In this document: positions 1 through 64,000 of the stretch, in pieces
Numbering within the stretch: position 1 is the stretch's first letter
Layout of the letters: each line of letters starts with the position of its first letter
NCBI GenBank assembly: GCA_903875215.1
Contig: CAIQVH010000031.1
Coordinates: 124,001-188,000, forward strand
Length of the DNA stretch: 64,000 nucleotides
From: an uncultured Anaerolineae bacterium
Lineage (GTDB): Bacteria; Chloroflexota; Anaerolineae; Anaerolineales; Villigracilaceae
Reading direction: 5' to 3'
The notes under the pieces: model-generated
Seen by the model: only the letters and a program-made list of their open reading frames with translations
Told to the model about the DNA's origin: nothing
Database searches by the model: none
Made by a program: the position numbers and the translations under genes

Positions 1-1009
1 GGCGGATGTATTGTTTGTTGATTTCACTGGCCTGGGCTGTGGCCCGGCTGGCTTCCAAGCTTTGTTGGATGTTTTGAATGGCAGCCCCCAACTGGTCGGC
101 GAGAATGAAAAGGAGTTCGAGATCTTCTTCGTCAAAGGCGCCGGGCTGTAGGCTGTGAATGTCCAAAACCCCGAAAGGTTCTGTGGCAGACAGGAGCGGC
201 AGGCTTATTTGTGAACGGCTTGATGCGAATTCGGGCTGTTCCAGGTCTCCGGGGTCAGTGGGTGCTTCGAGCGTGATACGCGGCTGCCGGGTGAGAGCGG
301 CAATGCTGACGTTGCCGGTGGCCTGCTCGAGCGGGAGATTGAATCCCTGCCCGACCAGGCGTTGACCTTCAGGGCTGCTGCTGGCAGTCAGGATGGCGTG
401 TTGATGGGATTCATCCAGCAGAAAGAGGCCGACATGGTGGGAATCAAACGCCTGGCTGATGATAGTGACCATGTCGGAGAGCACTGCTTCCATGTCTGGC
501 GCGGTTGAAGTGGCGCGCGCGGCGCGAGCGACGGCGCTCATTTGTTTTTTTCGTCGTTCCAGTTTATGGGTCAAAAAGTCGATTTCGGCGTCGCGCTGCT
601 GCAAGACATCTTGCTGCCTGGCGGAGCGGGCTTCCTGAGTTTGCAGTTGCTCTGCAATTACGGCGGACATCTGGTTCAGGCTGGCGGCCAGCAGGGAGAA
701 GTCGGCTGGGGCGGTGGGTGTTTCCACGCGTGCCGCAAGGTCGCCGGTGGCGAGACGTTGCATGGTGCTGGTGATCTGACTCAGGGACCTGGAAAGGCGT
801 CTCCCGAGCAGCCAGCCAGCCAGGGCCGGGAGCAGGAGCAGAGCAGCGCTCAACGCCAGGATCAGGCCGGGTTGTAAATCGGCGCGGGTGGGTGGGCGCA
901 GAATCAGAGTCAGGCTGCCGGCCAGCAGGGCGAGGAGAATAAAGGCAGCGATCAGCCAACCCGACAGGCCGGGGCCGGTTCTGCGGCTGGATGAGGTTTC
1001 TGGGCTCAT
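1..1009 (-). CDS. Membrane GAF-domain sensor (3' end outside window)
   Basis: The reading frame opens at an ATG at 1009 that overlaps the TGA of the upstream gene (ATGA arrangement) and stays open to the left edge, so the C-terminus is missing. The translated part begins MSPETSSSRRTGPG. It has two hydrophobic segments (about residues 17-37 and 47-67), a HAMP-like linker (GRRLSRSLSQITSTMQRLATGDLAARV), a helical stretch, and one GAF domain of the type repeated in the genes upstream (VGLFLLDESHQHAILTASSS, then FGVLDIHSLQPGAFDEEDLE). It is the last visible gene of the GAF operon. Any output domain would have to lie in the missing part; a kinase domain cannot be excluded for this one gene. Confidence 0.85.
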   Translation of the reverse strand, partial: MSPETSSSRRTGPGLSGWLIAAFILLALLAGSLTLILRPPTRADLQPGLILALSAALLLLPALAGWLLGRRLSRSLSQITSTMQRLATGDLAARVETPTAPADFSLLAASLNQMSAVIAEQLQTQEARSARQQDVLQQRDAEIDFLTHKLERRKKQMSAVARAARATSTAPDMEAVLSDMVTIISQAFDSHHVGLFLLDESHQHAILTASSSPEGQRLVGQGFNLPLEQATGNVSIAALTRQPRITLEAPTDPGDLEQPEFASSRSQISLPLLSATEPFGVLDIHSLQPGAFDEEDLELLFILADQLGAAIQNIQQSLEASRATAQASEINKQYIR

Positions 1010-3834
1010 TCTTCTGTCTCCTCCAGTTGGATGACCACATCCGCGCCAGCCAGGACCTGGCCAAGTTCCTGAACGGTGGTTTTCAGGATGGTTTCCATGT
1101 CTGTGCTTGCGCTGATACGGGTGGTCATTTCGCTGATGGTGCGTTCCTTGGTGGCCCGTCGCTGGCTGGTTGCGATCAGGCGCGCATTTTCCAGGGCCAG
1201 ACCGATGCGTTCGGAGATGGCGCGTATCAGGTTGATTTCATCGGTTTTCCAGTCACGCGTGCGCGCGATAGATTGGATGCGGATTGCGCCCACAATCTGC
1301 TGCCCGATTTTGATTGGCACGGTCAGGATTGGGCTGGCGTTGATACTACGGTTGCCCTCTTTTTGGATGATTTCACCCGTACTGAGCGCCTCATCGATTT
1401 CGAGGGATTGGAGCGGTGTGCTGAGCACTTTCCCGCCCAGTGGAGAATGCAGATACCCGGCACTGGGCTGGCGCCGCGCGACGGCGGCCCATTCCTGGCG
1501 CAGGTAGGATTGCACCACCGCCTGCGATTCGTTCAGCGCAGTTTGTGTCCGGCGGAAGAGCAGGGCGTTTTCAATTGCAATGGCGATCTGGTCAGCCAGG
1601 ATGGAAAGCGAGCTGATGTCGGCTTCCGTAAAGGCTCCTTTTTGCTCGCTTTGCAGATCGAGTACGCCAATTGTCAGGCCGTGGACAATGAGTGGCAAAG
1701 CCAGCTCTGAGTGGGTGGATGGCAGGCTGGGGTTGTTGAAAAAAACGACATCATCGCCTACATCCAGGGCCAGGCGCGGCCGGGCGGTCAGCGCGCAGAA
1801 TCCCACAATGCTGCTGGCTCCCAACGGCAGTGCGTGCCCGCGCGCCAGCATTTTCTGGCCGCCGGGGCTGTTGGAAGCCTGTAAAATGGCTGTCCGCCGG
1901 CCTTCATCCAGCAGGAAAATCCCGATGTGATAATAGCCAAACTGGTTGCTGACCACGTCGGCAATCAGGGGCAGAAGTTTGTCTATGTTTTGCTCGCGAG
2001 TGATGCTGCGCGAAATTTCTGCGATAAGCTGTAACTGGCGGGCGCGTTGAGCGCTATCCTGGTTGGCGCTTTCCAGTTCGCGGGTTCGACTGGAGACTCG
2101 CTCCTCCAGCCCGGTCACTGTCTGGCTGAGTTGGGCGGCCATGTCGTTCAGGATGTGCGCCAGATCTCCAACTTCATCGGCGGTCTGGAGGTTGGCGCGG
2201 ACTGATAGATCACCCGCGGCAATCAGCCCGGCCACCGCGGCGAGCTGTGTGACCGGCCGGGCGATGACTTGCGAAACGAGCAGGGCTGCCAGGAGGGCCA
2301 GCATCGCCAGCCCAAGCGAGAGAACCGTGTTGGTTCTCACCTGCTCTGTGGCTGGCAGATATATGGCACTTTCGGGTTGTTCGGCGGTCACCACCCATGG
2401 TTCCGCCGTCACAGGCGCGGCTGCGACCAGGATTAGACCTTTTTCTGCAGTGGAGAAAGTGCTGAACAGGGTTGGAGTGACCGTATCCACCACCCGGGCT
2501 ATGAACTCCGGCTCCGGCGAGAGTACTTCAGCCGGGCTTCCAGGAGGCAGCCGGTTTTCTGTTTGCAGGCGGGTGATTTCTTCAGCGGAGAGATTGCCCA
2601 GCGCCGTATAGCTCCGTTTTCCGAAGGTGGTGGCGAGGCGCAGAGAAGTTTCCCGATCCAACAGGCGAAGGCGCTGGCCGGCTTGCGATTGTTCCTGCGC
2701 CGCCTCGACGATGGCTTGCAGGATGTCGGCTTGTTGGGCGACTCGTAATACGCCCAGCAGCGTGCCGTTTTCAGCCTGCACCGGGGCAGAAAAGACAATC
2801 AAGGGGGTGGGGGTGATAAAAATCACGTTGGAGATATATGGCTGCCCGCTGCTCAAGGGGACTGTGAAATGTGCGTAGCCGCTTTCGTTCCCGTTGAAGG
2901 GCGTCTTTCCGCTTTCGAGCACAGTCACACCCTGGGTGTTGAGAAGCGCGTAAGAGAGCAGGATGCCGGGGTTTTTACTGGCAAAGGCCTCCAGCGTGCG
3001 CCGGGCATTTTCAGCTTCGCGGCTGCCGGTTCGGGCCGATTCTGGCAGTTGCAGATAAGCTCTCAATCCCGGCTGCTGGGCTTCGCTGAAGATGGTTTCC
3101 ATCTGCTGCGCCAGGTAGGAATAGATCCGGGTGGAGGTTTCGGCAGCCAGTGCGCTCAGCCTGGCCTGTGCCTGATTGTTCAGGAGTTCGCGGGTTTGGG
3201 TGTTGTGGAGCCAGCCAAGCAGCAAAACCGGGATCAGAGTCAGGCCGAGAAAGGCGACGATGATTTTTACCCGCAGCGGAAAAGTTCCATAGCGCCGCAA
3301 AATAGCGAGGGCATATAGGCTTCCGGCGGCCGCGCTAATCAGGGTGGTGATGCGCGGGTCTGTTGGAAGGCCGAAATCAGGTAGATAAAGATCGGCCAGG
3401 ATGATTAAAACCCCGAGCAAAGTGCCGAGCAGGGTGGCGCGGTTTGCCCAACGGGGGGGCTGAGTGTAGCTGGCAATGCTCGAGATCGTGACGATCACCA
3501 CAATGGCCAATGGCAATCCCTGGCCTTTGGCCACCAGGGGCAGGAACAGTGCTGCCAGGATTACAGAGCTGATCAAGAGTGCGCTGCCCAGCCGCGCGCG
3601 GCCGTTTTGGGCCAGCCATGCACAGCCAAAACTGACCAGGCTGATGGCGCCGGTGAGCAGAATGCCTCCGAAGGCATACAACCCCGTCAGCATCGTCACA
3701 ACCGTTGAGAGCAGCGTGATGACCAGGAAAAGGATTCCGCTCCACAGCCCAACGCGGAATGTCATGAGATCCTGGTGCGCACTTTCTGCGTCTGGATGGG
3801 TGGATACGGCGGGGGAGGCAGGGCTGACACTCAT
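1006..3834 (-). CDS. Multi-pass membrane sensor with cache-like, HAMP and two GAF domains
   Basis: I place the start at the ATG at 3834 (MSVSPASPAVSTHPD), 7 nt after the preceding stop; the frame is open further upstream but that part lies inside the previous gene. The product is 942 aa. The first ~230 residues hold about seven hydrophobic segments. An extracytoplasmic cache-like region follows, then another membrane segment (near LGLAMLALLAALLVSQVIA), a HAMP domain, a complete GAF domain (FGYYHIGIFLLDEGRRTAIL) and a second shorter GAF-like region ending in ISERIGLALENARL. The protein ends with a short tail (ERTISEMTTRISASTDMETI then VVIQLEETEE) and no HisKA, HATPase, GGDEF or phosphatase motif. 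Its ligand is unknown. Confidence 0.9.
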   Translation of the reverse strand: MSVSPASPAVSTHPDAESAHQDLMTFRVGLWSGILFLVITLLSTVVTMLTGLYAFGGILLTGAISLVSFGCAWLAQNGRARLGSALLISSVILAALFLPLVAKGQGLPLAIVVIVTISSIASYTQPPRWANRATLLGTLLGVLIILADLYLPDFGLPTDPRITTLISAAAGSLYALAILRRYGTFPLRVKIIVAFLGLTLIPVLLLGWLHNTQTRELLNNQAQARLSALAAETSTRIYSYLAQQMETIFSEAQQPGLRAYLQLPESARTGSREAENARRTLEAFASKNPGILLSYALLNTQGVTVLESGKTPFNGNESGYAHFTVPLSSGQPYISNVIFITPTPLIVFSAPVQAENGTLLGVLRVAQQADILQAIVEAAQEQSQAGQRLRLLDRETSLRLATTFGKRSYTALGNLSAEEITRLQTENRLPPGSPAEVLSPEPEFIARVVDTVTPTLFSTFSTAEKGLILVAAAPVTAEPWVVTAEQPESAIYLPATEQVRTNTVLSLGLAMLALLAALLVSQVIARPVTQLAAVAGLIAAGDLSVRANLQTADEVGDLAHILNDMAAQLSQTVTGLEERVSSRTRELESANQDSAQRARQLQLIAEISRSITREQNIDKLLPLIADVVSNQFGYYHIGIFLLDEGRRTAILQASNSPGGQKMLARGHALPLGASSIVGFCALTARPRLALDVGDDVVFFNNPSLPSTHSELALPLIVHGLTIGVLDLQSEQKGAFTEADISSLSILADQIAIAIENALLFRRTQTALNESQAVVQSYLRQEWAAVARRQPSAGYLHSPLGGKVLSTPLQSLEIDEALSTGEIIQKEGNRSINASPILTVPIKIGQQIVGAIRIQSIARTRDWKTDEINLIRAISERIGLALENARLIATSQRRATKERTISEMTTRISASTDMETILKTTVQELGQVLAGADVVIQLEETEE

Positions 3835-3841
3835 GCGGGTT

Positions 3842-6586
3842 CTATTGATCCTGTTTCTTGGATTGTTCAAAAGCCGTGGGCTGAATCTGGACGAGCACTT
3901 CCGAGCCGTCCAGGATACGGCTGATTTCTTCTGCGGCGGTGCGCAGGATCGTTTCAAACTGGTTGGAAGAACTGATCTTGGCGCTGGTTTCGGCGGTCAG
4001 TTTTTCCAGGTTGGCGCGCCGGCGCGCATCCGAGAATAGACGCGCGTTTTCGAGGGCAAAGGCCATGCGCTCGGTGATGGCCTGGTACATGCGGATTTCA
4101 GTTTCGCTCCAGCGGCCCTGCCCGGCGCGGCGGATTTTCAGGGCGCCCAGACGTTCTCCACGCAGGATGATCGGGATTTCAAGCGTCTCGGGCTCCGCCT
4201 GGGGACTGCTATCGCTTTTCGGCGGCAGAGGCTCGAGTGTACCGCGTACAAAGCGATAGCCCGAGGTGGCTGTTTCTCCGCCTGCTTCGGCGTAGGCCTG
4301 TTGCAATTGGCGCAACGCAGACCGGGTGGTCTCATAGAGCCGTGCATTTTCAATGGCAATGCTGATCTGGTCGCTTAGCAGGCTCAACGATTTGACATCT
4401 TCATTACTGAAAGCCTGTGGCGCGGTGCTTTGCACATCCAACGCGCCAATGATGTTTCCGCCAATTTGCAGCGGCAGGGCTATCTCCGAGCGGGTTTCAG
4501 GCAAATCGGGATTGTTGAAGTAAACCGCATCCGTGCCCACATCCAACGCGACCCGCGCCTGGCCGGTATTTGTCGCATACCCGACGATGCCTTCACGCCC
4601 CACTTTTAGCTGGTGACCGCGCGCGAGCATTTTTCGGCCTCCTGGGCTGTTGGCCGCCCGCAAAACGGCAAATTCACGGCCCTCATCCAGCAGAAAAATG
4701 CCGACATGATAGTATCCGAACGAAATGCTGATCTGGCGGGCGATTTCAGGCAGTAATTCCTCGGGATCGCTCAAGCTGGTAATGGCGCGCGCCACCCTGG
4801 AGATGGTTTCCAGCTGGAGGGTGCGGCGCTGATTGATTTCATTGGTGGCTGATATTTCGGCAGTCCGTGCCGCCACCCGGCTTTCCAACGTCTCCAGCAG
4901 GTTGCGGACCTCGCTGGCGGTTGCATCTAGCACGGCGCTGAGAGTGCCGAGCTCATCCGTGCGCGCCAGCCGGGCGGAAGTTTCCAGGTTCCCAGAACCG
5001 ATTTTGAGCGCCGCTGCAGCCAGTTGATGAATCGGCGAGATTAATTGCGCGGCGGTCAGATTCGCGCCAAAAAAGACGACCGCCATGACAATCAGCATGC
5101 TCATGCCCAACGTGGTGAGCTGGCTGAAGGCCGGAGCCAGATATTCGGAGGGGTGTTGGGCGACCAGCACCTTCCAGGGTTTGGCCCGCAGGTTTGTGAA
5201 AGCCAACCGATCGAGTTCCGGGTGGCCAGGGAAAACGCTACTGGCGAAGGGGTTTTTTTCGGGGGTGGAGGAAAGCTGTTGGGCCAGGCCGCCCAGGTTC
5301 AGGCTGGTAACGGGGCCGTCCGTCAGTCTACCGGCCAGCTGCAGGGCGGTTACCTGCTGAAAATCGGGAATGGTTAGCAGCCGGGCCAGCGATTCTGGCG
5401 CGGAACTATGAGCCAGCACGATGTTCGCATCATCCAAAATGAGGACGGTGGATCCGGCGCCGAATTCTTTGACCGCTTTTTGGGCTGTTTCCTGCAACAG
5501 TTGGGCGTCAAATTTGATGCGGATGACCCCAATCAACTGGTTTCCGGCGTCTTTGACCGGGGCGCTGGCGTAATAAATCCGTTTTCCTGTTTCCGCATCG
5601 TTGACCACATCTGAAAGGTAGATGGTCTGTTCGACGGCGGCTTTCTGGAAGTAGGTAGCCAATTTTTCGTTGCCGGCGGTGTTTCCTCGATTATCCAGCA
5701 GCAGGTTACCTTCGGGATCCAGCAGCCCGTAGGAGAGGAGATTGTTGTAGCGGAAGGCCAGCCCCGCCGCGAGATTGGAAGCCAGATTCGGGGACTGAAA
5801 AAACCGGACGATTTCCGGGGCGATGGAATCTTCACCGATTTTGGCGAAATCCTCCAGCAGGCGGGCATCCAGGTTATTGGCCAGTGAGGTGGCATTGGTT
5901 ACCAGTTTGCTGTTAGCCTGGGCGGTCAGAAAATCTACCTGGGCTACCGTTTGCAGGATCAGGAGGATGAAGAGTGGAATGAAGGAGATGATGAAAAAAG
6001 ATACGCTGATTTGGGCGGTGAGGCTGTGGAAGTCCACGCTGCGCAGGCTGTTCAATACCAGGATGAAGAATAGGAGCCCGCCGCTGATGATCATCAGCTC
6101 TTTGACAAGGAGGCCGGCGGCCAGGCGGCTGCCGGGCGCCAGGGTCGCATCCAGGATGGGGAAGGCGAGACTGGCCAGGCTGGTCAGCAGGCTGGCGATT
6201 GCGGCGGACCGCCGGGGCAGTGTCTGCCAGGCGATGGCGATCAAAACCAGGGCCGTGGCCAGGGAGCTGATCAGGCCGAGCCCCTCCACTGCTCCGTTCA
6301 GGGCAGTCATCCAGAACAGCATGGTGGTGAAAAGGAGGCTCAAGGGGAATAAATGCCAGCCGCGTCGCTGCAAAAACCAGGCCAGTGTCAGCGCCAGGGC
6401 GGCAGGCAATGCGCTCAGCGCAAGGTAGGTCAGGCGCTGGGCCGGGGTGGCCCATGCCAGCCCGAGACAGACCAGCAGCAAGATCCAACCTGCGGCCAGC
6501 GCGGCCTGCAGAATGTTCCGGGTGTTCTCGCTCTGGGCTGCCGTGTGGGCGGGAGTGGATGGTTCGGGCGAAGTCCGCAAGCTCAT
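3842..6586 (-). CDS. Multi-pass membrane sensor with cache-like, HAMP and two GAF domains
   Basis: A 914-aa paralogue of the next gene in the operon. The ATG at 6586 overlaps the upstream stop by 4 nt. The N-terminal ~230 residues are hydrophobic (multi-pass). An extracytoplasmic region of about 250 residues carries cache-like features (YGLLDPEGNLLLDNRG; IYYASAPVKDAGNQLIGVIR). Then come a membrane segment, HAMP (LISPIHQLAAAALKIGSGNL), a GAF domain (FGYYHVGIFLLDEGREFAVL, GGNIIGALDVQSTAPQAFSN) and a second GAF-like half (MYQAITERMAFALENARLFS). It ends in the same family tail (ILRTAAEEISRILDGSEVLV). No catalytic output domain is visible. The number of membrane segments is my estimate by eye. Confidence 0.9.
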   Translation of the reverse strand: MSLRTSPEPSTPAHTAAQSENTRNILQAALAAGWILLLVCLGLAWATPAQRLTYLALSALPAALALTLAWFLQRRGWHLFPLSLLFTTMLFWMTALNGAVEGLGLISSLATALVLIAIAWQTLPRRSAAIASLLTSLASLAFPILDATLAPGSRLAAGLLVKELMIISGGLLFFILVLNSLRSVDFHSLTAQISVSFFIISFIPLFILLILQTVAQVDFLTAQANSKLVTNATSLANNLDARLLEDFAKIGEDSIAPEIVRFFQSPNLASNLAAGLAFRYNNLLSYGLLDPEGNLLLDNRGNTAGNEKLATYFQKAAVEQTIYLSDVVNDAETGKRIYYASAPVKDAGNQLIGVIRIKFDAQLLQETAQKAVKEFGAGSTVLILDDANIVLAHSSAPESLARLLTIPDFQQVTALQLAGRLTDGPVTSLNLGGLAQQLSSTPEKNPFASSVFPGHPELDRLAFTNLRAKPWKVLVAQHPSEYLAPAFSQLTTLGMSMLIVMAVVFFGANLTAAQLISPIHQLAAAALKIGSGNLETSARLARTDELGTLSAVLDATASEVRNLLETLESRVAARTAEISATNEINQRRTLQLETISRVARAITSLSDPEELLPEIARQISISFGYYHVGIFLLDEGREFAVLRAANSPGGRKMLARGHQLKVGREGIVGYATNTGQARVALDVGTDAVYFNNPDLPETRSEIALPLQIGGNIIGALDVQSTAPQAFSNEDVKSLSLLSDQISIAIENARLYETTRSALRQLQQAYAEAGGETATSGYRFVRGTLEPLPPKSDSSPQAEPETLEIPIILRGERLGALKIRRAGQGRWSETEIRMYQAITERMAFALENARLFSDARRRANLEKLTAETSAKISSSNQFETILRTAAEEISRILDGSEVLVQIQPTAFEQSKKQDQ

Positions 6587-8520
6587 TGTTGGTTCCGCTC
6601 CAGTTGGACGATCACTTCTGCGTCTGGCATGAGTTTACCAATTTCCATGGCAGTCGTGCGCAGGATATTTTCAACGTTGAAGGAAGTGGTGATGCGGTTT
6701 GAGATATCGCTTACCAGTCGTTCGCGCTGGGCGAGTTTTTGAGTTTCGGCATACAGACGGGCATTTTCCAATGCCAAAGCCAGGCGGCTGGTTGTTTCTT
6801 CGATCAGGCGCAGCGTTTCCGCGTCAATGGCCGGCGTTTGGAAGTGCAGAGTCAGCGCGCCAAGGATATGGTTTCTTAGCCTGAGCGGCGCGAGGATGGT
6901 GGCGCCTGGCCTGGTTTCTCCGGGCGGGATTACAGCGATGCGGCCGCTGGAAAGCAGGCGCAGGTGCTCTGGTGGAAGGTCGTTCAGCGGGGTGATTTGG
7001 ACGCCATTGAAGGCGTACCCGGCTTTGAAATCTGTTTCCAGGCTGAGATTCTTCCAGCTTTGGGAGGTCAGATCCCGGCCTGCAGCGGGGAGCTCATCCC
7101 GGGCAGTATCCACCACCCAGGCGGAGAGCGCCAGCGTATCGGCCAGTAGCTGCAGGGTTGATACATCTTCCTGTGTAAAAGCTTCTGTCAGGGTGCTTTG
7201 TACGTTTAGCAGTCCAATCACCTGCCCTTTCCAGAGCAGTGGCAGCGTGATCTCGGACTGGGTTCCGGGCAGCAGGTGGTTTTGGTTTGAGGCTGGTTTT
7301 TGTTGGGCGTTAAGCATGATATGGGCTGTGCCAGTCGCGGCAACCTGTCCGAGGCTGTCCGAGGGGTCAAGCTCCAGGCTGTAACCTGCTGCCAGCATGG
7401 CGCGACCGGCTTCCGAGGGTGAGGCTCGCAGGATGGCAAACTCCCGCTTCGCATCGATGAGAAAAATTGCGGCATGGAAACAGTCAAAGTGATCCAGGAT
7501 TAATTGCGCGGTGTGGGTGAACAGTTCTTCCAACGCGGGCTGTGTGGCGGCATGGCGGGTCACATTGGCGGCAATTTGCTGGTGATGAGTGAGTTTTTGC
7601 AGGTCGGCGCTGCGGTCCGCGAGTTGCAATTCCAGGTTATGGAGCAGGATGTCAAAATCCGTTGCCAGTTCATTGAAGCGAATGGCCAGCCGTCCGACTT
7701 CATCCTGGCTGGAGATTTCGAGCCGTGTTTGGTACTCCCCATTTTTTAGCAGGACGGTTTTTTCGGCCAAGGCTTCCAATGGCTGACTGATGGAGCGGGC
7801 GGCGAGCGAAAGTCCCAGCCAGCCCAGGCAGGCCAGCAACCCAAAGCGCAGTAGGGCTTCCTGCGCTGTGGTAGCCAGCCAACCGGCAGCCAGTGTGAAG
7901 AGCATTAAAGCGCTGCCCAGCGCGGCCATGCGACTGGCGATGGTGCGATACCCCGGCACGCTGTGCAAAATGGCCAGCGTTCCCAGTGCGATCGTCAGCA
8001 ACAAGTATGTATTCAGCGCAGCGAGGTTGACTCCTGGGTGAGGCGTTGTGGTGATGGAAGCGCCGGTCAGGATTGGTACGATCAGCAGCCCGATTGTCAG
8101 TGCCAGGAGCGCCAAGCGGGCGCGGCCAGCCAGCCCACGCGCCAGCGTAAAGGAAATGCCGGCCAGCATCACCAGGGCCAGTGGGAACCAGGTCAGGCCA
8201 TGCCATAGCCAGCTCAAGAGCAGGGCTCCGCCTCCATTGATGGCCAGGTAAAAAAACGTGACAGTCGCCAGCCGGCCTTTGCGCAGGGGCGCAAAGAGGA
8301 ACAGGTTGGCGGCAGCGTTGCTCAGGCTGAGCAGGGCCGCTGGAAGCAGTCCCTGGCGGTAAGCCGGATTGTCCGCCAGCCCGGCCAAAAGTCCCAGCCC
8401 GGCCAGGATTTGTGCCGCAGGGCTGAATGTCAGCAGGGCAGCCAGCAGGCGGTAGAAATTCCGTTGCCGGGTGGGCAGGTCGGATGGGTCGGTTGGGAGG
8501 TTGAAGAAATCGGTGCGCAT
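6583..8520 (-). CDS. Multi-pass membrane GAF sensor with HAMP
   Basis: The product is 645 aa, MRTDFFNLPTDPSDLPTRQR onward. About 200 N-terminal residues form six or more hydrophobic segments with very short loops, so there is no large extracytoplasmic domain, unlike the two following genes. A HAMP-like segment (ISQPLEALAEKTVLLKNGEY) leads to a GAF domain (CFHAAIFLIDAKREFAILRA, KGQVIGLLNVQSTLTEAFTQ) and a second GAF-like half (LIEETTSRLALALENARLYA). The C-terminal tail (RERLVSDISNRITTSFNVEN then AEVIVQLERNQQ) matches its neighbours. Its stop overlaps the next start (ATGA), which suggests translational coupling. Confidence 0.9.
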   Translation of the reverse strand: MRTDFFNLPTDPSDLPTRQRNFYRLLAALLTFSPAAQILAGLGLLAGLADNPAYRQGLLPAALLSLSNAAANLFLFAPLRKGRLATVTFFYLAINGGGALLLSWLWHGLTWFPLALVMLAGISFTLARGLAGRARLALLALTIGLLIVPILTGASITTTPHPGVNLAALNTYLLLTIALGTLAILHSVPGYRTIASRMAALGSALMLFTLAAGWLATTAQEALLRFGLLACLGWLGLSLAARSISQPLEALAEKTVLLKNGEYQTRLEISSQDEVGRLAIRFNELATDFDILLHNLELQLADRSADLQKLTHHQQIAANVTRHAATQPALEELFTHTAQLILDHFDCFHAAIFLIDAKREFAILRASPSEAGRAMLAAGYSLELDPSDSLGQVAATGTAHIMLNAQQKPASNQNHLLPGTQSEITLPLLWKGQVIGLLNVQSTLTEAFTQEDVSTLQLLADTLALSAWVVDTARDELPAAGRDLTSQSWKNLSLETDFKAGYAFNGVQITPLNDLPPEHLRLLSSGRIAVIPPGETRPGATILAPLRLRNHILGALTLHFQTPAIDAETLRLIEETTSRLALALENARLYAETQKLAQRERLVSDISNRITTSFNVENILRTTAMEIGKLMPDAEVIVQLERNQQ

Positions 8521-8540
8521 TGGTTATTTTGATTGGCTTT

Positions 8541-10214
8541 TTATTGCGCCTGGTCGGTGTCTTTTTCCGGGTTGAGAAATATTTCGGCTGTTGAAACCTG
8601 TGGCAGCCGTTGCAGTTCACGCACGGCATTCTGCAGGAGCGTGTCGAGATCCAGCGATCGGCTGAAGCGGGTGGAAAATTCATTGACCAGTTGTTCGCGT
8701 TGGGCGCGGCGCAGGGAATCTTCCAGCAACCGCGCGTTTTCAATCGCCAGGGCAGCCTGGCTGGCTACCTGTTCCGCCATTTCGCGTTCTGCCGCGGTCC
8801 AGACTGGGTCGCTGGAACCGCGTTTGAGCGCGAGGGTGCCGATGCTCGTGCCACGCAGATTGAGCGGCACATGGATGGTTTTTTCGCTTTCCTCGGGCGC
8901 GGAGCTTTTTTCGCCGAGTGGGGAGAGGCCAAGCGGGGTGTAGAGGTATCTGTGGGTTTTATCCTGCAGGCGAGCTTTCCAGGCATCGCCTGCTGTGGCA
9001 CGGTTCAGCGCTTCAAGCTGCTGCAGGGCAACCTGGCTGGCTTCGGCCAGCTGGGTGTTGTCGAGCGCCAGCGCAATCTGGTCGGCCATGGTCTGGAAAG
9101 TGTAGACATCTTCAATCTTGAAGGCATCGGCTTTATCTGATTGGAGGTCGAGCACGCCGAGGATGCGGTTGCGGATGAGCAGGGGCAGGGCCAGTTCGGA
9201 GCGCGTGGCTGATGTTTCCGGGATTTGGAGGAAGGCCGGGTCGGTGGAAACATCCTGGACGAGACGCGGGCGTTTTAGATAGGCGGCGTTTCCGATGATG
9301 CCCTGACGGCTGAATTCGATTCGTAGCCCGTTTTTCACCAGCTGCCTGCCGCCAGGCGAGGAAGCCGCCTGCAGGAACAGGGATTTCCCTGCCGTGTCGA
9401 GCAGGAAAATTCCGACGTGGTAAACCCCAAAGCGTTCCGTGATCTGGGTGACGACGGTTTCGAGCAGTTCGCGCAGGTCGTGCACGGCGGCTGCCGAACG
9501 TACTACCTGCGTGGAAGCTTCCATTTGGGCTGACCGCCGGTTTATTTCGCGCGTGCGTTCCTCCACGCGCAATTCCAGGTTTTGGCGGATTTCCTGCAAT
9601 TCTAGGTTGGCCTGGCGGATTTCGAGCAGGCGCTGCGCTTCGATATTTTTTCGGAAGAATTCCAACAGGATCACCACCAGGCCGAATAAGGCCACCAGTC
9701 CGAGAGCGGAGCCCAGATTGGGGGGCGCGGCGCTGCCCAGGGCCGGCAGGATGAACAGAACGGTGGCCATGTTCAGGCCGGTCAGCAGCAGCACCGCCCA
9801 GCCAGGCAGCAGTGCGCTGCCGATTGTCAGGGTGATGGGGACGTAGAATAGCAGACTGAGGAGCAGGTTGTTGCCTTCCGCGACGACGCGCCAGTAGCCT
9901 GCCGCGGAAATCCCAGCCAACAGCAGGAATCCGCCTGGTGCAACTGCACGTGTTCGGGCCAGAAAATATGCCGAGGCGCTGATCATCACGGGCAGGATTG
10001 CCAGCAGAGGCAGTCGCGCGGGGTTTTTCTGGAAGGCGGGCAGTCCGTCTGCCAGGTAGAAGGCCAGGAGCATCAGCGCAAAAGCGGCCGTCAGGCGGGC
10101 TTTTTGGCGATCGACTGGCCGGGTCAATTCCGGGTGCGGTTCGGTCAGCCAGAGGGTGGTGCCAATCAGCAGGGTGAGCAGTTTATTCCGTGGGCGGGTG
10201 GCGTTGGTGGACAT
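8541..10214 (-). CDS. Membrane GAF sensor without HAMP
   Basis: A 557-aa protein, the smallest complete membrane member of the array. It starts MSTNATRPRNKLLTLLIG at an ATG that touches the upstream stop. About six hydrophobic segments (residues ~35-195) are followed by a coiled coil (AQRLLEIRQANLELQEIRQN) instead of a recognisable HAMP. A GAF domain follows (FGVYHVGIFLLDTAGKSLFL; RNRILGVLDLQSDKADAFKI), then a second GAF-like half (VASQAALAIENARLLEDSLR) and the usual tail (REQLVNEFSTRFSRSLDLDT). No enzymatic output is seen. The conserved GAF core relates it clearly to the other members; the ligand is unknown. Confidence 0.9.
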   Translation of the reverse strand: MSTNATRPRNKLLTLLIGTTLWLTEPHPELTRPVDRQKARLTAAFALMLLAFYLADGLPAFQKNPARLPLLAILPVMISASAYFLARTRAVAPGGFLLLAGISAAGYWRVVAEGNNLLLSLLFYVPITLTIGSALLPGWAVLLLTGLNMATVLFILPALGSAAPPNLGSALGLVALFGLVVILLEFFRKNIEAQRLLEIRQANLELQEIRQNLELRVEERTREINRRSAQMEASTQVVRSAAAVHDLRELLETVVTQITERFGVYHVGIFLLDTAGKSLFLQAASSPGGRQLVKNGLRIEFSRQGIIGNAAYLKRPRLVQDVSTDPAFLQIPETSATRSELALPLLIRNRILGVLDLQSDKADAFKIEDVYTFQTMADQIALALDNTQLAEASQVALQQLEALNRATAGDAWKARLQDKTHRYLYTPLGLSPLGEKSSAPEESEKTIHVPLNLRGTSIGTLALKRGSSDPVWTAAEREMAEQVASQAALAIENARLLEDSLRRAQREQLVNEFSTRFSRSLDLDTLLQNAVRELQRLPQVSTAEIFLNPEKDTDQAQ

Positions 10215-12154
10215 TATGGTTTTTCATCCATTTTCAATTCGATCGTCGCTTCGGATGCTTCCAGAGCCCGCCCCAATTCGCGGACGGCTGTTTGTAGAAT
10301 GCCATCCACGGTAGGTGAGGCCCAGAGCTTCTGGATGATCAGGGCTGACAGGCGTTCACGCAGGGCCGATTGGTTGCTTTCCTCGATCAGGCGCGCGTTT
10401 TCGAGCGAGATTGCCACCTGTGTGGCGAGCGCATCCACCCAGGCCTGGTCTTCCGCTGTCCAGGATTCTCCGACCTGCATCTGGATGGCACCGATGGGTT
10501 GGTCGCGCAGGTTGAGGCTGGCCGCGATTTCGCGGGTGGGTTCGCTGCCTTCGGCAAGGGTAGACTGGGCGGTGAATTCCAATTTTTTGGCGCGCAGTTT
10601 TTCTGTCCAGGTGGTGTGGATGTACTGCTGGTTGACCTGGCGCAGTTCTTCGAGGGCGCTGTCCATCTCGCGGAATAAGCGGGCATTCTCGATGGAAATG
10701 GCAACCTGGTTGGCCAGGTTTTGCAGCGTGGCGATGTCATCTGGTTTGAAATCGGCCTCGCGGATGGATTGCACATCCAGTGCGCCGATGACGCGTTCTC
10801 CAGCCAGCAGGGGCAGGGCCAGTTCCGAGCGCGTGTTGGGCAGGAGGGGATTGTTAAAGCGCACGGCGGCTTTGCCAACATCCATGGCAATTTTGGCTTC
10901 CAGGTCGGCTATGGCCGCGCCAACCATGCTGTTTCCGCCCACTTGCAGGCGGTGACCGCGGGCGAGCAGGGTCTCGCCGGCTGCGCCGGTTGCGGCTTTA
11001 AGTTCGGCCCAGCGCCCGTTTTCTGAGACCAGGAAGACGGCGACGTAGTAATAGTCGAACGTTTTTGAGATCAGGCTGGCGACGCGCGTCACCAGAATGT
11101 CCGGGTCGAGAATGGTGCTTGCGATTCGTCCGACTTCGTTGGAGGCGCGCAGTTTTTCAGTCTGCTCTTCAACGCGTTTTTCCAGGTTGAGCTGCAATTC
11201 TTCGAGCCGGGAGATCATGCGGTTAAAGTAGATTGCCAGCTCGCCGGTTTCGTCCGTCGTGCTGACGAGGGCGCGCTGTTTCATATCGCCTTTTTCGATG
11301 CGCCCGAAAATGGTAATCAACTCTCGCAGTGGAGCCGAAACTGATTCTGAGAGGGAAATCGCCAGGACGGCGCCCAGCAGCAGTGCCACGATCGAGACGA
11401 GGATATATCCGGTCTGGAGTTCCTGCAGGGTTTGCAGTGAAGCGATAGTTTCGAAGATTGCCTGGGATGTTTTGGAATACCCCAGCGGCGCTACTATCAG
11501 GATGCTGAACCCGATCAGGCCCAGGATGGCGAGAACGAATTTTTGTCGCAGTTGGAACCCGACTGCGCCAGTGACCTGCTGTTCAAAATTGACCGGCAGG
11601 AGCAATTCGCGTGCCGGGCGCAGGGCATATTCGATGAACAGCGCCATTGAAAGGATGACTACGATCGCCGCCAGGGCTGACCCGAGCGCAGTATAGACCA
11701 ATTGATTAAAAGTCACTTTCAAGATCAGCCATTGATATACCAGCAGCGGCAGTGTATCCACCACGATCGCCACCAGAATCGCCGCAGCGCCGTAACGCCA
11801 GGCCAGCGCATTGACCTGGCGCCAGGCGCGAATTTCCACCGCTCCCAGGCTCATCGGCTGGCCGGCATGCCATTGTTGCAGGCGCTGGGAAAAATCCCGG
11901 GTAGCCCGCAGGGTATCCAGGATCAACAACAAATTCCCGATCAGGATGAACAATCCCGCCACCAGCGCAGATTGCAAAAACTGCTCCTGGCTGAAGCGGG
12001 CATTGTTTTGGATCGCCAGCGCCACCAACCCCGCGCCAGGGTAGCTGATGAGCAGCTGGGCGATTGCAATCGAGTAGATATGGTAATACCGCCCGGTGCG
12101 GGCCATCTGCCGGAAAAAGAAGCTCTGATGGGTGGACGTGGTTGTGCTGGGCAT
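10214..12154 (-). CDS. Multi-pass membrane GAF sensor with HAMP
   Basis: A 646-aa protein, MPSTTTSTHQSFFFRQMART onward. Roughly seven membrane segments occupy residues ~25-290; the last pair frame a short loop and lead into HAMP (LRELITIFGRIEKGDMKQRA) and a coiled coil. The GAF domain (FDYYYVAVFLVSENGRWAEL; GERVIGALDVQSIREADFKP) is followed by a linker and a second GAF-like half with an intact N-terminal beta strand (NLRDQPIGAIQMQVGESWTA, VAISLENARLIEESNQ). The tail is ILQTAVRELGRALEASEATI. It is the first membrane member after the soluble four-GAF protein. No output domain is visible. Confidence 0.9.
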   Translation of the reverse strand: MPSTTTSTHQSFFFRQMARTGRYYHIYSIAIAQLLISYPGAGLVALAIQNNARFSQEQFLQSALVAGLFILIGNLLLILDTLRATRDFSQRLQQWHAGQPMSLGAVEIRAWRQVNALAWRYGAAAILVAIVVDTLPLLVYQWLILKVTFNQLVYTALGSALAAIVVILSMALFIEYALRPARELLLPVNFEQQVTGAVGFQLRQKFVLAILGLIGFSILIVAPLGYSKTSQAIFETIASLQTLQELQTGYILVSIVALLLGAVLAISLSESVSAPLRELITIFGRIEKGDMKQRALVSTTDETGELAIYFNRMISRLEELQLNLEKRVEEQTEKLRASNEVGRIASTILDPDILVTRVASLISKTFDYYYVAVFLVSENGRWAELKAATGAAGETLLARGHRLQVGGNSMVGAAIADLEAKIAMDVGKAAVRFNNPLLPNTRSELALPLLAGERVIGALDVQSIREADFKPDDIATLQNLANQVAISIENARLFREMDSALEELRQVNQQYIHTTWTEKLRAKKLEFTAQSTLAEGSEPTREIAASLNLRDQPIGAIQMQVGESWTAEDQAWVDALATQVAISLENARLIEESNQSALRERLSALIIQKLWASPTVDGILQTAVRELGRALEASEATIELKMDEKP

Positions 12155-12177
12155 GGGTTCTCTTAAAATATCAGCCG

Positions 12178-14370
12178 CTATTGGCTTTGTTTTGTGGCAG
12201 GTTTGGGAACTTGAACCACAATTTCTGTGCGTCGCGCGTTGAAGGCTTTGTTCAATTCCTCGGCAGTCACCGAGAGGATCTTTTGCGGATCCGACGTGCG
12301 GCGGATTTTATTGGTGATTTCATACAGCAGGCGCTCCCGTTCCACCTGTTGGCGGAACTGCTCCAGCAGGCGCGAATGCGCGATAATGGCGGCCAGGCTG
12401 CCAGCCAGGGTTCCCAACATCTCCTCGTCATTTTCAGAATAGGCGTTGAGACGTACGCTCTCGACATTCAGCACACCCAGCACTTCGTTCCGGTAAATCA
12501 GCGGGATGGCCATTTCGGAGCGCGCCTTCGGATTCAGCGCGATATAGCGTGAATCTTTGCTGATATTGTTGACGCGCTGCGCCTGCCGGTGCGCCGCCAC
12601 CCAGCCAGTAATGCCCACGCCAAAGGGTATCTTTAATCGCGCCGATTCGTCGTTCGGGTACCCGATCGCAGAGCGCACCTCCAGCGATTTCTGCTCCTTG
12701 TCTGCCAGCAAAATTGCAATCTGATCGCCCCCCAGCGTGACCTGCAGCCCCTGCACCGCACTGTTTAGTGCCTCCTCGATGGTCGTCGAAGAAGCTGCCG
12801 CTGTTGTCACATGGTGAAGCAGGCGATGCTGCGACAGCCGTTCTTGTGCCTCCGCAAATAATTCCGAATTGACTACCGCCACTGCCAGCTGGTCGGCCAA
12901 AATCTGCATAATCTTGATATTCTCACTATTAAAGGCATAAGCCTGCGTTGATTGCACATCCAACGCCCCCAACACGCGCCCGCCAACCGTTAACGGCAGG
13001 CAACTTTCAGCCCGGGTGCCTGGCAGCAGCGGATTGGCATAATACCCCGCATCTTTGGCGGTTTCGTTCACCACCACTGCCTGCTTGCTCTCGGTTGCGC
13101 GCCCGACAATCGAGCGTGACCCGACGCCCAGCCGGTGTCCGGCGCGCTTCATCTGGGCCCCGGCCTCGCCCGTCGCCTCGCGGATGACGGCATACTCGCC
13201 TGCCGCATCCACCAAAAAAACGGCTGCATGATAAAAGCTGAAGCGCTCGCGCACCAGGTTGACCGCTTGCCGCAGGAGATTATCCACGATCAGTGAGCTG
13301 GAAACCTCGCGCGAAATTTCTGCCACGGTTTCGAGCTGCAACGCCCGCCGCCGGGCATCCTCAAGCAGGCGGATATTGTCGATGGCGCCAGCCACCTGTG
13401 CAGCCAGCGCCACCAGAAAGCGTAAATCATCCGGGTTGAAGCGCTGCTCCTTGACATTATCCTGTACGATCAGTGCGCCAATTGCCTCGCCCCCCACCAC
13501 CAGCGGACATCCTAGCCAGGAACGCGGCAGGGTTCCGCCTGCCTGGGCGCCCAATGCGCGCGCCCGGCGTTCGGTATCTTCCACCAGCATTAACGGCTGG
13601 CGAGTGCGAATCAGGATTGAAACCAGCCCTTCTCCCAGCGGAAAAGGATCGCGGTGGTTGCGCCGCCCCGTCTCGATTGAATATGGCAGTTCGATCGTTT
13701 CATTGCGAGGCTCATAAATCGCCACTGCGAAATCCACATCTGCGCCGATTGTTGTGCCAATCTGCTTGTAAAGCAGTTCGTACAATTGATTTAAGTCACT
13801 CGCCGAGGAAATCTGCTGGCTGGCCTCGGCAATACTTTCCAACTCGCGCAGTCGCTGCCGGGTGGCTCGCCCGCCCTTGACATGATCCAGAGCAACCGGG
13901 ATGATCTCAACCAGGTGCACCAATGGATCGAGCAATTCCCAGCTGAGAATACGATCTGCCCGCCCTAAAACGAGCAGAACCCCCAGCACACTCACATCCT
14001 GAATCAGCGGGAGTAACGCCACCTGCTCAATCCCGGCCTCCAGCAGGGCAGCCCTGATTTGCGCTGGAAGTTGCTCTTCGGCCATGGCTGCAAGGTGGGC
14101 TTCGCGCGAGAAATAGCGGATAATCTCCACTGCGGATAATTCCACGCGGCCGGGCAGTTCACTGCCTGGCACATCCTGGCCCGCCTCAAAGGCGAACCGC
14201 TTTTCCAGACCGGTTTCATTAACCATGTAAAGAGCGCTCGAATACTGGCCTGCCTGGCATGCGCCCAGAATGGCTTGCTCGATTTCCTGTTCAGTTTTTG
14301 CCTGGAAAACGGCATAATTCGCTTGATGTACCCGAATTTGCCCTATCAGGTCCGCCTTTTCTTCATCCAT
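12178..14370 (-). CDS. Soluble protein with four tandem GAF domains
   Basis: A 730-aa protein with no membrane segment, MDEEKADLIGQIRVHQANYA onward. I read four GAF units: a degenerate first (about 1-170), a second (185-345, DVDFAVAIYEPRNETIELPY), a third closest to the membrane members (360-510, FSFYHAAVFLVDAAGEYAVI; GGRVLGALDVQSTQAYAFNS) and a fourth (525-680, GDQIAILLADKEQKSLEVRS; NEVLGVLNVESVRLNAYSEN). It ends with the array's tail (RERLLYEITNKIRRTSDPQK). It lies directly after the two response regulators, so it may be the cytosolic integrator of the cluster; that role is inference. No bilin-attachment cysteine or kinase motif was recognised. Confidence 0.9.
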   Translation of the reverse strand: MDEEKADLIGQIRVHQANYAVFQAKTEQEIEQAILGACQAGQYSSALYMVNETGLEKRFAFEAGQDVPGSELPGRVELSAVEIIRYFSREAHLAAMAEEQLPAQIRAALLEAGIEQVALLPLIQDVSVLGVLLVLGRADRILSWELLDPLVHLVEIIPVALDHVKGGRATRQRLRELESIAEASQQISSASDLNQLYELLYKQIGTTIGADVDFAVAIYEPRNETIELPYSIETGRRNHRDPFPLGEGLVSILIRTRQPLMLVEDTERRARALGAQAGGTLPRSWLGCPLVVGGEAIGALIVQDNVKEQRFNPDDLRFLVALAAQVAGAIDNIRLLEDARRRALQLETVAEISREVSSSLIVDNLLRQAVNLVRERFSFYHAAVFLVDAAGEYAVIREATGEAGAQMKRAGHRLGVGSRSIVGRATESKQAVVVNETAKDAGYYANPLLPGTRAESCLPLTVGGRVLGALDVQSTQAYAFNSENIKIMQILADQLAVAVVNSELFAEAQERLSQHRLLHHVTTAAASSTTIEEALNSAVQGLQVTLGGDQIAILLADKEQKSLEVRSAIGYPNDESARLKIPFGVGITGWVAAHRQAQRVNNISKDSRYIALNPKARSEMAIPLIYRNEVLGVLNVESVRLNAYSENDEEMLGTLAGSLAAIIAHSRLLEQFRQQVERERLLYEITNKIRRTSDPQKILSVTAEELNKAFNARRTEIVVQVPKPATKQSQ

Positions 14371-14447
14371 GATTTTCTCTTCGTTGTTTGTTGAAAAACA
14401 AAGGCGCAGATTTTCTCCGGCTGGAGCACTGCTCGCGCTGGATCATG

Positions 14448-14903
14448 CTATTCGTATGAAATCTCCCAGACAGACTCCCCGCTCAGGATGCGGCGAATCT
14501 GCTCCGGGAAGCGATCCGGGTCGAGCGGCTTCCCCAGGAACCCGTTAAATCCGGATGACCGCGCCTTGTTCATCTGCTCCTGGCTGGCTTCGGCGGTGAC
14601 GGCAATGATCGGTACCGTCTTCAGTTTTTCTTCCGCGCGGATTTTTTTTAAGGCGCCGTAGCCGTCCTCGTAAGGCAGTCGGATGTCCATCAGGATCAGA
14701 TCCAGGCGTGGGAGTGATTCAATATATTCCACCACTTCGTAGCCGGACGTCTTCCATTCGCAGTGAATGCCCATAAAACCGAGCATGCGTGCGATCAGTA
14801 CAAAATTGGAAACATTATCTTCGACCACCAGCACGGTCGTCTCCGGCGTTTGGCCGGGTTTATTCTTGGGGAGGGGGGCGGTTGGGATGTCTTGGGATAC
14901 CAT
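14448..14903 (-). CDS. Single-domain response regulator
   Basis: A 151-aa CheY-like receiver. After a ~20-residue lead, the acidic pair is in TVLVVEDNVSNFVL, the phospho-acceptor Asp in LDLILMDIRLP, the conserved Thr in PIIAVTAEAS and the Lys in GFLGKPLD. No DNA-binding or enzymatic domain follows the receiver (ends GESVWEISYE). It starts 1 nt after the stop of the other receiver gene, so the two are surely co-transcribed. A cognate kinase is not visible in the window. Confidence 0.93.
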   Translation of the reverse strand: MVSQDIPTAPLPKNKPGQTPETTVLVVEDNVSNFVLIARMLGFMGIHCEWKTSGYEVVEYIESLPRLDLILMDIRLPYEDGYGALKKIRAEEKLKTVPIIAVTAEASQEQMNKARSSGFNGFLGKPLDPDRFPEQIRRILSGESVWEISYE

Positions 14904-14904
14904 G

Positions 14905-15291
14905 TCAACTCTTTATGAATTTCTGCACCTGGTCAGCGATCGTGTCAATATCAATTGGCTTTTGGATGTAGCCATCGCAGCCAGCTTGTAATGAGCGCTC
15001 CCGGTCACCCTGCATCACGTTAGCCGTTAGCGCGAGAATTGGAATGGCGCTCATGGCGGGCAAACGGCGGATCTGGGCGGTCAGGGTGTACCCATCCATG
15101 ATCGGCAAATTGATATCCATCAGGATCAGATCCGGGTGCAGAGTTTTGAGCAGCTCGAGCGCACTGGCGGCGCTGGCAGCTTCATGTACGGTAAATCCCT
15201 CCGCGCCGAGCACTCTTCGGATCAGGGTACGATTGTTGGCGTCATCCTCTACATACAGGATTGTTCCAGCGTGTTGTGAGTTCAACATCAT
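14905..15291 (-). CDS. Single-domain response regulator
   Basis: A 128-aa receiver. The acidic pair is in ILYVEDDANNRTL, the phospho-acceptor Asp in PDLILMDINLPIMDG, the Thr in PILALTANVMQG and the Lys in GYIQKPIDID. It resembles DivK-type stand-alone receivers. It is the promoter-proximal gene of the minus-strand operon. The start is either of two adjacent ATGs (MMLNSQHAG). The C-terminus ends right after the last receiver helix, so it must act by protein contact. Confidence 0.93.
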   Translation of the reverse strand: MMLNSQHAGTILYVEDDANNRTLIRRVLGAEGFTVHEAASAASALELLKTLHPDLILMDINLPIMDGYTLTAQIRRLPAMSAIPILALTANVMQGDRERSLQAGCDGYIQKPIDIDTIADQVQKFIKS

Positions 15292-15387
15292 TCAACCACC
15301 AACTCCATCAAAATTGTACCGGATGAGCGGATGAGCCAGGATAACAGCACCCTTGCAGGATACCTGTGGGCTTAAAGTAACACTCAG

Positions 15388-15417
15388 ACTATAAAATGAT
15401 TATATCAAGTTCGTCAA
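15388..15417 (-). promoter_or_regulatory. Putative sigma70-like promoter of the receiver/GAF operon
   Basis: On the minus strand a TTGACG box (15412-15417) and a TATAGT box (15388-15393) are 18 nt apart, about 95 nt upstream of the first receiver gene. The rest of the 242-nt divergent region 15292-15533 is A+T-rich around here. It also has a TATAAT (15499-15504) facing the aminotransferase gene, for which I found no good -35 box. Confidence 0.5.
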
Positions 15418-15533
15418 TCAATCTTTTGTACAGGACGACGGCCCTTGAAAAATTATCCAAACAGTGTTGCGGCAATCAACACTGCCCTGGCAAGGCGGTA
15501 TAATTGCGCCTATTAACTGCTGGAGGAAGTCTC

Positions 15534-16712
15534 TTGAACCTCAACCGCCAATTTGAACAGATCCGCCAATCGGCCACCGTGGCGCTCAACGACCGTATCG
15601 TGGCAGCTCGCGCCGCCGGGAAGCAGGTCATTCCCCTGCACGTTGGCGACCCCGACTTTCCCACGCCACAGCCGATTTTGGATGTCGCGCTCAAAGCCAT
15701 GCAATCTGGCCTGACGCATTACGGCCCCAGCACCGGCTATCCTGACCTGCGTCAGGCCGCCGCGCTCAAGCTCAAGCGTGACAACGGCCTCGACTATGAC
15801 CCCAACGCCGAAATCCTGGTGACGCATGGCGGCATTCACGCCTATTACCTCGCCATGCAGTCCATCCTCAACCCTGGCGACGATGTGCTCATCCCCGACC
15901 CGAGCTGGGCCACACACGCCAACATGGCCATCATGCTGCGCGGGAATGTGATTCGGATTCCAGCCCCGGCGGAAAACGGTTTCCTGCCAACTTTTGCCGA
16001 CTGGGAGCAGGCTTTAACGCCCCGCAGCCGGGTTCTCGTTATCAATTACCCCTCCAACCCGACCGGTGCCTACCCCGGCCGCGACTACCTGCAAAAACTA
16101 CAGGATTTCGCCGCCGCCCACCACCTGTGGATTGTCAGCGATGAAGTCTACGAAAACCTGTACTATGCCGAAAAACCAACCTCCGCCGCAGATTTCCCCG
16201 GTGCGAAAGAGCGCACGCTGCTGGTTCACAGCCTCTCGAAAACCTACGCCATGACCGGCTGGCGGGTGGGCTATCTCGCCGCCCCGGCGCAAGTCATCCA
16301 AAATGCCATCAAGGCTGGCCAAAACTCCATCACTTGTGTCGCGCCATTCGTGCAGAAAGCGGCCGCCTTCGCGTTGAGCGATCCCGGTATCCAGCAATCC
16401 GCCGCCGGGATGCGCTCTGCCTACGCCCACCGCCGGCAACTGGTGCTGCAGATTGCCCGAGACGCGGGAGAACTCCCCGTAAGAGTCACCCCCTCGATGG
16501 GCGCTTTCTACTTCTTCCTCGATTTCCGCGCCCTGAAAATGCCATCACTCGAAATCTGCGAGCGGATTTTGGCCGAAGCGGGCGTTGGCCTCGTCCCTGG
16601 CGCGGCCTTTGGCGAGTGCGGCGAAGGCTTTGTACGCATGACCATCGCCGCATCCGATGCGGAAGTGGAAGCAGGCTTCAGGGCGATTTTGGGTTGGGCG
16701 GGAAAGCAATAA
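15534..16712 (+). CDS. Class I/II PLP-dependent aminotransferase
   Basis: I choose the TTG at 15534 (LNLNRQFEQIRQS, first residue Met) because GGAGGA sits 6 nt before it; an upstream TTG at 15504 would overlap that site and a TATAAT box. The product is 392 aa, fold type I. Visible motifs are the cofactor region INYPSNPTGA, the Asp/Tyr pair VSDEVYENLYY, and the Schiff-base Lys in SLSKTYAMTGWRVGY. The family includes aspartate, aromatic and LL-diaminopimelate aminotransferases. Proximity to pheA suggests an aromatic or prephenate/aspartate substrate, which is inference; the sequence alone does not settle it. Confidence 0.88.
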   Translation: MNLNRQFEQIRQSATVALNDRIVAARAAGKQVIPLHVGDPDFPTPQPILDVALKAMQSGLTHYGPSTGYPDLRQAAALKLKRDNGLDYDPNAEILVTHGGIHAYYLAMQSILNPGDDVLIPDPSWATHANMAIMLRGNVIRIPAPAENGFLPTFADWEQALTPRSRVLVINYPSNPTGAYPGRDYLQKLQDFAAAHHLWIVSDEVYENLYYAEKPTSAADFPGAKERTLLVHSLSKTYAMTGWRVGYLAAPAQVIQNAIKAGQNSITCVAPFVQKAAAFALSDPGIQQSAAGMRSAYAHRRQLVLQIARDAGELPVRVTPSMGAFYFFLDFRALKMPSLEICERILAEAGVGLVPGAAFGECGEGFVRMTIAASDAEVEAGFRAILGWAGKQ

Positions 16713-16731
16713 TCTGGAATCTGGAAGAATG

Positions 16732-16750
16732 GTATGATAAAATATCATAC
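16732..16750. promoter_or_regulatory. Perfect palindrome, likely toxin-antitoxin operator
   Basis: GTATGATA (16732-16739) and TATCATAC (16743-16750) form a perfect 8-bp inverted repeat with an AAA centre, 15 nt before the antitoxin ATG. It contains TATGAT, a plausible -10 box, so a bound RHH antitoxin would block transcription. Autoregulation through such a site is usual for MazE/ParD-like antitoxins; the binding itself is inferred. Confidence 0.7.
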
Positions 16751-16765
16751 TAACTGGAGGTTGCT

Positions 16766-17002
16766 ATGACTGTTCACAAAATTGCGATTACCATCGATGA
16801 GTCGCTCCTAAAACGGGTTGATCGTTTGATCAGCGAAAAACGTTTTCCCAACCGCAGCCGTGCCATCCAGGAAGCGGTGCGAGAGAAAGTTGAGCGCATA
16901 GAGTCAAACCGGTTGGCCCGCGAACTGGCGAAGCTGGACCTGGCTTTCGAGCAAAAACTGGCAGATGAAGATATGGGAGCGTCCGAATGGCCGGAATATT
17001 AA
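16766..17002 (+). CDS. Ribbon-helix-helix antitoxin (MazE-like)
   Basis: A 78-aa protein. The N-terminal half is a ribbon-helix-helix DNA-binding domain ([18 protein letters not shown], then [14 protein letters not shown]). The C-terminal half is a charged helix rich in Lys/Glu, ending [11 protein letters not shown], which would be the toxin-neutralising tail. A GGAGG ribosome site precedes the ATG. Its last 16 nt overlap the toxin gene, the standard coupling of such pairs. It probably binds the palindrome at 16732-16750. Confidence 0.9.
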
Positions 17003-17325
17003 GGGGTGAAATCTACTGGGCCGATTTGAACCCGGTGCGCGGCCACGAACAGGCCGGGATGCGTCCGATAGCCATTTTGAGCAAGGATATTTTCAACGAA
17101 CGCTCCGGGACGGTGATTGCCATGGCAATTACCAGCCAGCCCCAGCGCGCAGGTTTCCCGCTGACGCTAGAACTTGTTGATGTCAGCCTGCCGAGGCAGG
17201 CATGGGTGAAAATCAGCCAGATTCGCACCTTGTCCACAGAACGCCTGGGGAAGCGCATTGGCCGCCTCCAGCCAGAAATTTTGTCCCAACTGGTTGAGGG
17301 ACTGAATGAAATCATAGGTGATTGA
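16987..17325 (+). CDS. MazF/PemK-family endoribonuclease toxin
   Basis: A 112-aa protein with the PemK/MazF fold signature: [18 protein letters not shown] at the N-terminus, [27 protein letters not shown], and [19 protein letters not shown] towards the end. Family members cut single-stranded mRNA at short sequences and are neutralised by the upstream RHH protein. The length fits the family and no motif is missing, so it looks intact. Its stop is 1 nt from the pheA start, so toxin, antitoxin and pheA are probably one transcript. Confidence 0.92.
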
Positions 17326-17326
17326 G

Positions 17327-18145
17327 ATGAAAATCGCATTCCAGGGTGAACCTGGCGCTTATAGCGAGCAGGCCGTTTTCGGGTATTTTGGTTCTGTCGA
17401 AACGGAACCATGCGAGAGCTTTGATAAAGTTTTTGAAGCAGTAGCCAGCGGCAGGGCGGAATCTGCGTTGATTCCCATCGAAAATTCGCTGGCGGGCAGC
17501 ATCCACCAGAATTATGATCTGCTGCTGCGTCACAACCTGCACATTGTCGGCGAGTATTTCCTGCGCGTGCGCCACTGCCTGATCGTCGCGCCGGGCGTGC
17601 AAAAAGCTGACATCAAGAAGGCTATCAGCCATCCGCAGGCGCTGGGGCAGTGCGCCGGGTACCTGCGCGAGCGCGGCATCAAGCCCGAGACGGTCTACGA
17701 TACCGCCGGGAGCGTGAAAATGCTCAAAGAGAGCGGCGCGCGTGACACGGCGGCCATTGCTTCGCGGCGGGCGGCGGAACTTTACGGGATGGAGATTCTT
17801 GAAGAGGGAATTGAAGATAACCCGGAGAATTTCACCCGCTTCCTGGCGATCCAGCCGGAAGCGATCTGCCCTGAAGGTGAGTCCAAGACTTCGATTGTGT
17901 TCACGCTGAAAAACCTGCCCGGCGCGCTGTTCAAGGCCCTGAGCGTGTTTGCCCTGCGCGACATTGACCTGACGAAGATCGAGTCGCGCCCGCTGGCCGG
18001 CAAGCCCTGGGAATACCTGTTTTACATCGACTTTATCGGCGCGGAGCATGAAGCGCATGTGAGCAAGGCGCTCGATCACCTGAACGAGTACGCGCTGATG
18101 CTGCGGGTGCTGGGTTCGTACCGTCGGATGAAATATGAAGGATGA
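17327..18145 (+). CDS. pheA: Prephenate dehydratase with ACT domain
   Basis: It converts prephenate to phenylpyruvate in Phe synthesis. The start [16 protein letters not shown] at 17327 matches the family N-terminus. The catalytic domain (1-~180) has [13 protein letters not shown] and the active-site TRF motif in NFTRFLAI. The ACT domain follows ([20 protein letters not shown], with the ESRP motif in [14 protein letters not shown]), so feedback inhibition by Phe is expected. At 272 aa it is a stand-alone enzyme without a fused chorismate mutase. It lies 1 nt after mazF and apart from the aromatic operon at 41.6-47.5 kb. Confidence 0.95.
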
Positions 18146-18171
18146 AATTTGAAATTGATGCCCGATTTTCA

Positions 18172-18199
18172 TTGACATATTTCGTATCGCTGATAGAAT
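18172..18199 (+). promoter_or_regulatory. Sigma70-like promoter of the arginine operon
   Basis: TTGACA (18172-18177) and TAGAAT (18194-18199) are separated by 16 nt. Transcription should start near 18206, only a few nt before the ATG of the leader peptide ORF. The promoter lies 27 nt after pheA and ~220 nt before argG, leaving room for the attenuator. Confidence 0.75.
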
Positions 18200-18209
18200 T
18201 GCCGCCATT

Positions 18210-18290
18210 ATGTGTTCAAAGTCGTTCCCGCGTTCCCGTCGTCCGAATCCACTTCTCTGCGAGAAGGTTGGGTTTTTTCTGTTCGGATGA
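18210..18290 (+). CDS. Arginine-rich leader peptide of the argG attenuator
   Basis: A 26-codon ORF between the promoter and arg[21 protein letters not shown] then GFFLFG and TGA. It holds three CGT Arg codons in codons 8, 10 and 11 (CGT TCC CGT CGT). It has no Shine-Dalgarno sequence and its ATG is 10 nt after the -10 box, so translation would be leaderless or nearly so. No protein role is expected. By analogy with known amino-acid leader peptides, stalling at the Arg codons (18231-18242) would sense charged tRNA-Arg. Position and hairpins support this; translation is not shown. Confidence 0.7.
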
Positions 18291-18358
18291 CTTCCCGGGG
18301 CGTTTGAAATCCCCTGAGTCAAACCAAGCAGCCCTCCTTCTCGGAGGGCTGCTTTTTT
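18252..18358 (+). terminator. Arginine attenuator: pause hairpin, antiterminator and terminator
   Basis: Three mutually exclusive pairings can be drawn. Pause hairpin: CTTCTC (18252-18257) with GAGAAG (18261-18266). Antiterminator: CGAGAAGG (18260-18267) with CCTTCTCG (18336-18343), extended by GGG (18270-18272) with CCC (18332-18334). Terminator: GCAGCCCTCC (18328-18337), loop TTCTC, GGAGGGCTGC (18343-18352), then six T. A ribosome stalled at the Arg codons would cover the first arm and allow the antiterminator to form. The arrangement is visible in sequence; the mechanism is inferred. Confidence 0.75.
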
Positions 18359-18420
18359 CCCGTGGACAGAAGGTTCCACGACCAACCTTGAAAACCATCA
18401 TTTTACGTATAGGAGAAAAA

Positions 18421-19692
18421 ATGCCGTCCAAACCAAAACCGTCCGTCAAGAAAGTTGTCCTGGCCTATTCCGGCGGGCTGGACACATCCGTGATCGTCCC
18501 GTGGCTGAAAGAAAATTATGGCTGTGAAGTGGTCTGCTTTTGCGCCAATGTCGGCCAGGGCGACGAGGATTTGTCGAAGCTGGAGAAAAAAGCCCTCGCC
18601 AGTGGCGCCAGCCAGTTGATTTTCCACGATATGCGCGAGGAGTTTGCCGCCGATTACTTGTTCCCGATGCTCAAGGCGGGCGCGGTGTACGAGCACAAGT
18701 ACCTGCTTGGGACTTCGGTGGCCCGCCCGCAGATCGCCAAACATCTGGTGGATGTGGCCCACGAAGTCGGGGCGGATGCGATTGCGCACGGCGCAACTGG
18801 CAAGGGCAATGACCAGGTGCGCTTCGAACTGACCGTGATGGCACTTGATCCGCGCCTGAAAATCATCGCCCCGTGGCGCGAATGGGAAATCCGCTCGCGC
18901 GAGGATGCGATTGCGTATGCCGCAAAACACAATGTCCCGGTGACAGCCACCGTCAAGTCGATTTACAGCCGCGACTCGAACCTGTGGCACCTTTCGCACG
19001 AAGGCGGCTTGCTCGAAGACCCGTGGAACGAACCGGAAGAGAGCATGTACCAGATTTCCACGTCGCCGGAAAACGCCCCGGATGAACCGGAATACGTCGA
19101 AATCGAATTCGAGAGCGGCGAACCGGTCTCGGTCAACGGCGAAAAACTGTCGGCGGCGAAAATCGTCGAGCGGCTGAACGCCATCGGCGGGGCGCACGGC
19201 ATCGGGCGCGTGGATTTGGTGGAAAACCGGCTGGTCGGGATGAAATCGCACGGCGTGTACGAAACTCCCGGCGGCACCATCCTGCTGTATGCCCACCGCG
19301 AACTGGAGTCGCTCGTGCTTGACCGCGAAACCGCGCATTTCAAGGAAATGGTCGCCGTCAAGTACACCGAACTGGTCTACAACGGCCTGTGGTTCACCCC
19401 GCTGCGCGAGGCGATTGATGCCTTTGTCAACGCGACGCAAGGCCCCGTGACTGGCACCGTTCGCCTGAAACTCTACAAGGGCAACATCATCAGCGCCGGG
19501 CGCAAAAGCCCGTTCAGCCTGTACCGCGAAGACTTCGCCACTTTCGGCCAGGAAGATGTCTACGATCAGAGTCACGCCGAAGGCTTTATCCGCCTGTTTG
19601 GGCTGAGCATGAAAGTCCGCGCGCTGAACGGCCTGCCCGTCGCCGGGATGGATATGGCCAAGCCGGATTATTCGAAGTTCAAGCGCGATTAG
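18421..19692 (+). CDS. argG: Argininosuccinate synthase
   Basis: It condenses citrulline and aspartate with ATP. The product is 423 aa, starting [13 protein letters not shown] after AGGAGAAAAA; the frame is open upstream but that part is the attenuator leader. The ATP pyrophosphatase motif is [10 protein letters not shown], followed by [14 protein letters not shown] and [17 protein letters not shown], all typical of ArgG. It is the first gene of the arginine operon and sits directly after the Arg attenuator. Length is normal. Confidence 0.97.
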
Positions 19693-19781
19693 TTATCCCG
19701 TTATCCAGTTGCCCGGTTATCCCGTTGTTTGGTTCAACTGGAAAACTGGATGACCGGAAAACGGGAAAACGAGGAGTTTCC
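19693..19781. repeat. Intergenic imperfect inverted repeat between argG and argH
   Basis: The 89-nt spacer consists of an imperfect dyad of short related words: ATCCAGTTGCCCGGTTATCC on the left and AACTGGAAAACTGGATGACC on the right. It resembles the spacers at 26211 and 45332 in composition. The end supplies GAGGAG for argH. It may fold in RNA; no T-run marks a terminator. Confidence 0.5.
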
Positions 19782-21221
19782 ATGACCCTTTGGAGCGGAC
19801 GATTTACCGGCAAACTGGACGCCGTTGCGTGGCTGTTGAACACATCCCTGCCGTTTGACCAGCGATTGGCGGCGCAGGATGTGCGCGGTTCCATCGCCTG
19901 GGCGGGCGCAATTCACAAGGCGGGCGTGCTCTCCCAAACGGAACATGCCGCCATTGTGGGCGGTTTGAACCAAATTGCCGAGGAATTTGCCCAAAACACC
20001 TTCGCCTTCCAGGAATCCGACGAGGACATTCACACGGCGGTTGAACGCAGGTTAGGCGAAATCATCGGCGCGGCGGCGGGGAAATTGCACACTGGACGTT
20101 CACGCAATGACCAGGTGGCAACCGATTTCAGGTTGTGGATGTTGGATTCGCTGCCGCTTTTAGTGCAATCCGTTACCGGGCTGCAAGCCACGCTGGTAGC
20201 GGTTGCCGAGCGGAATCAAACCGCCCTGATGCCGGGTTACACCCACCTTCAGCGCGCCCAACCCGTGACTTTGGCGCACTGGCTGATGAGTCACTTCTGG
20301 AGCCTGGAACGCGACAAAGACCGCTTGGCGGATTTGCGTGACCGGGTAGCCATCCTTCCGCTGGGATGCGGCGCTTTGGCGGGAACTGCCTTCGATGTTG
20401 ACCGCAAACTTTTAGCGGACACGTTGGGTTTCATCGAACCTTCACAAAATAGCCTGGATAGCGTTTCAGATAGGGATTTCGCGGCTGAATTCTTGTTCTG
20501 CGCGACGATGATTGGCGTTCACCTGAGCAAACTGAGCGAGCAGATGGTGCTGTTTACGACTGCCGAGTTCGGGTTTTTTGAACTGTCGGATGCCTATTCG
20601 ACGGGTTCGAGCCTGATGCCGCAGAAGAAAAACCCTGACCTGTTCGAACTCTCACGCGGGAAGGCTGGCACGCTCATCGGGCTGCTGACCGGGATGCTGG
20701 CAACGCTCAAGGGGCTGCCATCCACATATGACAAGGATTTGCAGGAAGATAAAGTGCCCGTATTCCAGGCGTTTGATACGCTGACGATGATATTGCCCGT
20801 CCTGGCGGGCGCGCTAGAGACAATGACGGTCAAGCCGGAGAAAATGTTGGCGGCGATTGATTCAGCGATGCTGGCCACCGATTTGGCGGATTATCTCGTC
20901 CGCAAGGGAATCCCTTTCAGGGAAGCTCATGCCGCGGCGGGCAAATCTGTGCGGGTGGCGGCGGAGAAAGGTATCAGCCTGGATAAACTCTCGATGGACG
21001 AGTGGAAAAGCATCGGGGCGTTTGAATCCGACCTGTCCCGCGATGCTCTTTGGCGGGATGTGTACCAGGTTTTCGACCCGATGGAGTCGGTTAAACGGCG
21101 CAATGCCACGGGTGGAACATCCCCCGATTCAGTAAAAAAACAAATCAATCTTGCGAAAGAAACCCTCACCCCGCCCTCTCCCACAGGGAGAGGGGGAAAC
21201 CCTAAGGAGAAAAAATCATGA
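19782..21221 (+). CDS. argH: Argininosuccinate lyase
   Basis: It cleaves argininosuccinate to arginine and fumarate. The start MTLWSGRFTGKLDAVAW at 19782 follows GAGGAG; upstream codons in this frame belong to the repeat spacer. The fumarase/aspartase-family signature is GSSLMPQKKNPDLFELSRGK, with SRNDQVATDFRLW earlier. At 479 aa it carries a C-terminal extension (TLTPPSPTGRGGNPKEKKS) beyond the usual end. Those codons are a copy of the CCCTCACCCC/GGGAGAGGGG repeat (21163-21198), so the tail is probably repeat-derived. The stop overlaps the lysW start as ATGA. Confidence 0.96.
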   Translation: MTLWSGRFTGKLDAVAWLLNTSLPFDQRLAAQDVRGSIAWAGAIHKAGVLSQTEHAAIVGGLNQIAEEFAQNTFAFQESDEDIHTAVERRLGEIIGAAAGKLHTGRSRNDQVATDFRLWMLDSLPLLVQSVTGLQATLVAVAERNQTALMPGYTHLQRAQPVTLAHWLMSHFWSLERDKDRLADLRDRVAILPLGCGALAGTAFDVDRKLLADTLGFIEPSQNSLDSVSDRDFAAEFLFCATMIGVHLSKLSEQMVLFTTAEFGFFELSDAYSTGSSLMPQKKNPDLFELSRGKAGTLIGLLTGMLATLKGLPSTYDKDLQEDKVPVFQAFDTLTMILPVLAGALETMTVKPEKMLAAIDSAMLATDLADYLVRKGIPFREAHAAAGKSVRVAAEKGISLDKLSMDEWKSIGAFESDLSRDALWRDVYQVFDPMESVKRRNATGGTSPDSVKKQINLAKETLTPPSPTGRGGNPKEKKS

Positions 21222-21388
21222 ATACTGTTTCTTGCCCCGAATGTGAAGCCGAAATTACGCTGGAAGCGAATGCCGAAGTCGGCGAAATCATCGTCTGCCC
21301 CGATTGTGGCGTGGATTTGGAAGTGGTGTCGCTGAAGCCCGCGAAGGTGGAGTTGGCGCCGATGGAACAGGAAGATTGGGGCGAATAG
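21218..21388 (+). CDS. lysW: Amino-group carrier protein LysW/ArgW
   Basis: A 56-aa acidic protein: MNTVSCPECEAEITLEANAE ... and the diagnostic C-terminus QEDWGE. Two CxxC pairs (CPEC at 6-9 and CPDC at 27-30) would bind zinc. In the known LysW pathway the C-terminal Glu is ligated to the amino group of alpha-aminoadipate or glutamate and carries intermediates between enzymes. Its ATG overlaps the argH stop, AAGGAG precedes it, and lysX follows. The argG/argH context argues for the ornithine-arginine branch. It is easily missed because of its length. Confidence 0.95.
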   Translation: MNTVSCPECEAEITLEANAEVGEIIVCPDCGVDLEVVSLKPAKVELAPMEQEDWGE

Positions 21389-21391
21389 ATG

Positions 21392-21427
21392 GTAATTGGC
21401 GATTGGCAATTACCTATCGCCAATTAC
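21392..21427. repeat. Family A palindrome (GTAATTGGCGAT)
   Basis: GTAATTGGCGAT (21392-21403) and ATCGCCAATTAC (21416-21427) form a perfect 12-bp inverted repeat with a 12-nt loop, filling the gap between lysW and lysX. It belongs to the same family as the repeats at 33940 and 37745. Confidence 0.85.
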
Positions 21428-21440
21428 GAATTGAGAACCT

Positions 21441-22304
21441 ATGCAAAAGAGACTCAGGATTGGCGTGCTCTACTCGCGGGTGCGGGTGGAGGAGAAGTGG
21501 ATTTTTGGCGCGATGGAGAAGCGCGGTATCGATTACGAGCGGCTGGATGACCGGGCGATTTCGTTTGACCTGGATAACCCGGCGCCGTGGCGCGCGTTCG
21601 ATGCTGTGCTGGAGCGCAGTATCAGTTATACGAGCGGGTTGTACGCGCTGCGGATGCTGAACGCGTTCGGCGTGCCGACGGTGAATACCGCGGCGGTGGC
21701 GGAAGTGTGCGGTGACAAGTTGACCACGTCGGCGATGCTGGCACGGGCGGGACTGCCGCAGCCGCACAACGCGACGGCGTTCACACCCGAAGCGGCGCTG
21801 GAGGCGATTGAAGCGTTCGGCTACCCGGTGGTGCTCAAGCCGGTGGTCGGGTCGTGGGGGCGGCTGCTGGCGAAAATCAATGACCGCGATGCGGCGGAAG
21901 CGGTGCTGGAACACAAGGCCACGCTCGGCTCGGTGCAGCATTCGGTGTTTTACATCCAGGAATATATCGAGAAGCCGGGGCGCGATATCCGCGCGATTGT
22001 GATTGGCGAGCGGGTGCTGACGGCAATGTATCGCAAGTCGGAGCACTGGATTACCAACACGGCGCGCGGCGGTGAGGGCGAGTTGTGCCCGATTACGCCC
22101 GAAATCGAGTCGCTGTGCCTGGGCGCGGCCAAGGCGGTCGGCGGCGGCGTGCTGGCGGTTGACCTGATCGAACATCCTGAACGCGGATATTTGATCAACG
22201 AAATCAATCACACGATGGAATTCCACACGATGCAGCCCATCAGCGGGATTGATATTGCGGATGAAATTGTTTCGTATGTGGTGAGTGTGGCGAGTGGTAA
22301 ATAG
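21441..22304 (+). CDS. lysX: LysW ligase, RimK-type ATP-grasp (LysX/ArgX)
   Basis: A 287-aa ATP-grasp protein of the LysX/RimK family. It joins the C-terminal Glu of LysW to the amino group of its amino acid substrate. Motifs include [52 protein letters not shown] and the metal/ATP site [13 protein letters not shown]. Its place after argG, argH and lysW suggests glutamate as substrate (ArgX role), with aminoadipate possible if the pathway is dual. I could not decide specificity from the sequence. Confidence 0.93.
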
Positions 22305-22490
22305 TAAATGGTAATTGGCGAGTATTTTCAGCGTAATCCGGCGGGATAAATCCCTGCCTCAGTTCATGGAAGTCGGCTGAAGCCGACTCTGTGCAACCCG
22401 ATGGGTTTTTGTGCCATGCTGCAGGAATTCAGTCCGTCGAAACGCCCAAATTACCAATCGCCATTTACCAATTACCAACAAGGAGCAATT
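22305..22490. repeat. Composite repeat spacer between lysX and lysY
   Basis: This 186-nt gap is made of repeats. Both ends are family A words (GGTAATTGGCGAG near 22311; ACCAATCGCCATTTACCAAT near 22449). The middle has a different palindrome, AGTCGGCT-GA-AGCCGACT (about 22371-22388), and a GGGATAAATCCC-like word. It ends in AAGGAG for lysY. No ORF in it looks real. Confidence 0.7.
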
Positions 22491-23549
22491 ATGATTAGTG
22501 TTTCTATTATCGGTGGTTCGGGTTATGGCGGCGGCGAGTTGCTGCGGCTGCTGCTCGGGCATCCGCAGGTTGAAGTCAAGCAGGTCACATCGCGCTCGCA
22601 TTTGGGCGAGTATGTTTACCAGGTGCATCCCAATTTGAGAAAACGGACGCAACTCAAGTTTAGTGACCCCGGTCAGGTCGAGCCGGTGGATATCCTGTTC
22701 CTGGCGCAGCCGCACGGACAGGCGCAGCACCACATCGACGAATATGCCGCGCTGGCGGGGAAAATCATCGACCTTTCGGCAGATTTCCGTTTAAAGGACA
22801 CCGCCCAGTACCAGAAGTGGTACGGCGAACCCCACGCTGCGCCACAGTGGCTCGGGAAGTTTGTCTACGGGCTGCCGGAGTTGCACCGCGCCGAGATGGC
22901 GACGGCGAACTACGTCAGCGGGGTGGGATGCAACGCCACTGCCAGCAACCTGGCGCTGCTGCCGCTGGTCAAGGCGAATTTGATTGATTTATCCGCCCCG
23001 GTCATTGTCGAGATTAAAGTGGGTTCATCCGAAGGCGGCGCGGAAGGGAATTCCGGCTCGCTGCATGCTGAACGCGCCAACGTCATCCGCACTTTTTCCG
23101 CCTTTGGGCATCGTCACACCGCCGAAGTGATCCAGGAATTGGGCGTGTCCAACGTCTCGCTGACCATGACCGCCGTCGATTTGGTTCGTGGCGTGCTGGC
23201 AACAGCGCACGCGAAGGTCAAGCCGGGCGTGGCGAACAAAGATTTGTGGAAAGCCTACCGCGCGGTGGCGAACGAGAATCCGTTTGTGCGCGTGGTCAAG
23301 GAACAGCGCGGTATTTACCGAGTCCCCGAGCCAAAAATCGTGGCTGGCTCGAACTATGCCGATATTGGCTTTGAGTTGGATGAGTCCACCCCCGCTGGGG
23401 AACGCGGGGCAGGCGGGCACATCGTCTCCATCTGCGCCATCGATAATCTGATGAAAGGCGCATCCGGCACGGCTGTCCAGTGCATGAATCTGATGATGGG
23501 CTGGGATGAAACGCTGGGGCTGGAGTTTGCGGGATTACATCCGATTTAG
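22491..23549 (+). CDS. lysY: LysW-linked acyl-phosphate reductase (LysY/ArgC)
   Basis: A 352-aa NADPH-dependent reductase of the ArgC family that reduces the LysW-carried acyl phosphate to the semialdehyde. I start at the ATG at 22491 after AAGGAGCAATT; upstream codons come from repeat sequence. The Rossmann motif is SIIGGSGYGGGELLRLLLGH, and the catalytic Cys lies in SGVGCNATASNLAL. GSSEGGAEGNSGSLHAERAN is typical of the LysY/ArgC catalytic region. It follows lysX; the kinase gene lysZ is downstream, beyond an antisense gene. Confidence 0.94.
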   Translation: MISVSIIGGSGYGGGELLRLLLGHPQVEVKQVTSRSHLGEYVYQVHPNLRKRTQLKFSDPGQVEPVDILFLAQPHGQAQHHIDEYAALAGKIIDLSADFRLKDTAQYQKWYGEPHAAPQWLGKFVYGLPELHRAEMATANYVSGVGCNATASNLALLPLVKANLIDLSAPVIVEIKVGSSEGGAEGNSGSLHAERANVIRTFSAFGHRHTAEVIQELGVSNVSLTMTAVDLVRGVLATAHAKVKPGVANKDLWKAYRAVANENPFVRVVKEQRGIYRVPEPKIVAGSNYADIGFELDESTPAGERGAGGHIVSICAIDNLMKGASGTAVQCMNLMMGWDETLGLEFAGLHPI

Positions 23550-23553
23550 CGTA

Positions 23554-23961
23554 TCACGCTGTTTCAGGGATTATTCCCATCTGCTGGAAGAGCGCAAGTC
23601 GATCAATGTACTCCCAAATCTCTACAATTTGCCTGTCTTTTACGTGATACAGGCTGTTGCCAACAAAGGTTACAGGTTTCCCGGTTGGTGGGAAATCGCC
23701 ATATTTATTGGTGAAAGTGCCTGTAAATGTATAGCTGGCTGAAACCCATTCGCCTTCGGCGATCAGCCTGTCAAGTGACCAATGCTGGTCAGGAAACGCA
23801 TCCAAAACCATCTGGTTTCGTACTTGATCGCCTTCTCGCCCAAGGGGCTGCCCGTTCAATGTACATTCTGAATGCGTGAAAGTTACAGCTTTTTCAATAT
23901 CACCCCGATTGATCGCGTCAATAGCCGCAGTGACGATGGATTTGACGTCATATGTGTTCAT
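23554..23961 (-). CDS. SnoaL-like/NTF2-fold protein
   Basis: A 135-aa protein, MNTYDVKSIVTAAIDAINRG onward, with the small alpha+beta cone pattern of SnoaL-like proteins: an N-terminal helix (AAIDAINRGDIEKAVTFTHS), W/F-rich strands (WVSASYTFTGTF; PTGKPVTFVGNSLYHV) and a C-terminal RQIVEIWEYIDRLALFQQMG typical of the ester-cyclase group. AAGGAG precedes the ATG. Substrate and role are unknown. It lies antisense between lysY and lysZ, tail-to-tail with lysY (4-nt gap), and looks like an insertion into the arginine operon. Confidence 0.82.
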   Translation of the reverse strand: MNTYDVKSIVTAAIDAINRGDIEKAVTFTHSECTLNGQPLGREGDQVRNQMVLDAFPDQHWSLDRLIAEGEWVSASYTFTGTFTNKYGDFPPTGKPVTFVGNSLYHVKDRQIVEIWEYIDRLALFQQMGIIPETA

Positions 23962-23996
23962 GCTTTATCTCCTTTTCCAAATTTCGAATTACAAAC

Positions 23997-24052
23997 GAAA
24001 TTGGGCGTTCGGAGATAATGACGAGCATGAGTGATAAGAACCGCCCAATTTC
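23997..24052. repeat. Inverted repeat between the SnoaL-like gene and lysZ
   Basis: GAAATTGGGCG (23997-24007) and CGCCCAATTTC (24042-24052) form a perfect 11-bp dyad with a 34-nt loop in the 150-nt divergent spacer. It could be an operator for either gene or the scar of an insertion. I found no convincing promoter for lysZ here. Confidence 0.55.
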
Positions 24053-24111
24053 ATGGGCATTTTCATTGTACAACATTGTAAGTGTATGTTTCAATACTTT
24101 TGGAGACCTTT

Positions 24112-24927
24112 ATGACTGAACCAATAATCGTGGTCAAACTCGGTGGCACGGAAGGCGTGGATTTCTCCGCGATTTGTGCGGATGCGGCGGAACTGCTCAA
24201 GGGCGGGCAACGGCTCGTTTTTGTGCATGGCGGCTCGGCGGAGGCGAATGCATTGGGCGAGGCGCTGGGCACGCCGCCCAAGTTCATTACCTCGCCGTCG
24301 GGATATACATCTCGCTACACCGACCGCAAAACGCTGGAAGTGTTCCTGATGGCGGTCAATGGCAAGATCAACTCGCTGTTGACCGAGCAGCTGCACGGGC
24401 TGGGCATCAACGCCTTCGGGCTGTGCGGCATGGACGGGCGGCTGATGGTCGCCACGCGCAAGGACGCCATCCAGAGCGTGGAAAACGGCAAGCGCAGGAT
24501 GATTCGGGATGATTACACCGGCAAAATCGAGTCAGTAAATAGTAATTTGTTATTGGCGATTTTGGAGATGGGCTGTCTGCCGGTGATTGCTCCCGTGGCG
24601 GTTAGCCAAAACGGCGAGGCGCTGAATGTGGATGCCGACCGCGCCGCGGCGATGGTGGCGTCCGCGCTAAAGGCGGAGACGCTGCTATTGCTCACCGCCG
24701 TGCCGGGGCTGATGGAGAAATTCCCGGACGAGTCGACGCTGATCAAGCACATTCCGCAGGCGAAGCTGCCAGCCGCCCTCGAAATGGCGCAAGGTCGGAT
24801 GAAGAAAAAAGTCCTGGGCGCGGAAGAAGCGCTCCAGGGCGGAGTTGGCCGGGTCATCATCGCCGATGGGCGGGTGGAAAAGCCGATTTCTGCCGCCCTA
24901 GCAGGCGCAGGAACGATAATCCAGTGA
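24112..24927 (+). CDS. lysZ: LysW-linked amino acid kinase (LysZ/ArgB)
   Basis: A 271-aa amino acid kinase that phosphorylates the side-chain carboxylate of the LysW-bound substrate. The start MTEPIIVVKLGGTEGVDFSA follows GGAG at 24102. Motifs: VVKLGG phosphate-binding loop, LVFVHGGSAEANALGEALG, ALNVDADRAAAMVASALKA and LLLLTAVPGLMEKFPDE, as in ArgB/LysZ. It restarts the plus-strand biosynthetic run after the SnoaL-like gene, so it needs its own promoter or readthrough across an antisense gene. Confidence 0.94.
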   Translation: MTEPIIVVKLGGTEGVDFSAICADAAELLKGGQRLVFVHGGSAEANALGEALGTPPKFITSPSGYTSRYTDRKTLEVFLMAVNGKINSLLTEQLHGLGINAFGLCGMDGRLMVATRKDAIQSVENGKRRMIRDDYTGKIESVNSNLLLAILEMGCLPVIAPVAVSQNGEALNVDADRAAAMVASALKAETLLLLTAVPGLMEKFPDESTLIKHIPQAKLPAALEMAQGRMKKKVLGAEEALQGGVGRVIIADGRVEKPISAALAGAGTIIQ

Positions 24928-24932
24928 TTTTA

Positions 24933-25020
24933 GACACGGATGTCACGGATTACGCGGATGTACACGGAAAATAAAAAAGAAAAATCCGTGACCTTCCGTG
25001 AAATCCGCGTAATCCGTGTC
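24933..25020. repeat. Family C repeat (CACGGATT dyad)
   Basis: The lysZ-lysJ gap is an imperfect palindrome built on CACGGATT/AATCCGTG words: GACACGGATGTCACGGATTA on the left and TAATCCGTGTC on the right with an A-rich middle. The spacer at 37063-37133 has the same words and the same order. No coding potential is seen. Confidence 0.75.
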
Positions 25021-25036
25021 CAGAAAAGGTTTTTTT

Positions 25037-26209
25037 ATGAGTAACTACTACGAAATCGAAACCAAATACGGCGCAGGAGTCTATGCCAAGCAGCAACTCT
25101 CCATCGTGCGCGGGCAGGGCGCAATGCTCTGGGACGCCGATGGCAACGCTTATATCGACTGCTCGTCCGGGCACGGGGTCGCCAATCTCGGTCACGCCCA
25201 CCCGAAAGTGGCTGCAGCGGTGGCCGAACAGGCCAACACGCTGATCACGCTCTTCGAAAGCTTCCCCAACGACAAACGCGCCGCGCTGATGGAAAAAATG
25301 GCCGGGCTGGTGCCGGGTCTCAACCGGGTCTTTTTCGGCAACTCGGGCACGGAGTCGGTCGAGGCGGCCATCAAATTTGCGCGGCTCTCCACCGGCCGCC
25401 CCAACATCGTCGCCGCCATGCGCGCCTTCCACGGGCGGACGTATGGCGCGCTCTCGGCCACCTTCAACAAGAAATACCGCGAAGGTTTCGAGCCGCTTTT
25501 GCCGGGATTTAGTCACGCTTCGTATAACAATATAGAAGCGCTCGAAAAAGCCATCACCGAGCAGACCGCTGCCGTGCTTCTGGAAGTTGTCCAGGGCGAG
25601 GGCGGGGTCTACCCGGCCAGCGCGGAATACATCCAGGCAGCGCGGCGCATCTGCGACGAGCGCGGCGCTCTGCTGATTGTGGATGAAATCCAGAGCGGCT
25701 TCGGGCGCACCGGCAAAATGTTTGCCATTATGCACTACGGCGTCACCCCCGATATCCTGACCTGCGCCAAATCGCTGGCGGGCGGGGTGCCGATGGGGGC
25801 GGTGTTGATTGGGGAAAAGGTGCGGAATCTCGTCCCGGGCGTGCACGGCTCGACCTTTGGCGGGAATCCGCTCTCGTGCGCCGCCGCCCTGGCAGCGCTT
25901 TCCGTTATCGAGGAAGAGAATCTCCCCGGTCAGGCCGCCGAAAAAGGCGCGTACCTGATGGAAAAACTGAAAGCCATCCAGTCGCCCAACATCCGCGAAG
26001 TGCGCGGGCTGGGGCTGATGATTGGGATTGAGCTAAAAGTCAAAGTCGCGCCATATCTCAAAGCCCTGCAAGAGCGCAAAATCATCGCCCTGAACGCCGG
26101 GATGACTGTCATCCGGCTCCTGCCGCCGCTGGTCATCACCTACGAGCAGATTGATACAGTCGTGGCCGCGCTGTCCGAAGTGCTGGTGATGGACATGAGT
26201 AACGAGTAA
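25037..26209 (+). CDS. lysJ: LysW-linked aminotransferase (LysJ/ArgD)
   Basis: A 390-aa class III PLP aminotransferase that turns the LysW-carried semialdehyde into the amine. I start at [20 protein letters not shown] (25037). Motifs: [53 protein letters not shown] and the PLP Lys in [15 protein letters not shown]. It resembles acetylornithine aminotransferases. It precedes lysK with a 45-nt repeat spacer and probably shares its transcript. Dual lysine/ornithine use is possible. Confidence 0.95.
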
Positions 26210-26210
26210 A

Positions 26211-26254
26211 CAAGTAGACAAGAAAACAGGAAAGCCGGAGCACTGGAAAACGTT
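26211..26254. repeat. Spacer repeat CAAGTAGACAAGAAAAC
   Basis: The 17-mer CAAGTAGACAAGAAAAC at 26211-26227 recurs exactly at 45332-45348 after tyrA. In both places it is followed by a short run of GG/CCGG/CTGG words up to the next start. It is a short dispersed repeat. Confidence 0.7.
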
Positions 26255-27340
26255 ATGACAGAAACCCTGATCGGTCTTGTCTCGCAATACAGCCCCTCCG
26301 GGCAGGAGCGCGGCGCGGTGGAGTGGCTGGTGGCGCGGATGAAGGCGCTCGGCTACGCTGATGCTTTTATCGACGGCGCGGGGAATGCGGTGGGTGTGAT
26401 CGGTTCCGGGCCGCGGCAGGTGGTTTTGCTCGGGCATATCGATACGGTGCCGGGGGAAATCCCGGTCACCCTCACCCCTGACCCCTCTCCCACAGGGAGA
26501 GGGGAACTGCTCTACGGGCGCGGGTCTGTCGATGCCAAAGGCCCGCTGGCCTGTTTTACGGATGCGGTGGCGCAGGTCGGCGCAATCGATGGCTGGCAGT
26601 TTGTAGTGATCGGGGCGGTGGAGGAGGAGCGCGATTCGGATGGGGCGCGTTTTGTGGTGGATAAGTACAGGCCAGATTTTGCCATCATCGGCGAGCCGAA
26701 CCGTTGGGACCGGGTTTCGTTGGGCTACAAAGGTTCGGCCTGGGCCGATATAACGGTCAAACGCGGGCAGGCGCACACGGCCAGCGGTGAGCAGACGGCG
26801 GCGGAGGCGGCGGTGGAGGCCTGGTTGGCGGTCAAAGCTTTTGCGGAGAATTTCAATGCCGGGAAAACGCGCGCTTTCGACAAAATCCTGCCGACGTTGC
26901 GCGGGATGGAATCGGGGCAGGATGAGTTCGAGCAGTGGGCGAAGCTCAAGGTTGGAGTCCGCCTGCCGGTGGAGATGAATCCGGGGCAGTGGTATCAGGA
27001 GTTGGAAAACACCCTGAAGGTTTTTGAAACCTTCAGAGTGTTGGTTGAGAGGGTCGGGTATGCTGTTCCAGCCTGGAGTTGCGAGAAAAATTCCCAACTG
27101 GTACGCGCCATAATAAGCGGAATTCGCAGCCAGGGCGGAACGCCGTCTTTTGTCTATAAAACCGGCACGGCGGATCTGAACATCGTCGCCCCGGTCTGGC
27201 AATGTCCAGCCGTGGTGTACGGGCCGGGCGATTCGGCGCTCGATCATACGCCGGATGAGCATATTTCACTCGGTGAATATGCCAGGGCGGTGGAGGTGCT
27301 GGCGGCGGCGCTCAGGAAGTTGGTTACCCCATCAGCGTGA
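26255..27340 (+). CDS. lysK: LysW-lysine/LysW-ornithine hydrolase (LysK/ArgE)
   Basis: A 361-aa M20-family metallohydrolase that releases the product amino acid from LysW. Metal-site motifs: [46 protein letters not shown] and [15 protein letters not shown] near the end. The frame contains two repeat-derived segments: [13 protein letters not shown] (about residues 72-84) between the first His motif and the bridging Asp motif, and [12 protein letters not shown] (about 252-263) encoded by a near-perfect palindrome. The catalytic motifs are intact, so it is probably active. The 3' end overlaps the convergent oxidoreductase gene by 17 nt. Confidence 0.93.
26469..26505. repeat. Family B repeat inside lysK
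   Basis: The CCCTCACCCC...CTCTCCCACAGGGAGAGG repeat lies in frame in lysK and is read [13 protein letters not shown]. The same unit occurs at 21163 (3' end of argH), 32102, 40618 and 44453 (3' end of aroF2). The inner CTCTCCC/GGGAGAG forms a hairpin. Confidence 0.85.
27008..27042. repeat. Near-perfect palindrome inside lysK
   Basis: AACACCCTGAAGGTTT (27008-27023) and AAACCTTCAGAGTGTT (27027-27042) match as an inverted repeat at 15 of 16 positions around a TTG loop. It is in frame in the lysK coding sequence. Confidence 0.85.
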
Positions 27341-28361
27341 ATAAAATCCGCATGTGTTTGGCCGCCAGTTGGATAGGCATGGCCGGGCGGGCTTTGCCCT
27401 CCAGACAATCGAGGAAGTGCCTGATGACCGGAATGGCATCATCTTCGGGGTGAGCGGACATATCAACCGTCAGTGTTTCGTGGCGCGGGTTGCCATCAAC
27501 TTCGTAGTAATATTCCACCTCTTTTGAAAACCAGGTCGGGAATTCGAGCCGCAGGCCGCCGCGCGTGCCGAAAATGCGCGTCTCGCAGGCGCTTTCGCCG
27601 TGCACGCCCGCGCCGCGTTCGTAATAATAGGTCAGACCGGTGTCAAACTCCATCCAGGCTGCGCCGTGCTGCTCCACGTCTGCAATCGGGGCAAAGCGGC
27701 GGATATCGTGCAGGCCATTGCGCATAAAACTGCGCGCCGATTTGAGCTGCGGCAGGTCGCCCAGCAGCCCCAGGTGGAACGAGAGATCATACACGCCCCA
27801 ATCTGCAAAGGGCCCGCCGCCCGCCAGTGCCTTGTCCACGCCCCAGGTTCCAGCGTTGTTGTACTCCACAAAGGTGGTGCGTCCCAGGTGGATGTGGTCG
27901 ATGTGGTAAATCTCCCCCAGTTTGCCGCTGTCGATCATCGCCTTCACAAAGCCGAACTTGGGCTGGAAGCGCGTATGGCGGCAGGACGCCTCGAGCACCA
28001 CCAGTTCCGGGTGGGCTTCAGCGGCGGCCACCATCGCATCTACATCGGCGCGGCTGGCGGCCATCGGCTTTTCTAGGAAAACGTGTTTGCCTGCGGAAAG
28101 CGCATCGAGCAGCATTTCTTTGTGGAGATAAGGGGGAGTGGCAATGACTACGGCCTGGACCCCGGGATCCGAAAGGATATCGTGGTAATTGGCGCTGTAC
28201 CGCGCGACGCCCATCTCACCCGCAGCCTGTTTTGCCGTTTCGATGGAGCGATTGCACATCCAGGCCACTTCCGCGCGTGGATCAGCCTGCAACCAGCGGG
28301 TGAGCACATTCTTGCCATACATCCCGCCGCCGAGCATTCCGATGTGAAATTGAGTTGACAT
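27324..28361 (-). CDS. Gfo/Idh/MocA-family oxidoreductase
   Basis: A 345-aa NAD(P)-dependent oxidoreductase. I choose the ATG at 28361 ([20 protein letters not shown]), preceded by AGGAAGGAACTGACG; an ATG seven codons upstream would lie over that site. The Rossmann domain shows [13 protein letters not shown] and the family EKP motif ([16 protein letters not shown]). A C-terminal alpha/beta domain follows ([20 protein letters not shown]). Substrate is unknown, probably a sugar or polyol derivative. It lies between the arginine and branched-chain operons in opposite orientation and overlaps lysK at the 3' end. Confidence 0.9.
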
Positions 28362-28430
28362 CGTCAGTTCCTTCCTACTCATATGGATTGCCCGATTTTA
28401 TCAACATTTGCACAATTCAACATTTTCCCC

Positions 28431-28458
28431 TTGACGTTTGGCCGAAAAAGCCTATAAT
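28431..28458 (+). promoter_or_regulatory. Sigma70-like promoter of the ilv operon
   Basis: TTGACG (28431-28436) and TATAAT (28453-28458) are 16 nt apart; transcription should start near 28465. The promoter is 70 nt upstream of, and divergent from, the oxidoreductase gene, and ~240 nt before ilvD. Confidence 0.8.
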
Positions 28459-28478
28459 CGGGCGAAACCTTGACGCTT

Positions 28479-28583
28479 ATGGAAATCATACTGTTGCTCA
28501 TCTCTATTCTTGTCGTCCTTCTTTCGGTCCTTATTATTAAGGGCCTGAAAGTGGTTGGGATGGCAAAGGTGAGCAATCGGTAG
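28479..28583 (+). CDS. Ile/Leu/Val-rich leader peptide of the ilvD attenuator
   Basis: A 34-codon ORF, ATG at 28479, TAG at 28581. It starts ME and continues [18 protein letters not shown] (residues 3-20), then [14 protein letters not shown]. Twenty of 34 residues are Ile, Leu or Val; of residues 3-20 only two are not. No Shine-Dalgarno sequence precedes it. Composition, position just after the promoter and the following terminator match the leader peptides known for enterobacterial ilv operons, though the sequence is not obviously homologous. The regulatory role is inferred. Confidence 0.82.
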
Positions 28584-28633
28584 CGACACCTTCTCAGAAA
28601 ACGAGAGCCGCCCAACTACAGGGCGGCTCTTTT
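28521..28633 (+). terminator. Ile/Leu/Val attenuator: pause hairpin, candidate antiterminator and terminator
   Basis: Pause hairpin inside the leader ORF: CTTTC+GGTCCTTA (28521-28533) with TAAGGGCC+GAAAG (28538-28551), 13 pairs with one G-U and a bulged T. Terminator: AGAGCCGCCC (28604-28613), loop AACTACA, GGGCGGCTCT (28621-28630), then T residues. Candidate antiterminator: GTGGTTGGG plus GGC (28551-28564) with GCC plus CCCAACTAC (28608-28620), one G-U and a bulge. A smaller AAGGTG/CACCTT hairpin (28566-28592) sits between. How the ribosome shifts the balance is less clear here than in the Arg leader. Confidence 0.75.
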
Positions 28634-28699
28634 CATACCCCAGCACACTCCCTCATTTCCAGCTCATTTCCCGCTGGGAGCAGGGAACAAAGGAGATCT

Positions 28700-30370
28700 A
28701 TGCGTTCAGATACCGTCAAAAAAGGCTACGACAAGGCCCCGCACCGTGCTTTGCTGCGCGCGACCGGGTTGAAGGATGATGATTTTGGCAAGCCGTTTGT
28801 GGCGATTGTCAATTCGTATGTCGATGTTGTGCCGGGGCATGTCCATTTGCAGGAATTCGGCAAGATCGTCAAAGAAGCTGTCCGCGCGGCGGGCGGTGTG
28901 CCGTTTGAGTTCAACACCATTGGCGTGGATGATGGCGTGGCGATGGGGCACATGGGCATGAAATATTCCCTGCCGTCGCGGGAATTGATTGCGGATTGTG
29001 TCGAAACGATGATGGAAGCCCACCGTTTCGACGCCATGGTCTGCATCCCGAACTGCGACAAAATCGTGCCGGGGATGCTGAACGCGGCGATGAGAGTCAA
29101 CGTCCCGACAATTTTTGTCAGCGGTGGCCCGATGGCGGCGGGCAGAACCCCCGAAGGCGAGGCACTGGATTTGATCTCAGTGTTTGAGGGTGTGGGTGCT
29201 TTTTCAGCGGGAAAAATCGACCAGAAACGGTTAGACATTCTGGAGCGGTTCGCCTGCCCCTCGTGCGGTTCCTGCTCGGGGATGTTTACTGCCAACTCGA
29301 TGAACTGCCTGATGGAAGTCATCGGTTTGGCGCTGCCTTTCAACGGTTCGGCGCTGGCGAAAACCCCGGAACGCGAAGCCCTGGCGGCGAAAGCTGCCGC
29401 GCAGATCATGACGCTGATCGAACGAGACATCAAACCGCGCGATATTGTCACCGCGGAAGCGATTGACGATGCCTTCGCGCTGGATATGGCGATGGGCGGC
29501 TCGTCGAACACGGTGCTGCACACGCTGGCGCTGGCGAACGAAGCCGAGGTGAATTATCCGCTCTCACGCATTAACGACGTGGCCGAAAAAGTGCCGCACA
29601 TCTGTAAAGTCTCCCCGGCTGGCAAATGGCACATGGAAGATGTCCATCGCGCGGGCGGCATCCCGGCAATTTTGAACGAAGTCCAGCGTAGCACCGGGAT
29701 GCTGCATTTCGACCGGATCACGGTATCCGGCACCACGTTGGGTGAATCGATCCAGGGTTGTGAAATCAAAGATGACGATGTCATTCGCCGTTACGAAAAT
29801 GCTCATTCCAAACGCGGCGGGTTGGCGATTTTGTTCGGCAACCTGGCCCCCAAAGGCGCGGTTGTCAAAGTCGGCGGCGTGAGCGCGGGGATGATGAAAT
29901 TCTCCGGCCCGGCGCGGATTTACGACAGCCAGGACGATGCGCTGCGCGGGATTTTGGCGCGGGAAGTCCAGCCTGGCGAAGTGGTGGTTGTCCGTTACGA
30001 AGGGCCGAAGGGCGGGCCGGGGATGCAGGAAATGCTCTCGCCGACGTCTGCCATTATGGGGCAGGGGTTGGGCGATAAAGTGGCGCTGATCACCGACGGG
30101 CGGTTTAGCGGCGGCACGCGCGGGGCTTGTATCGGGCATGTTTCGCCGGAGGCAGCTGCGGGTGGGCCGATTGGCGCTCTCTTAAACGGAGACATCATCG
30201 AGATTGATCTCGAAGCCCGGAAGCTGGATGTCCGCCTGAGTGCAGAAGAAATCCAAAAAAGACTGGCGGCTTTACCGCCTTTCAAGAGCAAGGTGACCAG
30301 CAAGTGGCTGAAGCGCTACTCGCATTTTGTGACCAGCGCGGATACAGGCGCGGTTTTGAAGTCAGAATGA
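28700..30370 (+). CDS. ilvD: Dihydroxy-acid dehydratase
   Basis: It dehydrates 2,3-dihydroxy acids to 2-oxo acids in Ile and Val synthesis. The product is 556 aa, start [20 protein letters not shown] after AAAGGAGATCT. The iron-sulfur cluster Cys residues are in [14 protein letters not shown] and [39 protein letters not shown] is the C-terminal signature. It is the first gene after the Ile/Leu/Val attenuator. Length and motifs are normal. Confidence 0.97.
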
Positions 30371-30407
30371 TCATTGCAGAATTGAGAATCGAAATCAAGG
30401 AGAAATT

Positions 30408-32096
30408 ATGAAACTCAGTGGAGCAGAAATTTTGTGGGAATGCCTGGTGCGTGAAGGTGTGGAGGTGGTCTTTGGCTACCCCGGCGGAGCCAATATGCCG
30501 CTGTATGACGCCATGCTCAATTACCCGATCCATCATGTGCTGGTGCGGCATGAGCAGGGCGGGGCGCACATGGCGGATGGCTACGCCCGCGCGAGTGGCA
30601 AAGTCGGCGTGGCGATGGGGACTTCGGGGCCGGGCGCGACCAACCTGGTGACGGGAATTGCCACAGCGATGATGGATTCGTCGCCGGTGGTGTTCATCAC
30701 CGGGCAGGTGGCCGCCCACCTGATTGGCGGCGATGCCTTTCAGGAGGTGGATGTGACCGGTATTACCCTGCCGATCACCAAGCACAATTATCTGGTGACC
30801 CGCCCCGATGAGATTGCCGAAGTGGTGCGCGAGGCTTTTTACATTGCTCGCAGCGGGCGACCGGGTCCGGTGTTGATCGATATTTGCAAGAATGCCCAGA
30901 TTGAAAAGACCGAATTTGTGTATCCCGAGGCGGTGCACCTGGCAGGGTATCAACCGCAGTCGCATGCGCCCGCCACCGATTTGGAGCAGGCGGTTAAGCT
31001 GCTGGAAAAGGCCAAGCGCCCGGTGATCTTGTGCGGGCACGGCGTGTTGATGTCGGGCGCGGAACAGGTTTTGCAACATTTCGCGGTGAAGACCAATACC
31101 CCTGTCACGAGTACGCTGCTGGGGTTGGGTGGTTTTCCGGCTTCGCATCCGCTTCATTTGGGAATGATGGGTATGCACGGCGAAGCGCACTGCAACCTGG
31201 CGATCCAAAATGCGGATTTGCTGCTGGCCTTTGGGATGCGCTTCGACGACCGGGTGACTGGCACGTTGAAGACCTACGCGCCGAATGCGAAGAAAATTCA
31301 CGTCGAAATTGACCCTTCGGAAGTCCACAAGAATGTGCAGGTGGATGTGCCGCTGGTTGGCGATTTGAAAAATATCCTGACCGACTTGGTGCCGATGGTG
31401 GATGAGTATGACCACGAAGAGTGGATGCAGCAAATCAACGAATGGCGCTCGGAAGGCGACCAGCGCAGCATCATGGCCTGGCCGGAAGATGGCAAACTGC
31501 ATGTTGCGCACCTGATCAAAGACATCTGGAATGCGACGGGCGGCGGCGCGATCGTGACGACTGACGTGGGTCAACACCAGATGTGGACAGCGCAATACTA
31601 TTTTCTCGATCAGCCCAACCGCTGGATCACCTCCGGCGGCGCCGGGACGATGGGCTTTGGCTTGCCTTCTGCAATTGGAGCCTGGTTTGCGCACAAGGAT
31701 CAGGAAATCTGGACAATCGCCGGAGATGGCGGCTTCCAGATGACCGCGGCGGAATTGACAACCGCGGTGCAGGAAGGCGCAAATGTCAAAGTGGCGATCA
31801 TGAACAATAGCTTTTTGGGCATGGTTCGCCAATGGCAGGAATTCTTTTTTGAGAAACGCTACTCTGCTGTGAACATGGTCAGCCCCGATTTCGTCAAACT
31901 GGCAGATGCGCACGGCGTCCCGGCCCGGCGGGTGACCCAACCCGAGGAAGTGGCCGAGGCGATTGAGTGGGCTCGCAAGACCACCGGCCCGGTGGTGCTC
32001 GAGTTCCGCGTCGAACAGGAAGAGGCGGTGTACCCGATGGTGCCGGCCGGCGCGGCGTTGGATCAGATGTTGAGACGCCCGGTGCGACAGAAATAA
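30408..32096 (+). CDS. ilvB: Acetolactate synthase, catalytic subunit
   Basis: A 562-aa thiamine-diphosphate enzyme that forms acetolactate or acetohydroxybutyrate. The catalytic Glu is in LVRHEQGGAHMADGYARASG, and the ThDP/metal motif is AGDGGFQMTAAELTTAVQ ending in MNNSFLGMVRQWQ. FAD-domain sequence (PVVFITGQVAAHLIGGDAFQ) is present. AAGGAGAAATT precedes the ATG. The regulatory subunit ilvN follows after a repeat spacer. Confidence 0.97.
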   Translation: MKLSGAEILWECLVREGVEVVFGYPGGANMPLYDAMLNYPIHHVLVRHEQGGAHMADGYARASGKVGVAMGTSGPGATNLVTGIATAMMDSSPVVFITGQVAAHLIGGDAFQEVDVTGITLPITKHNYLVTRPDEIAEVVREAFYIARSGRPGPVLIDICKNAQIEKTEFVYPEAVHLAGYQPQSHAPATDLEQAVKLLEKAKRPVILCGHGVLMSGAEQVLQHFAVKTNTPVTSTLLGLGGFPASHPLHLGMMGMHGEAHCNLAIQNADLLLAFGMRFDDRVTGTLKTYAPNAKKIHVEIDPSEVHKNVQVDVPLVGDLKNILTDLVPMVDEYDHEEWMQQINEWRSEGDQRSIMAWPEDGKLHVAHLIKDIWNATGGGAIVTTDVGQHQMWTAQYYFLDQPNRWITSGGAGTMGFGLPSAIGAWFAHKDQEIWTIAGDGGFQMTAAELTTAVQEGANVKVAIMNNSFLGMVRQWQEFFFEKRYSAVNMVSPDFVKLADAHGVPARRVTQPEEVAEAIEWARKTTGPVVLEFRVEQEEAVYPMVPAGAALDQMLRRPVRQK

Positions 32097-32101
32097 TTCA
32101 G

Positions 32102-32180
32102 GCCCTCACCCCTGCCTTTTCCGAATGGAGAGGGGCAAGGTTCCCTTCCCTCTCTGGGGAAAGGGTTGAAGGTGAGGAAG
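32102..32180. repeat. Family B repeat between ilvB and ilvN
   Basis: CCCTCACCCCTGCC...GGAGAGGGGCAAGG followed by an inverse arm CCCTTCCCTCTCTGGGGAAAGGG...GGTGAGG fills the gap. It can fold as one long imperfect hairpin. Confidence 0.75.
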
Positions 32181-32195
32181 AATAGGAGAAAAATC

Positions 32196-32753
32196 ATGCA
32201 ATACACATTCATCACTCTCGTAGAAAATAAACCCGGTGTTCTGAACCGTGTGGCTTCGCTGTTTCGCCGTCGTAATTTCAATATTGAATCGCTGGCGGTC
32301 GGGCGCACGGAAAGGCCGGAAGTTTCGCGCATGACGATCGTCGTCGATTGCCAGGGCGATATGGATGCCCACAAGATCGAGGCGAATCTCTATAAACTGG
32401 TCAATGTCATTGATGTGCAGGATGTCACTCAACAACCGGCTGTAACCCGAGACCTGGCGCTGATCAAGGTCAAGGCCGGGCCGGAGCGGCGCGCCGAGAT
32501 CAACAACCTGGCGGAAATTTTCCGGGCCCGCATTGTGGATGTGGCGGCTGATTCGGTCATCGTGGAAGTGACCGGCACCGAGGAGAAAATCGAAGGTATG
32601 ATTGAGCTACTGCGCCCGGTTGGTATTATGGAAATGGTGCGCACCGGCCAGGTGGCGATGACACGCGGCGCATACGAAGGAACTCGCCGCACTCCCGGCG
32701 CGACCGGTGGCGGATGGCGCGACGAGGACGAAAGCGGTCTGGCGGAGTATTAG
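32196..32753 (+). CDS. ilvN: Acetolactate synthase, regulatory subunit
   Basis: A 185-aa regulatory subunit. The start MQYTFITLVENKPGVLNRVA at 32196 follows AGGAGAAAAATC. The N-terminal ACT domain (NKPGVLNRVASLFRRRNFNI, ESLAVGRTERPEVSRMTIVV) is followed by a second ACT-like domain (ALIKVKAGPERRAEINNLAE). This unit usually gives feedback inhibition by valine. The C-terminus (YEGTRRTPGATGGGWRDEDE) is a polar extension. Confidence 0.95.
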   Translation: MQYTFITLVENKPGVLNRVASLFRRRNFNIESLAVGRTERPEVSRMTIVVDCQGDMDAHKIEANLYKLVNVIDVQDVTQQPAVTRDLALIKVKAGPERRAEINNLAEIFRARIVDVAADSVIVEVTGTEEKIEGMIELLRPVGIMEMVRTGQVAMTRGAYEGTRRTPGATGGGWRDEDESGLAEY

Positions 32754-32759
32754 GAGTTG

Positions 32760-32820
32760 GTTCTTGGTGAATGGTAATTGGTAATTGGGAGACTGTGCCT
32801 GACTGCCATTCACCAAGAAC
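32760..32820. repeat. 15-bp perfect inverted repeat between ilvN and ilvC
   Basis: GTTCTTGGTGAATGG (32760-32774) and CCATTCACCAAGAAC (32806-32820) pair perfectly around a 31-nt loop that contains family A words (GGTAATTGGTAATTGG). No T-run follows, so it is a spacer hairpin rather than a clear terminator. Confidence 0.85.
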
Positions 32821-32876
32821 TACTCTCTTGTTACTAATCACAAATCACTACTTAACAATTACTAAAAGGAGCAATT

Positions 32877-33929
32877 ATGGCAAAAATAAATTTTGGCGGC
32901 ACCATTGAAGATGTGGTGACTCGCGATGAATTCTCGCTGGAGAAGGCGCGCGAGGTGTTGAAAAACGAAGTCGTGGCGGTGTTGGGCTATGGTGTGCAGG
33001 GCCCAGCCCAGGCGATGAATATGCGCGATAACGGTATCAAGGTCATCGTCGGTCAGCGGCCAGGCACCAAAAACTGGGATCGCGCCGTTGCGGATGGCTG
33101 GGTTCCGGGCGAGACGTTGTTTTCAGTGGAAGAAGCTGCTGAAAAGGGCACTGTCATCCAGTACCTGCTATCAGATGCCGGGCAGCGCAGCCAGTGGCCA
33201 AAAATCGTCGAATGCTTGAATGAAGGCGATATGCTGTATTTCTCGCACGGTTTCTCGGTGACTTACAAGGATGATACCGGGGTCGTCCCACCTCCGCATG
33301 TGGATGTGGCCTTGGTCGCTCCAAAGGGCTCGGGCACCAGTGTGCGGCGCAACTTCCTGGCGGGCAGCGGCATCAATGCCAGTTATGCAGTTCATCAGAA
33401 TTTCACCGGCCGGGCCCGCGAACGCGCCATCGCGCTGGGCATTGCCATTGGCGCGGGCTATCTGTTCCCGACCACTTTTAAGAATGAAGTTTACAGTGAC
33501 CTGACGGGCGAGCGCGGTGTGTTGATTGGCGCGCTCTCTGGTGTGATGGAAGCCCAATACAATGTTTTGCGCAAGCACGGTCACAGCCCCAGCGAAGCTT
33601 TTAACGAAACAGTGGAAGAATTGACCCAGTCGCTGATCCGGCTGGTTGGCGAAAACGGCATGGATTTCATGTATGCCAACTGCTCGACTACTGCCCAGCG
33701 CGGCGCATTGGACTGGCATCCACGCTTCCGCGATGCCGTGGCGCCGGTTTTTGATGCATTGTATGAAAGCGTGCTTTCTGGCAATGAAGCGCGGATCACG
33801 TTGGAGGCCAATTCCCGCCCCGATTATCGCGAGCAGCTGGAGAAGGAACTGGCGGCTTTCCGCGATTCTGAAATGTGGCAGGCAGGCGCAGCGGTGCGGT
33901 CGTTGAGGCCGGAAAATTGGAAGAAGTAA
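32877..33929 (+). CDS. ilvC: Ketol-acid reductoisomerase
   Basis: A 350-aa enzyme that isomerises and reduces acetolactate to dihydroxyisovalerate with NAD(P)H and magnesium. The start follows AAAAGGAGCAATT. The nucleotide-binding region is AVLGYGVQGPAQAMNMRDNG followed by VIVGQRPGTKNWDRAVADG. The metal-site helices include EVYSDLTGERGVLIGALSG and ETVEELTQSLIRLVGENGMD. The length fits the class I (short) form. Palindromes flank it on both sides. Confidence 0.96.
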   Translation: MAKINFGGTIEDVVTRDEFSLEKAREVLKNEVVAVLGYGVQGPAQAMNMRDNGIKVIVGQRPGTKNWDRAVADGWVPGETLFSVEEAAEKGTVIQYLLSDAGQRSQWPKIVECLNEGDMLYFSHGFSVTYKDDTGVVPPPHVDVALVAPKGSGTSVRRNFLAGSGINASYAVHQNFTGRARERAIALGIAIGAGYLFPTTFKNEVYSDLTGERGVLIGALSGVMEAQYNVLRKHGHSPSEAFNETVEELTQSLIRLVGENGMDFMYANCSTTAQRGALDWHPRFRDAVAPVFDALYESVLSGNEARITLEANSRPDYREQLEKELAAFRDSEMWQAGAAVRSLRPENWKK

Positions 33930-33939
33930 GTTGGTAAAT

Positions 33940-33984
33940 GGTAATTGGCGATTGGTAATAACCATTTACCAATCGCCAATTACC
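33940..33984. repeat. Family A palindrome, 19-bp perfect arms
   Basis: GGTAATTGGCGATTGGTAA (33940-33958) and TTACCAATCGCCAATTACC (33966-33984) pair perfectly around a 7-nt loop. It is the cleanest copy of the family and lies between ilvC and leuA. Confidence 0.9.
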
Positions 33985-34001
33985 GATGCCAAGGAGCTTA
34001 T

Positions 34002-35633
34002 ATGAATAATTATGTAAAAATTTTTGACACGACCCTGCGTGACGGCGAACAATCACCCGGCGCGACGATGACTTCGGTTGAAAAACTGGAAGTGGCGCGC
34101 AGCCTGGCCCGACTGGGCGTGGATATCATCGAGGCCGGGTTCCCAGCCGCCTCGCCCGACGACCTGGAAGCGGTGCGGCGCATCGCGATCGAGGTGGGGA
34201 ATCCCCCCAGGGGTGGTGAGTACTCCAAAGTCCCGATCATTGCGGGGTTGGCGCGCGCCAACAAGCCGGATATTGACAAGGCGTGGGATGCGGTTAAGGC
34301 TGCCGCCCATCCCCGTATCCACACCTTTCTGGCGACTTCTGAAATCCACATGAAGCATAAGTTGAAAATGGATCGCGAAACAGTGGTGGAACGGGTTAAA
34401 GAGACCGTGGCGTATGCCCGCAGCCTGTGCGCGGATATCGAATTCAGCCCGGAGGATGCCGGCCGTTCGGACCCGGAGTTTTTGTACCTGGTGCTGGGTG
34501 AGGCCATTCAGGCTGGCGCAACCACGCTGAATATCCCGGACACGGTGGGTTACACCACTCCGGACGAATATGGCGCCATGATCGCGGGAATCATTAAGAA
34601 TACCCCAGGGATGCACGATGGAATTACCATCAGCGTCCACACGCACGATGACTTGGGGCTCGCGACTGCGAACGCGCTGGCGGGGATTCAGGCCGGGGCC
34701 CGGCAGGCCGAAGTGACCATTAACGGCATAGGCGAACGGGCCGGGAATGCCTCGCTAGAAGAACTTGCGATGACTCTCCGGACTCGTTATCCGGTGTTTG
34801 GCCTGGAAACAGGACTCGATACCACCCAAATTGCCCGCATCAGCAAACTGGTCAGCAATTACACGGGCATGAGCGTCCAGCCAAACAAGGCAATCGTTGG
34901 CGCAAATGCTTTTGCGCATGAAGCGGGCATTCACCAGGATGGGATGCTCAAACATAACCAGACCTATGAGATTATGCGTCCGGAAGATGTAGGAGTCAAC
35001 CAATCCAAGCTGGTGATGGGCAAGCACTCAGGCCGGCATGCCTTGCATGCCCGTCTGGCCGATATGGGCCACATGCTTTCTGAAGCCGAACTCGACAAGG
35101 CTTTTACGCGCTTCAAGGAGTTGGCAGATCGAAAAAAGAACATTACCGATCTCGATCTGGAAGCCCTCATTGCCGATGAGTTCTACCGCCCGCGTGACAT
35201 TTACGCACTCGATGGCCTGCAAGTTGCCTGTGGCACCATGGGCTTGCCGACCGCGACGATTCGCCTGCGCGGCCCGGATGGGAAAATTCACACTCACGCC
35301 AGTATTGGAACTGGCCCGGTGGATGCTACCTACAAGGCGATTGATGCAATTGTCAAAGTCCCCGCCACCCTGCTTGAGTTTAATATTCATGCCATCACCG
35401 AAGGCATTGACGCGCTCGGCGAAGTGACAGTGCGCGTTCAACCGAAGGAATCTTTCACCAAGCTGGATGCCCAGCACGAAACCCCCTATGGACGCGTCTT
35501 CGGCGGCCACGGCGCTGATTCGGACATTATCGTCGCAAGCGCCAAGGCATATCTGGCGGCATTGAACAAACTCATAACCGCCCAGTCTGAAGCCACCGAA
35601 GCGCAACAGCATGATTATGGAATGTTGAGTTAA
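34002..35633 (+). CDS. leuA: 2-isopropylmalate synthase
   Basis: A 543-aa enzyme for the first committed step of leucine synthesis. I start at [20 protein letters not shown] (34002) after AAGGAGCTTAT; the upstream frame is repeat sequence. The HMGL-like TIM barrel shows [13 protein letters not shown] and the metal His pair in [38 protein letters not shown] is the LeuA linker motif. A C-terminal regulatory domain is present ([20 protein letters not shown]), so Leu feedback is likely. Confidence 0.96.
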
Positions 35634-35653
35634 ATTCTCATCACTGATGCCTT

Positions 35654-37054
35654 ATGCCAAAAACCCTCTTCGAAAAACTCTGGGACGCCCACGTTGTTAC
35701 CGAACAACCGGATTCGCCCGCCATCCTATACATTGACCTGCACCTCGTCCACGAAGTCACTTCGCCGCAAGCCTTCACCGGTTTGCGCCAGCGTGGACTG
35801 AAAGTCCGCCGCCCCGAGCGCACCGTCGCGACGATGGATCACTCCATCCCGACCACCCCGCTCGATGTGCCGATTGCCGACGCCCTGGCTGCTGCCCAAA
35901 TCAGGCAGATGGAAACCAACGCCGCCGACTTCGGCATCACCCTGCACGGCATGACCAGCGCCCACCGCGGCATTGTCCACGTCATCGGCCCGGAACTCGG
36001 CCTGACCCAACCCGGCATGACCATTGTCTGCGGTGACAGCCACACCGCCACCCACGGCGCGTTTGGCGCGCTGGCCTTTGGCATAGGAACCAGCGAAGTC
36101 GAACACGTTCTCGCCACGCAATGCCTGCTCCAGAAAAAGCCCAAGACCTACGAAGTCCGCGTCGATGGTGAACTGCCCACAGGCGTCTCTGCCAAAGACA
36201 TCATCCTGGCCCTGATTGCCAAAATCGGCGTGGGCGGCGGCACAGGGCATGTGTTTGAATATACCGGTTCCGCCATCCGCGCCCTGACGATGGAACAGCG
36301 CATGACCATCTGCAACATGTCCATCGAAGGCGGCGCGCGCGCCGGCATGGTCGCGCCTGACGGCGTGACCTTCGAATACCTGGCTGGACGTGAATTCGCC
36401 CCCAAAGGCGCGGACTGGGAACAAGCCGTCGCCTATTGGAAGACTCTCCCCACCGACGAAGGCGCCACCTATGACAAATCCATCGTCCTGAACGCCGCCG
36501 ACCTCGAACCGATGATCACCTACGGAACGAATCCCGGCATGGGCATGAAAATCACTGACCGTGTGCCGGATCCCGCCTCGCTGGGGGATGCCAACCAGAA
36601 ATCTGCTCTGGAAAAAGCCCTGACCTATATGGGCCTGCAGCCCGGTCAAACCCTGCTCGGCAAAAAGGTGGATGTCGTTTTCATCGGCTCGTGTACCAAC
36701 TCACGTATCTCCGATCTGCGCCTGGCCGCCTCCCTGCTCAAGGGCCGCAAAGTGGATGCCAGCACGCGCGTGATGGTCGTCCCTGGCTCGCAGGATGTCA
36801 AAAAGCAGGCCGAAGCCGAAGGCCTGGACAAGATTTTCAAAGAAGCGGGCGCCGAATGGCGCGAAGCCGGCTGTTCGATGTGTATCGCCATGAATGGCGA
36901 CCAGCTCGAACCAGGCCAATACGCCGTCAGCACCAGCAATCGCAACTTTGAAGGCCGCCAGGGCAAGGGCGGGCGCACATTCCTCGCCAGCCCGTTGACT
37001 GCCGCCGCATCTGCGATCACCGGTCAGGTGACTGACGTTCGGACGATGTTCTAA
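35654..37054 (+). CDS. leuC: Isopropylmalate isomerase, large subunit
   Basis: A 466-aa aconitase-family subunit. Cluster Cys residues are in [20 protein letters not shown] and [18 protein letters not shown]. Start [15 protein letters not shown] and the substrate motif [20 protein letters not shown] are typical. It works with leuD, which follows after a repeat spacer. The same pair probably also serves citramalate isomerisation for the CimA route. Confidence 0.96.
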
Positions 37055-37062
37055 AAACCGGT

Positions 37063-37133
37063 ACACGGATTAGACGGATTTCACGGATGAACACGGATAA
37101 ACCTTTTGAAAATAATCCGTGAAATCCGTGTCC
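37063..37133. repeat. Family C repeat (CACGGATT dyad) between leuC and leuD
   Basis: ACACGGATTAGACGGATTTC on the left and GAAATCCGTGTCC on the right frame an A-rich centre. It matches the arrangement at 24933-25020 and both end in CCA(G/A)AAAAGG. Confidence 0.8.
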
Positions 37134-37158
37134 AAAAAAGGTTTTCCTAGGAATTCTT

Positions 37159-37737
37159 ATGGCTCAATTTACATCACTCACATCCCGCGTCGTGCTTGTC
37201 CCGGTCAACGACATCGACACCGACCAAATCATCCCGGCGCGCTTTTTGAAAGCGACCGATAAAAATGGTATGGGCAATAACCTGTTCGCTGATTGGCGCT
37301 ACAACAACGATGGCTCGCCCAAGGCCGATTTTGTGCTGAACAAACCGGAATCAGCTGGGGCGCAAATTCTTTTGGCGGGAGACAACTTCGGGTGCGGTTC
37401 CAGCCGCGAGCACGCTCCCTGGGCGCTGACCGGTTTCGGTATCCGGGCCGTTATCAGCACCTCGTTCGCCGATATCTTCCGCAACAATGCCCTGAAAAAC
37501 GGCTTGCTGCCCATCATCGTGGATGAAAAGACTCACCAGATGCTTTTCGAACTTGCTGAAGAAACCCCCCGCGCCGAGCTGACGGTTGATCTGGCCTCCC
37601 AGACCCTGTCTTACCCTGGCGGTTTCGTCAGCTTCCCGATCGACCCGTTTAACAAGACCTGCCTGCTGAATGGGGTGGATGAACTTGGGTACATCCTGGG
37701 TTTTGAAAAAGAAATCGCGGCGTTTGAAAACCGGTAG
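37159..37737 (+). CDS. leuD: Isopropylmalate isomerase, small subunit
   Basis: A 192-aa swivel-domain subunit of the aconitase family. Motifs: [20 protein letters not shown] at the N-terminus and [20 protein letters not shown], which binds substrate. The start is at ATG 37159 after AGGAATTCTT. It forms a heterodimer with LeuC. Nothing appears missing. Confidence 0.96.
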
Positions 37738-37744
37738 ATTGGGA

Positions 37745-37797
37745 ATTGGTAATTGGTTATTGGCACACGCCATCACCGGTTACTAATTGCCAATAAC
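37745..37797. repeat. Family A repeat between leuD and cimA
   Basis: GTTATTGGC (37756-37764) and GCCAATAAC (37789-37797) form a 9-bp dyad, flanked by GGTAATTGG and TACTAATT words. It occupies almost the whole spacer. Confidence 0.75.
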
Positions 37798-37805
37798 GAG
37801 TAACT

Positions 37806-39377
37806 ATGACTATTCAAATCTACGACACCACCCTGCGCGACGGCACTCAATCCGAAGGTTTCAATCTTTCGGCCAGTGACAAAGTCCGTATCGCGCGCAA
37901 ACTGGATGAGCTGGGCGTGGCGTTCATCGAAGGCGGCTGGCCTGGCTCAAACCCCAAGGATGTGGAGTTTTTCGAGCGGGCGCGCGATATCGAGTGGAAA
38001 AACGCCAAAATCACGGCTTTCGGCGCCACCTGTCGCGCCAAAGGCGGCCCGGAAGATGATGCCAATATCAAGGCGCTGCTCGATTCTGGGGCGCCGGTCT
38101 GCACCATTTTTGGAAAAACCTGGACGCTGCACGTCACCGAAGTGCTGCAAACTACGCTGGAAGACAACCTGCGCATCATTGAGCAATCTGTGGCCTATTT
38201 GCGAGCGCAAAACCGGCGTGTGATTTACGACGCCGAGCACTTTTTCGATGGCTACAAGGCAGATTCGGCCTACGCGTTGGAGACGCTCCGGGCGGCCATC
38301 CGTGGCGGGGCGGAAACGCTCGTGTTGTGTGAAACCAATGGCGGGGCGATGCCCTGGGAAGTGGGAAAAATCGTCCGCGAGGTAAAAGCCGCGATGCGCG
38401 GTCTCGACGGGCTCGACCCACAACTCGGGATCCACGTTCACAACGATGGTGAGTGCGGAGTGGTTAATTCGCTGATGGCCATTCGTGAGGGCGCCATCCA
38501 GGTGCAGGGCACCATCAACGGCGTGGGCGAGCGTTGTGGAAACGCCAACCTTGTCTCAATTATGGCCAATCTTGAACTCAAAATGGGCCTGCGCTGCCTG
38601 CCAGATGGCGGGCTGGCCAGGCTGACCGAGCTTTCGCATTTTGTGGACGAGGTTGCCAACATCACGCCCAACGACCACCAGCCGTACGTTGGCAAGAGCG
38701 CGTTTGCGCATAAGGGCGGCGTGCACGTGGCTGCGATGCGTCGCTCGGCGCAGAGTTACCAGCATGTGGTGCCCGAAACAGTCGGCAACAAGAGCCGGGT
38801 GGTGGTTTCTGACCTTTCGGGGCGCGGAAACCTGCTCAGCAAGGCTGAAGAACACGGCCTGGAGGTCGAAGGCGAGGAAGTCATCCCGGTGCTGAACGAG
38901 ATCAAGGAACTCGAAGCGCGCGGCTTTTCCTTCGAGGCTGCCGAGGCTTCGGTGGCGATGATGCTCAAACGTCAGGAAATGTATTACAAACCGCCTTTCG
39001 AGCTGATCGATTTCTTTGTCAATGTTGAACATCGCGCCGGGCGCGGGATTTTTGCCGAGGCAATGGTCAAAGTGCGCGTCAATGGCGAGGTGCTGCATAC
39101 CGCCGCCGAGGGGAATGGCCCCGTCAATGCGCTTGACCTGGCCCTGCGCAAGGCGCTTGTCCCGACTTATCCGCAGTTGGCCCTGTTTCACCTGGCTGAT
39201 TACAAAGTCCGCATTTTGGACTCGGACAACGGCACTGAAGCCATTACCCGCGTCTTAATTGACACCCAAAACGGCACCCGCCGCTGGAGCACCGTCGGCG
39301 CGAGCGCCAACATCATCGAGGCCAGCTGGCAGGCGCTGGTCGATTCGGTGGAATATGGGCTGTTGATGGCCCATTAA
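37806..39377 (+). CDS. cimA: (R)-citramalate synthase
   Basis: A 523-aa homologue of LeuA that condenses pyruvate and acetyl-CoA to citramalate, giving threonine-independent isoleucine synthesis. QIYDTTLRDGTQSEGFNLSA and VAFIEGGWPGSNPKDVEFFE are typical of the CimA branch, as is NDHQPYVGKSAFAHKGGVHV. The barrel domain is followed by a LeuA-type dimer/regulatory domain (NAEGKV-like region EVLHTAAEGNGPVNALDLAL). Its presence beside leuA in one operon links Ile to the Leu genes. Confidence 0.93.
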   Translation: MTIQIYDTTLRDGTQSEGFNLSASDKVRIARKLDELGVAFIEGGWPGSNPKDVEFFERARDIEWKNAKITAFGATCRAKGGPEDDANIKALLDSGAPVCTIFGKTWTLHVTEVLQTTLEDNLRIIEQSVAYLRAQNRRVIYDAEHFFDGYKADSAYALETLRAAIRGGAETLVLCETNGGAMPWEVGKIVREVKAAMRGLDGLDPQLGIHVHNDGECGVVNSLMAIREGAIQVQGTINGVGERCGNANLVSIMANLELKMGLRCLPDGGLARLTELSHFVDEVANITPNDHQPYVGKSAFAHKGGVHVAAMRRSAQSYQHVVPETVGNKSRVVVSDLSGRGNLLSKAEEHGLEVEGEEVIPVLNEIKELEARGFSFEAAEASVAMMLKRQEMYYKPPFELIDFFVNVEHRAGRGIFAEAMVKVRVNGEVLHTAAEGNGPVNALDLALRKALVPTYPQLALFHLADYKVRILDSDNGTEAITRVLIDTQNGTRRWSTVGASANIIEASWQALVDSVEYGLLMAH

Positions 39378-39545
39378 TTTGGTAATTGGTAAGTGGCGAT
39401 TGGAAATTTCTTGCGCAACCGAAAAAAATAACCCAAAGGCGCAGAGACGTAAAGAATCGATATTAAATCTTCGCGACTTGGCGGCTTTGCGTTGAAAAAG
39501 CCTGCGAACAGAAAAATACAAATTACGAATTACCATTTACCATCA
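39378..39545. repeat. Composite repeat spacer between cimA and leuB
   Basis: Family A words at both ends (GGTAATTGGTAAGTGGCGAT; AATTACGAATTACCATTTAC) enclose a different element (about 39431-39500) with CCAAAGGCGCAGAGACGTAA and its rough inverse CTTGGCGGCTTTGCGTTG. This nested arrangement suggests successive insertions. No gene seen. Confidence 0.7.
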
Positions 39546-39554
39546 GGAGAATTC

Positions 39555-40613
39555 ATGAACTTCAAAATCACCCTGCTCCCTGGCGACGGTATTGGCCCTG
39601 AAGTGATTGCCGAGTCCGTGCGCGCGCTGGATGCGGTCGCCAGCAAATTCGGCCACAATTTCACCTACACCGAGCGTCTGATGGGCGGCTGCTCGATCGA
39701 CAAATTCGGCTCATCGCTCACCGATGAGACCCTGGCCGACTGCCAGGCCTCCGACGCGGTGCTGCTGGGCGCGGTCGGCGGCCCGAAATGGGACGACCCC
39801 AACGCCAAAGACCGCCCCGAGCGCGGCCTGCTGGCCCTGCGCAAGGGCCTGGGCGTGTTTGCCAACCTGCGCCCGGTCAAAGTCCACCCTGCGCTGATTG
39901 ATTCGTCACCGCTCAAGCCCGAAAAGCTGCAGGGCGTCGATATTCTCGTCATCCGCGAGCTGACCGGAGGGCTGTATTTCGGCTGGCCAAAGGGCCGGGA
40001 TGTCAAAGATGGCCGCGAGCGCGCCGTCGACACGCTCGAATACTACGATTACGAAATCCACCGCGTGATGGAACTGGCTTTCAGCCTGGCCGCCGGGCGC
40101 AAGAAAAAAGTCACGTCGGTGGATAAAGCCAACGTGCTGGAATCGTCCCGTTTGTGGAGACAAATCGCCACGAAAATCGGCTCCCAGCACCCCGACATCG
40201 CCCTGGAGCATGTTCTCGTGGATACGGCCTCCATGCGGTTGATCACCGGTCCCGCCTGGATGGACGTGATCGTGACCGAGAACATGTTCGGCGACATCCT
40301 GACCGACGAAGCCTCCGTCCTGGCCGGGTCGATGGGGATGCTGCCCTCTGCCAGTCTCGGCGACAAAGGCCCCGGGTTGTACGAGCCGATTCACGGTTCC
40401 GCGCCGGATATTGCCGGGAAAGGAATCGCCAACCCGATTGGAACGATTTTGTCCTCCGCCATGCTGCTGCGCCACTCGCTCAAACTCGAAGCCGAAGCGG
40501 CCGCCATAGAAAAAGCGGTCGATGAAACCATCACTGCCGGGGCGCGCACCAGCGACATCGGGGGCAAACTATCCACCCGCCAGATGGCGGATGAAATTAT
40601 TTCACGTTTATAA
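39555..40613 (+). CDS. leuB: 3-isopropylmalate dehydrogenase
   Basis: A 352-aa NAD-dependent decarboxylating dehydrogenase. The start [20 protein letters not shown] at 39555 follows CAGGAGAATTC. Motifs: [15 protein letters not shown], the catalytic Lys/Asp region [15 protein letters not shown] and [20 protein letters not shown]. It also accepts 3-methylmalate in the citramalate route in some organisms, which would fit the neighbouring cimA. Length is normal. Confidence 0.96.
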
Positions 40614-40617
40614 TTTC

Positions 40618-40667
40618 TCCCTCACCCCAACCCCTCTCCCGGTGGGAGATGGGTGAGGGGTGAGGGC
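40618..40667. repeat. Family B repeat between leuB and ilvE
   Basis: CCCTCACCCCAACCCCTCTCCC followed by GGTGGGAGATGGGTGAGGGG and TGAGGG fills the spacer; the two halves are complementary and fold into one hairpin. Confidence 0.85.
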
Positions 40668-40685
40668 AAAAAAGGAGACATCATT

Positions 40686-41609
40686 ATGGGAATGGAATCG
40701 AAATTTATCTGGATGAACGGCGAACTTGTCCCTTTTGAAAAGGCGACCATCCACTTTTTAACTCCCGCCCTGCACTACGGCGCTGCCGTTTTCGAGGGTA
40801 TTCGCGCCTATCAGACCGACAAAGGCCCGGCCGTTTTCCGTCTGCGCGACCACGCCGAGCGCCTGATCGAATCGGCGGAGATTTTTGGTTTCCGCAACCT
40901 GCAATTTACCCCCGATGACATTGTAAAAGCTGTCAAAGATGTTGTCCGCGCCAATGGGTTTGGCCATTGCTATATCCGCCCGTTGTTGTACCTGGATGGC
41001 GGCGGCTGGAACCTGAACGTGGACAACGGCAAAGCCAGCCTGGCGATTGCTGCCTGGGAATGGGGGAATTACCTGGGAGAGGAAGCGCTGGCAAAAGGGA
41101 TTCGTGCCAACATTTCCTCGTTTACCCGGCACCATGTCAATGTGATGATGACCAAGTCCAAGGTGGCTGGAAATTATGTCAACAGCTTCCTGGCGAAGAC
41201 CGAATCGGTGCGGCTGGGTTTTGAAGAAGCCATCTTGCTCGATCCGCAGGGTTACGTGGCGGAGTGTACCGGCGAGAATATTTTCATCGTTCGTCGTGGA
41301 AAAATCTATACCCCGGCGACTGCACCGGTGCTGGAGGGCATCACCCGTCACTCAATCTATACGATCGCGCAGGATCTCGGCTACAAAATCAAGGAACGAC
41401 CCATCAGCCGCGATCAGCTCTACACTGCCGATGAAGTTTTTGTGGTCGGGACAGCCGCCGAGTGCATCGGTTTGAGCGAAATCGATTTCCGTAAAATTGG
41501 GACGGGTACCAGTGGACCTGTAACGCGCGAGATCCAAAAGGTGTTCCATAATGCCATCCGCGGGCAGGATGCGCGCTACGAAGCCTGGTGCGATTACGTC
41601 GGTTCCTGA
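40686..41609 (+). CDS. ilvE: Branched-chain amino acid aminotransferase
   Basis: A 307-aa class IV PLP aminotransferase, final step for Ile, Leu and Val. I start at MGMESKFIWMNGELVPFEKA (40686), preceded by AAGGAGACATCATT. Motifs: HYGAAVFEGIRAYQTDKGPA, the PLP-Lys region MMTKSKVAGNYVNSFLAKT and DPQGYVAECTGENIFIVRRG. It is the last gene of the branched-chain run. No terminator was found between its stop and the aromatic promoter 8 nt later. Confidence 0.95.
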   Translation: MGMESKFIWMNGELVPFEKATIHFLTPALHYGAAVFEGIRAYQTDKGPAVFRLRDHAERLIESAEIFGFRNLQFTPDDIVKAVKDVVRANGFGHCYIRPLLYLDGGGWNLNVDNGKASLAIAAWEWGNYLGEEALAKGIRANISSFTRHHVNVMMTKSKVAGNYVNSFLAKTESVRLGFEEAILLDPQGYVAECTGENIFIVRRGKIYTPATAPVLEGITRHSIYTIAQDLGYKIKERPISRDQLYTADEVFVVGTAAECIGLSEIDFRKIGTGTSGPVTREIQKVFHNAIRGQDARYEAWCDYVGS

Positions 41610-41617
41610 TTCCCTCC

Positions 41618-41646
41618 TTGACAGTTCTCGTCCGCTAACATAAAAT
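41618..41646 (+). promoter_or_regulatory. Sigma70-like promoter of the aromatic operon
   Basis: TTGACA (41618-41623) and TAAAAT (41641-41646) have the ideal 17-nt spacing, directly after ilvE. The start site should be near 41653, about 4 nt before the leader ORF. Confidence 0.85.
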
Positions 41647-41656
41647 AGCGACCAGT

Positions 41657-41734
41657 ATGAAAACGACTTTCCGATATTTTGCGTTTTACTTTTATTACGG
41701 CTCCCGACTCCCGGCTGCCGGTGGTGACGCTTAA
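41657..41734 (+). CDS. Phe/Tyr-rich leader peptide of the aroH attenuator
   Basis: A 25-codon ORF: MKTTFRYFAFYFYYGSRLPA then AGGDA and TAA. Eight of the ten codons 5-14 encode Phe or Tyr (TTC, TAT, TTT, TTT, TAC, TTT, TAT, TAC). The ATG is 10 nt after the -10 box, the same distance as in the Arg leader, and no Shine-Dalgarno sequence is present. The operon makes chorismate-derived Phe/Tyr precursors, so the composition matches the end products. The regulatory role is inferred by analogy with pheL-type leaders. Confidence 0.85.
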   Translation: MKTTFRYFAFYFYYGSRLPAAGGDA

Positions 41735-41791
41735 ACGGAAGGTGAACCCTACCTGACCTGAAGAGAGCGCGCCAGACGGCGCGCTCTTTTT
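41707..41791 (+). terminator. Phe/Tyr attenuator: pause hairpin, antiterminator and terminator
   Basis: Pause hairpin: ACTCCCGG (41707-41714), loop CTG, CCGGTGGT (41718-41725), seven pairs with one mismatch. Antiterminator: GGTGACGCTT (41723-41732) with GAGCGCGCC (41765-41773), nine pairs with one bulged A. Terminator: AGAGCGCGCC (41764-41773), loop AGAC, GGCGCGCTCT (41778-41787), then four T. A ribosome stalled on the Phe/Tyr codons (41669-41698) would reach the first arm and release the antiterminator strand. The terminator would also stop readthrough from ilvE. Confidence 0.78.
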
Positions 41792-41874
41792 GTTTACCCC
41801 CCACTTTTGTTCCATTTGCGCTGAAGGGAGCGCAAACGGGAAAGTTGAAAGGTGGGCTTCATAAGGAGAAATTT

Positions 41875-42246
41875 ATGCCTATTCGTGGAATTCGTGGTGC
41901 AACCACTGTCAACGCAGACCAACCCGATCTGATTCTGGCCGCGACCTCTGAATTGCTCAACGCCCTCCTCGCAGCCAATTTCGGGCTGCATCCCGCGGAC
42001 ATCGCCAGTGCCTGGTTCACCGTCACCGAGGATTTGTGCGCTGCCTTCCCGGCGCAGGCCGCCCGCCAAATGGGCTGGAGCCTCGTCCCGATGATGTGCG
42101 CCCGCGAAATTCCCGTGCCGGGCAGTCTGCCGCTCGCCATCCGTGTGCTTGTTCATTGGAATACCGACAAAGCCCAGAACGAGATCACGCACGTTTACCT
42201 GCGCGAGGCGGTGCGCTTGCGTCCCGACCTGGTGGCAGCCCAATAA
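41875..42246 (+). CDS. aroH: Chorismate mutase, AroH type
   Basis: A 123-aa monofunctional chorismate mutase of the AroH (Bacillus-type) fold, converting chorismate to prephenate. The start MPIRGIRGATTVNADQPDLI follows AAGGAGAAATTT. Active-site residues known in the family are visible: Arg in RGIRGATTV, Cys and Glu in PMMCAREIPVPG, Arg in LPLAIRVLVHW, and the C-terminal HVYLREAVRLRPDL. First structural gene after the Phe/Tyr attenuator. Confidence 0.95.
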   Translation: MPIRGIRGATTVNADQPDLILAATSELLNALLAANFGLHPADIASAWFTVTEDLCAAFPAQAARQMGWSLVPMMCAREIPVPGSLPLAIRVLVHWNTDKAQNEITHVYLREAVRLRPDLVAAQ

Positions 42247-42305
42247 CAGAATACGAAACACGATATTTGACAATCGAAATTCGAATATCGAATAACAAAT
42301 TATCG
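42247..42305. repeat. AT-rich TCGAA-type spacer repeat
   Basis: The spacer consists of short related words (AATACGAAACACGATATT; AATCGAAATTCGAATATCGA; ATTATCGAACG) with local dyads around TTCGAA. It is different from the family A repeats. No gene seen. Confidence 0.5.
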
Positions 42306-42324
42306 AACGAGGAGAACTTATCCA

Positions 42325-43365
42325 ATGATGATCATCATGAAATCCCACGCCACACCCCAACAAGTGGAGCATGTTATTGAGCATGTCAGGGCTGTCGGAC
42401 TGGCGGTTCATCTTTCACAGGGTATCGAAGCCACCATCATCGGCGCGATTGGCGAGACACACAACCTGCCCACCGAACTGTTCGAAACCCTCGAAGGCGT
42501 TGATATGGTTCAGCGCATCACCCAACCCTACAAGCTGGCCTCCCGCCAGTTTCACCCGGAAAACTCGGTTTTCCCGTTGGCCGGATCTGCTATCGGCGGA
42601 GAGGAAATTGCGATCATGGCGGGCCCGTGTTCGGTGGAGTCGCGTTCCCAGATCATCGAAACTGCGCACGCCGTCAAAGAGGCGGGAGCATCCGCCCTGC
42701 GCGGCGGAGTCTTCAAGCCCCGCACCTCGCCCTACGCTTTCCAGGGATTGGGCGAGGAAGGCCTGGAATACCTGGCCGAAGCCCGCGAACAGACCGGCCT
42801 GCCGATTGTGGTTGAGATTATGTCGCAGGTGCAGTTGGATGTGATGGTGAAGTATGTGGACGTTTTGCAGGTCGGCGCGCGCAACATGCAGAATTTCAAC
42901 CTGCTGCGCGCCATTGGCGAGACAAAAACCAGTGTCCTGCTCAAACGCGGACTTTCCGCTACCATAGAAGAACTGCTCATGTCTGCCGAGTATATTCTTT
43001 CCGGGGGAAACAAACAGGTCATGCTGTGCGAGCGTGGCATCCGCACTTTTGAGACTGCCACTCGCAATACCACCGACATTAACGCCATCCCCGTCCTGAA
43101 AAACCTGACCCACCTGCCCATCATTCTTGACCCGAGCCATGCCACCGGCCACGCCGATTATGTCGCCGCCATCGCCCGCGCCGGAATCGCCGCCGGGGCC
43201 GATGGCCTGATTGTCGAAGTTCACATGGACCCAGCCCATGCTGTTTCGGACGGCAAACAATCGCTCAAACCCGAAGCCTTCGCCAAAATGGTCAAACAGG
43301 TCGGCCAGATTGCGCAGATTATGGATCGCCGCCTCGCATCCGTTCGGTTTCCTGTGAAACAGTGA
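42325..43365 (+). CDS. aroF: DAHP synthase, class I-beta (copy 1)
   Basis: A 346-aa 3-deoxy-D-arabino-heptulosonate 7-phosphate synthase, first step of the shikimate pathway. The first ~70 residues form the ferredoxin-like regulatory domain known from Thermotoga-type enzymes ([20 protein letters not shown]). The barrel has [39 protein letters not shown] and [20 protein letters not shown]. It is followed by a close paralogue; the pair may be sensitive to different end products. Confidence 0.95.
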
Positions 43366-43370
43366 ACACT

Positions 43371-43425
43371 AATCACTGATTACTGAAACTCGCTAATTAC
43401 CATTTACCACTCACCCATTACCAAG
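43371..43425. repeat. Family A-related spacer between the DAHP synthase genes
   Basis: Words such as AATCACTGATTACTGAA and CTAATTACCATTTACCACTC, related to the family A consensus, fill the 71-nt gap. The dyad is poor. Confidence 0.5.
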
Positions 43426-43436
43426 GAACCTTCCCT

Positions 43437-44480
43437 ATGATGATCATCATGCACCCCGGCGCGACCAAAGAACAGGTTGCCCATGTAATCGAACACATCG
43501 AAGAACACAATCTCTCCGCCCACGTTATCGAAGGTGTGGAACAGACCATTATCGGCGCGGTTGGCGAAAGCCATTCTGTAGCCAAGGAGGTCTTTGAAAC
43601 ACTCCCGGGCGTAATGGCCGTCCAACGCATTTCCCAGCCTTATAAACTGGCCTCGCGACAGTTCCATCCAAGCGACAGCGTTTTTCCCATCGACGGATTC
43701 TCCGTCGGCGGCGAGGAAATCGCCATCATCGCCGGCCCATGCTCGGTCGAAGGCCGTTCTCAACTGTTGGAAATCGCCCAGGCCGTCAAAGAAGCCGGAG
43801 CCAACGCCTTGCGCGGTGGCGCCTTCAAACCGCGCACTTCGCCCTACGCTTTCCAGGGCCTCGGTGAAGAAGGCCTCGAATACCTGGCCGAAGCCCGCGA
43901 AGTCACCGGCCTGCCGGTCGTGGCCGAAATCATGGCCATCTCGCAAATCGAAGCCATGGTCAAATATGTCGATGTGATGCAAATCGGCGCGCGTAATATG
44001 CAAAACTTCAATCTCCTGCGCGCCGTCGGCGAAACCCGCACCCCCGTTCTGCTCAAACGCGGCCTCTCGGCCACCGTCGAAGAACTGCTGATGGCTTCCG
44101 AATACCTGCTCAGCGGCGGCAACACCCGCGTCATGCTCTGCGAGCGCGGCATCCGCACCTTCGAAACCGCCACCCGCAACACCACCGACATCAACGCCAT
44201 CCCCGTTCTCAAAGGCCTCACCCACCTGCCCGTCATCCTCGACCCCTCGCACTCCACCGGCCACGCCGCCTACGTCAGTTCCATCGCCAAAGCCGCCATT
44301 GCCGCCGGGGCCGACGGTCTCATCATCGAAGCCCACCAGGATCCTGCCCACGCCATGTCCGATGGTAAACAATCCCTGACCCCCGAAGCCTTCGCCAAAC
44401 TCGTCACCCAGGTCAAGGCCGTCGCCGAAGCAGTTGGACGCCGCGTAGCCGTCCCCCTCGCCCACCGGGAGAGGGGCTAG
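43437..44480 (+). CDS. aroF: DAHP synthase, class I-beta (copy 2)
   Basis: A 347-aa tandem paralogue of the preceding gene with the same domain order: ferredoxin-like domain ([20 protein letters not shown]) and barrel ([40 protein letters not shown]). Long blocks are identical to copy 1, while the regulatory domain differs more. Its last residues (VPLAHRERG) are encoded by a family B repeat that extends into the tyrA ribosome-site region, so the natural end may have been shifted. ATG at 43437 follows AAGGAACC. Confidence 0.95.
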
Positions 44481-44490
44481 GAGTGAGGGC
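44453..44490. repeat. Family B repeat at the aroF2/tyrA junction
   Basis: CCCCCTCGCCCACCGGGAGAGGGGCTAGGAGTGAGGGC spans the aroF2 stop; only part is coding. It is related to the repeats at 21163, 26469, 32102 and 40618 in order and wording. Confidence 0.75.
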
Positions 44491-44492
44491 GT

Positions 44493-45338
44493 ATGTTTTC
44501 CCTCAAAAATTCCACCATCGCCATTATTGGATTGGGACTGATGGGCGGCTCGCTGGCCCTCGCGTTAAAGGGACATTGTTCTACCCTTATCGGAATCGAC
44601 CCGGATTCGACCGCCCTGTCGCTTGCCCTCCGTCAAAACATCGTCGACCAGGCGGATAGCGACCCCGCCAAACTCCTCCCATTGGCCGATCTCGTTATCC
44701 TGGCCGCCCCCGTCCCGGCCATTTTGACTCTGCTGGAGCAACTCCCCGCCTTTACACCGAATCCCTGCATCGTGCTCGACCTCGGCTCGACCAAACGCGC
44801 CATCGTCGAAAAGATGGAGACCCTGCCCGAGCGCTTTGATCCCATCGGCGGCCACCCGATTTGCGGGAAAGAAAAACTGACCCTTGCCAACGCCGAGCGG
44901 ACGCTCTACTACGCCACCCCCTTCATCCTGACCCCGCTTGCCCGTACCACCCCCCGCGCCCGCGCCGCCGCCGACCAGATTCTCGCTGTCCTCGGCGCGA
45001 ATCGCATCATCATCGACCCCGCCGACCACGACCGGATTCTCGCCAGCACCAGCCACCTTCCTTTCCTGCTCTCCTCTGCCCTGGCCTTGGCCACCCCCGA
45101 CGAGTGCGCCCCGCTCATCGGCCCTGGCTTCCGCTCCACCAGCCGCCTGGCCGGGACGCATTCCAATATGATGATGGGCGTCCTGCAAACCAACCGCCAG
45201 AACATCCTCGCCGCGCTCGAAGCTGTGCAGGATGAACTCGCCCTTCTCACCTCCGCCCTTGCCGAAAACGACTTCGACACCATCCAAACGACTCTCGACG
45301 CAGCCCGCGAGAAATATAACGGCCTGGTAAACAAGTAG
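44493..45338 (+). CDS. tyrA: Prephenate dehydrogenase
   Basis: A 281-aa enzyme converting prephenate to 4-hydroxyphenylpyruvate for Tyr. The Rossmann motif is IAIIGLGLMGGSLALALKG. GGHPICGKEKLTLANAE and LASTSHLPFLLSSALAL are family signatures with the catalytic His residues. No ACT domain follows, so end-product control may rest on DAHP synthase and attenuation. The stop codon lies inside a CAAGTAGACAAGAAAAC repeat, which supplies the last codons (NK). Confidence 0.94.
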   Translation: MFSLKNSTIAIIGLGLMGGSLALALKGHCSTLIGIDPDSTALSLALRQNIVDQADSDPAKLLPLADLVILAAPVPAILTLLEQLPAFTPNPCIVLDLGSTKRAIVEKMETLPERFDPIGGHPICGKEKLTLANAERTLYYATPFILTPLARTTPRARAAADQILAVLGANRIIIDPADHDRILASTSHLPFLLSSALALATPDECAPLIGPGFRSTSRLAGTHSNMMMGVLQTNRQNILAALEAVQDELALLTSALAENDFDTIQTTLDAAREKYNGLVNK

Positions 45339-45384
45339 ACAAGAAAACTGGTAAACCGGTCAACTGGAACACTGGTTAACGCCC
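45332..45384. repeat. Spacer repeat CAAGTAGACAAGAAAAC and CTGG/CCGG words
   Basis: The exact 17-mer of 26211 recurs here and spans the tyrA stop. Afterwards GGTAAACCGGTCAACTGG and CACTGGTTAACG make weak dyads (ACCGGT, GTTAAC). Confidence 0.7.
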
Positions 45385-45385
45385 C

Positions 45386-46684
45386 ATGCTCATCTCCCCT
45401 CTCTCATCTCCCCTCTCTGCCTCTGTCACCGTCCCTGGCTCAAAATCCCTCACCAATCGCGCCCTACTGATCGCCGCCCTGGCAAAGGGGACAACCCGCT
45501 TAACCAACGCCCTCTTCAGCGACGACTCGCGCTACTTTGCCAAAGCCCTCCAAACCCTCGGCTTCGACCTGACCCTGGACGAATCTGCCCACGAGCGGTC
45601 ATCGAGCACCGTCGAGATGCAAATTATCGGCCTCGGCGGCCAGATTCCCGCCCCAAGCGCCGAACTCTTCATCGGCAACGCCGGCACAGCCGCCCGCTTC
45701 CTGAGCGCCTTCCTGACCCTCGGCCACGGCCAATATATCCTCGATGGCGACCCCCGTATGCGCGAGCGCCCCATCGGCGATCTGGTGGATGCGTTGACCC
45801 AATTGGGGGCCAGAGTTGAGACAACCGCATCGAAATGCCCGCCTGTGACGATTGCTGCCTCCGGCCTCCCCGGCGGTAAAACCTCCATAGCCGGAGACAT
45901 CTCCAGCCAGTTCCTCTCTGCCCTACTCATGGTTGCCCCCTACGCCCAAAAACCCATCGAAATCACCCTCACCACCGACCTGAACTCCAAACCCTACGTG
46001 GATATGACCCTCGCCATCATGCAAGATTTTGGCGTCACCGTTGAGCGAAACGGCTACCAATCTTTCAAAATCCCCCTCGCCACTTACCACTTACCAATTA
46101 CCCCTTACCCCATCGAATCCGACGCCTCCGCCGCCTCCTACTTCTTCGCCGCTCCTGCTATTTGCGGCGGCACCGTGCGCGTTGAAAACATCTCCCGCCG
46201 CTCCGTCCAGGGGGATATCGCCTTTTTGGATGTTCTCGAAAAAATGGGCTGTACCGTCACCGAAGCCGATAATGCCATTACGGTCAATTGTCAATCGCCA
46301 ATTACCGGCATCGACATCGACATGCGCGACATCCCCGACACCGCCCAAACCCTCGCTGCCATCGCCCCCTTCGCCGACAGCCCCACTCGCATTCGCGGCA
46401 TCGCCTCGGCCCGCATCAAAGAAACCGACCGGGTCGCCGCCACCTGCACCGAATTGGCCCGCCTGGGCGTCCGGGTGGAGGAACATTCCGATGGCATGAC
46501 CATCCACCCGTGCAGCAATTTCCACCCGGCTGCCGTTCAGACCTACAACGATCACCGCATGGCGATGGCTTTTTCGCTCATCGGCCTGCGCGTCCCCGGC
46601 GTGGATATCCAAAACCCGGGCTGTGTCTCCAAAACCTTCCCGAATTTCTTTGAAGTGTTGGCAACCTTGGACCCCGAAATCTGA
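45386..46684 (+). CDS. aroA: EPSP synthase (3-phosphoshikimate 1-carboxyvinyltransferase)
   Basis: A 432-aa enzyme of the shikimate pathway. Motifs: VTVPGSKSLTNRALLIAALA, FIGNAGTAARFLSAFLTLG, DGDPRMRERPIGDLVDALTQ and TYNDHRMAMAFSLIGLRVPG. Two family A fragments are in frame: one read ATYHLPITPYPIE (about residues 232-244) and one read CQSPITG (about 300-306). Neither hits a recognised active-site motif, so the enzyme is probably functional. It sits between tyrA and aroE. Confidence 0.95.
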   Translation: MLISPLSSPLSASVTVPGSKSLTNRALLIAALAKGTTRLTNALFSDDSRYFAKALQTLGFDLTLDESAHERSSSTVEMQIIGLGGQIPAPSAELFIGNAGTAARFLSAFLTLGHGQYILDGDPRMRERPIGDLVDALTQLGARVETTASKCPPVTIAASGLPGGKTSIAGDISSQFLSALLMVAPYAQKPIEITLTTDLNSKPYVDMTLAIMQDFGVTVERNGYQSFKIPLATYHLPITPYPIESDASAASYFFAAPAICGGTVRVENISRRSVQGDIAFLDVLEKMGCTVTEADNAITVNCQSPITGIDIDMRDIPDTAQTLAAIAPFADSPTRIRGIASARIKETDRVAATCTELARLGVRVEEHSDGMTIHPCSNFHPAAVQTYNDHRMAMAFSLIGLRVPGVDIQNPGCVSKTFPNFFEVLATLDPEI

Positions 46685-46687
46685 CCT

Positions 46688-47554
46688 ATGACCCTCGACT
46701 TTCGACTCGGATTAATCGGCTACCCCCTCGGCCACTCACTTTCGCCCAAAATTCACACCGCCGCCCTGGCTGCCTGTGGCTTGACTGGCGACTATTCCCT
46801 CTTCCCCATTCATCCTGATGACAAAACTGCCCTCGTCGGCCTCCTTGCCCGCGTCCGTGCCGGAGAGATTCACGGATTGAACGTCACCATCCCACACAAG
46901 CAAAATGTCATTTCGCTGCTGGATGGGCTGACCGAAACGGCGCAAGCCATCGGCGCAGTGAACACGATCTCGCTGCGAAACGGCCAGTTAATCGGCGACA
47001 ATACCGATGCGCCAGGGTTTTTGTCGGACTTGAAAAACTTCTTAAACGGTCAAAAGTCGATGGTCAAAGGTCAAAATCCCCAATCGCCAATTACCAATTT
47101 TCAATCGGCTCTGGTTTTGGGCGCAGGCGGTTCTGCCCGAGCTGTCGTCTACGCCTTGCTCCGAGACGGCTGGAACGTCACCCTCGCCGCCCGCCGCCTC
47201 GAACAGGCCCAACAACTCGCTAATTCTTTTTCGCACCCCGCACTCCGAACGACGCACTTAACCGACCTGCGCCCTGCGCCTTTTGACCTGATAATCAACA
47301 CCACGCCTCTCGGCATGACCCCCAACGTTGACAGCACGCCCTGGGAATTGCCCTTCCCCGAAAACGCCGCCGTTTATGATCTGGTCTATAATCCCCGCGA
47401 GACGCGACTGGTGCGTGAAGCCCGCACGCTGGGTCTGCTGGCCAGAAGCGGTTTGGGGATGCTGATCGAACAGGCCGCGCTGGCTTTTGAGATATGGACG
47501 GGAGCCTGTCCTGATCGACAACTGCTGCGCGCCGCGCTGGAAGCGTCCGCCTGA
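46688..47554 (+). CDS. aroE: Shikimate dehydrogenase
   Basis: A 288-aa NADP-dependent enzyme. Motifs: IGYPLGHSLSPKIHTAALAA, LNVTIPHKQNVISLLDG with the catalytic Lys, LIGDNTDAPGFLSDLKNFLN and VLGAGGSARAVVYALLRDG. Between the catalytic and nucleotide-binding domains an extra stretch (NGQKSMVKGQNPQSPITNFQ, about residues 119-138) is encoded by a family A repeat (47045-47107). Only 3 nt separate it from aroA. aroB, aroQ, aroK and aroC are not in the window. Confidence 0.95.
   Translation: MTLDFRLGLIGYPLGHSLSPKIHTAALAACGLTGDYSLFPIHPDDKTALVGLLARVRAGEIHGLNVTIPHKQNVISLLDGLTETAQAIGAVNTISLRNGQLIGDNTDAPGFLSDLKNFLNGQKSMVKGQNPQSPITNFQSALVLGAGGSARAVVYALLRDGWNVTLAARRLEQAQQLANSFSHPALRTTHLTDLRPAPFDLIINTTPLGMTPNVDSTPWELPFPENAAVYDLVYNPRETRLVREARTLGLLARSGLGMLIEQAALAFEIWTGACPDRQLLRAALEASA
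47045..47107. repeat. Family A repeat inside aroE
   Basis: The segment runs from GGTCAAAAGTCGATGGTCAA to AATCGCCAATTACCAATTTT, the second part being a family A arm. It is read in frame as a 20-residue linker in AroE. Confidence 0.75.
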
Positions 47555-47565
47555 CTCTGAAAAGT

Positions 47566-48771
47566 TTACTCCCCGACAAAGTGCATGAAAACCTGGTTGC
47601 CGAGCAATCGTCCGCGCTCCGTCAGGCGCAGACGGTTGCCAAACCACTCCAGCAGCCCCAAGCGGGTGAGCTGGTTGATTTGAGCCGTGTAGATTTCGCC
47701 CGGCCCGATGTTGAAGCGCTGGCGAAAATCGTCGGCGGAAATGCCTTCACGGGTCAGCCGCAGACCGGTCAGCATGGTTTCGTCCATGTCTTCGCGCGGG
47801 CGATTTTTGTGGGCGTTGACACAGGCAGGAGAAAGCGGGAAGGTGTTTGGCGAAAGGTCGGCGGTCTCGAAGCGTTCGATGTAAGTCTTAATTCGCAGCA
47901 GGTTGGAATAGCGCACTGAGTCGGCGTAGCCATGCGCGCCGGCGCCGAACCCCAGATAATTCTGGTTGCGCCAATATTGCAGGTTGTGCCGGCAGGCGCG
48001 TGAGGGGGTTTGGCCTTCTATCAGGGCTGGGCCATTGTGTTGGGCCCAGTTGGATATTTCATACTGGATGTAACCATGCCTGGCCAGGGTTTCATCAGCC
48101 CAAAGGTACATTTCAGCGGCGAGATCGGGGTCGGGGAGCGGGAGGAGGCCTTTGGCGGCCCAGCGCCCAAACGGAGTACCGTGTTCGAGCGTCAGCGCGT
48201 AGGCGGAGAAATGTTCGGGATGCAGGTCAACGCACAGTTTGACGGTATTCTGCCAGTGTGCCTGGGTTTGTTCTGGCAGTCCGTAGATCAGGTCAAGATT
48301 CAGGTTGTCAAATCCAGCGCGGCGCGACCAGCGCACGGCGTTGATGACATCGCTGTAACTATGGATGCGTTCGAGCAGGCGCAGTTCGTTGGGGTTGGCG
48401 CTTTGCACGCCAAAACTGATACGATTAAAGCCGATTTCGCGTAACTTAATTAAACTGGCGGCGCTGATCGTGCCAGGGTTGGCCTCAAGGGAGATTTCGG
48501 CGTCTGGTAGAAGGTCAATGTGCTGGTGCAGGGTGTTGAATATCTGACTGTACTGGGCCGAATCTAGCAGGGAGGGCGTGCCGCCGCCAAAGAAGATGGT
48601 GCCAACCTGCAGCCGGGTTGGGGCGGCACTAGCGACGGACTGAATTTCACGGCACAGCGCCTGAACGTAGGCGGGGATGGATTTTTCCTGCCCGGCGTAG
48701 GTGTTGAAATCGCAGTAGGCGCAGCGGTGGCTGCAAAAGGGGATGTGGAAATAGAGCGAATAATCAGGCAT
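47566..48771 (-). CDS. hemW: Radical SAM coproporphyrinogen III oxidase-like protein HemW
   Basis: A 401-aa radical SAM protein. I start at MPDYSLYFHIPFCSHRCAYC (48771), since family members begin just before this motif. The cluster motif is CSHRCAYCDF; GTIFFGGGTPSLLDSAQ and FGVQSANPNELRLLERIHS follow, and YEISNWA appears later. HemW is a heme chaperone in characterised bacteria; annotation as an oxygen-independent coproporphyrinogen oxidase is a common alternative. The start overlaps the transporter gene by 8 nt and the gene ends 12 nt from aroE (convergent). Confidence 0.92.
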   Translation of the reverse strand: MPDYSLYFHIPFCSHRCAYCDFNTYAGQEKSIPAYVQALCREIQSVASAAPTRLQVGTIFFGGGTPSLLDSAQYSQIFNTLHQHIDLLPDAEISLEANPGTISAASLIKLREIGFNRISFGVQSANPNELRLLERIHSYSDVINAVRWSRRAGFDNLNLDLIYGLPEQTQAHWQNTVKLCVDLHPEHFSAYALTLEHGTPFGRWAAKGLLPLPDPDLAAEMYLWADETLARHGYIQYEISNWAQHNGPALIEGQTPSRACRHNLQYWRNQNYLGFGAGAHGYADSVRYSNLLRIKTYIERFETADLSPNTFPLSPACVNAHKNRPREDMDETMLTGLRLTREGISADDFRQRFNIGPGEIYTAQINQLTRLGLLEWFGNRLRLTERGRLLGNQVFMHFVGE

Positions 48772-49918
48772 GAGACTCTGTGTTTTGGCGTGGAAGCCCA
48801 ATCAGCAATGCCAGCGGCCCGGCCAGCAGCAGCCACATGGCCGCGGTCAGCCCATAGGCTTGGGCCGCCAGCCCAAGGCCAAAGGGCAGGATTTTCCCGA
48901 ACAGGCCGCTCAGGCTGTTGAGCGCCAGGGCGCTGCTGCTTTTTTGGGGCATGGCGGAGAACAATCCGGCTTTCAGGATGGCGTACCAGCCGGAGTTGAA
49001 AAATCCCAGCGCGCCGGCCAGCGCCAATTTCTGCCAGGCTTGCGGGGCGAGCAGGAAGAGCGGTAGAAGGAATAATTCCAGCAGGACGCTGACTTTGAGA
49101 TAGTCAAGCCCGTGGATTTTTTCCAACAGCGGGATGACTAAAAAGTCCCCGGCCAGGCCGACTCCTGTCCAGACGGCGATTGCGGCGGCGGCCTGGGCTG
49201 GTGAAAAATGTGCGACATCGACAAAGTAGAGCGGCAGGAAAGTGTAAAAGACGTCGAGCAGCAGGTCGGAGAATTCAAGTAGTACCAGCCAGCGCAGCAC
49301 GCCGGGGTTTCGCAAAGCTCGCCACGCTGCACGAAGCTCTTGTATGAAATCTGGCAGCGACATTTGGCTGGTTGTATGGCGCGGTTCGGGGAGGAATTTT
49401 GCGGTGCTGAGGAGTGTCAGCAGGGAACAGGCGGCCAGGATCCAAAAAGCCGGGCGCCAGCCCCAACTGAGCGCCACGAGGGCGGCCAGTAGCAGCGGCC
49501 CGCTGACGACGCCCAGCGAACCGGCGAAGGTCCAGCGTGCCATGTTTTGTTCGTGGCGGGCCGGGTCGCTATCCATCAGGCTGGCTTGTGAAAGACCCAC
49601 AAAGAGACCGGAGGCAGGATTGAAAAGGATCAGCGCAGCCAACAGGGGCCAAAATTGTTGGCTGAGGGCAGTCAGTGCCAGTGAAACGGTGAAAAGCAGT
49701 CCGCCAGCCAGTAATAACACCCGCCGCCGCCAGATATCGCCCAGGATGAAGAGGAACGGTTCCAGCGCGCTCCCGAGCAATCCCGGCAGGCTGAGTGCCA
49801 GCCCGATCTGGATGTAATTCAGATGCAAGTCGTTGCGGATGAGCGGCCAGGCGGAGGCCTGTGCGCCAAAGACCAGTTCGTCGAGAAATTCTATCAAGAG
49901 AAAGATGAAATGAGACAT
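48764..49918 (-). CDS. Major facilitator superfamily transporter
   Basis: A 384-aa protein with about 12 hydrophobic segments, starting MSHFIFLLIEFLDELVFGAQ. The inter-helix loop after TM2 contains the MFS-like FILGDIWRRRVLLLAGG, and the central loop FLPEPRHTTSQMSLPDFIQE divides two six-helix halves. Substrate is unknown; drug or sugar efflux families are possible. It is upstream of hemW and translationally coupled with it, which may be coincidental. Confidence 0.88.
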   Translation of the reverse strand: MSHFIFLLIEFLDELVFGAQASAWPLIRNDLHLNYIQIGLALSLPGLLGSALEPFLFILGDIWRRRVLLLAGGLLFTVSLALTALSQQFWPLLAALILFNPASGLFVGLSQASLMDSDPARHEQNMARWTFAGSLGVVSGPLLLAALVALSWGWRPAFWILAACSLLTLLSTAKFLPEPRHTTSQMSLPDFIQELRAAWRALRNPGVLRWLVLLEFSDLLLDVFYTFLPLYFVDVAHFSPAQAAAAIAVWTGVGLAGDFLVIPLLEKIHGLDYLKVSVLLELFLLPLFLLAPQAWQKLALAGALGFFNSGWYAILKAGLFSAMPQKSSSALALNSLSGLFGKILPFGLGLAAQAYGLTAAMWLLLAGPLALLIGLPRQNTESHA

Positions 49919-50063
49919 GCCGGTGGCAATTTAACCACAGTTTCGATTCGGCGCCGGAAATTGGTAACGAAGTGTGAACTTGGTTGTTAATACAAGAGTA
50001 GTCCGGCGGGAATGGTTGCCGTGGCTGGTAAAATAGAACATCCCACCTGAGACGAGGTTCAAT

Positions 50064-51386
50064 ATGACGATTTCCACCAAGGCACGAAACCATGCCCAAT
50101 GGGGCTGGTACTGGTTCGATTTTGGTAATTCTGCTTACGCGGCGGTGATCTTATTGGCCGTGTATTCGGCCTATTTTCAGAAATCCGTGGTCGGCGGGCC
50201 GGAAGGCACCCGGTTGTGGGGTCTCTCGCTCGGGATCGCGATGGTCTCTGTCGCCTTGCTGACGCCCATCCTGGCTACCATTGCTGATCATTCTGCGGCG
50301 AAGAAACGTTTTCTGCTGTTTTTTTCCGGCCTTTCCTGGATATTTACGGCGCTGCTTTTTTTAGTTCGCCCCGGGAACGTGGTGACCGGTATGGCGTTCT
50401 TTATCCTGGCAGAAATCGGGTACCGTGGCGGTCAGGTCTTCTATAATGCCTTGTTGATGGATATCGCCACCCCGGATGAAATGGGGCGCGTCTCTGGCAA
50501 TGGCTGGGCGTTTGGCTCCATTGGTGGGATCGTCTGCCTGCTCTTTATATTGCCGCCCATTGTGCTTACCAAGAGCAATCCGTTGGCGGTGCGCGGTTCA
50601 TTCTTGTTCACGGCCTTGTTCTTCGTGCTGGCCAGCCTGCCCCTGTTCCTGCGAGTGCGCGAGACCCGCGCGGGGCACTCTCTTGGGCCGGGAGAAAATT
50701 ACCTGGGGTTGGCCTTGCGGCGGTTCCGCGCCACCTTTGCCGCCGTCCGGCAATTCAGAGAGTTTATCAAATTCATCATTTCTTTCCTGATCTATAATGA
50801 TGGCATCCTGATGGCTTTGAACTTTGCGGCCATCATCGGCGCCGTGTTATTTGGGATGAACCAGACCCAGCTCATCATCTTCATGATCATCGTGCAGGTG
50901 ACCAGCGCCATAGGCGCCTACCTTTTTGGCATTTGGGGTGAGAAATTTGGTTTCAAACGCACCTTGATCGCTGCCATTTTGATGATGGTTGGTGCAGTTA
51001 CCTGGATGATTTTCAACCAGACGCTGACTGGATATTTCATCATCGGCGCAATTGCCGGTTTCGCGCTGACTGGTGTCCAGTCAATCAGCCGAACGTTGAC
51101 CGGTCTGTTTGCTCCGGAAAGCAAAAGCACCGAGTTTTTCTCCTTCTTCGCAGTTGCGGGCAAATCCACATCCTTCATTGGCCCGACGTTGTTTGGCGCG
51201 CTGGCATATCGGGCGGCAGGCTGGTTTGAGGCGCGCGGCCTGCCGGCTGCCACCGCTGAGCAATTTGGGTTGCGCGCCAGCATCGTCTCGATGGCGATTT
51301 TTCTGCTGATTGGGTTGGTGATTTTACTCACTGTCAACGAAACGCGTGCCCGCCAGGCTGCGATAGAATACCAGGGCGCGGATTAG
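50064..51386 (+). CDS. UMF1/Atg22-like MFS transporter
   Basis: A 440-aa membrane protein. The N-terminus (WGWYWFDFGNSAYAAVILLA) is the signature of the UMF1/Atg22 branch of the MFS, and SVALLTPILATIADHSAAKK is the usual cytosolic loop. About 12 membrane segments are visible. In fungi Atg22 exports amino acids from the vacuole; bacterial substrates are not established. An acyltransferase gene follows 1 nt after its stop. Confidence 0.9.
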   Translation: MTISTKARNHAQWGWYWFDFGNSAYAAVILLAVYSAYFQKSVVGGPEGTRLWGLSLGIAMVSVALLTPILATIADHSAAKKRFLLFFSGLSWIFTALLFLVRPGNVVTGMAFFILAEIGYRGGQVFYNALLMDIATPDEMGRVSGNGWAFGSIGGIVCLLFILPPIVLTKSNPLAVRGSFLFTALFFVLASLPLFLRVRETRAGHSLGPGENYLGLALRRFRATFAAVRQFREFIKFIISFLIYNDGILMALNFAAIIGAVLFGMNQTQLIIFMIIVQVTSAIGAYLFGIWGEKFGFKRTLIAAILMMVGAVTWMIFNQTLTGYFIIGAIAGFALTGVQSISRTLTGLFAPESKSTEFFSFFAVAGKSTSFIGPTLFGALAYRAAGWFEARGLPAATAEQFGLRASIVSMAIFLLIGLVILLTVNETRARQAAIEYQGAD

Positions 51387-51387
51387 G

Positions 51388-52146
51388 ATGACCAAAGCCA
51401 GCGAATACACCAGCCCCGGACGGCAATTGGTGCGCCGCCTTTTGCAAGCTCTGTCTTTCCCGGCCTTCCGCCTGCTCAGCGACCTGGAAATTACCGGGCT
51501 GGAAAATCTTCCGGCTTCCGGCCCGCTGATCGTGGCTGGAAATCATTTCAGCTTTATCGACCCGGTCTGTTTTGTCCGCCTTTCCCCCTGGCAAATCGAA
51601 TTTGTTGGTGGTGCGCATACGCCCCATGCGCCTGGCTGGTCGCGGATCATCCCGTTTTTATGGGGCTATCATCCGCTTTACCGCGGCACCGGCGCAACCG
51701 ATTCGCTCAAGGCCGCGCTTGGGATATTGGGGCAGGGCGGCGTGTTGGGGATATTTCCCGAAGGCGGCAACTGGGCCACAGTCCTGCGGCCTGCCCGCCC
51801 CGGTGTGGCTTTTCTGGCCGCGCAGAGCGGGGCCCCGATTCTGCCGGTTGGTTTGGCGGGATTGAACGACATTTTTCCTGCCCTTGCGAGGGGTCGTCGC
51901 GCGAAGATCCATTTTAACATTGGCAAACCGTTTGGCCCTTTCAGCGTGACCGGGCGCGGAAGGGAAAAACGGGAGCAGCTCGATGAAATCGGCCATGAGG
52001 TCATGCGCCAGATAGCTGTGCTCCTTCCGCCCGAAAAGCGCGGCCACTATTCTGAAGATCCAGCCATCCGCGCTGCGGCTCAGGGCACCGAAATTTATCC
52101 CTGGGCCGAAAAAATTGAAGGTCAGGTGGTTGGCCAGGTGCGCTAA
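51388..52146 (+). CDS. PlsC-family 1-acylglycerol-3-phosphate acyltransferase
   Basis: A 252-aa acyltransferase. Motif I is VAGNHFSFIDPVCF (HX4D), motif II LYRGTGATDSLKAAL, motif III LGIFPEGGNWATVLRPARPG and motif IV PILPVGLAG. The family acylates lysophosphatidate in membrane lipid synthesis, though other acceptors occur. The start is 1 nt after the transporter gene. A terminator follows about 230 nt downstream. Confidence 0.9.
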   Translation: MTKASEYTSPGRQLVRRLLQALSFPAFRLLSDLEITGLENLPASGPLIVAGNHFSFIDPVCFVRLSPWQIEFVGGAHTPHAPGWSRIIPFLWGYHPLYRGTGATDSLKAALGILGQGGVLGIFPEGGNWATVLRPARPGVAFLAAQSGAPILPVGLAGLNDIFPALARGRRAKIHFNIGKPFGPFSVTGRGREKREQLDEIGHEVMRQIAVLLPPEKRGHYSEDPAIRAAAQGTEIYPWAEKIEGQVVGQVR

Positions 52147-52155
52147 CCAGCCTGA

Positions 52156-52377
52156 AATGCGGGCCTTTTTTCGGTTTCAGGAATTTTCCATCCGCTCAGG
52201 CATCGGGCCTCCCACTTTATCGAGACCGGGGGGTTTTTCCCGGCTAAAAACGGATTCAATGCCACCCGAGGAAAGATTTCCTATCCCAAAGGGCTATTCG
52301 GCTGGCTGATATTTCTTCCAATCTCCCGGCTGATGCAAAAAGCCTTTGAGCTGGAGTTGGAGAAGTGGGCTCAATAA
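52156..52377 (+). pseudogene. Possible C-terminal remnant of an unidentified gene
   Basis: The stretch between the acyltransferase gene and the terminator is open in one frame for 73 codons without a usable start. It ends GFFPAKNGFNATRGKISYPK GLFGWLIFLPISRLMQKAFE LELEKWAQ, which has protein-like composition (a hydrophobic helix and a charged C-terminal helix). The terminator follows the stop directly. I read it as the 3' end of a gene that lost its 5' part. I do not recognise the family, and a chance open frame is possible. Confidence 0.35.
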
Positions 52378-52420
52378 AAAGCACCTCCTGCGGGATTTTC
52401 CCGGGAGATGCTTTTTATTG
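52372..52420. terminator. Bidirectional intrinsic terminator
   Basis: CAATAAAAAGCA (52372-52383) and TGCTTTTTATTG (52409-52420) pair, with an inner GC-rich stem (CTCC..CGGGA/TCCCG.GGAG). T-runs on both strands let it serve the acyltransferase side and the minus-strand TIR gene. Confidence 0.85.
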
Positions 52421-52454
52421 AAGTGTAGGCTTCCTGCAAGATGGATCGAGTTGT

Positions 52455-55400
52455 CTAAGGATTGGGACACGGGCTGGTTTCGTCCGTGATGCCAAAGTGA
52501 TCACGCTGTGCCTGCGAGAATTTCGCAACATACCGGTTTTGACAGGCCCAGACAACCAATTGCTCGTTGCTGTCCATGCGCCAAATATTGGCGCCTTCCC
52601 CAAGGGAGGTTGTTAACATGTGACTGCCATCCGCTGAGAAAGAGATTGTGTCGGCGGTCAATGGAAATTCCCAAACCAATTCTCCGGTTTGAAAATCCCA
52701 TTGTTTTAAATTCCCTATCATGAAGACCGCGAAATCCCTGGAGATTCCAGAGGGGAAGGTCAGCGTTCCTCCGCCCCCGCTCATAGATGGAGCACTGGTG
52801 AAAAGGAATCGTCCATCGGGAGCACTCTGATAAATTCCCATTGAAGCTCGAGTGATCGGAAATTCTCGCTTTTTCTCGCCCGAATCCAGGTTCCAGACAC
52901 TTAATTGGGTTGCGTTCGCTAAAACAAGTTCATCGGTGGTGAATAATTGATTCTCATCAGGCATAATCATGCCAAGGTTCAGGTTGTTGGGAAGCAATAA
53001 CAGGGTGTTCCCATTTGCAGTATCCACGATGCTGTTGGATTCGGATAATTTATTCCCCTCTTCGTCATACTCTTCCGTGAAAATTGCCAGCCGGGTCCCG
53101 TCAGGACTGAGGGAATATTGTATCCAACCGGAAAGTGCGACTGGGGTCAGGTTGGAAATCATTTGGCCGGTGCTGATATTCCGGATTTCGATATGATTTA
53201 AGTCCTTATCGTCCCAGTAATGGACCAGCATATTTTCGCCGTCAGGCAGAAATTCTGCATCTGCGATGCCTGGCCATTCACGCAGAATATGTCCATCGGA
53301 TAGCGCGCGAACATAAACCGTGCTCGCAGTTTCGGTCTGGATGACATAGCTGATTAATCCGCGCTCGATGCCATTCTTAAGATAATAGGCAAAACCGCCT
53401 GGCATATCGTAGGGTGTTTGTTTTTCCAACAAGTTGATGCGTGATTTTTCTCCAAGTGTGTTGGCATCGCGCGTTACTAAATCGGTTTTCTTCTCATCCT
53501 CGATCACCAGGAGTAGAGATTGCCCATCTGGTGAAATTGCCCCCTCGGATACCCACTCCGAGGCGCGCTCATTTTTAACGTGGATATCCAAATTCCCCGG
53601 CTGGATATCCCATTCGAGCACCTGGCCGCTGTCCTCCATAGAAACGATTCTCTGGTCATCGGCGACAAACTCTGCAAACAGGACACCTTCTGTGTAAAGA
53701 TTGGTTGGCTTGAAAGCATTCCATCCCCATGGTGCGGATCTCCAGAGGATTACCTGGTGGTCGCGGGTCGCGGCGACCAGCCCCATGCCATCCTGGCGAT
53801 AGCGAATGCTCTTGAAACAGCAGGAAGCCCGATCTGTTAATTTGGCAGACAGGACACCTGTTGTTATGTTATACAATTCTACGCCATCGTTGCGGCTGAT
53901 TGCGATTTCGCTGGAATTGGGGTTAAAGCGAAGTTGAACATCTCTCGGGTCGCTGAGCGTGTCGAATGGGATTGTGACCTGGGCGGTGAGGGTCTGGCTG
54001 TCAAGAATGACGAGTTGTTCTGTCTGGTTTGTGGCAGGGTCGCCAATCTGTTGAAATTCCGCCAGCCAGCGCAGGTCTGGGCTGAAGGATACCGGAAGGG
54101 GGGTGTTTTCAAGTGCGAATTCTCGCAGTTTTTTCCCGCTCTCCACATCCCACCAGGCGGCTTTTCCATCCGGCTGGTAACCGATCAGGGTTTTTGAATC
54201 TCCACTGAGCTGAATATCCTGGATGCCGATGCCGGTATCGTATTTTAGGATCAACTCTCCCGTGGCGACATCGTACAAGCCCATCAGAACGGGTTGGGCG
54301 TTGGGGTCCTGAACGGATTTGTCATCACCCGCGAGGATGACGCGTTTCCCATCGGGCAGAAAAGCCCCCACCAAAACATAGCCGGGCGTATTCTTGAACT
54401 CGCGCACCAGGGTGTCAGAGGTGAGATCATACAGGCGGTTATTCAGCACCGCATACTGGCCATCCGGACTGAAGGCTGGATAAAAAATGTTTGTATAATT
54501 TTCATCCGGGAGGGGATGATGGTGGTAGCGGATGCCGCCTGCCGGGTAGGCCAGTTGCGCCAGGGCTTTATACGCTTCGGGCGAGGCGTTTTTTCCGCGG
54601 GTGGCTTCAAGTGCCAGGGCAATGCCGATTTTTTCGTTCCCGGGTTGTAATGCAGCTGAGGCCAGCGCATTACTTTGGGCCAACTCGGCAGCGATGCGGG
54701 CCATGTTCGCCTGGTAGCCTGCGAATCCAGCGGCAGCGATGGCCAGAATCAGCAGGAATCCTATCGTCAGCGTAATTGTTCTTTGCTGCTGTTGCTGGTT
54801 CTTGCGGCTGGCGAAGATGTGTTCGGCCTGGAGTTCTGTCGGCGCGGGGCTTTTTCCAGTTGCGTTCACCTGCCAGCGTTCCGCTTTTTCCAATTCGGCG
54901 CCTTTGAGCAAATAACCATTGTTGCGCTGGTTTTTCTCCCAGTCCATGGCACGCAATAGTTCGTGGGTATGGGAGCTGGAATATTCATAATCTGCTTCCA
55001 GGGCGTCCACTACTTTCTGAAAGGCTTCGCCAAACGGGTTTTCCTGCCCGGCGTGAGGGGTGAAGTAAATCCAGTTAATGTGGCCAATTCCCTCCGGAGC
55101 GGGGTGAGGGTCAAATTTTTGGCAGACGACCGGAATGATGCGCTTTTTTAGTTTCAAAGCATGTCGCAATTCCATGATGCAATATTCGGATTCGATATAT
55201 CCCGGGCTGAGAACGGCGATCAGCGCGTTGGTTCCGGCGATCCCTTTCTGAATTTCATCGCCAAAACCTTCCACTCCTGGTGGAATATCCTCCCAATCCA
55301 CCCATACTTCACGGCCTGTTGCCTTGAGCGCCTTGTCAAGTTTCTTGGCGAAATCAATATCCTTGCGTCGGTAGGAGATGAAAACGTCACTGAATTCCAT
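52455..55400 (-). CDS. TIR domain - transmembrane - beta-propeller protein
   Basis: A 981-aa protein; I start at MEFSDVFISYRRKDIDFAKK (55400) after GGAGAAATTACC. Residues 1-~140 are a TIR domain with the family patterns FISYRRKD, REVWVDWEDIPPG and ALIAVLSPGYIESEYCIMEL, whose Glu sits at the NADase catalytic position. The linker HTHELLRAMDWEKNQRNNGY is common in bacterial TIR effectors. A membrane helix (TITLTIGFLLILAIAAAGFA) follows, then ~700 residues of WD40-like repeats (YPAFSPDGQYAVL; SLSPDGTRLAIFT). No NTPase is present. It may be a defence or signalling protein; that is inference. Confidence 0.88.
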   Translation of the reverse strand: MEFSDVFISYRRKDIDFAKKLDKALKATGREVWVDWEDIPPGVEGFGDEIQKGIAGTNALIAVLSPGYIESEYCIMELRHALKLKKRIIPVVCQKFDPHPAPEGIGHINWIYFTPHAGQENPFGEAFQKVVDALEADYEYSSSHTHELLRAMDWEKNQRNNGYLLKGAELEKAERWQVNATGKSPAPTELQAEHIFASRKNQQQQQRTITLTIGFLLILAIAAAGFAGYQANMARIAAELAQSNALASAALQPGNEKIGIALALEATRGKNASPEAYKALAQLAYPAGGIRYHHHPLPDENYTNIFYPAFSPDGQYAVLNNRLYDLTSDTLVREFKNTPGYVLVGAFLPDGKRVILAGDDKSVQDPNAQPVLMGLYDVATGELILKYDTGIGIQDIQLSGDSKTLIGYQPDGKAAWWDVESGKKLREFALENTPLPVSFSPDLRWLAEFQQIGDPATNQTEQLVILDSQTLTAQVTIPFDTLSDPRDVQLRFNPNSSEIAISRNDGVELYNITTGVLSAKLTDRASCCFKSIRYRQDGMGLVAATRDHQVILWRSAPWGWNAFKPTNLYTEGVLFAEFVADDQRIVSMEDSGQVLEWDIQPGNLDIHVKNERASEWVSEGAISPDGQSLLLVIEDEKKTDLVTRDANTLGEKSRINLLEKQTPYDMPGGFAYYLKNGIERGLISYVIQTETASTVYVRALSDGHILREWPGIADAEFLPDGENMLVHYWDDKDLNHIEIRNISTGQMISNLTPVALSGWIQYSLSPDGTRLAIFTEEYDEEGNKLSESNSIVDTANGNTLLLLPNNLNLGMIMPDENQLFTTDELVLANATQLSVWNLDSGEKKREFPITRASMGIYQSAPDGRFLFTSAPSMSGGGGTLTFPSGISRDFAVFMIGNLKQWDFQTGELVWEFPLTADTISFSADGSHMLTTSLGEGANIWRMDSNEQLVVWACQNRYVAKFSQAQRDHFGITDETSPCPNP

Positions 55401-55436
55401 GGTAATTTCTCCATCAGGAAAGTTTGATTGGCGTAT

Positions 55437-55484
55437 AAAAAAGACAGCTATACTCATATTGTGTCACAAATGAGTACAACTGTC
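55437..55484 (-). terminator. Intrinsic terminator between the E2 gene and the TIR gene
   Basis: Read on the minus strand, GACAGTTGTACTCAT (55484-55470) pairs with ATGAGTATAGCTGTC (55457-55443); 15 pairs if three G-U wobbles are allowed, with an inner TTGTG/CACAA stem. Six T follow (55442-55437). It lies ~100 nt after the E2 stop and only 37 nt before the TIR start codon. Confidence 0.8.
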
Positions 55485-55508
55485 AGTAAACTTAAAACGT
55501 ATTTTTTT

Positions 55509-55524
55509 GTAAGGTTAACCTTAC
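55509..55524. promoter_or_regulatory. Perfect 16-bp palindrome
   Basis: GTAAGGTTAACCTTAC is a perfect palindrome between the E2 gene and the terminator. It could be an operator for TIR-gene transcription. No binding protein is known from the window. Confidence 0.45.
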
Positions 55525-55585
55525 TTTGTTATGGCGATTTTTACACACCTTCCGGCCATATTTACGGCTGGGTATCTTTGCAGGA

Positions 55586-56851
55586 CTACACCAGAATTCT
55601 GATTGGCTCTTCGAGATACTTTGCCAGCGCCTGCATAAACTGGGCGGCTTCGGCGCCGTCGCTGATGCGGTGGTCAACCGAAATGGTGGCTTTCATGCGC
55701 CAGCCGGGGACAACCTGTCCGCCGGAGACCACCGGCACTTCACGCGCCGAGCTAATCGCCAGGATGGCGGCTTCGGGCGGGTTGATGATGGCGATGAATT
55801 CATCCACATCGTACATGCCCAGGTTGGAGGTGGAAAAGGTCGAGCCATCCACGTCTTCGGGCTTGACTTTGCCATCGCGGGCGCGGGCGGCCATGGCTTT
55901 GACTTCGCCGGAAATCTGGCGCAGGGGCTTCTGGTCGGTGTCTTTGACGACGACGGTCATCAGCCCGCCGGGGACGGTGACAGCCACGCCCACGTTGACC
56001 GCACCGTGGCGGATGATGTTCGTTCCGCTCAGGGAGGCGTTCAGGTTGGGGAACTGGCGCAGGGTCAGGGCAACCGCTTTGACGATGAAGTCGTTGACCG
56101 AAATCTTTTCGTTGTCGGGCAGGGAGCCATTGATTTGCTTGCGCAGGTCCATCAGCGCTTCCATTTTGTATTCGTGGGTCACATAGAAGTGAGGGATGGT
56201 GGTTTTGGATTCGACCAGTCTTCTACCGATTGCCTGACGGAGTTTTGTAGTCTGGATGGTTTCGTCGCCGGGCTGTTGCGTGGTACGTGTTTCGTAAACG
56301 GGTATCGGCGCTGAGGCGGGGGAAACTGCCGGAGCGGGGGACGCTTTCAGGGCAGATTCGATGTCGCGGCGGACGATTCTGCCGCCGGGGCCGGTGCCAA
56401 CGACCGAGCCGAGATTCACGCCCCGGTCGCGGGCGACTTTGCGGGCGAGGGGGGAGGCTTTAACGGGGCCGGTTTCAGCGGGGGCGGGAGTCGCAGCCGG
56501 GGCGGCGGTTTGGGTAACGGGAGCAGGCGTCGGGGCGGATGAAGATGCCGCAGCGGCGGGAGCAGCCGGGGCCGGCTGTCCACCAGCAGCGGGCGCAGAA
56601 TCCACTTTTTCCCCTTCCGCGCCAACAATTGCGATGGGGTTGTTCACCGGGACACTGGTTCCAGCGTCGACAAGGTGCTGTAAAACGACGCCATCGGCGT
56701 GCGATTCGACTTCGACGGTAGCCTTGTCGGTTTCGATTTCGGCCAGCACGTCGCCTTTGTTGATGGTCTCGCCCACGTTTTTCACCCAGCGGACGAGGGT
56801 GCCTTCGGCCATATCGAAGCCGAGTTTGGGCATTTTGATGGTTTCAGCCAT
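55586..56851 (-). CDS. 2-oxoacid dehydrogenase complex E2 (dihydrolipoyl acyltransferase)
   Basis: A 421-aa E2 subunit. The lipoyl domain (1-~78) has the lipoyl-Lys in AEIETDKATVEVESHADG. An Ala/Pro-rich linker follows, then a peripheral subunit-binding domain (KASPLARKVARDRGVNLGSV, GTGPGGRIVRRDIESAL), and the catalytic domain ends with the active-site motif SVDHRISDGAEAAQFMQALA. It follows E1 beta with an overlapping start (stop/start around 56851). Pyruvate is the most likely substrate; acetoin dehydrogenase is the alternative. No E3 gene is in the window. Confidence 0.94.
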   Translation of the reverse strand: MAETIKMPKLGFDMAEGTLVRWVKNVGETINKGDVLAEIETDKATVEVESHADGVVLQHLVDAGTSVPVNNPIAIVGAEGEKVDSAPAAGGQPAPAAPAAAASSSAPTPAPVTQTAAPAATPAPAETGPVKASPLARKVARDRGVNLGSVVGTGPGGRIVRRDIESALKASPAPAVSPASAPIPVYETRTTQQPGDETIQTTKLRQAIGRRLVESKTTIPHFYVTHEYKMEALMDLRKQINGSLPDNEKISVNDFIVKAVALTLRQFPNLNASLSGTNIIRHGAVNVGVAVTVPGGLMTVVVKDTDQKPLRQISGEVKAMAARARDGKVKPEDVDGSTFSTSNLGMYDVDEFIAIINPPEAAILAISSAREVPVVSGGQVVPGWRMKATISVDHRISDGAEAAQFMQALAKYLEEPIRILV

Positions 56852-57825
56852 TATTTCAAGACCTCCTTTGCCGCCGCGATGATGTCGGGCACTTGCGGGA
56901 GGGCGGCCTGTTCGAGGTTGCGGTTGTAGGGCAGCGGCACTTCTTTTTGGGCAACGCGCAAGATGGGGGCGTCGACGTAGTCGAAGGCCTGCTCGTAGAT
57001 GCGGCTGACGATTTCGGCGCCAACACCGTAGGATTTCCAGCCTTCTTCGACCACGATGGCGCGGTTGGTTTTCTTGAAGGATTCGAGCACGGGCTCCATG
57101 TCGAGCGGGCGCAGGGTGCGCAGGTCGACAATTTCGGCTTCGATACCTTCTTTGGCCAGGTCTTCGGCGGCCTTCATGGAAAGCTCAAGGCCTTTGCAGT
57201 AGGTGACGATGGTCAGGTCTTTGCCGGGGCGCTGGATGGTGGATTTGCCCAGGGGGATGGTATATTCGCCATCCGGGACTTCGCCGCGCACCTGGTACAT
57301 GGTGGCGTGCTCGAGGAAGAGCACCGGGTCGTTGGAGCGGATGGCGCTCTTCAGCAGGCCCTTGGCGTCGGCCGGGGTGCCGGGGCTGACCACGACCAGG
57401 CCGGGGAAGTGCGCGAAAATCGCATCCGGCGTCTGGGAGTGGGTTGCGCCAAGCTGGCGTCCGCCGCCGCCAACCGCGCGGATAACCATCGGGACGCTGA
57501 ACTGGCCGCCAAACATGTAGCGCAATTTGGGGGCCTGGTTGACAATGTAATCCATGGCCGAAAAGCCGAAGTTGATGGTCATCAACTCGGCAATCGGGCG
57601 CTGGCCAACCATGGCCGCGCCAATCGCGCCGCCGATAATCGCGTTTTCGGCAATCGGCGTGTCTTTGACGCGCTCGGGGCCGTATTTGTCATAAAAACCT
57701 TTGGTGACGGCATAGGTGCCGCCCCACACACCGACTTCCTCGCCGAGAATAAATACGGCGGGGTCGCGGTCCATTTCTTCCATTAGGGCTTGCGAGATTG
57801 CCTCGCGCATGGTAATGCGTGCCAT
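56851..57825 (-). CDS. 2-oxoacid dehydrogenase E1 component, beta subunit
   Basis: A 324-aa transketolase-like subunit with MREAISQALMEEMDRDPAVF, ILGEEVGVWGGTYAVTKGFY and VTYCKGLELSMKAAEDLAKE. It pairs with E1 alpha to bind thiamine diphosphate and decarboxylate the 2-oxoacid. The C-terminal swivel domain has VVEEGWKSYGVGAEIVSRIY. A palindromic repeat (57839-57892) separates it from E1 alpha. Length matches PdhB. Confidence 0.95.
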   Translation of the reverse strand: MARITMREAISQALMEEMDRDPAVFILGEEVGVWGGTYAVTKGFYDKYGPERVKDTPIAENAIIGGAIGAAMVGQRPIAELMTINFGFSAMDYIVNQAPKLRYMFGGQFSVPMVIRAVGGGGRQLGATHSQTPDAIFAHFPGLVVVSPGTPADAKGLLKSAIRSNDPVLFLEHATMYQVRGEVPDGEYTIPLGKSTIQRPGKDLTIVTYCKGLELSMKAAEDLAKEGIEAEIVDLRTLRPLDMEPVLESFKKTNRAIVVEEGWKSYGVGAEIVSRIYEQAFDYVDAPILRVAQKEVPLPYNRNLEQAALPQVPDIIAAAKEVLK

Positions 57826-57838
57826 AAGAATTCCTTTT

Positions 57839-57892
57839 CACCACGAAGACACAAAGACTCTAAGATTCTTGGTGACTTCGTGCCTTTGTGGT
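57839..57892. repeat. Family D repeat between the E1 genes
   Basis: CACCACGAAGACACAAAG (57839-57856) and CTTCGTGCCTTTGTGGT (57876-57892) make an imperfect dyad over the whole spacer and touch the E1 alpha stop codon. Confidence 0.8.
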
Positions 57893-58851
57893 TAGTTTTC
57901 TGCGTAAATGTCTGCGAACAGCTGATCCATGCCCGGTTCGGGGCTGGCTTCGGCAAATTCAACGGCTTTTTGGACTTCGGTTTCGACTTGCGCGTCGATG
58001 CCATCGAGATCGTTGCCCAATGCAATCTTTTTCTTGGCCAAATAGGCGCGGAAAATGCCAATCGGGTCATCTTCCTGCCATTTTTTGACTTCATCCTGCG
58101 TGCGGTAACGTTCCGGGTCGCCCATTGAGTGGCCGCGGAAACGGTAGGTCATGATTTCGAGCAGGTAGGGCTTGCCTTCGGTGCGGATGTATTTCAGCGC
58201 TTCGGCAGCCGCTTCGTGGACTTTGACCACGTCCATGCCATCGACGCGGGAATTCTTCATCCCGTAGCCTTCGGCCTTTTGGCGGATTTCACTCACAGCC
58301 GAGGCGCGGTCAACAGCGGTGCCCATGCCATACTGATTGTTTTCGCAGACCCACAGCACGCGCAGGTTCCAGGTTTTGGCGAGGTTCAGCGCTTCGTGGA
58401 AGTAGCCAATGTTGGTCGCGCCATCGCCAAACATACAGATGGTGATATTGTCATTCCCGGCATACTGGTCGCCAATCGCAAATCCGGCCGCAATCGGCAG
58501 GTGTCCGCCAACAATGGCGTGCCCACCCCACATGTTTTTGCTGGTATCGGCCATGTGCATCGAGCCGCCCTTGCCCTTCGACATGCCGGTGGACTTGCCG
58601 AGCAATTCCGCCATCACTTCGTTGGCCGAAATGCCGCAGTTGATAGCCACGCCGTGGTCGCGGTAGGCGGTGATGACTCGGTCGCGCGGTTCGCGAGCCG
58701 CAATCAGCCCGGTCGAGACGGCTTCCTGACCGATGTAAAGGTGCATAAAACCCCCAATTTTTCCCTGCTGGTACAGTTCCGCGCCGCGCTCTTCCAGACG
58801 GCGGATGAGTACCATCTCGTAATACATTTGTATAAGGTTTTCTTTATCCAT
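57892..58851 (-). CDS. 2-oxoacid dehydrogenase E1 component, alpha subunit
   Basis: A 319-aa thiamine-diphosphate subunit. I start at MDKENLIQMYYEMVLIRRLE (58851), the usual family N-terminus, after GGAGAAAAAC; ten upstream codons are not conserved in character. The ThDP motif is CMFGDGATNIGYFHEALNLA...NN, and the phospho-loop equivalent RFRGHSMGDPERYRTQDEV is present. First gene of the E1a-E1b-E2 operon. Confidence 0.95.
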   Translation of the reverse strand: MDKENLIQMYYEMVLIRRLEERGAELYQQGKIGGFMHLYIGQEAVSTGLIAAREPRDRVITAYRDHGVAINCGISANEVMAELLGKSTGMSKGKGGSMHMADTSKNMWGGHAIVGGHLPIAAGFAIGDQYAGNDNITICMFGDGATNIGYFHEALNLAKTWNLRVLWVCENNQYGMGTAVDRASAVSEIRQKAEGYGMKNSRVDGMDVVKVHEAAAEALKYIRTEGKPYLLEIMTYRFRGHSMGDPERYRTQDEVKKWQEDDPIGIFRAYLAKKKIALGNDLDGIDAQVETEVQKAVEFAEASPEPGMDQLFADIYAEN

Positions 58852-58928
58852 GTTTTTCTCCAAAGATTGGGATGATGACAACCTGAAATGACGAAACCTG
58901 CTTAATTGAAGCGGGATTATATCTGTTA

Positions 58929-58958
58929 TTTATACCTTTTTTATCATAATTATGTCAG
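58929..58958 (-). promoter_or_regulatory. Putative promoter of the 2-oxoacid dehydrogenase operon
   Basis: On the minus strand CTGACA (58953-58958) and TATAAA (58929-58934) are 18 nt apart, ~80 nt before E1 alpha. A second TATAAT lies nearby (GATATAATC), so the exact start is uncertain. Confidence 0.5.
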
Positions 58959-59033
58959 AGGTTCCAAACCCCAAACGGGTGAATTTGATACGTTTTGAGA
59001 GGATGAGAAAAAATCATCCGGCTTGCTTCCGAT

Positions 59034-59068
59034 AAAAAAATGCCCCCCCTGTGTACGGGGAGGCATTT
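59034..59068 (-). terminator. Intrinsic terminator of the unknown membrane gene
   Basis: Minus-strand stem AAATGCC.CCCC / GGGG.GGCATTT with a bulged base and an 8-nt loop, followed by seven T. It ends transcription from the gene at 59089-60456. Confidence 0.85.
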
Positions 59069-59088
59069 GACTGGGATCATCTAGCTGG

Positions 59089-60456
59089 TCAGGCAGATTT
59101 TGCAGGTTGCGGCGCGGACGAACCGCCCATGTTGACCGCTTTCTTGAGAATATCAAACCAGAATGGAGCTCCCTGGGCCGCGGCGATACCGCTGGCAAGC
59201 AACCCAAAAAGCTTGAGCAGGATACCGGTCACGTCATTAGGTGCCGGGGCGTTGATGATTGGGTAGCATTTTCCCCCCATGGACAGGCCATAAAAGCTTT
59301 TGTCGTTTATTGGCCACATGGTGCAATATTGATTTTGGGTCGGATCTGCCTGCACGAAGGGAAGGCCGGTCAAATCGAGCGGAGCGCCCACCCAACCAAT
59401 TGGCATGTTCATATTGGTCAGCTCTGTCTGGATGGCCTTCAATTGTGACGCATCCATGCTGGTGGCCTCCCCTTCCGGTTTTTGCGAATAGCTCTGGGCC
59501 TGGGCAACGAGCGCATTCCGCAGAACGGGATCCTTCATCAGCGTCTGACCAATCATCAGCGTATCAGCATTGAAGACGATGGCGACTGAGATGCCGATAA
59601 TGATGGAAATATTCTGGGCTGAGCGCTTGAACCAGCCGCTCAGGCGATCCATACCGTTGTCGAACCACTTTTCGATGTTCTGGCGGCCGCGGGACAGGGC
59701 ATCTTCGCCCTTGGTGCCATACTGGTCAACTCCCAGGAACAAGCTATCGAGGGCTTGTTTTAACTGCGGGTTGGTGACGGCCATGATGGCCAGACCATCG
59801 CGCAGTTGATCCATCGTGGTGGATGGGGCCTGTTCGCTTTCGCCCGAATTCTGCTTGCGGGCCTCCGTCACGGTTTGCAGGATCCCGTCAATGTCCTGGG
59901 TGGTGATTTTGACATTGCTGAGCGTCTGTTGGACAGCAGTCTGCAGCAACGGGTTGATCTTTGCCAGGTTGTCCAGTTCCAGCTTGACATTGGCCAGCGC
60001 ATTGTCAAGCGCTTCCTCACCCGCCTGGGTGTTAAGCGCCTTGCGTGCAGCGACCATAACCAGTTCGAATTGGGCATCGGCGCGGGCTTTGTCGTTTTTC
60101 TGCAACTGGTCAATCGTCGCGCGTAGTTTGAAGACTTCCTGATGCAGGATGGATGTTTTCTTCCCCGCGTTCATGACCAGGTCAAAGAGCGTCATCGTGA
60201 ACATTTGGGAAGAAATCTTGGAAGGCCGGCGGTTCCCTTCTTCTCCACTGTGCAGTGATTTGATCAGTGGATGGTTATAAAACTGGTCAGCCAGAGCCGG
60301 GTCGGCGAGCATATTGCCGATGAATGTCTCGAGCATCTGGGAGCGCCAGCGTAGTTGTGTGCCGAGCCAATCCTGTATGTACATGACAGCGATGCTCAGC
60401 ACCAGCCAGACAAAAACCAGGCTGATTGCGACTTGCAAGATAGTGGTTATTTCCAT
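59089..60456 (-). CDS. Membrane protein of unknown function
   Basis: A 455-aa protein I cannot assign. The start MEITTILQVAISLVFVWLVL is preceded by GGAGG 6 nt upstream. One N-terminal membrane segment (7-28) is followed by ~230 residues of predicted cytosolic helix (LRATIDQLQKNDKARADAQF; LQTAVQQTLSNVKITTQDID), a second membrane segment (ISIIIGISVAIVFNADTLMI), a polar region containing two Cys (QYCTMWPINDKSFYGLSMGG then KCYPIIN), and a final hydrophobic stretch (GILLKLFGLLASGIAAAQGA). The end (GAPFWFDILKKAVNM) is a motif I have seen in uncharacterised bacterial proteins. Single-gene unit with its own terminator. Confidence 0.75.
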   Translation of the reverse strand: MEITTILQVAISLVFVWLVLSIAVMYIQDWLGTQLRWRSQMLETFIGNMLADPALADQFYNHPLIKSLHSGEEGNRRPSKISSQMFTMTLFDLVMNAGKKTSILHQEVFKLRATIDQLQKNDKARADAQFELVMVAARKALNTQAGEEALDNALANVKLELDNLAKINPLLQTAVQQTLSNVKITTQDIDGILQTVTEARKQNSGESEQAPSTTMDQLRDGLAIMAVTNPQLKQALDSLFLGVDQYGTKGEDALSRGRQNIEKWFDNGMDRLSGWFKRSAQNISIIIGISVAIVFNADTLMIGQTLMKDPVLRNALVAQAQSYSQKPEGEATSMDASQLKAIQTELTNMNMPIGWVGAPLDLTGLPFVQADPTQNQYCTMWPINDKSFYGLSMGGKCYPIINAPAPNDVTGILLKLFGLLASGIAAAQGAPFWFDILKKAVNMGGSSAPQPAKSA

Positions 60457-60537
60457 GGTGTCCTCCAATCGATGTGTGGAAAGTATACAGGAAAATACTG
60501 AAATTGAGTCAAATATAATTCAAAACATGCGGAAAAA

Positions 60538-61461
60538 TCAAATTTGCAGTTCTGGCGGGTTTTTGGTGACTCGATTGTGAGCCTGATTGACGATAAATAT
60601 TCCGGTCAGGGCGATGATGCCGCCGATGATTTGCAGCAGGCTGGGAATTTCTCCCAGCAAAGGGATAGCCAGCAGGGTGGTCATCAGGGGCTGACCGATC
60701 ATGGTTGGGGCGACCACCGATGCGGGTAAATGCCCGAGTGCGTACGTGATGAACATGTAACCTAGAATTTGAGAGACGAAGGCGGCGATGATGAAAATTA
60801 CCCAGCTTTGCGCAGGGTAGCCCAGCAGTGGGTTTCCGAGCAGCAAATTGATGAAGAACAGGAAGATGGCTGCCAGGATCGACATCATCCAGGCATAGGT
60901 TAGTGCGCTGAAACTGCGGCGGCCACGTTCGGTGGCAAGGTAATATATGGCATAAAAGAAACTGGCTGCCAGTGCCATCAAGTCGCCCAGGCCGATGCGT
61001 GGATGGACAAGAAAGTCGCTGCCCATGATTAGAATTGCGCCGGTCATGGCAAGCCCCAACCCGGCCCAGAAGTCGCGTTTCAAGCGTTCGCCGAAAAAGA
61101 GGAGGCCGGCCAGGGCCACCCATAGTGGCGCAGAATTGCCAATCAGCGTGGCGTTGGCGGCGGTAGTATAGGCCAGGGATGTGTTCCAGAAGGCAAAATC
61201 CAGTGCGGTGGCCAGGGCTGCAAGTGCCGGGAAAAACAGGCTGGGCCGGTTGTTGTGGGCTGGTGGATTTTGTCGGTGCTGGCGGATGATAAAGGGCGTC
61301 AGCATCAGTGCCGAAAACAGCAGGCGGTAGAAACCGGTCACCGGGCCGGGGGCGTTGGCCCAGCGCACGAACATGGCTGAAAGGCTGAGTGCCAGGATGC
61401 TGACTGCCAGCGCGGCATACGGCAGGATGGCTGTGAGGCGGTCGGAGAAGGAGGGTTTCAT
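60538..61461 (-). CDS. EamA/DMT-family transporter
   Basis: A 307-aa protein with ten hydrophobic segments arranged as two EamA halves, the first near FVRWANAPGPVTGFYRLLFS and the second near MALAASFFYAIYYLATERGR. The NSAPLWVALAGLLFFGERLK motif at the end of the first half is typical. Members export amino acids, sugars or metabolites; the substrate here is unknown. It is 7 nt upstream-adjacent to the HAD gene on the same strand. Confidence 0.9.
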   Translation of the reverse strand: MKPSFSDRLTAILPYAALAVSILALSLSAMFVRWANAPGPVTGFYRLLFSALMLTPFIIRQHRQNPPAHNNRPSLFFPALAALATALDFAFWNTSLAYTTAANATLIGNSAPLWVALAGLLFFGERLKRDFWAGLGLAMTGAILIMGSDFLVHPRIGLGDLMALAASFFYAIYYLATERGRRSFSALTYAWMMSILAAIFLFFINLLLGNPLLGYPAQSWVIFIIAAFVSQILGYMFITYALGHLPASVVAPTMIGQPLMTTLLAIPLLGEIPSLLQIIGGIIALTGIFIVNQAHNRVTKNPPELQI

Positions 61462-61468
61462 GGCGCTT

Positions 61469-62221
61469 TTACAGTGTGGTGAGATAGGTCAGCAGTGGTG
61501 GAATTTCGCTGAGCGAATCGATTTCGGCATCGGGAAGGGTATTGCCAAGTGGGTGCCCTTTGGCATGCCGCTTGGCCCAGATGGCGTACATTCCGAGCAG
61601 CTTAGAACCGCCCACATCAGCATCCAGCCGGTCACCGATCATGGCTGTCTGGTCGGGCATCAGGTTCCAGTGGGACAGGGCTATTTCGAAGATACGCGGA
61701 TGAGGTTTCCGGTAGGAGCAGGCGGCAGAGGTCAGGATGAAGTCGAAGTATGGCTCGAGACGGAATTTTTCCACCAGTTGGAAAACATCGCGATTGTCTC
61801 CGGCGTTGGAAATCATGCCAAGGCGCAGTCCGGCGGATTGCAGGTTGCCGAGCGCCTGGGGTGCTTCCGGTTCGAGCATCCAGTTGGTCTGGGTGACGGC
61901 GTAATATGCATCCAGGGCGTCGCGCCGGGTGTGCTCGGGAATTCCTGGAAAGCCTTTTTCAGCCAGCAGGGTTTCGAGAACGGTCATAGTGCTGGTTTCG
62001 CTCAGGTGCCGGTCGCGTTCCTGGTAATATTCATCGAGTTTTTGGCGGAATTTGACAGGGAATGTCTCGGGGTTGACCATGACGCTGCTGGCATGCAATG
62101 CATCCACAAGGGCCTGGCCGGCCCGCTGGAGATAGGGCGGCCAGGCGGAGGGAGAATAAATCAGGGTGTCCCCCAGGTCGAAGAGCACGGCCTGGATTTG
62201 GCGGGGTGGGGCGTAAGACAT
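61469..62221 (-). CDS. HAD-family hydrolase
   Basis: A 250-aa HAD phosphatase-like protein. Motif I is VLFDLGDTLIYS, motif II MISNAGDNRDVF, motif III Lys in CSYRKPHPRIFEIAL and motif IV IGDRLDADVGGSKLLGM. The helical cap between motifs I and II resembles the subfamily I (C1) phosphatases. The substrate is not evident. It clusters with an EamA transporter and a 2-hydroxyacid dehydrogenase. Confidence 0.92.
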   Translation of the reverse strand: MSYAPPRQIQAVLFDLGDTLIYSPSAWPPYLQRAGQALVDALHASSVMVNPETFPVKFRQKLDEYYQERDRHLSETSTMTVLETLLAEKGFPGIPEHTRRDALDAYYAVTQTNWMLEPEAPQALGNLQSAGLRLGMISNAGDNRDVFQLVEKFRLEPYFDFILTSAACSYRKPHPRIFEIALSHWNLMPDQTAMIGDRLDADVGGSKLLGMYAIWAKRHAKGHPLGNTLPDAEIDSLSEIPPLLTYLTTL

Positions 62222-62263
62222 CGCTTCTAGAACTCAGTAAGGGTTAATGGATGGTTCGGTCGC

Positions 62264-63286
62264 TCAATAGCCTCGCTGCGGGTCGAACAGATTGTAAAGG
62301 GGCAGGCCGGCCAGATAGCGGTGGATATTTTCGGAGAAAAGCAGAACGCCGCGTTCGTTGTAGTGCGGGCTGTTGCCGGAGATGTGCGGAGTGATGATCA
62401 GGTTGGGCAGGGCCCAGAGCGGGCTGGAAGCAGGCAGGGGTTCCTCGGGGAAGACATCCAGCGCGGCGCCGGCCAGGTTTCCGTTTTTCAGGGCATTCAT
62501 TAGCGCCGCCTGGTTGACCACTCCGCCGCGCGATACGTCGACCAGCAAGGCGCCTGGGCGCAGCGCGTTGAAGATGGATTCATCAATCAGTCCGCTGGTG
62601 GATTCGGTTAAGGGGACAGTGATGATGATAAAGTCACATTCTCTAAGCATGGAACGGAGCGCGCGGGCCGGGTACAGCCGGTAAACCAGGTCGCCATCCG
62701 GGTCGCCGAGGTTTTCGGGGGTGTAGCCCGTATCGGCGGGGTGCATGGCGTCGCGTTTGGTGGCCAGTACGTTGACACCGAACGGCTGCAGAAGGCGCGC
62801 CACCTGGCGTCCGATGCTGCCGTAGCCGACGATGCCGGCGGTTTTTCCGCGCAGTTCAACAGGGGAGAAGCGCTCAAAGCGGTCTTTGGGCCATTCGGCT
62901 TTTTTTTGGGAGGCCAGCACGGCTGGCAGGCGGTGGCTGAGTGCCAGAAGCATGGCGAGGATGTGTTCTCCCACCTGCGATGCGGCTGCACCGCTCAGGG
63001 TGGTGATTGAAAGCCCGCTTTTATTGAGGAGCGGTTCTTCGAGAAAGCGGTCTATCCCGGCGAAGTGGAACTGGACCCACTTCAGCGCTGGCACCTGGGA
63101 GGGTTCCGGCAGGATATAGGCGGTGTAGAGGATTTCGGTGCGCGCCCAGGTTTCTGCGGGGATGTCGATGGCGCGGGCGGCTGGAATGGCAGTGATGTTG
63201 ATGCGTGGTGATATTCCACGCAGCTGGTTGAGCAGGGAGTCGTTCAGGGCAAGCGTTATCAGGACTTCGATGGGAGCAGAGGTCAT
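62264..63286 (-). CDS. D-2-hydroxyacid dehydrogenase
   Basis: A 340-aa NAD-dependent oxidoreductase. The nucleotide-binding motif is AGIVGYGSIGRQVARLLQPF, the substrate Arg lies in VDVSRGGVVNQAALMNALKN, and the catalytic His in NLIITPHISGNSPHYNERG. An Asp/Glu relay residue is present in AALDVFPEEPLPAS. The family reduces 2-oxoacids such as glyoxylate, hydroxypyruvate or phosphoglycerate analogues; the substrate is unknown. The start MTSAPIEVLITLALND lies 3 nt from the protease gene stop. Confidence 0.92.
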   Translation of the reverse strand: MTSAPIEVLITLALNDSLLNQLRGISPRINITAIPAARAIDIPAETWARTEILYTAYILPEPSQVPALKWVQFHFAGIDRFLEEPLLNKSGLSITTLSGAAASQVGEHILAMLLALSHRLPAVLASQKKAEWPKDRFERFSPVELRGKTAGIVGYGSIGRQVARLLQPFGVNVLATKRDAMHPADTGYTPENLGDPDGDLVYRLYPARALRSMLRECDFIIITVPLTESTSGLIDESIFNALRPGALLVDVSRGGVVNQAALMNALKNGNLAGAALDVFPEEPLPASSPLWALPNLIITPHISGNSPHYNERGVLLFSENIHRYLAGLPLYNLFDPQRGY

Positions 63287-63289
63287 TGA

Positions 63290-64000
63290 TTATTCGATGG
63301 CAGTGAGCGGGTCGCGTCCGCGGGTGTAGAGATAGATCAGCACGGCGCCGAGCAGTAGGGCGGGTAGGACGATCAGACCGGCTTCCGGGCCAAAATCACC
63401 GCCAGTCCATAAGGCCGGGCCGCTGACGGTGATGCGAGCCAGATGGAAAGTGCTGATTCCGCTGACCGGGAATCCGAAAATGGGGCCTTCGAAAAAATTC
63501 CAGCCGATGTGCAGACCGATCGATAGCCAGAGTTGCCGGGTGCGCAGCAGGCCCAGAGCCAGGAAAAGCCCGGCAAAGAAAATCCCCGCCGCCCCGATCC
63601 AGGTGGCGTTGGGGTTGCCCAGGTGCAACAGGCCAAAAACGGACGAGGAGAGAATCACGCCCCAGGGCAGGCTGGTGCCGCTGGCCAGGGTTTGGAGATG
63701 GTAACCGCGTGAGAGTAACTCCTCATTCCAGCCGACGAAAATAAAAATACTGAAAGCGATCAGAAGCTCGAGCGCCAGGGTGCTCGCCGAGAGGGATTCC
63801 CAGGCGAATTCTTTGATCGTCAGCCACCCGAAGGCTTTTTCCGCAAAAAAAATCAACCCCATCAGCACAGCTGGGATCAGAATCCCCACCAGCAGGTCTG
63901 GCAGGGTATGGCGGGAGACCCTGAGGCCCAGGCTGACAAAAGAGCGGCGATCGAAAAAGCGGCGCGCCACCCAGATACTCCCGCCAATCACCAGCAGTTC
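63290..64000 (-). CDS. CPBP-family intramembrane protease (5' end outside window)
   Basis: A membrane protein with the Abi/CPBP motifs: FIFVGWNEELLSRGYHLQTL (EExxxR type), VFGLLHLGNPNATWIG (FxxxH) and IGLHIGWNFFEGPIFG (HxxxN). About five membrane segments are visible in 236 or more residues. The frame is open to the right edge (ELLVIGGSIWVARRFFDRR), so the N-terminus is probably missing. Homologues process prenylated proteins or bacteriocin-related peptides; the role here is unknown. Confidence 0.85.
   Translation of the reverse strand, partial: ELLVIGGSIWVARRFFDRRSFVSLGLRVSRHTLPDLLVGILIPAVLMGLIFFAEKAFGWLTIKEFAWESLSASTLALELLIAFSIFIFVGWNEELLSRGYHLQTLASGTSLPWGVILSSSVFGLLHLGNPNATWIGAAGIFFAGLFLALGLLRTRQLWLSIGLHIGWNFFEGPIFGFPVSGISTFHLARITVSGPALWTGGDFGPEAGLIVLPALLLGAVLIYLYTRGRDPLTAIE

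Follow-up and report, generated by a model that had tools for sequence, protein, structure and literature searches.

On the forward strand of the window, the whole 64,000-nucleotide stretch of DNA analysed here, a short reading frame rich in aromatic codons and a set of predicted hairpins precede six genes of aromatic biosynthesis. Profile matches identify these as aroH, encoding chorismate mutase (TIGR01796; 41875 to 42246), two DAHP synthase genes (TIGR01361; 42325 to 43365 and 43437 to 44480), aroA, encoding EPSP synthase (TIGR01356; 45386 to 46684), and aroE, encoding shikimate dehydrogenase (TIGR00507; 46688 to 47554), with a tyrA-like prephenate dehydrogenase gene between the second DAHP synthase and aroA (44493 to 45338; best E value 3.4e-51, under the curated cut-offs). 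The gene after aroE lies on the opposite strand, and from the spacing and common strand of the six genes we take aroH to aroE to be one operon. The initial annotation had spoken of a DAHP synthase operon; its first gene is that of the AroH-type chorismate mutase, and the two DAHP synthase genes take the second and third places. The tandem DAHP synthases (42325 to 44480) share about 76% identity over 322 residues. Both lie behind the leader and they are the only two PF00793 genes in the window's genome; no PF01474 gene was found in that genome, which is 98.6% complete, and the aroH operon therefore seems to be its only entry to the shikimate pathway. Prephenate dehydratase (PF00800), with a single match in the genome, is encoded apart from the aromatic operon, at 17333 to 17860 of the same strand of the window. 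TrpE (PF04715) was not found in this nearly complete genome, so that the organism may not synthesize Trp; the window's leader has no Trp codon.

The leader ORF extends from 41657 to 41734 on the forward strand and comprises 25 codons and a TAA stop (41732 to 41734). Direct reading confirmed the run of sensor codons that had been reported from the sequence, FRYFAFYFYY at codons 5 to 14 (41669 to 41698), with four Phe and four Tyr codons. A promoter scan placed a -35 box, TTGACA, and a -10 box, TAAAAT, at 41618 to 41646 with a 17-nt spacer between them; 11 of 12 positions match the consensus, and shuffled sequences average 0.4 such sites. The leader ATG is situated 10 nt 3' of the -10 box and has no Shine-Dalgarno sequence, and the mRNA is for these reasons probably near-leaderless at 41657. 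Leaderless genes were detected in 4 of 12 Chloroflexi genomes, at a mean of 4.7% of genes, in the accessible portion of an earlier survey (PMC3160421). An ORF with at least 8 Phe, Tyr or Trp codons in 10 appeared in none of 3,000 dinucleotide shuffles of positions 41610 to 41874; the leader is also the sole short ORF of the window with more than 6 aromatic codons in 10 (1,310 short ORFs scanned, 740 on the forward and 570 on the reverse strand), and the 148-nt leader RNA folds more stably than all 200 of its shuffles (z = -4.9). Given these comparisons, a chance origin of the leader is very unlikely.

Predicted alternative hairpins between the leader and aroH

Folding places an intrinsic terminator (3:4), a 14-pair stem followed by GTTT, at 41760 to 41791 of the forward strand. 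The fold of 41760 to 41796 has an energy of -25.1 kcal/mol, and no equally stable structure was found among 200 shuffles; a simple terminator scan of the window did not list it. Three competing hairpins, ending in a terminator directly before the DAHP synthase operon, had been described in the initial annotation: the three alternative hairpins and the terminator stand, whereas the gene that follows is aroH, which begins 83 nt after the terminator stem. Most of the 3' arm of the predicted antiterminator (segment 3, 41765 to 41774) is formed from the 5' arm of the terminator. Its partner, the 5' arm (segment 2, 41722 to 41732), was assigned from folding and from cross-species fit, and this arm reaches just into the stop codon, its last base being the T of the TAA. 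The antiterminator as first written, GGTGACGCTT (41723 to 41732) paired with GAGCGCGCC (41765 to 41773) with one bulged A, was correct to the base; the fold of 41710 to 41774 contains one pair more, and 2 of 200 shuffles match its stability. Within the antiterminator loop, folding predicts a small hairpin, AGGTG-AACCC-TACCT (41740 to 41754). The protector, or pause, hairpin (1:2; 41692 to 41727) is predicted to have a core of 41698 to 41701 with 41717 to 41720 and an inner stem of 41704 to 41706 with 41712 to 41714; its 5' side contains the last Tyr codons, and its 3' side has bases in common with the 5' arm of the antiterminator. In the window this hairpin has no unusual stability, 20 and 31 of 200 shuffles being equally stable for the two stretches that were folded.

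Conservation of the leader in related genomes

Twenty loci came from a scan for relatives of AroH, and 19 of them are titled Anaerolineales, Anaerolinea, Anaerolineae, Anaerolineaceae or Chloroflexi. Two were left out, one with no upstream DNA (L019) and one a remote homolog with 37% identity (L021), and upstream of aroH at all 18 homologous loci examined there is an aromatic leader of 24 to 26 codons, such as MLKSTRWFAFYFYYGFRDSVAVGGA. In one of these leaders (L004) the end of the run lacks one base; the last Tyr is lost, the rest is kept and the stop falls 4 nt later. From the window and the 18 loci we built a covariance model of the protector and terminator, R1, which matched 34 of 396 genomes of the class, including 23 of the 25 from the window's own family; the two family genomes with no R1 match have no aroH family match either. 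Thirty R1 loci were fetched, among them the window itself and a repeat (L026) of the model-building sequence L020, and five matches in the class (E values of 5e-4 to 0.0097) were left out of this set. At every one of the 30, aroH was in place by tblastn and an ORF with at least 5 aromatic codons in 10 was present; three came from other orders, with E values of 1e-5 to 2e-3. Two pairs of loci represent the same place (L064 and L089; L115 and L047), and a dummy region (L120) was dropped.

Across the whole family, R1 matched 115 of 152 genomes. Leaders were read in 112, after subtraction of G790, which the script missed, G849, where the contig ends, and G792, a partial match with no leader seen; the leader of G785, with 4 aromatic codons in 10, was retained. 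Seven weak second matches occurred in the family (E values of 3e-4 to 0.008), and the three of these that were fetched gave no convincing leader. Comparison bore out the Phe/Tyr codons as a conserved feature, since both amino acids are encoded in 112 of 112 family leaders, with Trp in addition in 68. The promoter pattern precedes 110 of the 112, with a spacer of 17 nt in 104 and a distance from -10 box to ATG of 8 to 12 nt in 100 of the 110; a Shine-Dalgarno-like motif was found before none of the 112. Bacterial transcription usually starts about 7 nt past the -10 box, and the leader mRNAs of the family are therefore probably leaderless or begin a few nucleotides 5' of the AUG. A hairpin ending in TTT, with an energy below -14 kcal/mol, is present in all 112.

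In the 70 family leaders of 25 codons, codons 10 to 14 are mostly Phe or Tyr. Phe and Tyr are exchanged between species, in near-even proportions at codons 12 and 13, and the aromatic class is kept at codons 10 to 13, as expected if tRNA reads these codons. Tyr stands at codon 14, the final codon ahead of the hairpin, in 64 of the 70, and 84 of 106 family leaders have TAC immediately ahead of their first Gly codon. Where Trp is present in the 25-codon leaders, it usually occupies codon 7 (54 of 70), which is early for the stalling geometry. The C-terminus lies in a shifted frame in 15 of the 112 leaders, all 15 of which stop 4 or 7 nt past the TAA of the others, and this indicates that near segment 2 the RNA is conserved and not the peptide. 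The family thus keeps the aromatic class of the codons read from the ATG and the RNA that follows, but not the peptide after the run.

A link between the Trp codon and Trp synthesis, scored by TrpE, gave p = 0.017 in a first sample of 48 genomes and p = 0.004 in the 23 family genomes among them; it was dropped, with p = 0.30 over the 112 leaders, 0.19 in genomes at least 90% complete and 0.09 in those at least 95% complete. In G790 (L226, 161 onward) the run reads YSYFAFYFYYG, and the frame misses the usual stop and continues through the terminator; this leader is an assembly error or a decayed switch and is an exception that the attenuation model does not explain. G765 has two copies of the leader (L223 and L224); one precedes aroH-DAHPS-tyrA-aroA, and between the other and the DAHP synthase gene behind it no aroH was found. 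Contamination is possible in this genome.

To survey the phylum, we used a sample of 400 genomes, 229 of which have aroH. Of the 69 of these loci that were inspected (30 returned with flanks and 39 fetched), 18 had an ORF upstream in which 6 or more codons in 10 are aromatic; on the opposite strand a single locus of the 69 did. The 18 include loci from seven more families of the class, as well as from f108, with leaders like MQPRSAYFFWFWYFASSPRDWLLRVG, and f110, which lie outside it. Aromatic runs in f71 are shorter; two with 5 aromatic codons in 10 (L083 and L121) were accepted as leaders because strong hairpins come after them, and a further ORF with 5 in 10, lying 515 nt upstream (L100), was not. 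No leader was found at 49 of the 69 loci, and in 20 of these cases a frame open for 80 codons or more closes no further than 50 nt from the aroH match, so that aroH may there be internal to an operon. Among the distinct leaders gathered by the class and phylum searches, Phe and Tyr occur together in 65 of 65 and Trp in 41. To judge by sequence, aroH is preceded by similar putative leaders in further orders of the class and, beyond the class, in a few families.

Comparative tests of the RNA structure

In an alignment of 19 sequences, double compensatory changes affect 9 of the 15 terminator and protector pairs, a count reached in none of 500 shuffles and lower in all six slid registers. In the terminator, where 98.6% of cells are paired, double changes affect 6 of 11 pairs; in the protector, 3 of the 4 inner pairs have compensatory changes. 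The two antiterminator helices, with 84% and 94% of cells paired, showed no double change in the same alignment. In the small hairpin of the antiterminator loop, 6 of 8 pairs show double changes, although as many arise in 74 of 500 shuffles when the whole structure is considered. RNAalifold, applied to 111 distinct family leaders, returned the core hairpin and the terminator only, and a strict script found the terminator in 56 of the 65 diverse leaders, some of the others having a poor U-tract.

Segment 2 fits its own terminator arm better than it fits those of other species, a result equalled in none of 5,000 permutations with 103 distinct arms or with a set of 44 divergent arms, in a procedure that ignores relatedness. 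With the divergent set, the own arm was among the best 6 in 15 cases and below the middle in 14, most of the latter in the family, and the window's own arm ranked 22 of 44; support from this fit comes mainly from lineages outside the family. When antiterminator duplexes were compared sequence by sequence, only 16 of 56 had at most 5 of 100 shuffles as strong (the window, 21 of 100), and the cross-species permutation is the evidence for the antiterminator that we retain.

Discussion

We consider that the leader is very probably a ribosome-mediated transcription attenuator of the trp/phe type, operating on a near-leaderless mRNA. Such a device comprises a short ORF in which codons for end products of the pathway are clustered, and an intrinsic terminator between this ORF and the operon, and both are present in the window. 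Antiterminator and terminator appear mutually exclusive from folding and cross-species fit, with no double changes and weak per-sequence shuffles, and the protector overlaps both the sensor codons and segment 2, with a stability in the window not above that of shuffles. From this anatomy and its conservation, established by computation, we infer the transcription start, the stalling, the readthrough and the parts played by Phe and Tyr. RNA polymerase would start a few nucleotides 5' of the ATG at 41657, leaving a near-leaderless 5' end for a ribosome to load onto. If charged tRNA-Phe or tRNA-Tyr were scarce, the ribosome would stall in the run at 41669 to 41698. A ribosome stalled with a codon in its A site covers about 12 to 13 nt downstream; codons 11 to 14 would be best placed, and a stall there would open the protector hairpin. 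Segment 2 (41722 to 41732) could then pair with segment 3 (41765 to 41774), the terminator would not form and aroH-aroF-aroF-tyrA-aroA-aroE would be transcribed. Were both amino acids plentiful, the ribosome would reach the stop at 41732 and mask segment 2, and the terminator at 41760 to 41791 would halt transcription. Attenuation by a translated Phe/Tyr leader, as put forward in the initial annotation, fits the conserved run, the spacing of promoter and ATG, the compensatory changes, the antiterminator arm that ends in the stop codon and the fit of segment 2 to its own arm. A broader proposal holds that Phe, Tyr and often Trp codons are interchangeable, so that the scarcest charged tRNA opens the cell's only DAHP synthase genes, and that this arrangement, found across the Anaerolineae and in a few families outside, is possibly ancestral; we regard it as evenly poised between right and wrong.

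The attenuator could operate as proposed with Phe as its sole effective signal and the Tyr codons as passengers. There is a precedent in AroR of Corynebacterium glutamicum, which, according to a review, responds to Phe and reportedly not to Tyr (PMC11802643). This version is unlikely in the light of the leaders themselves: most 25-codon leaders (64 of 70) have Tyr at codon 14, the Phe/Tyr exchange at codons 12 and 13 is near even, and TAC precedes the first Gly in 84 of 106, although this last preference may be explained by RNA pairing, since the C of the codon also pairs in the hairpin. We infer that Tyr acts alongside Phe.

Arrest peptides conserve particular residues, whereas these leaders differ in the order of Phe, Tyr and Trp and use either of two frames for the C-terminus. 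Nascent-peptide arrest like that of TnaC, in which the peptide would sense a free aromatic amino acid and stall the ribosome, is on this evidence very improbable, even though the leader peptide is short and hydrophobic and TnaC is described as sensing Trp (PMC8429421, in part). A T-box or another riboswitch for tRNA or ligand would share the terminator/antiterminator layout, as T-boxes have it too, but the RNA 5' of the terminator is mostly ORF and no Rfam family, the T-box included, reached its gathering score in the window; a loose-threshold search of the leader region gave sub-threshold matches only, with Phe_leader (RF01859) among them at 15.9 bits, below its gathering score of 55, and we rate a riboswitch as extremely improbable. 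The region lies directly 3' of ilvE and could in principle combine a chance U-rich tract with the ordinary terminator of that gene; the likelihood of this is close to nil, as a promoter is found between ilvE and the terminator and the tests of conservation, frame and composition are contrary to it.

The mechanism of the proposed attenuator is already known from the trp and phe attenuators; its mixed Phe/Tyr sensor is a variation open to test. The phe leaders of E. coli are Phe rich and have protector, antiterminator and terminator hairpins as in the window, and their translation start is led by a Shine-Dalgarno sequence, unlike that of the window's leader. In C. glutamicum, an aroR leader before aroF was reportedly described by Neshat et al. 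in 2014. This aroR-aroF pair is the nearest known case in content: in the portions of the sources available, a leader with Phe and Tyr codons precedes a DAHP synthase gene and acts by ribosome-stalling attenuation (PMC11802643, PMC4046766), and a Phe/Tyr leader before DAHP synthase genes is likewise what the window contains. The likeness is one of content, as aroR has Phe-Tyr-Phe only, whereas the leader in the window has eight Phe/Tyr codons, is followed first by aroH and belongs to another phylum. Attenuators are also listed at E. coli pheA (pheL) and pheST (PMC11802643, in part), which use Phe alone, whereas the window's leader mixes Phe and Tyr. According to the accessible texts, the trp leaders of Sinorhizobium meliloti and Streptomyces lividans share the same logic, with an ORF at the 5' end of the RNA, and differ in having Trp codons and in preceding trpE (and trpS in Streptomyces) (PMC7298713, PMC8079986).

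The available part of a 2005 survey of Actinobacteria reports no conserved RNA element ahead of Phe or Tyr operons (PMC1262725); that of a 2010 survey gives leader-peptide systems as unshown beyond Proteobacteria and Actinobacteria and adds Firmicutes (PMC2965389), and a survey of leader genes, in its accessible text, refers to Chloroflexi solely for the small number of their genomes (PMC4833913). In our searches of open-access literature we found no description of a leader-peptide attenuator in Chloroflexota. The leader would thus extend attenuation by amino acid leader peptides to this phylum, and it suggests that attenuation is possible on near-leaderless mRNAs in Chloroflexota, as in Actinobacteria and Sinorhizobium. 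Together, the R1 covariance model and the natural series of leaders with varied Phe, Tyr and Trp codons make the weighing of several amino acids by one leader testable.

A second leader-attenuator candidate is located before ilvD in the same window, at 28431 to 28634 of the forward strand, with an ORF at 28479 of 34 residues and many Ile, Leu and Val codons, and its presence counts toward the attenuation reading of the aroH leader. The candidate heads the gene series ilvD-ilvB-ilvN-ilvC-leuA-leuC-leuD-cimA-leuB-ilvE; a promoter-like TTGACG/TATAAT pair is found 5' of its ORF, and a hairpin, GAGAGCCGCCC..GGGCGGCTCTTTTC, 3' of it.
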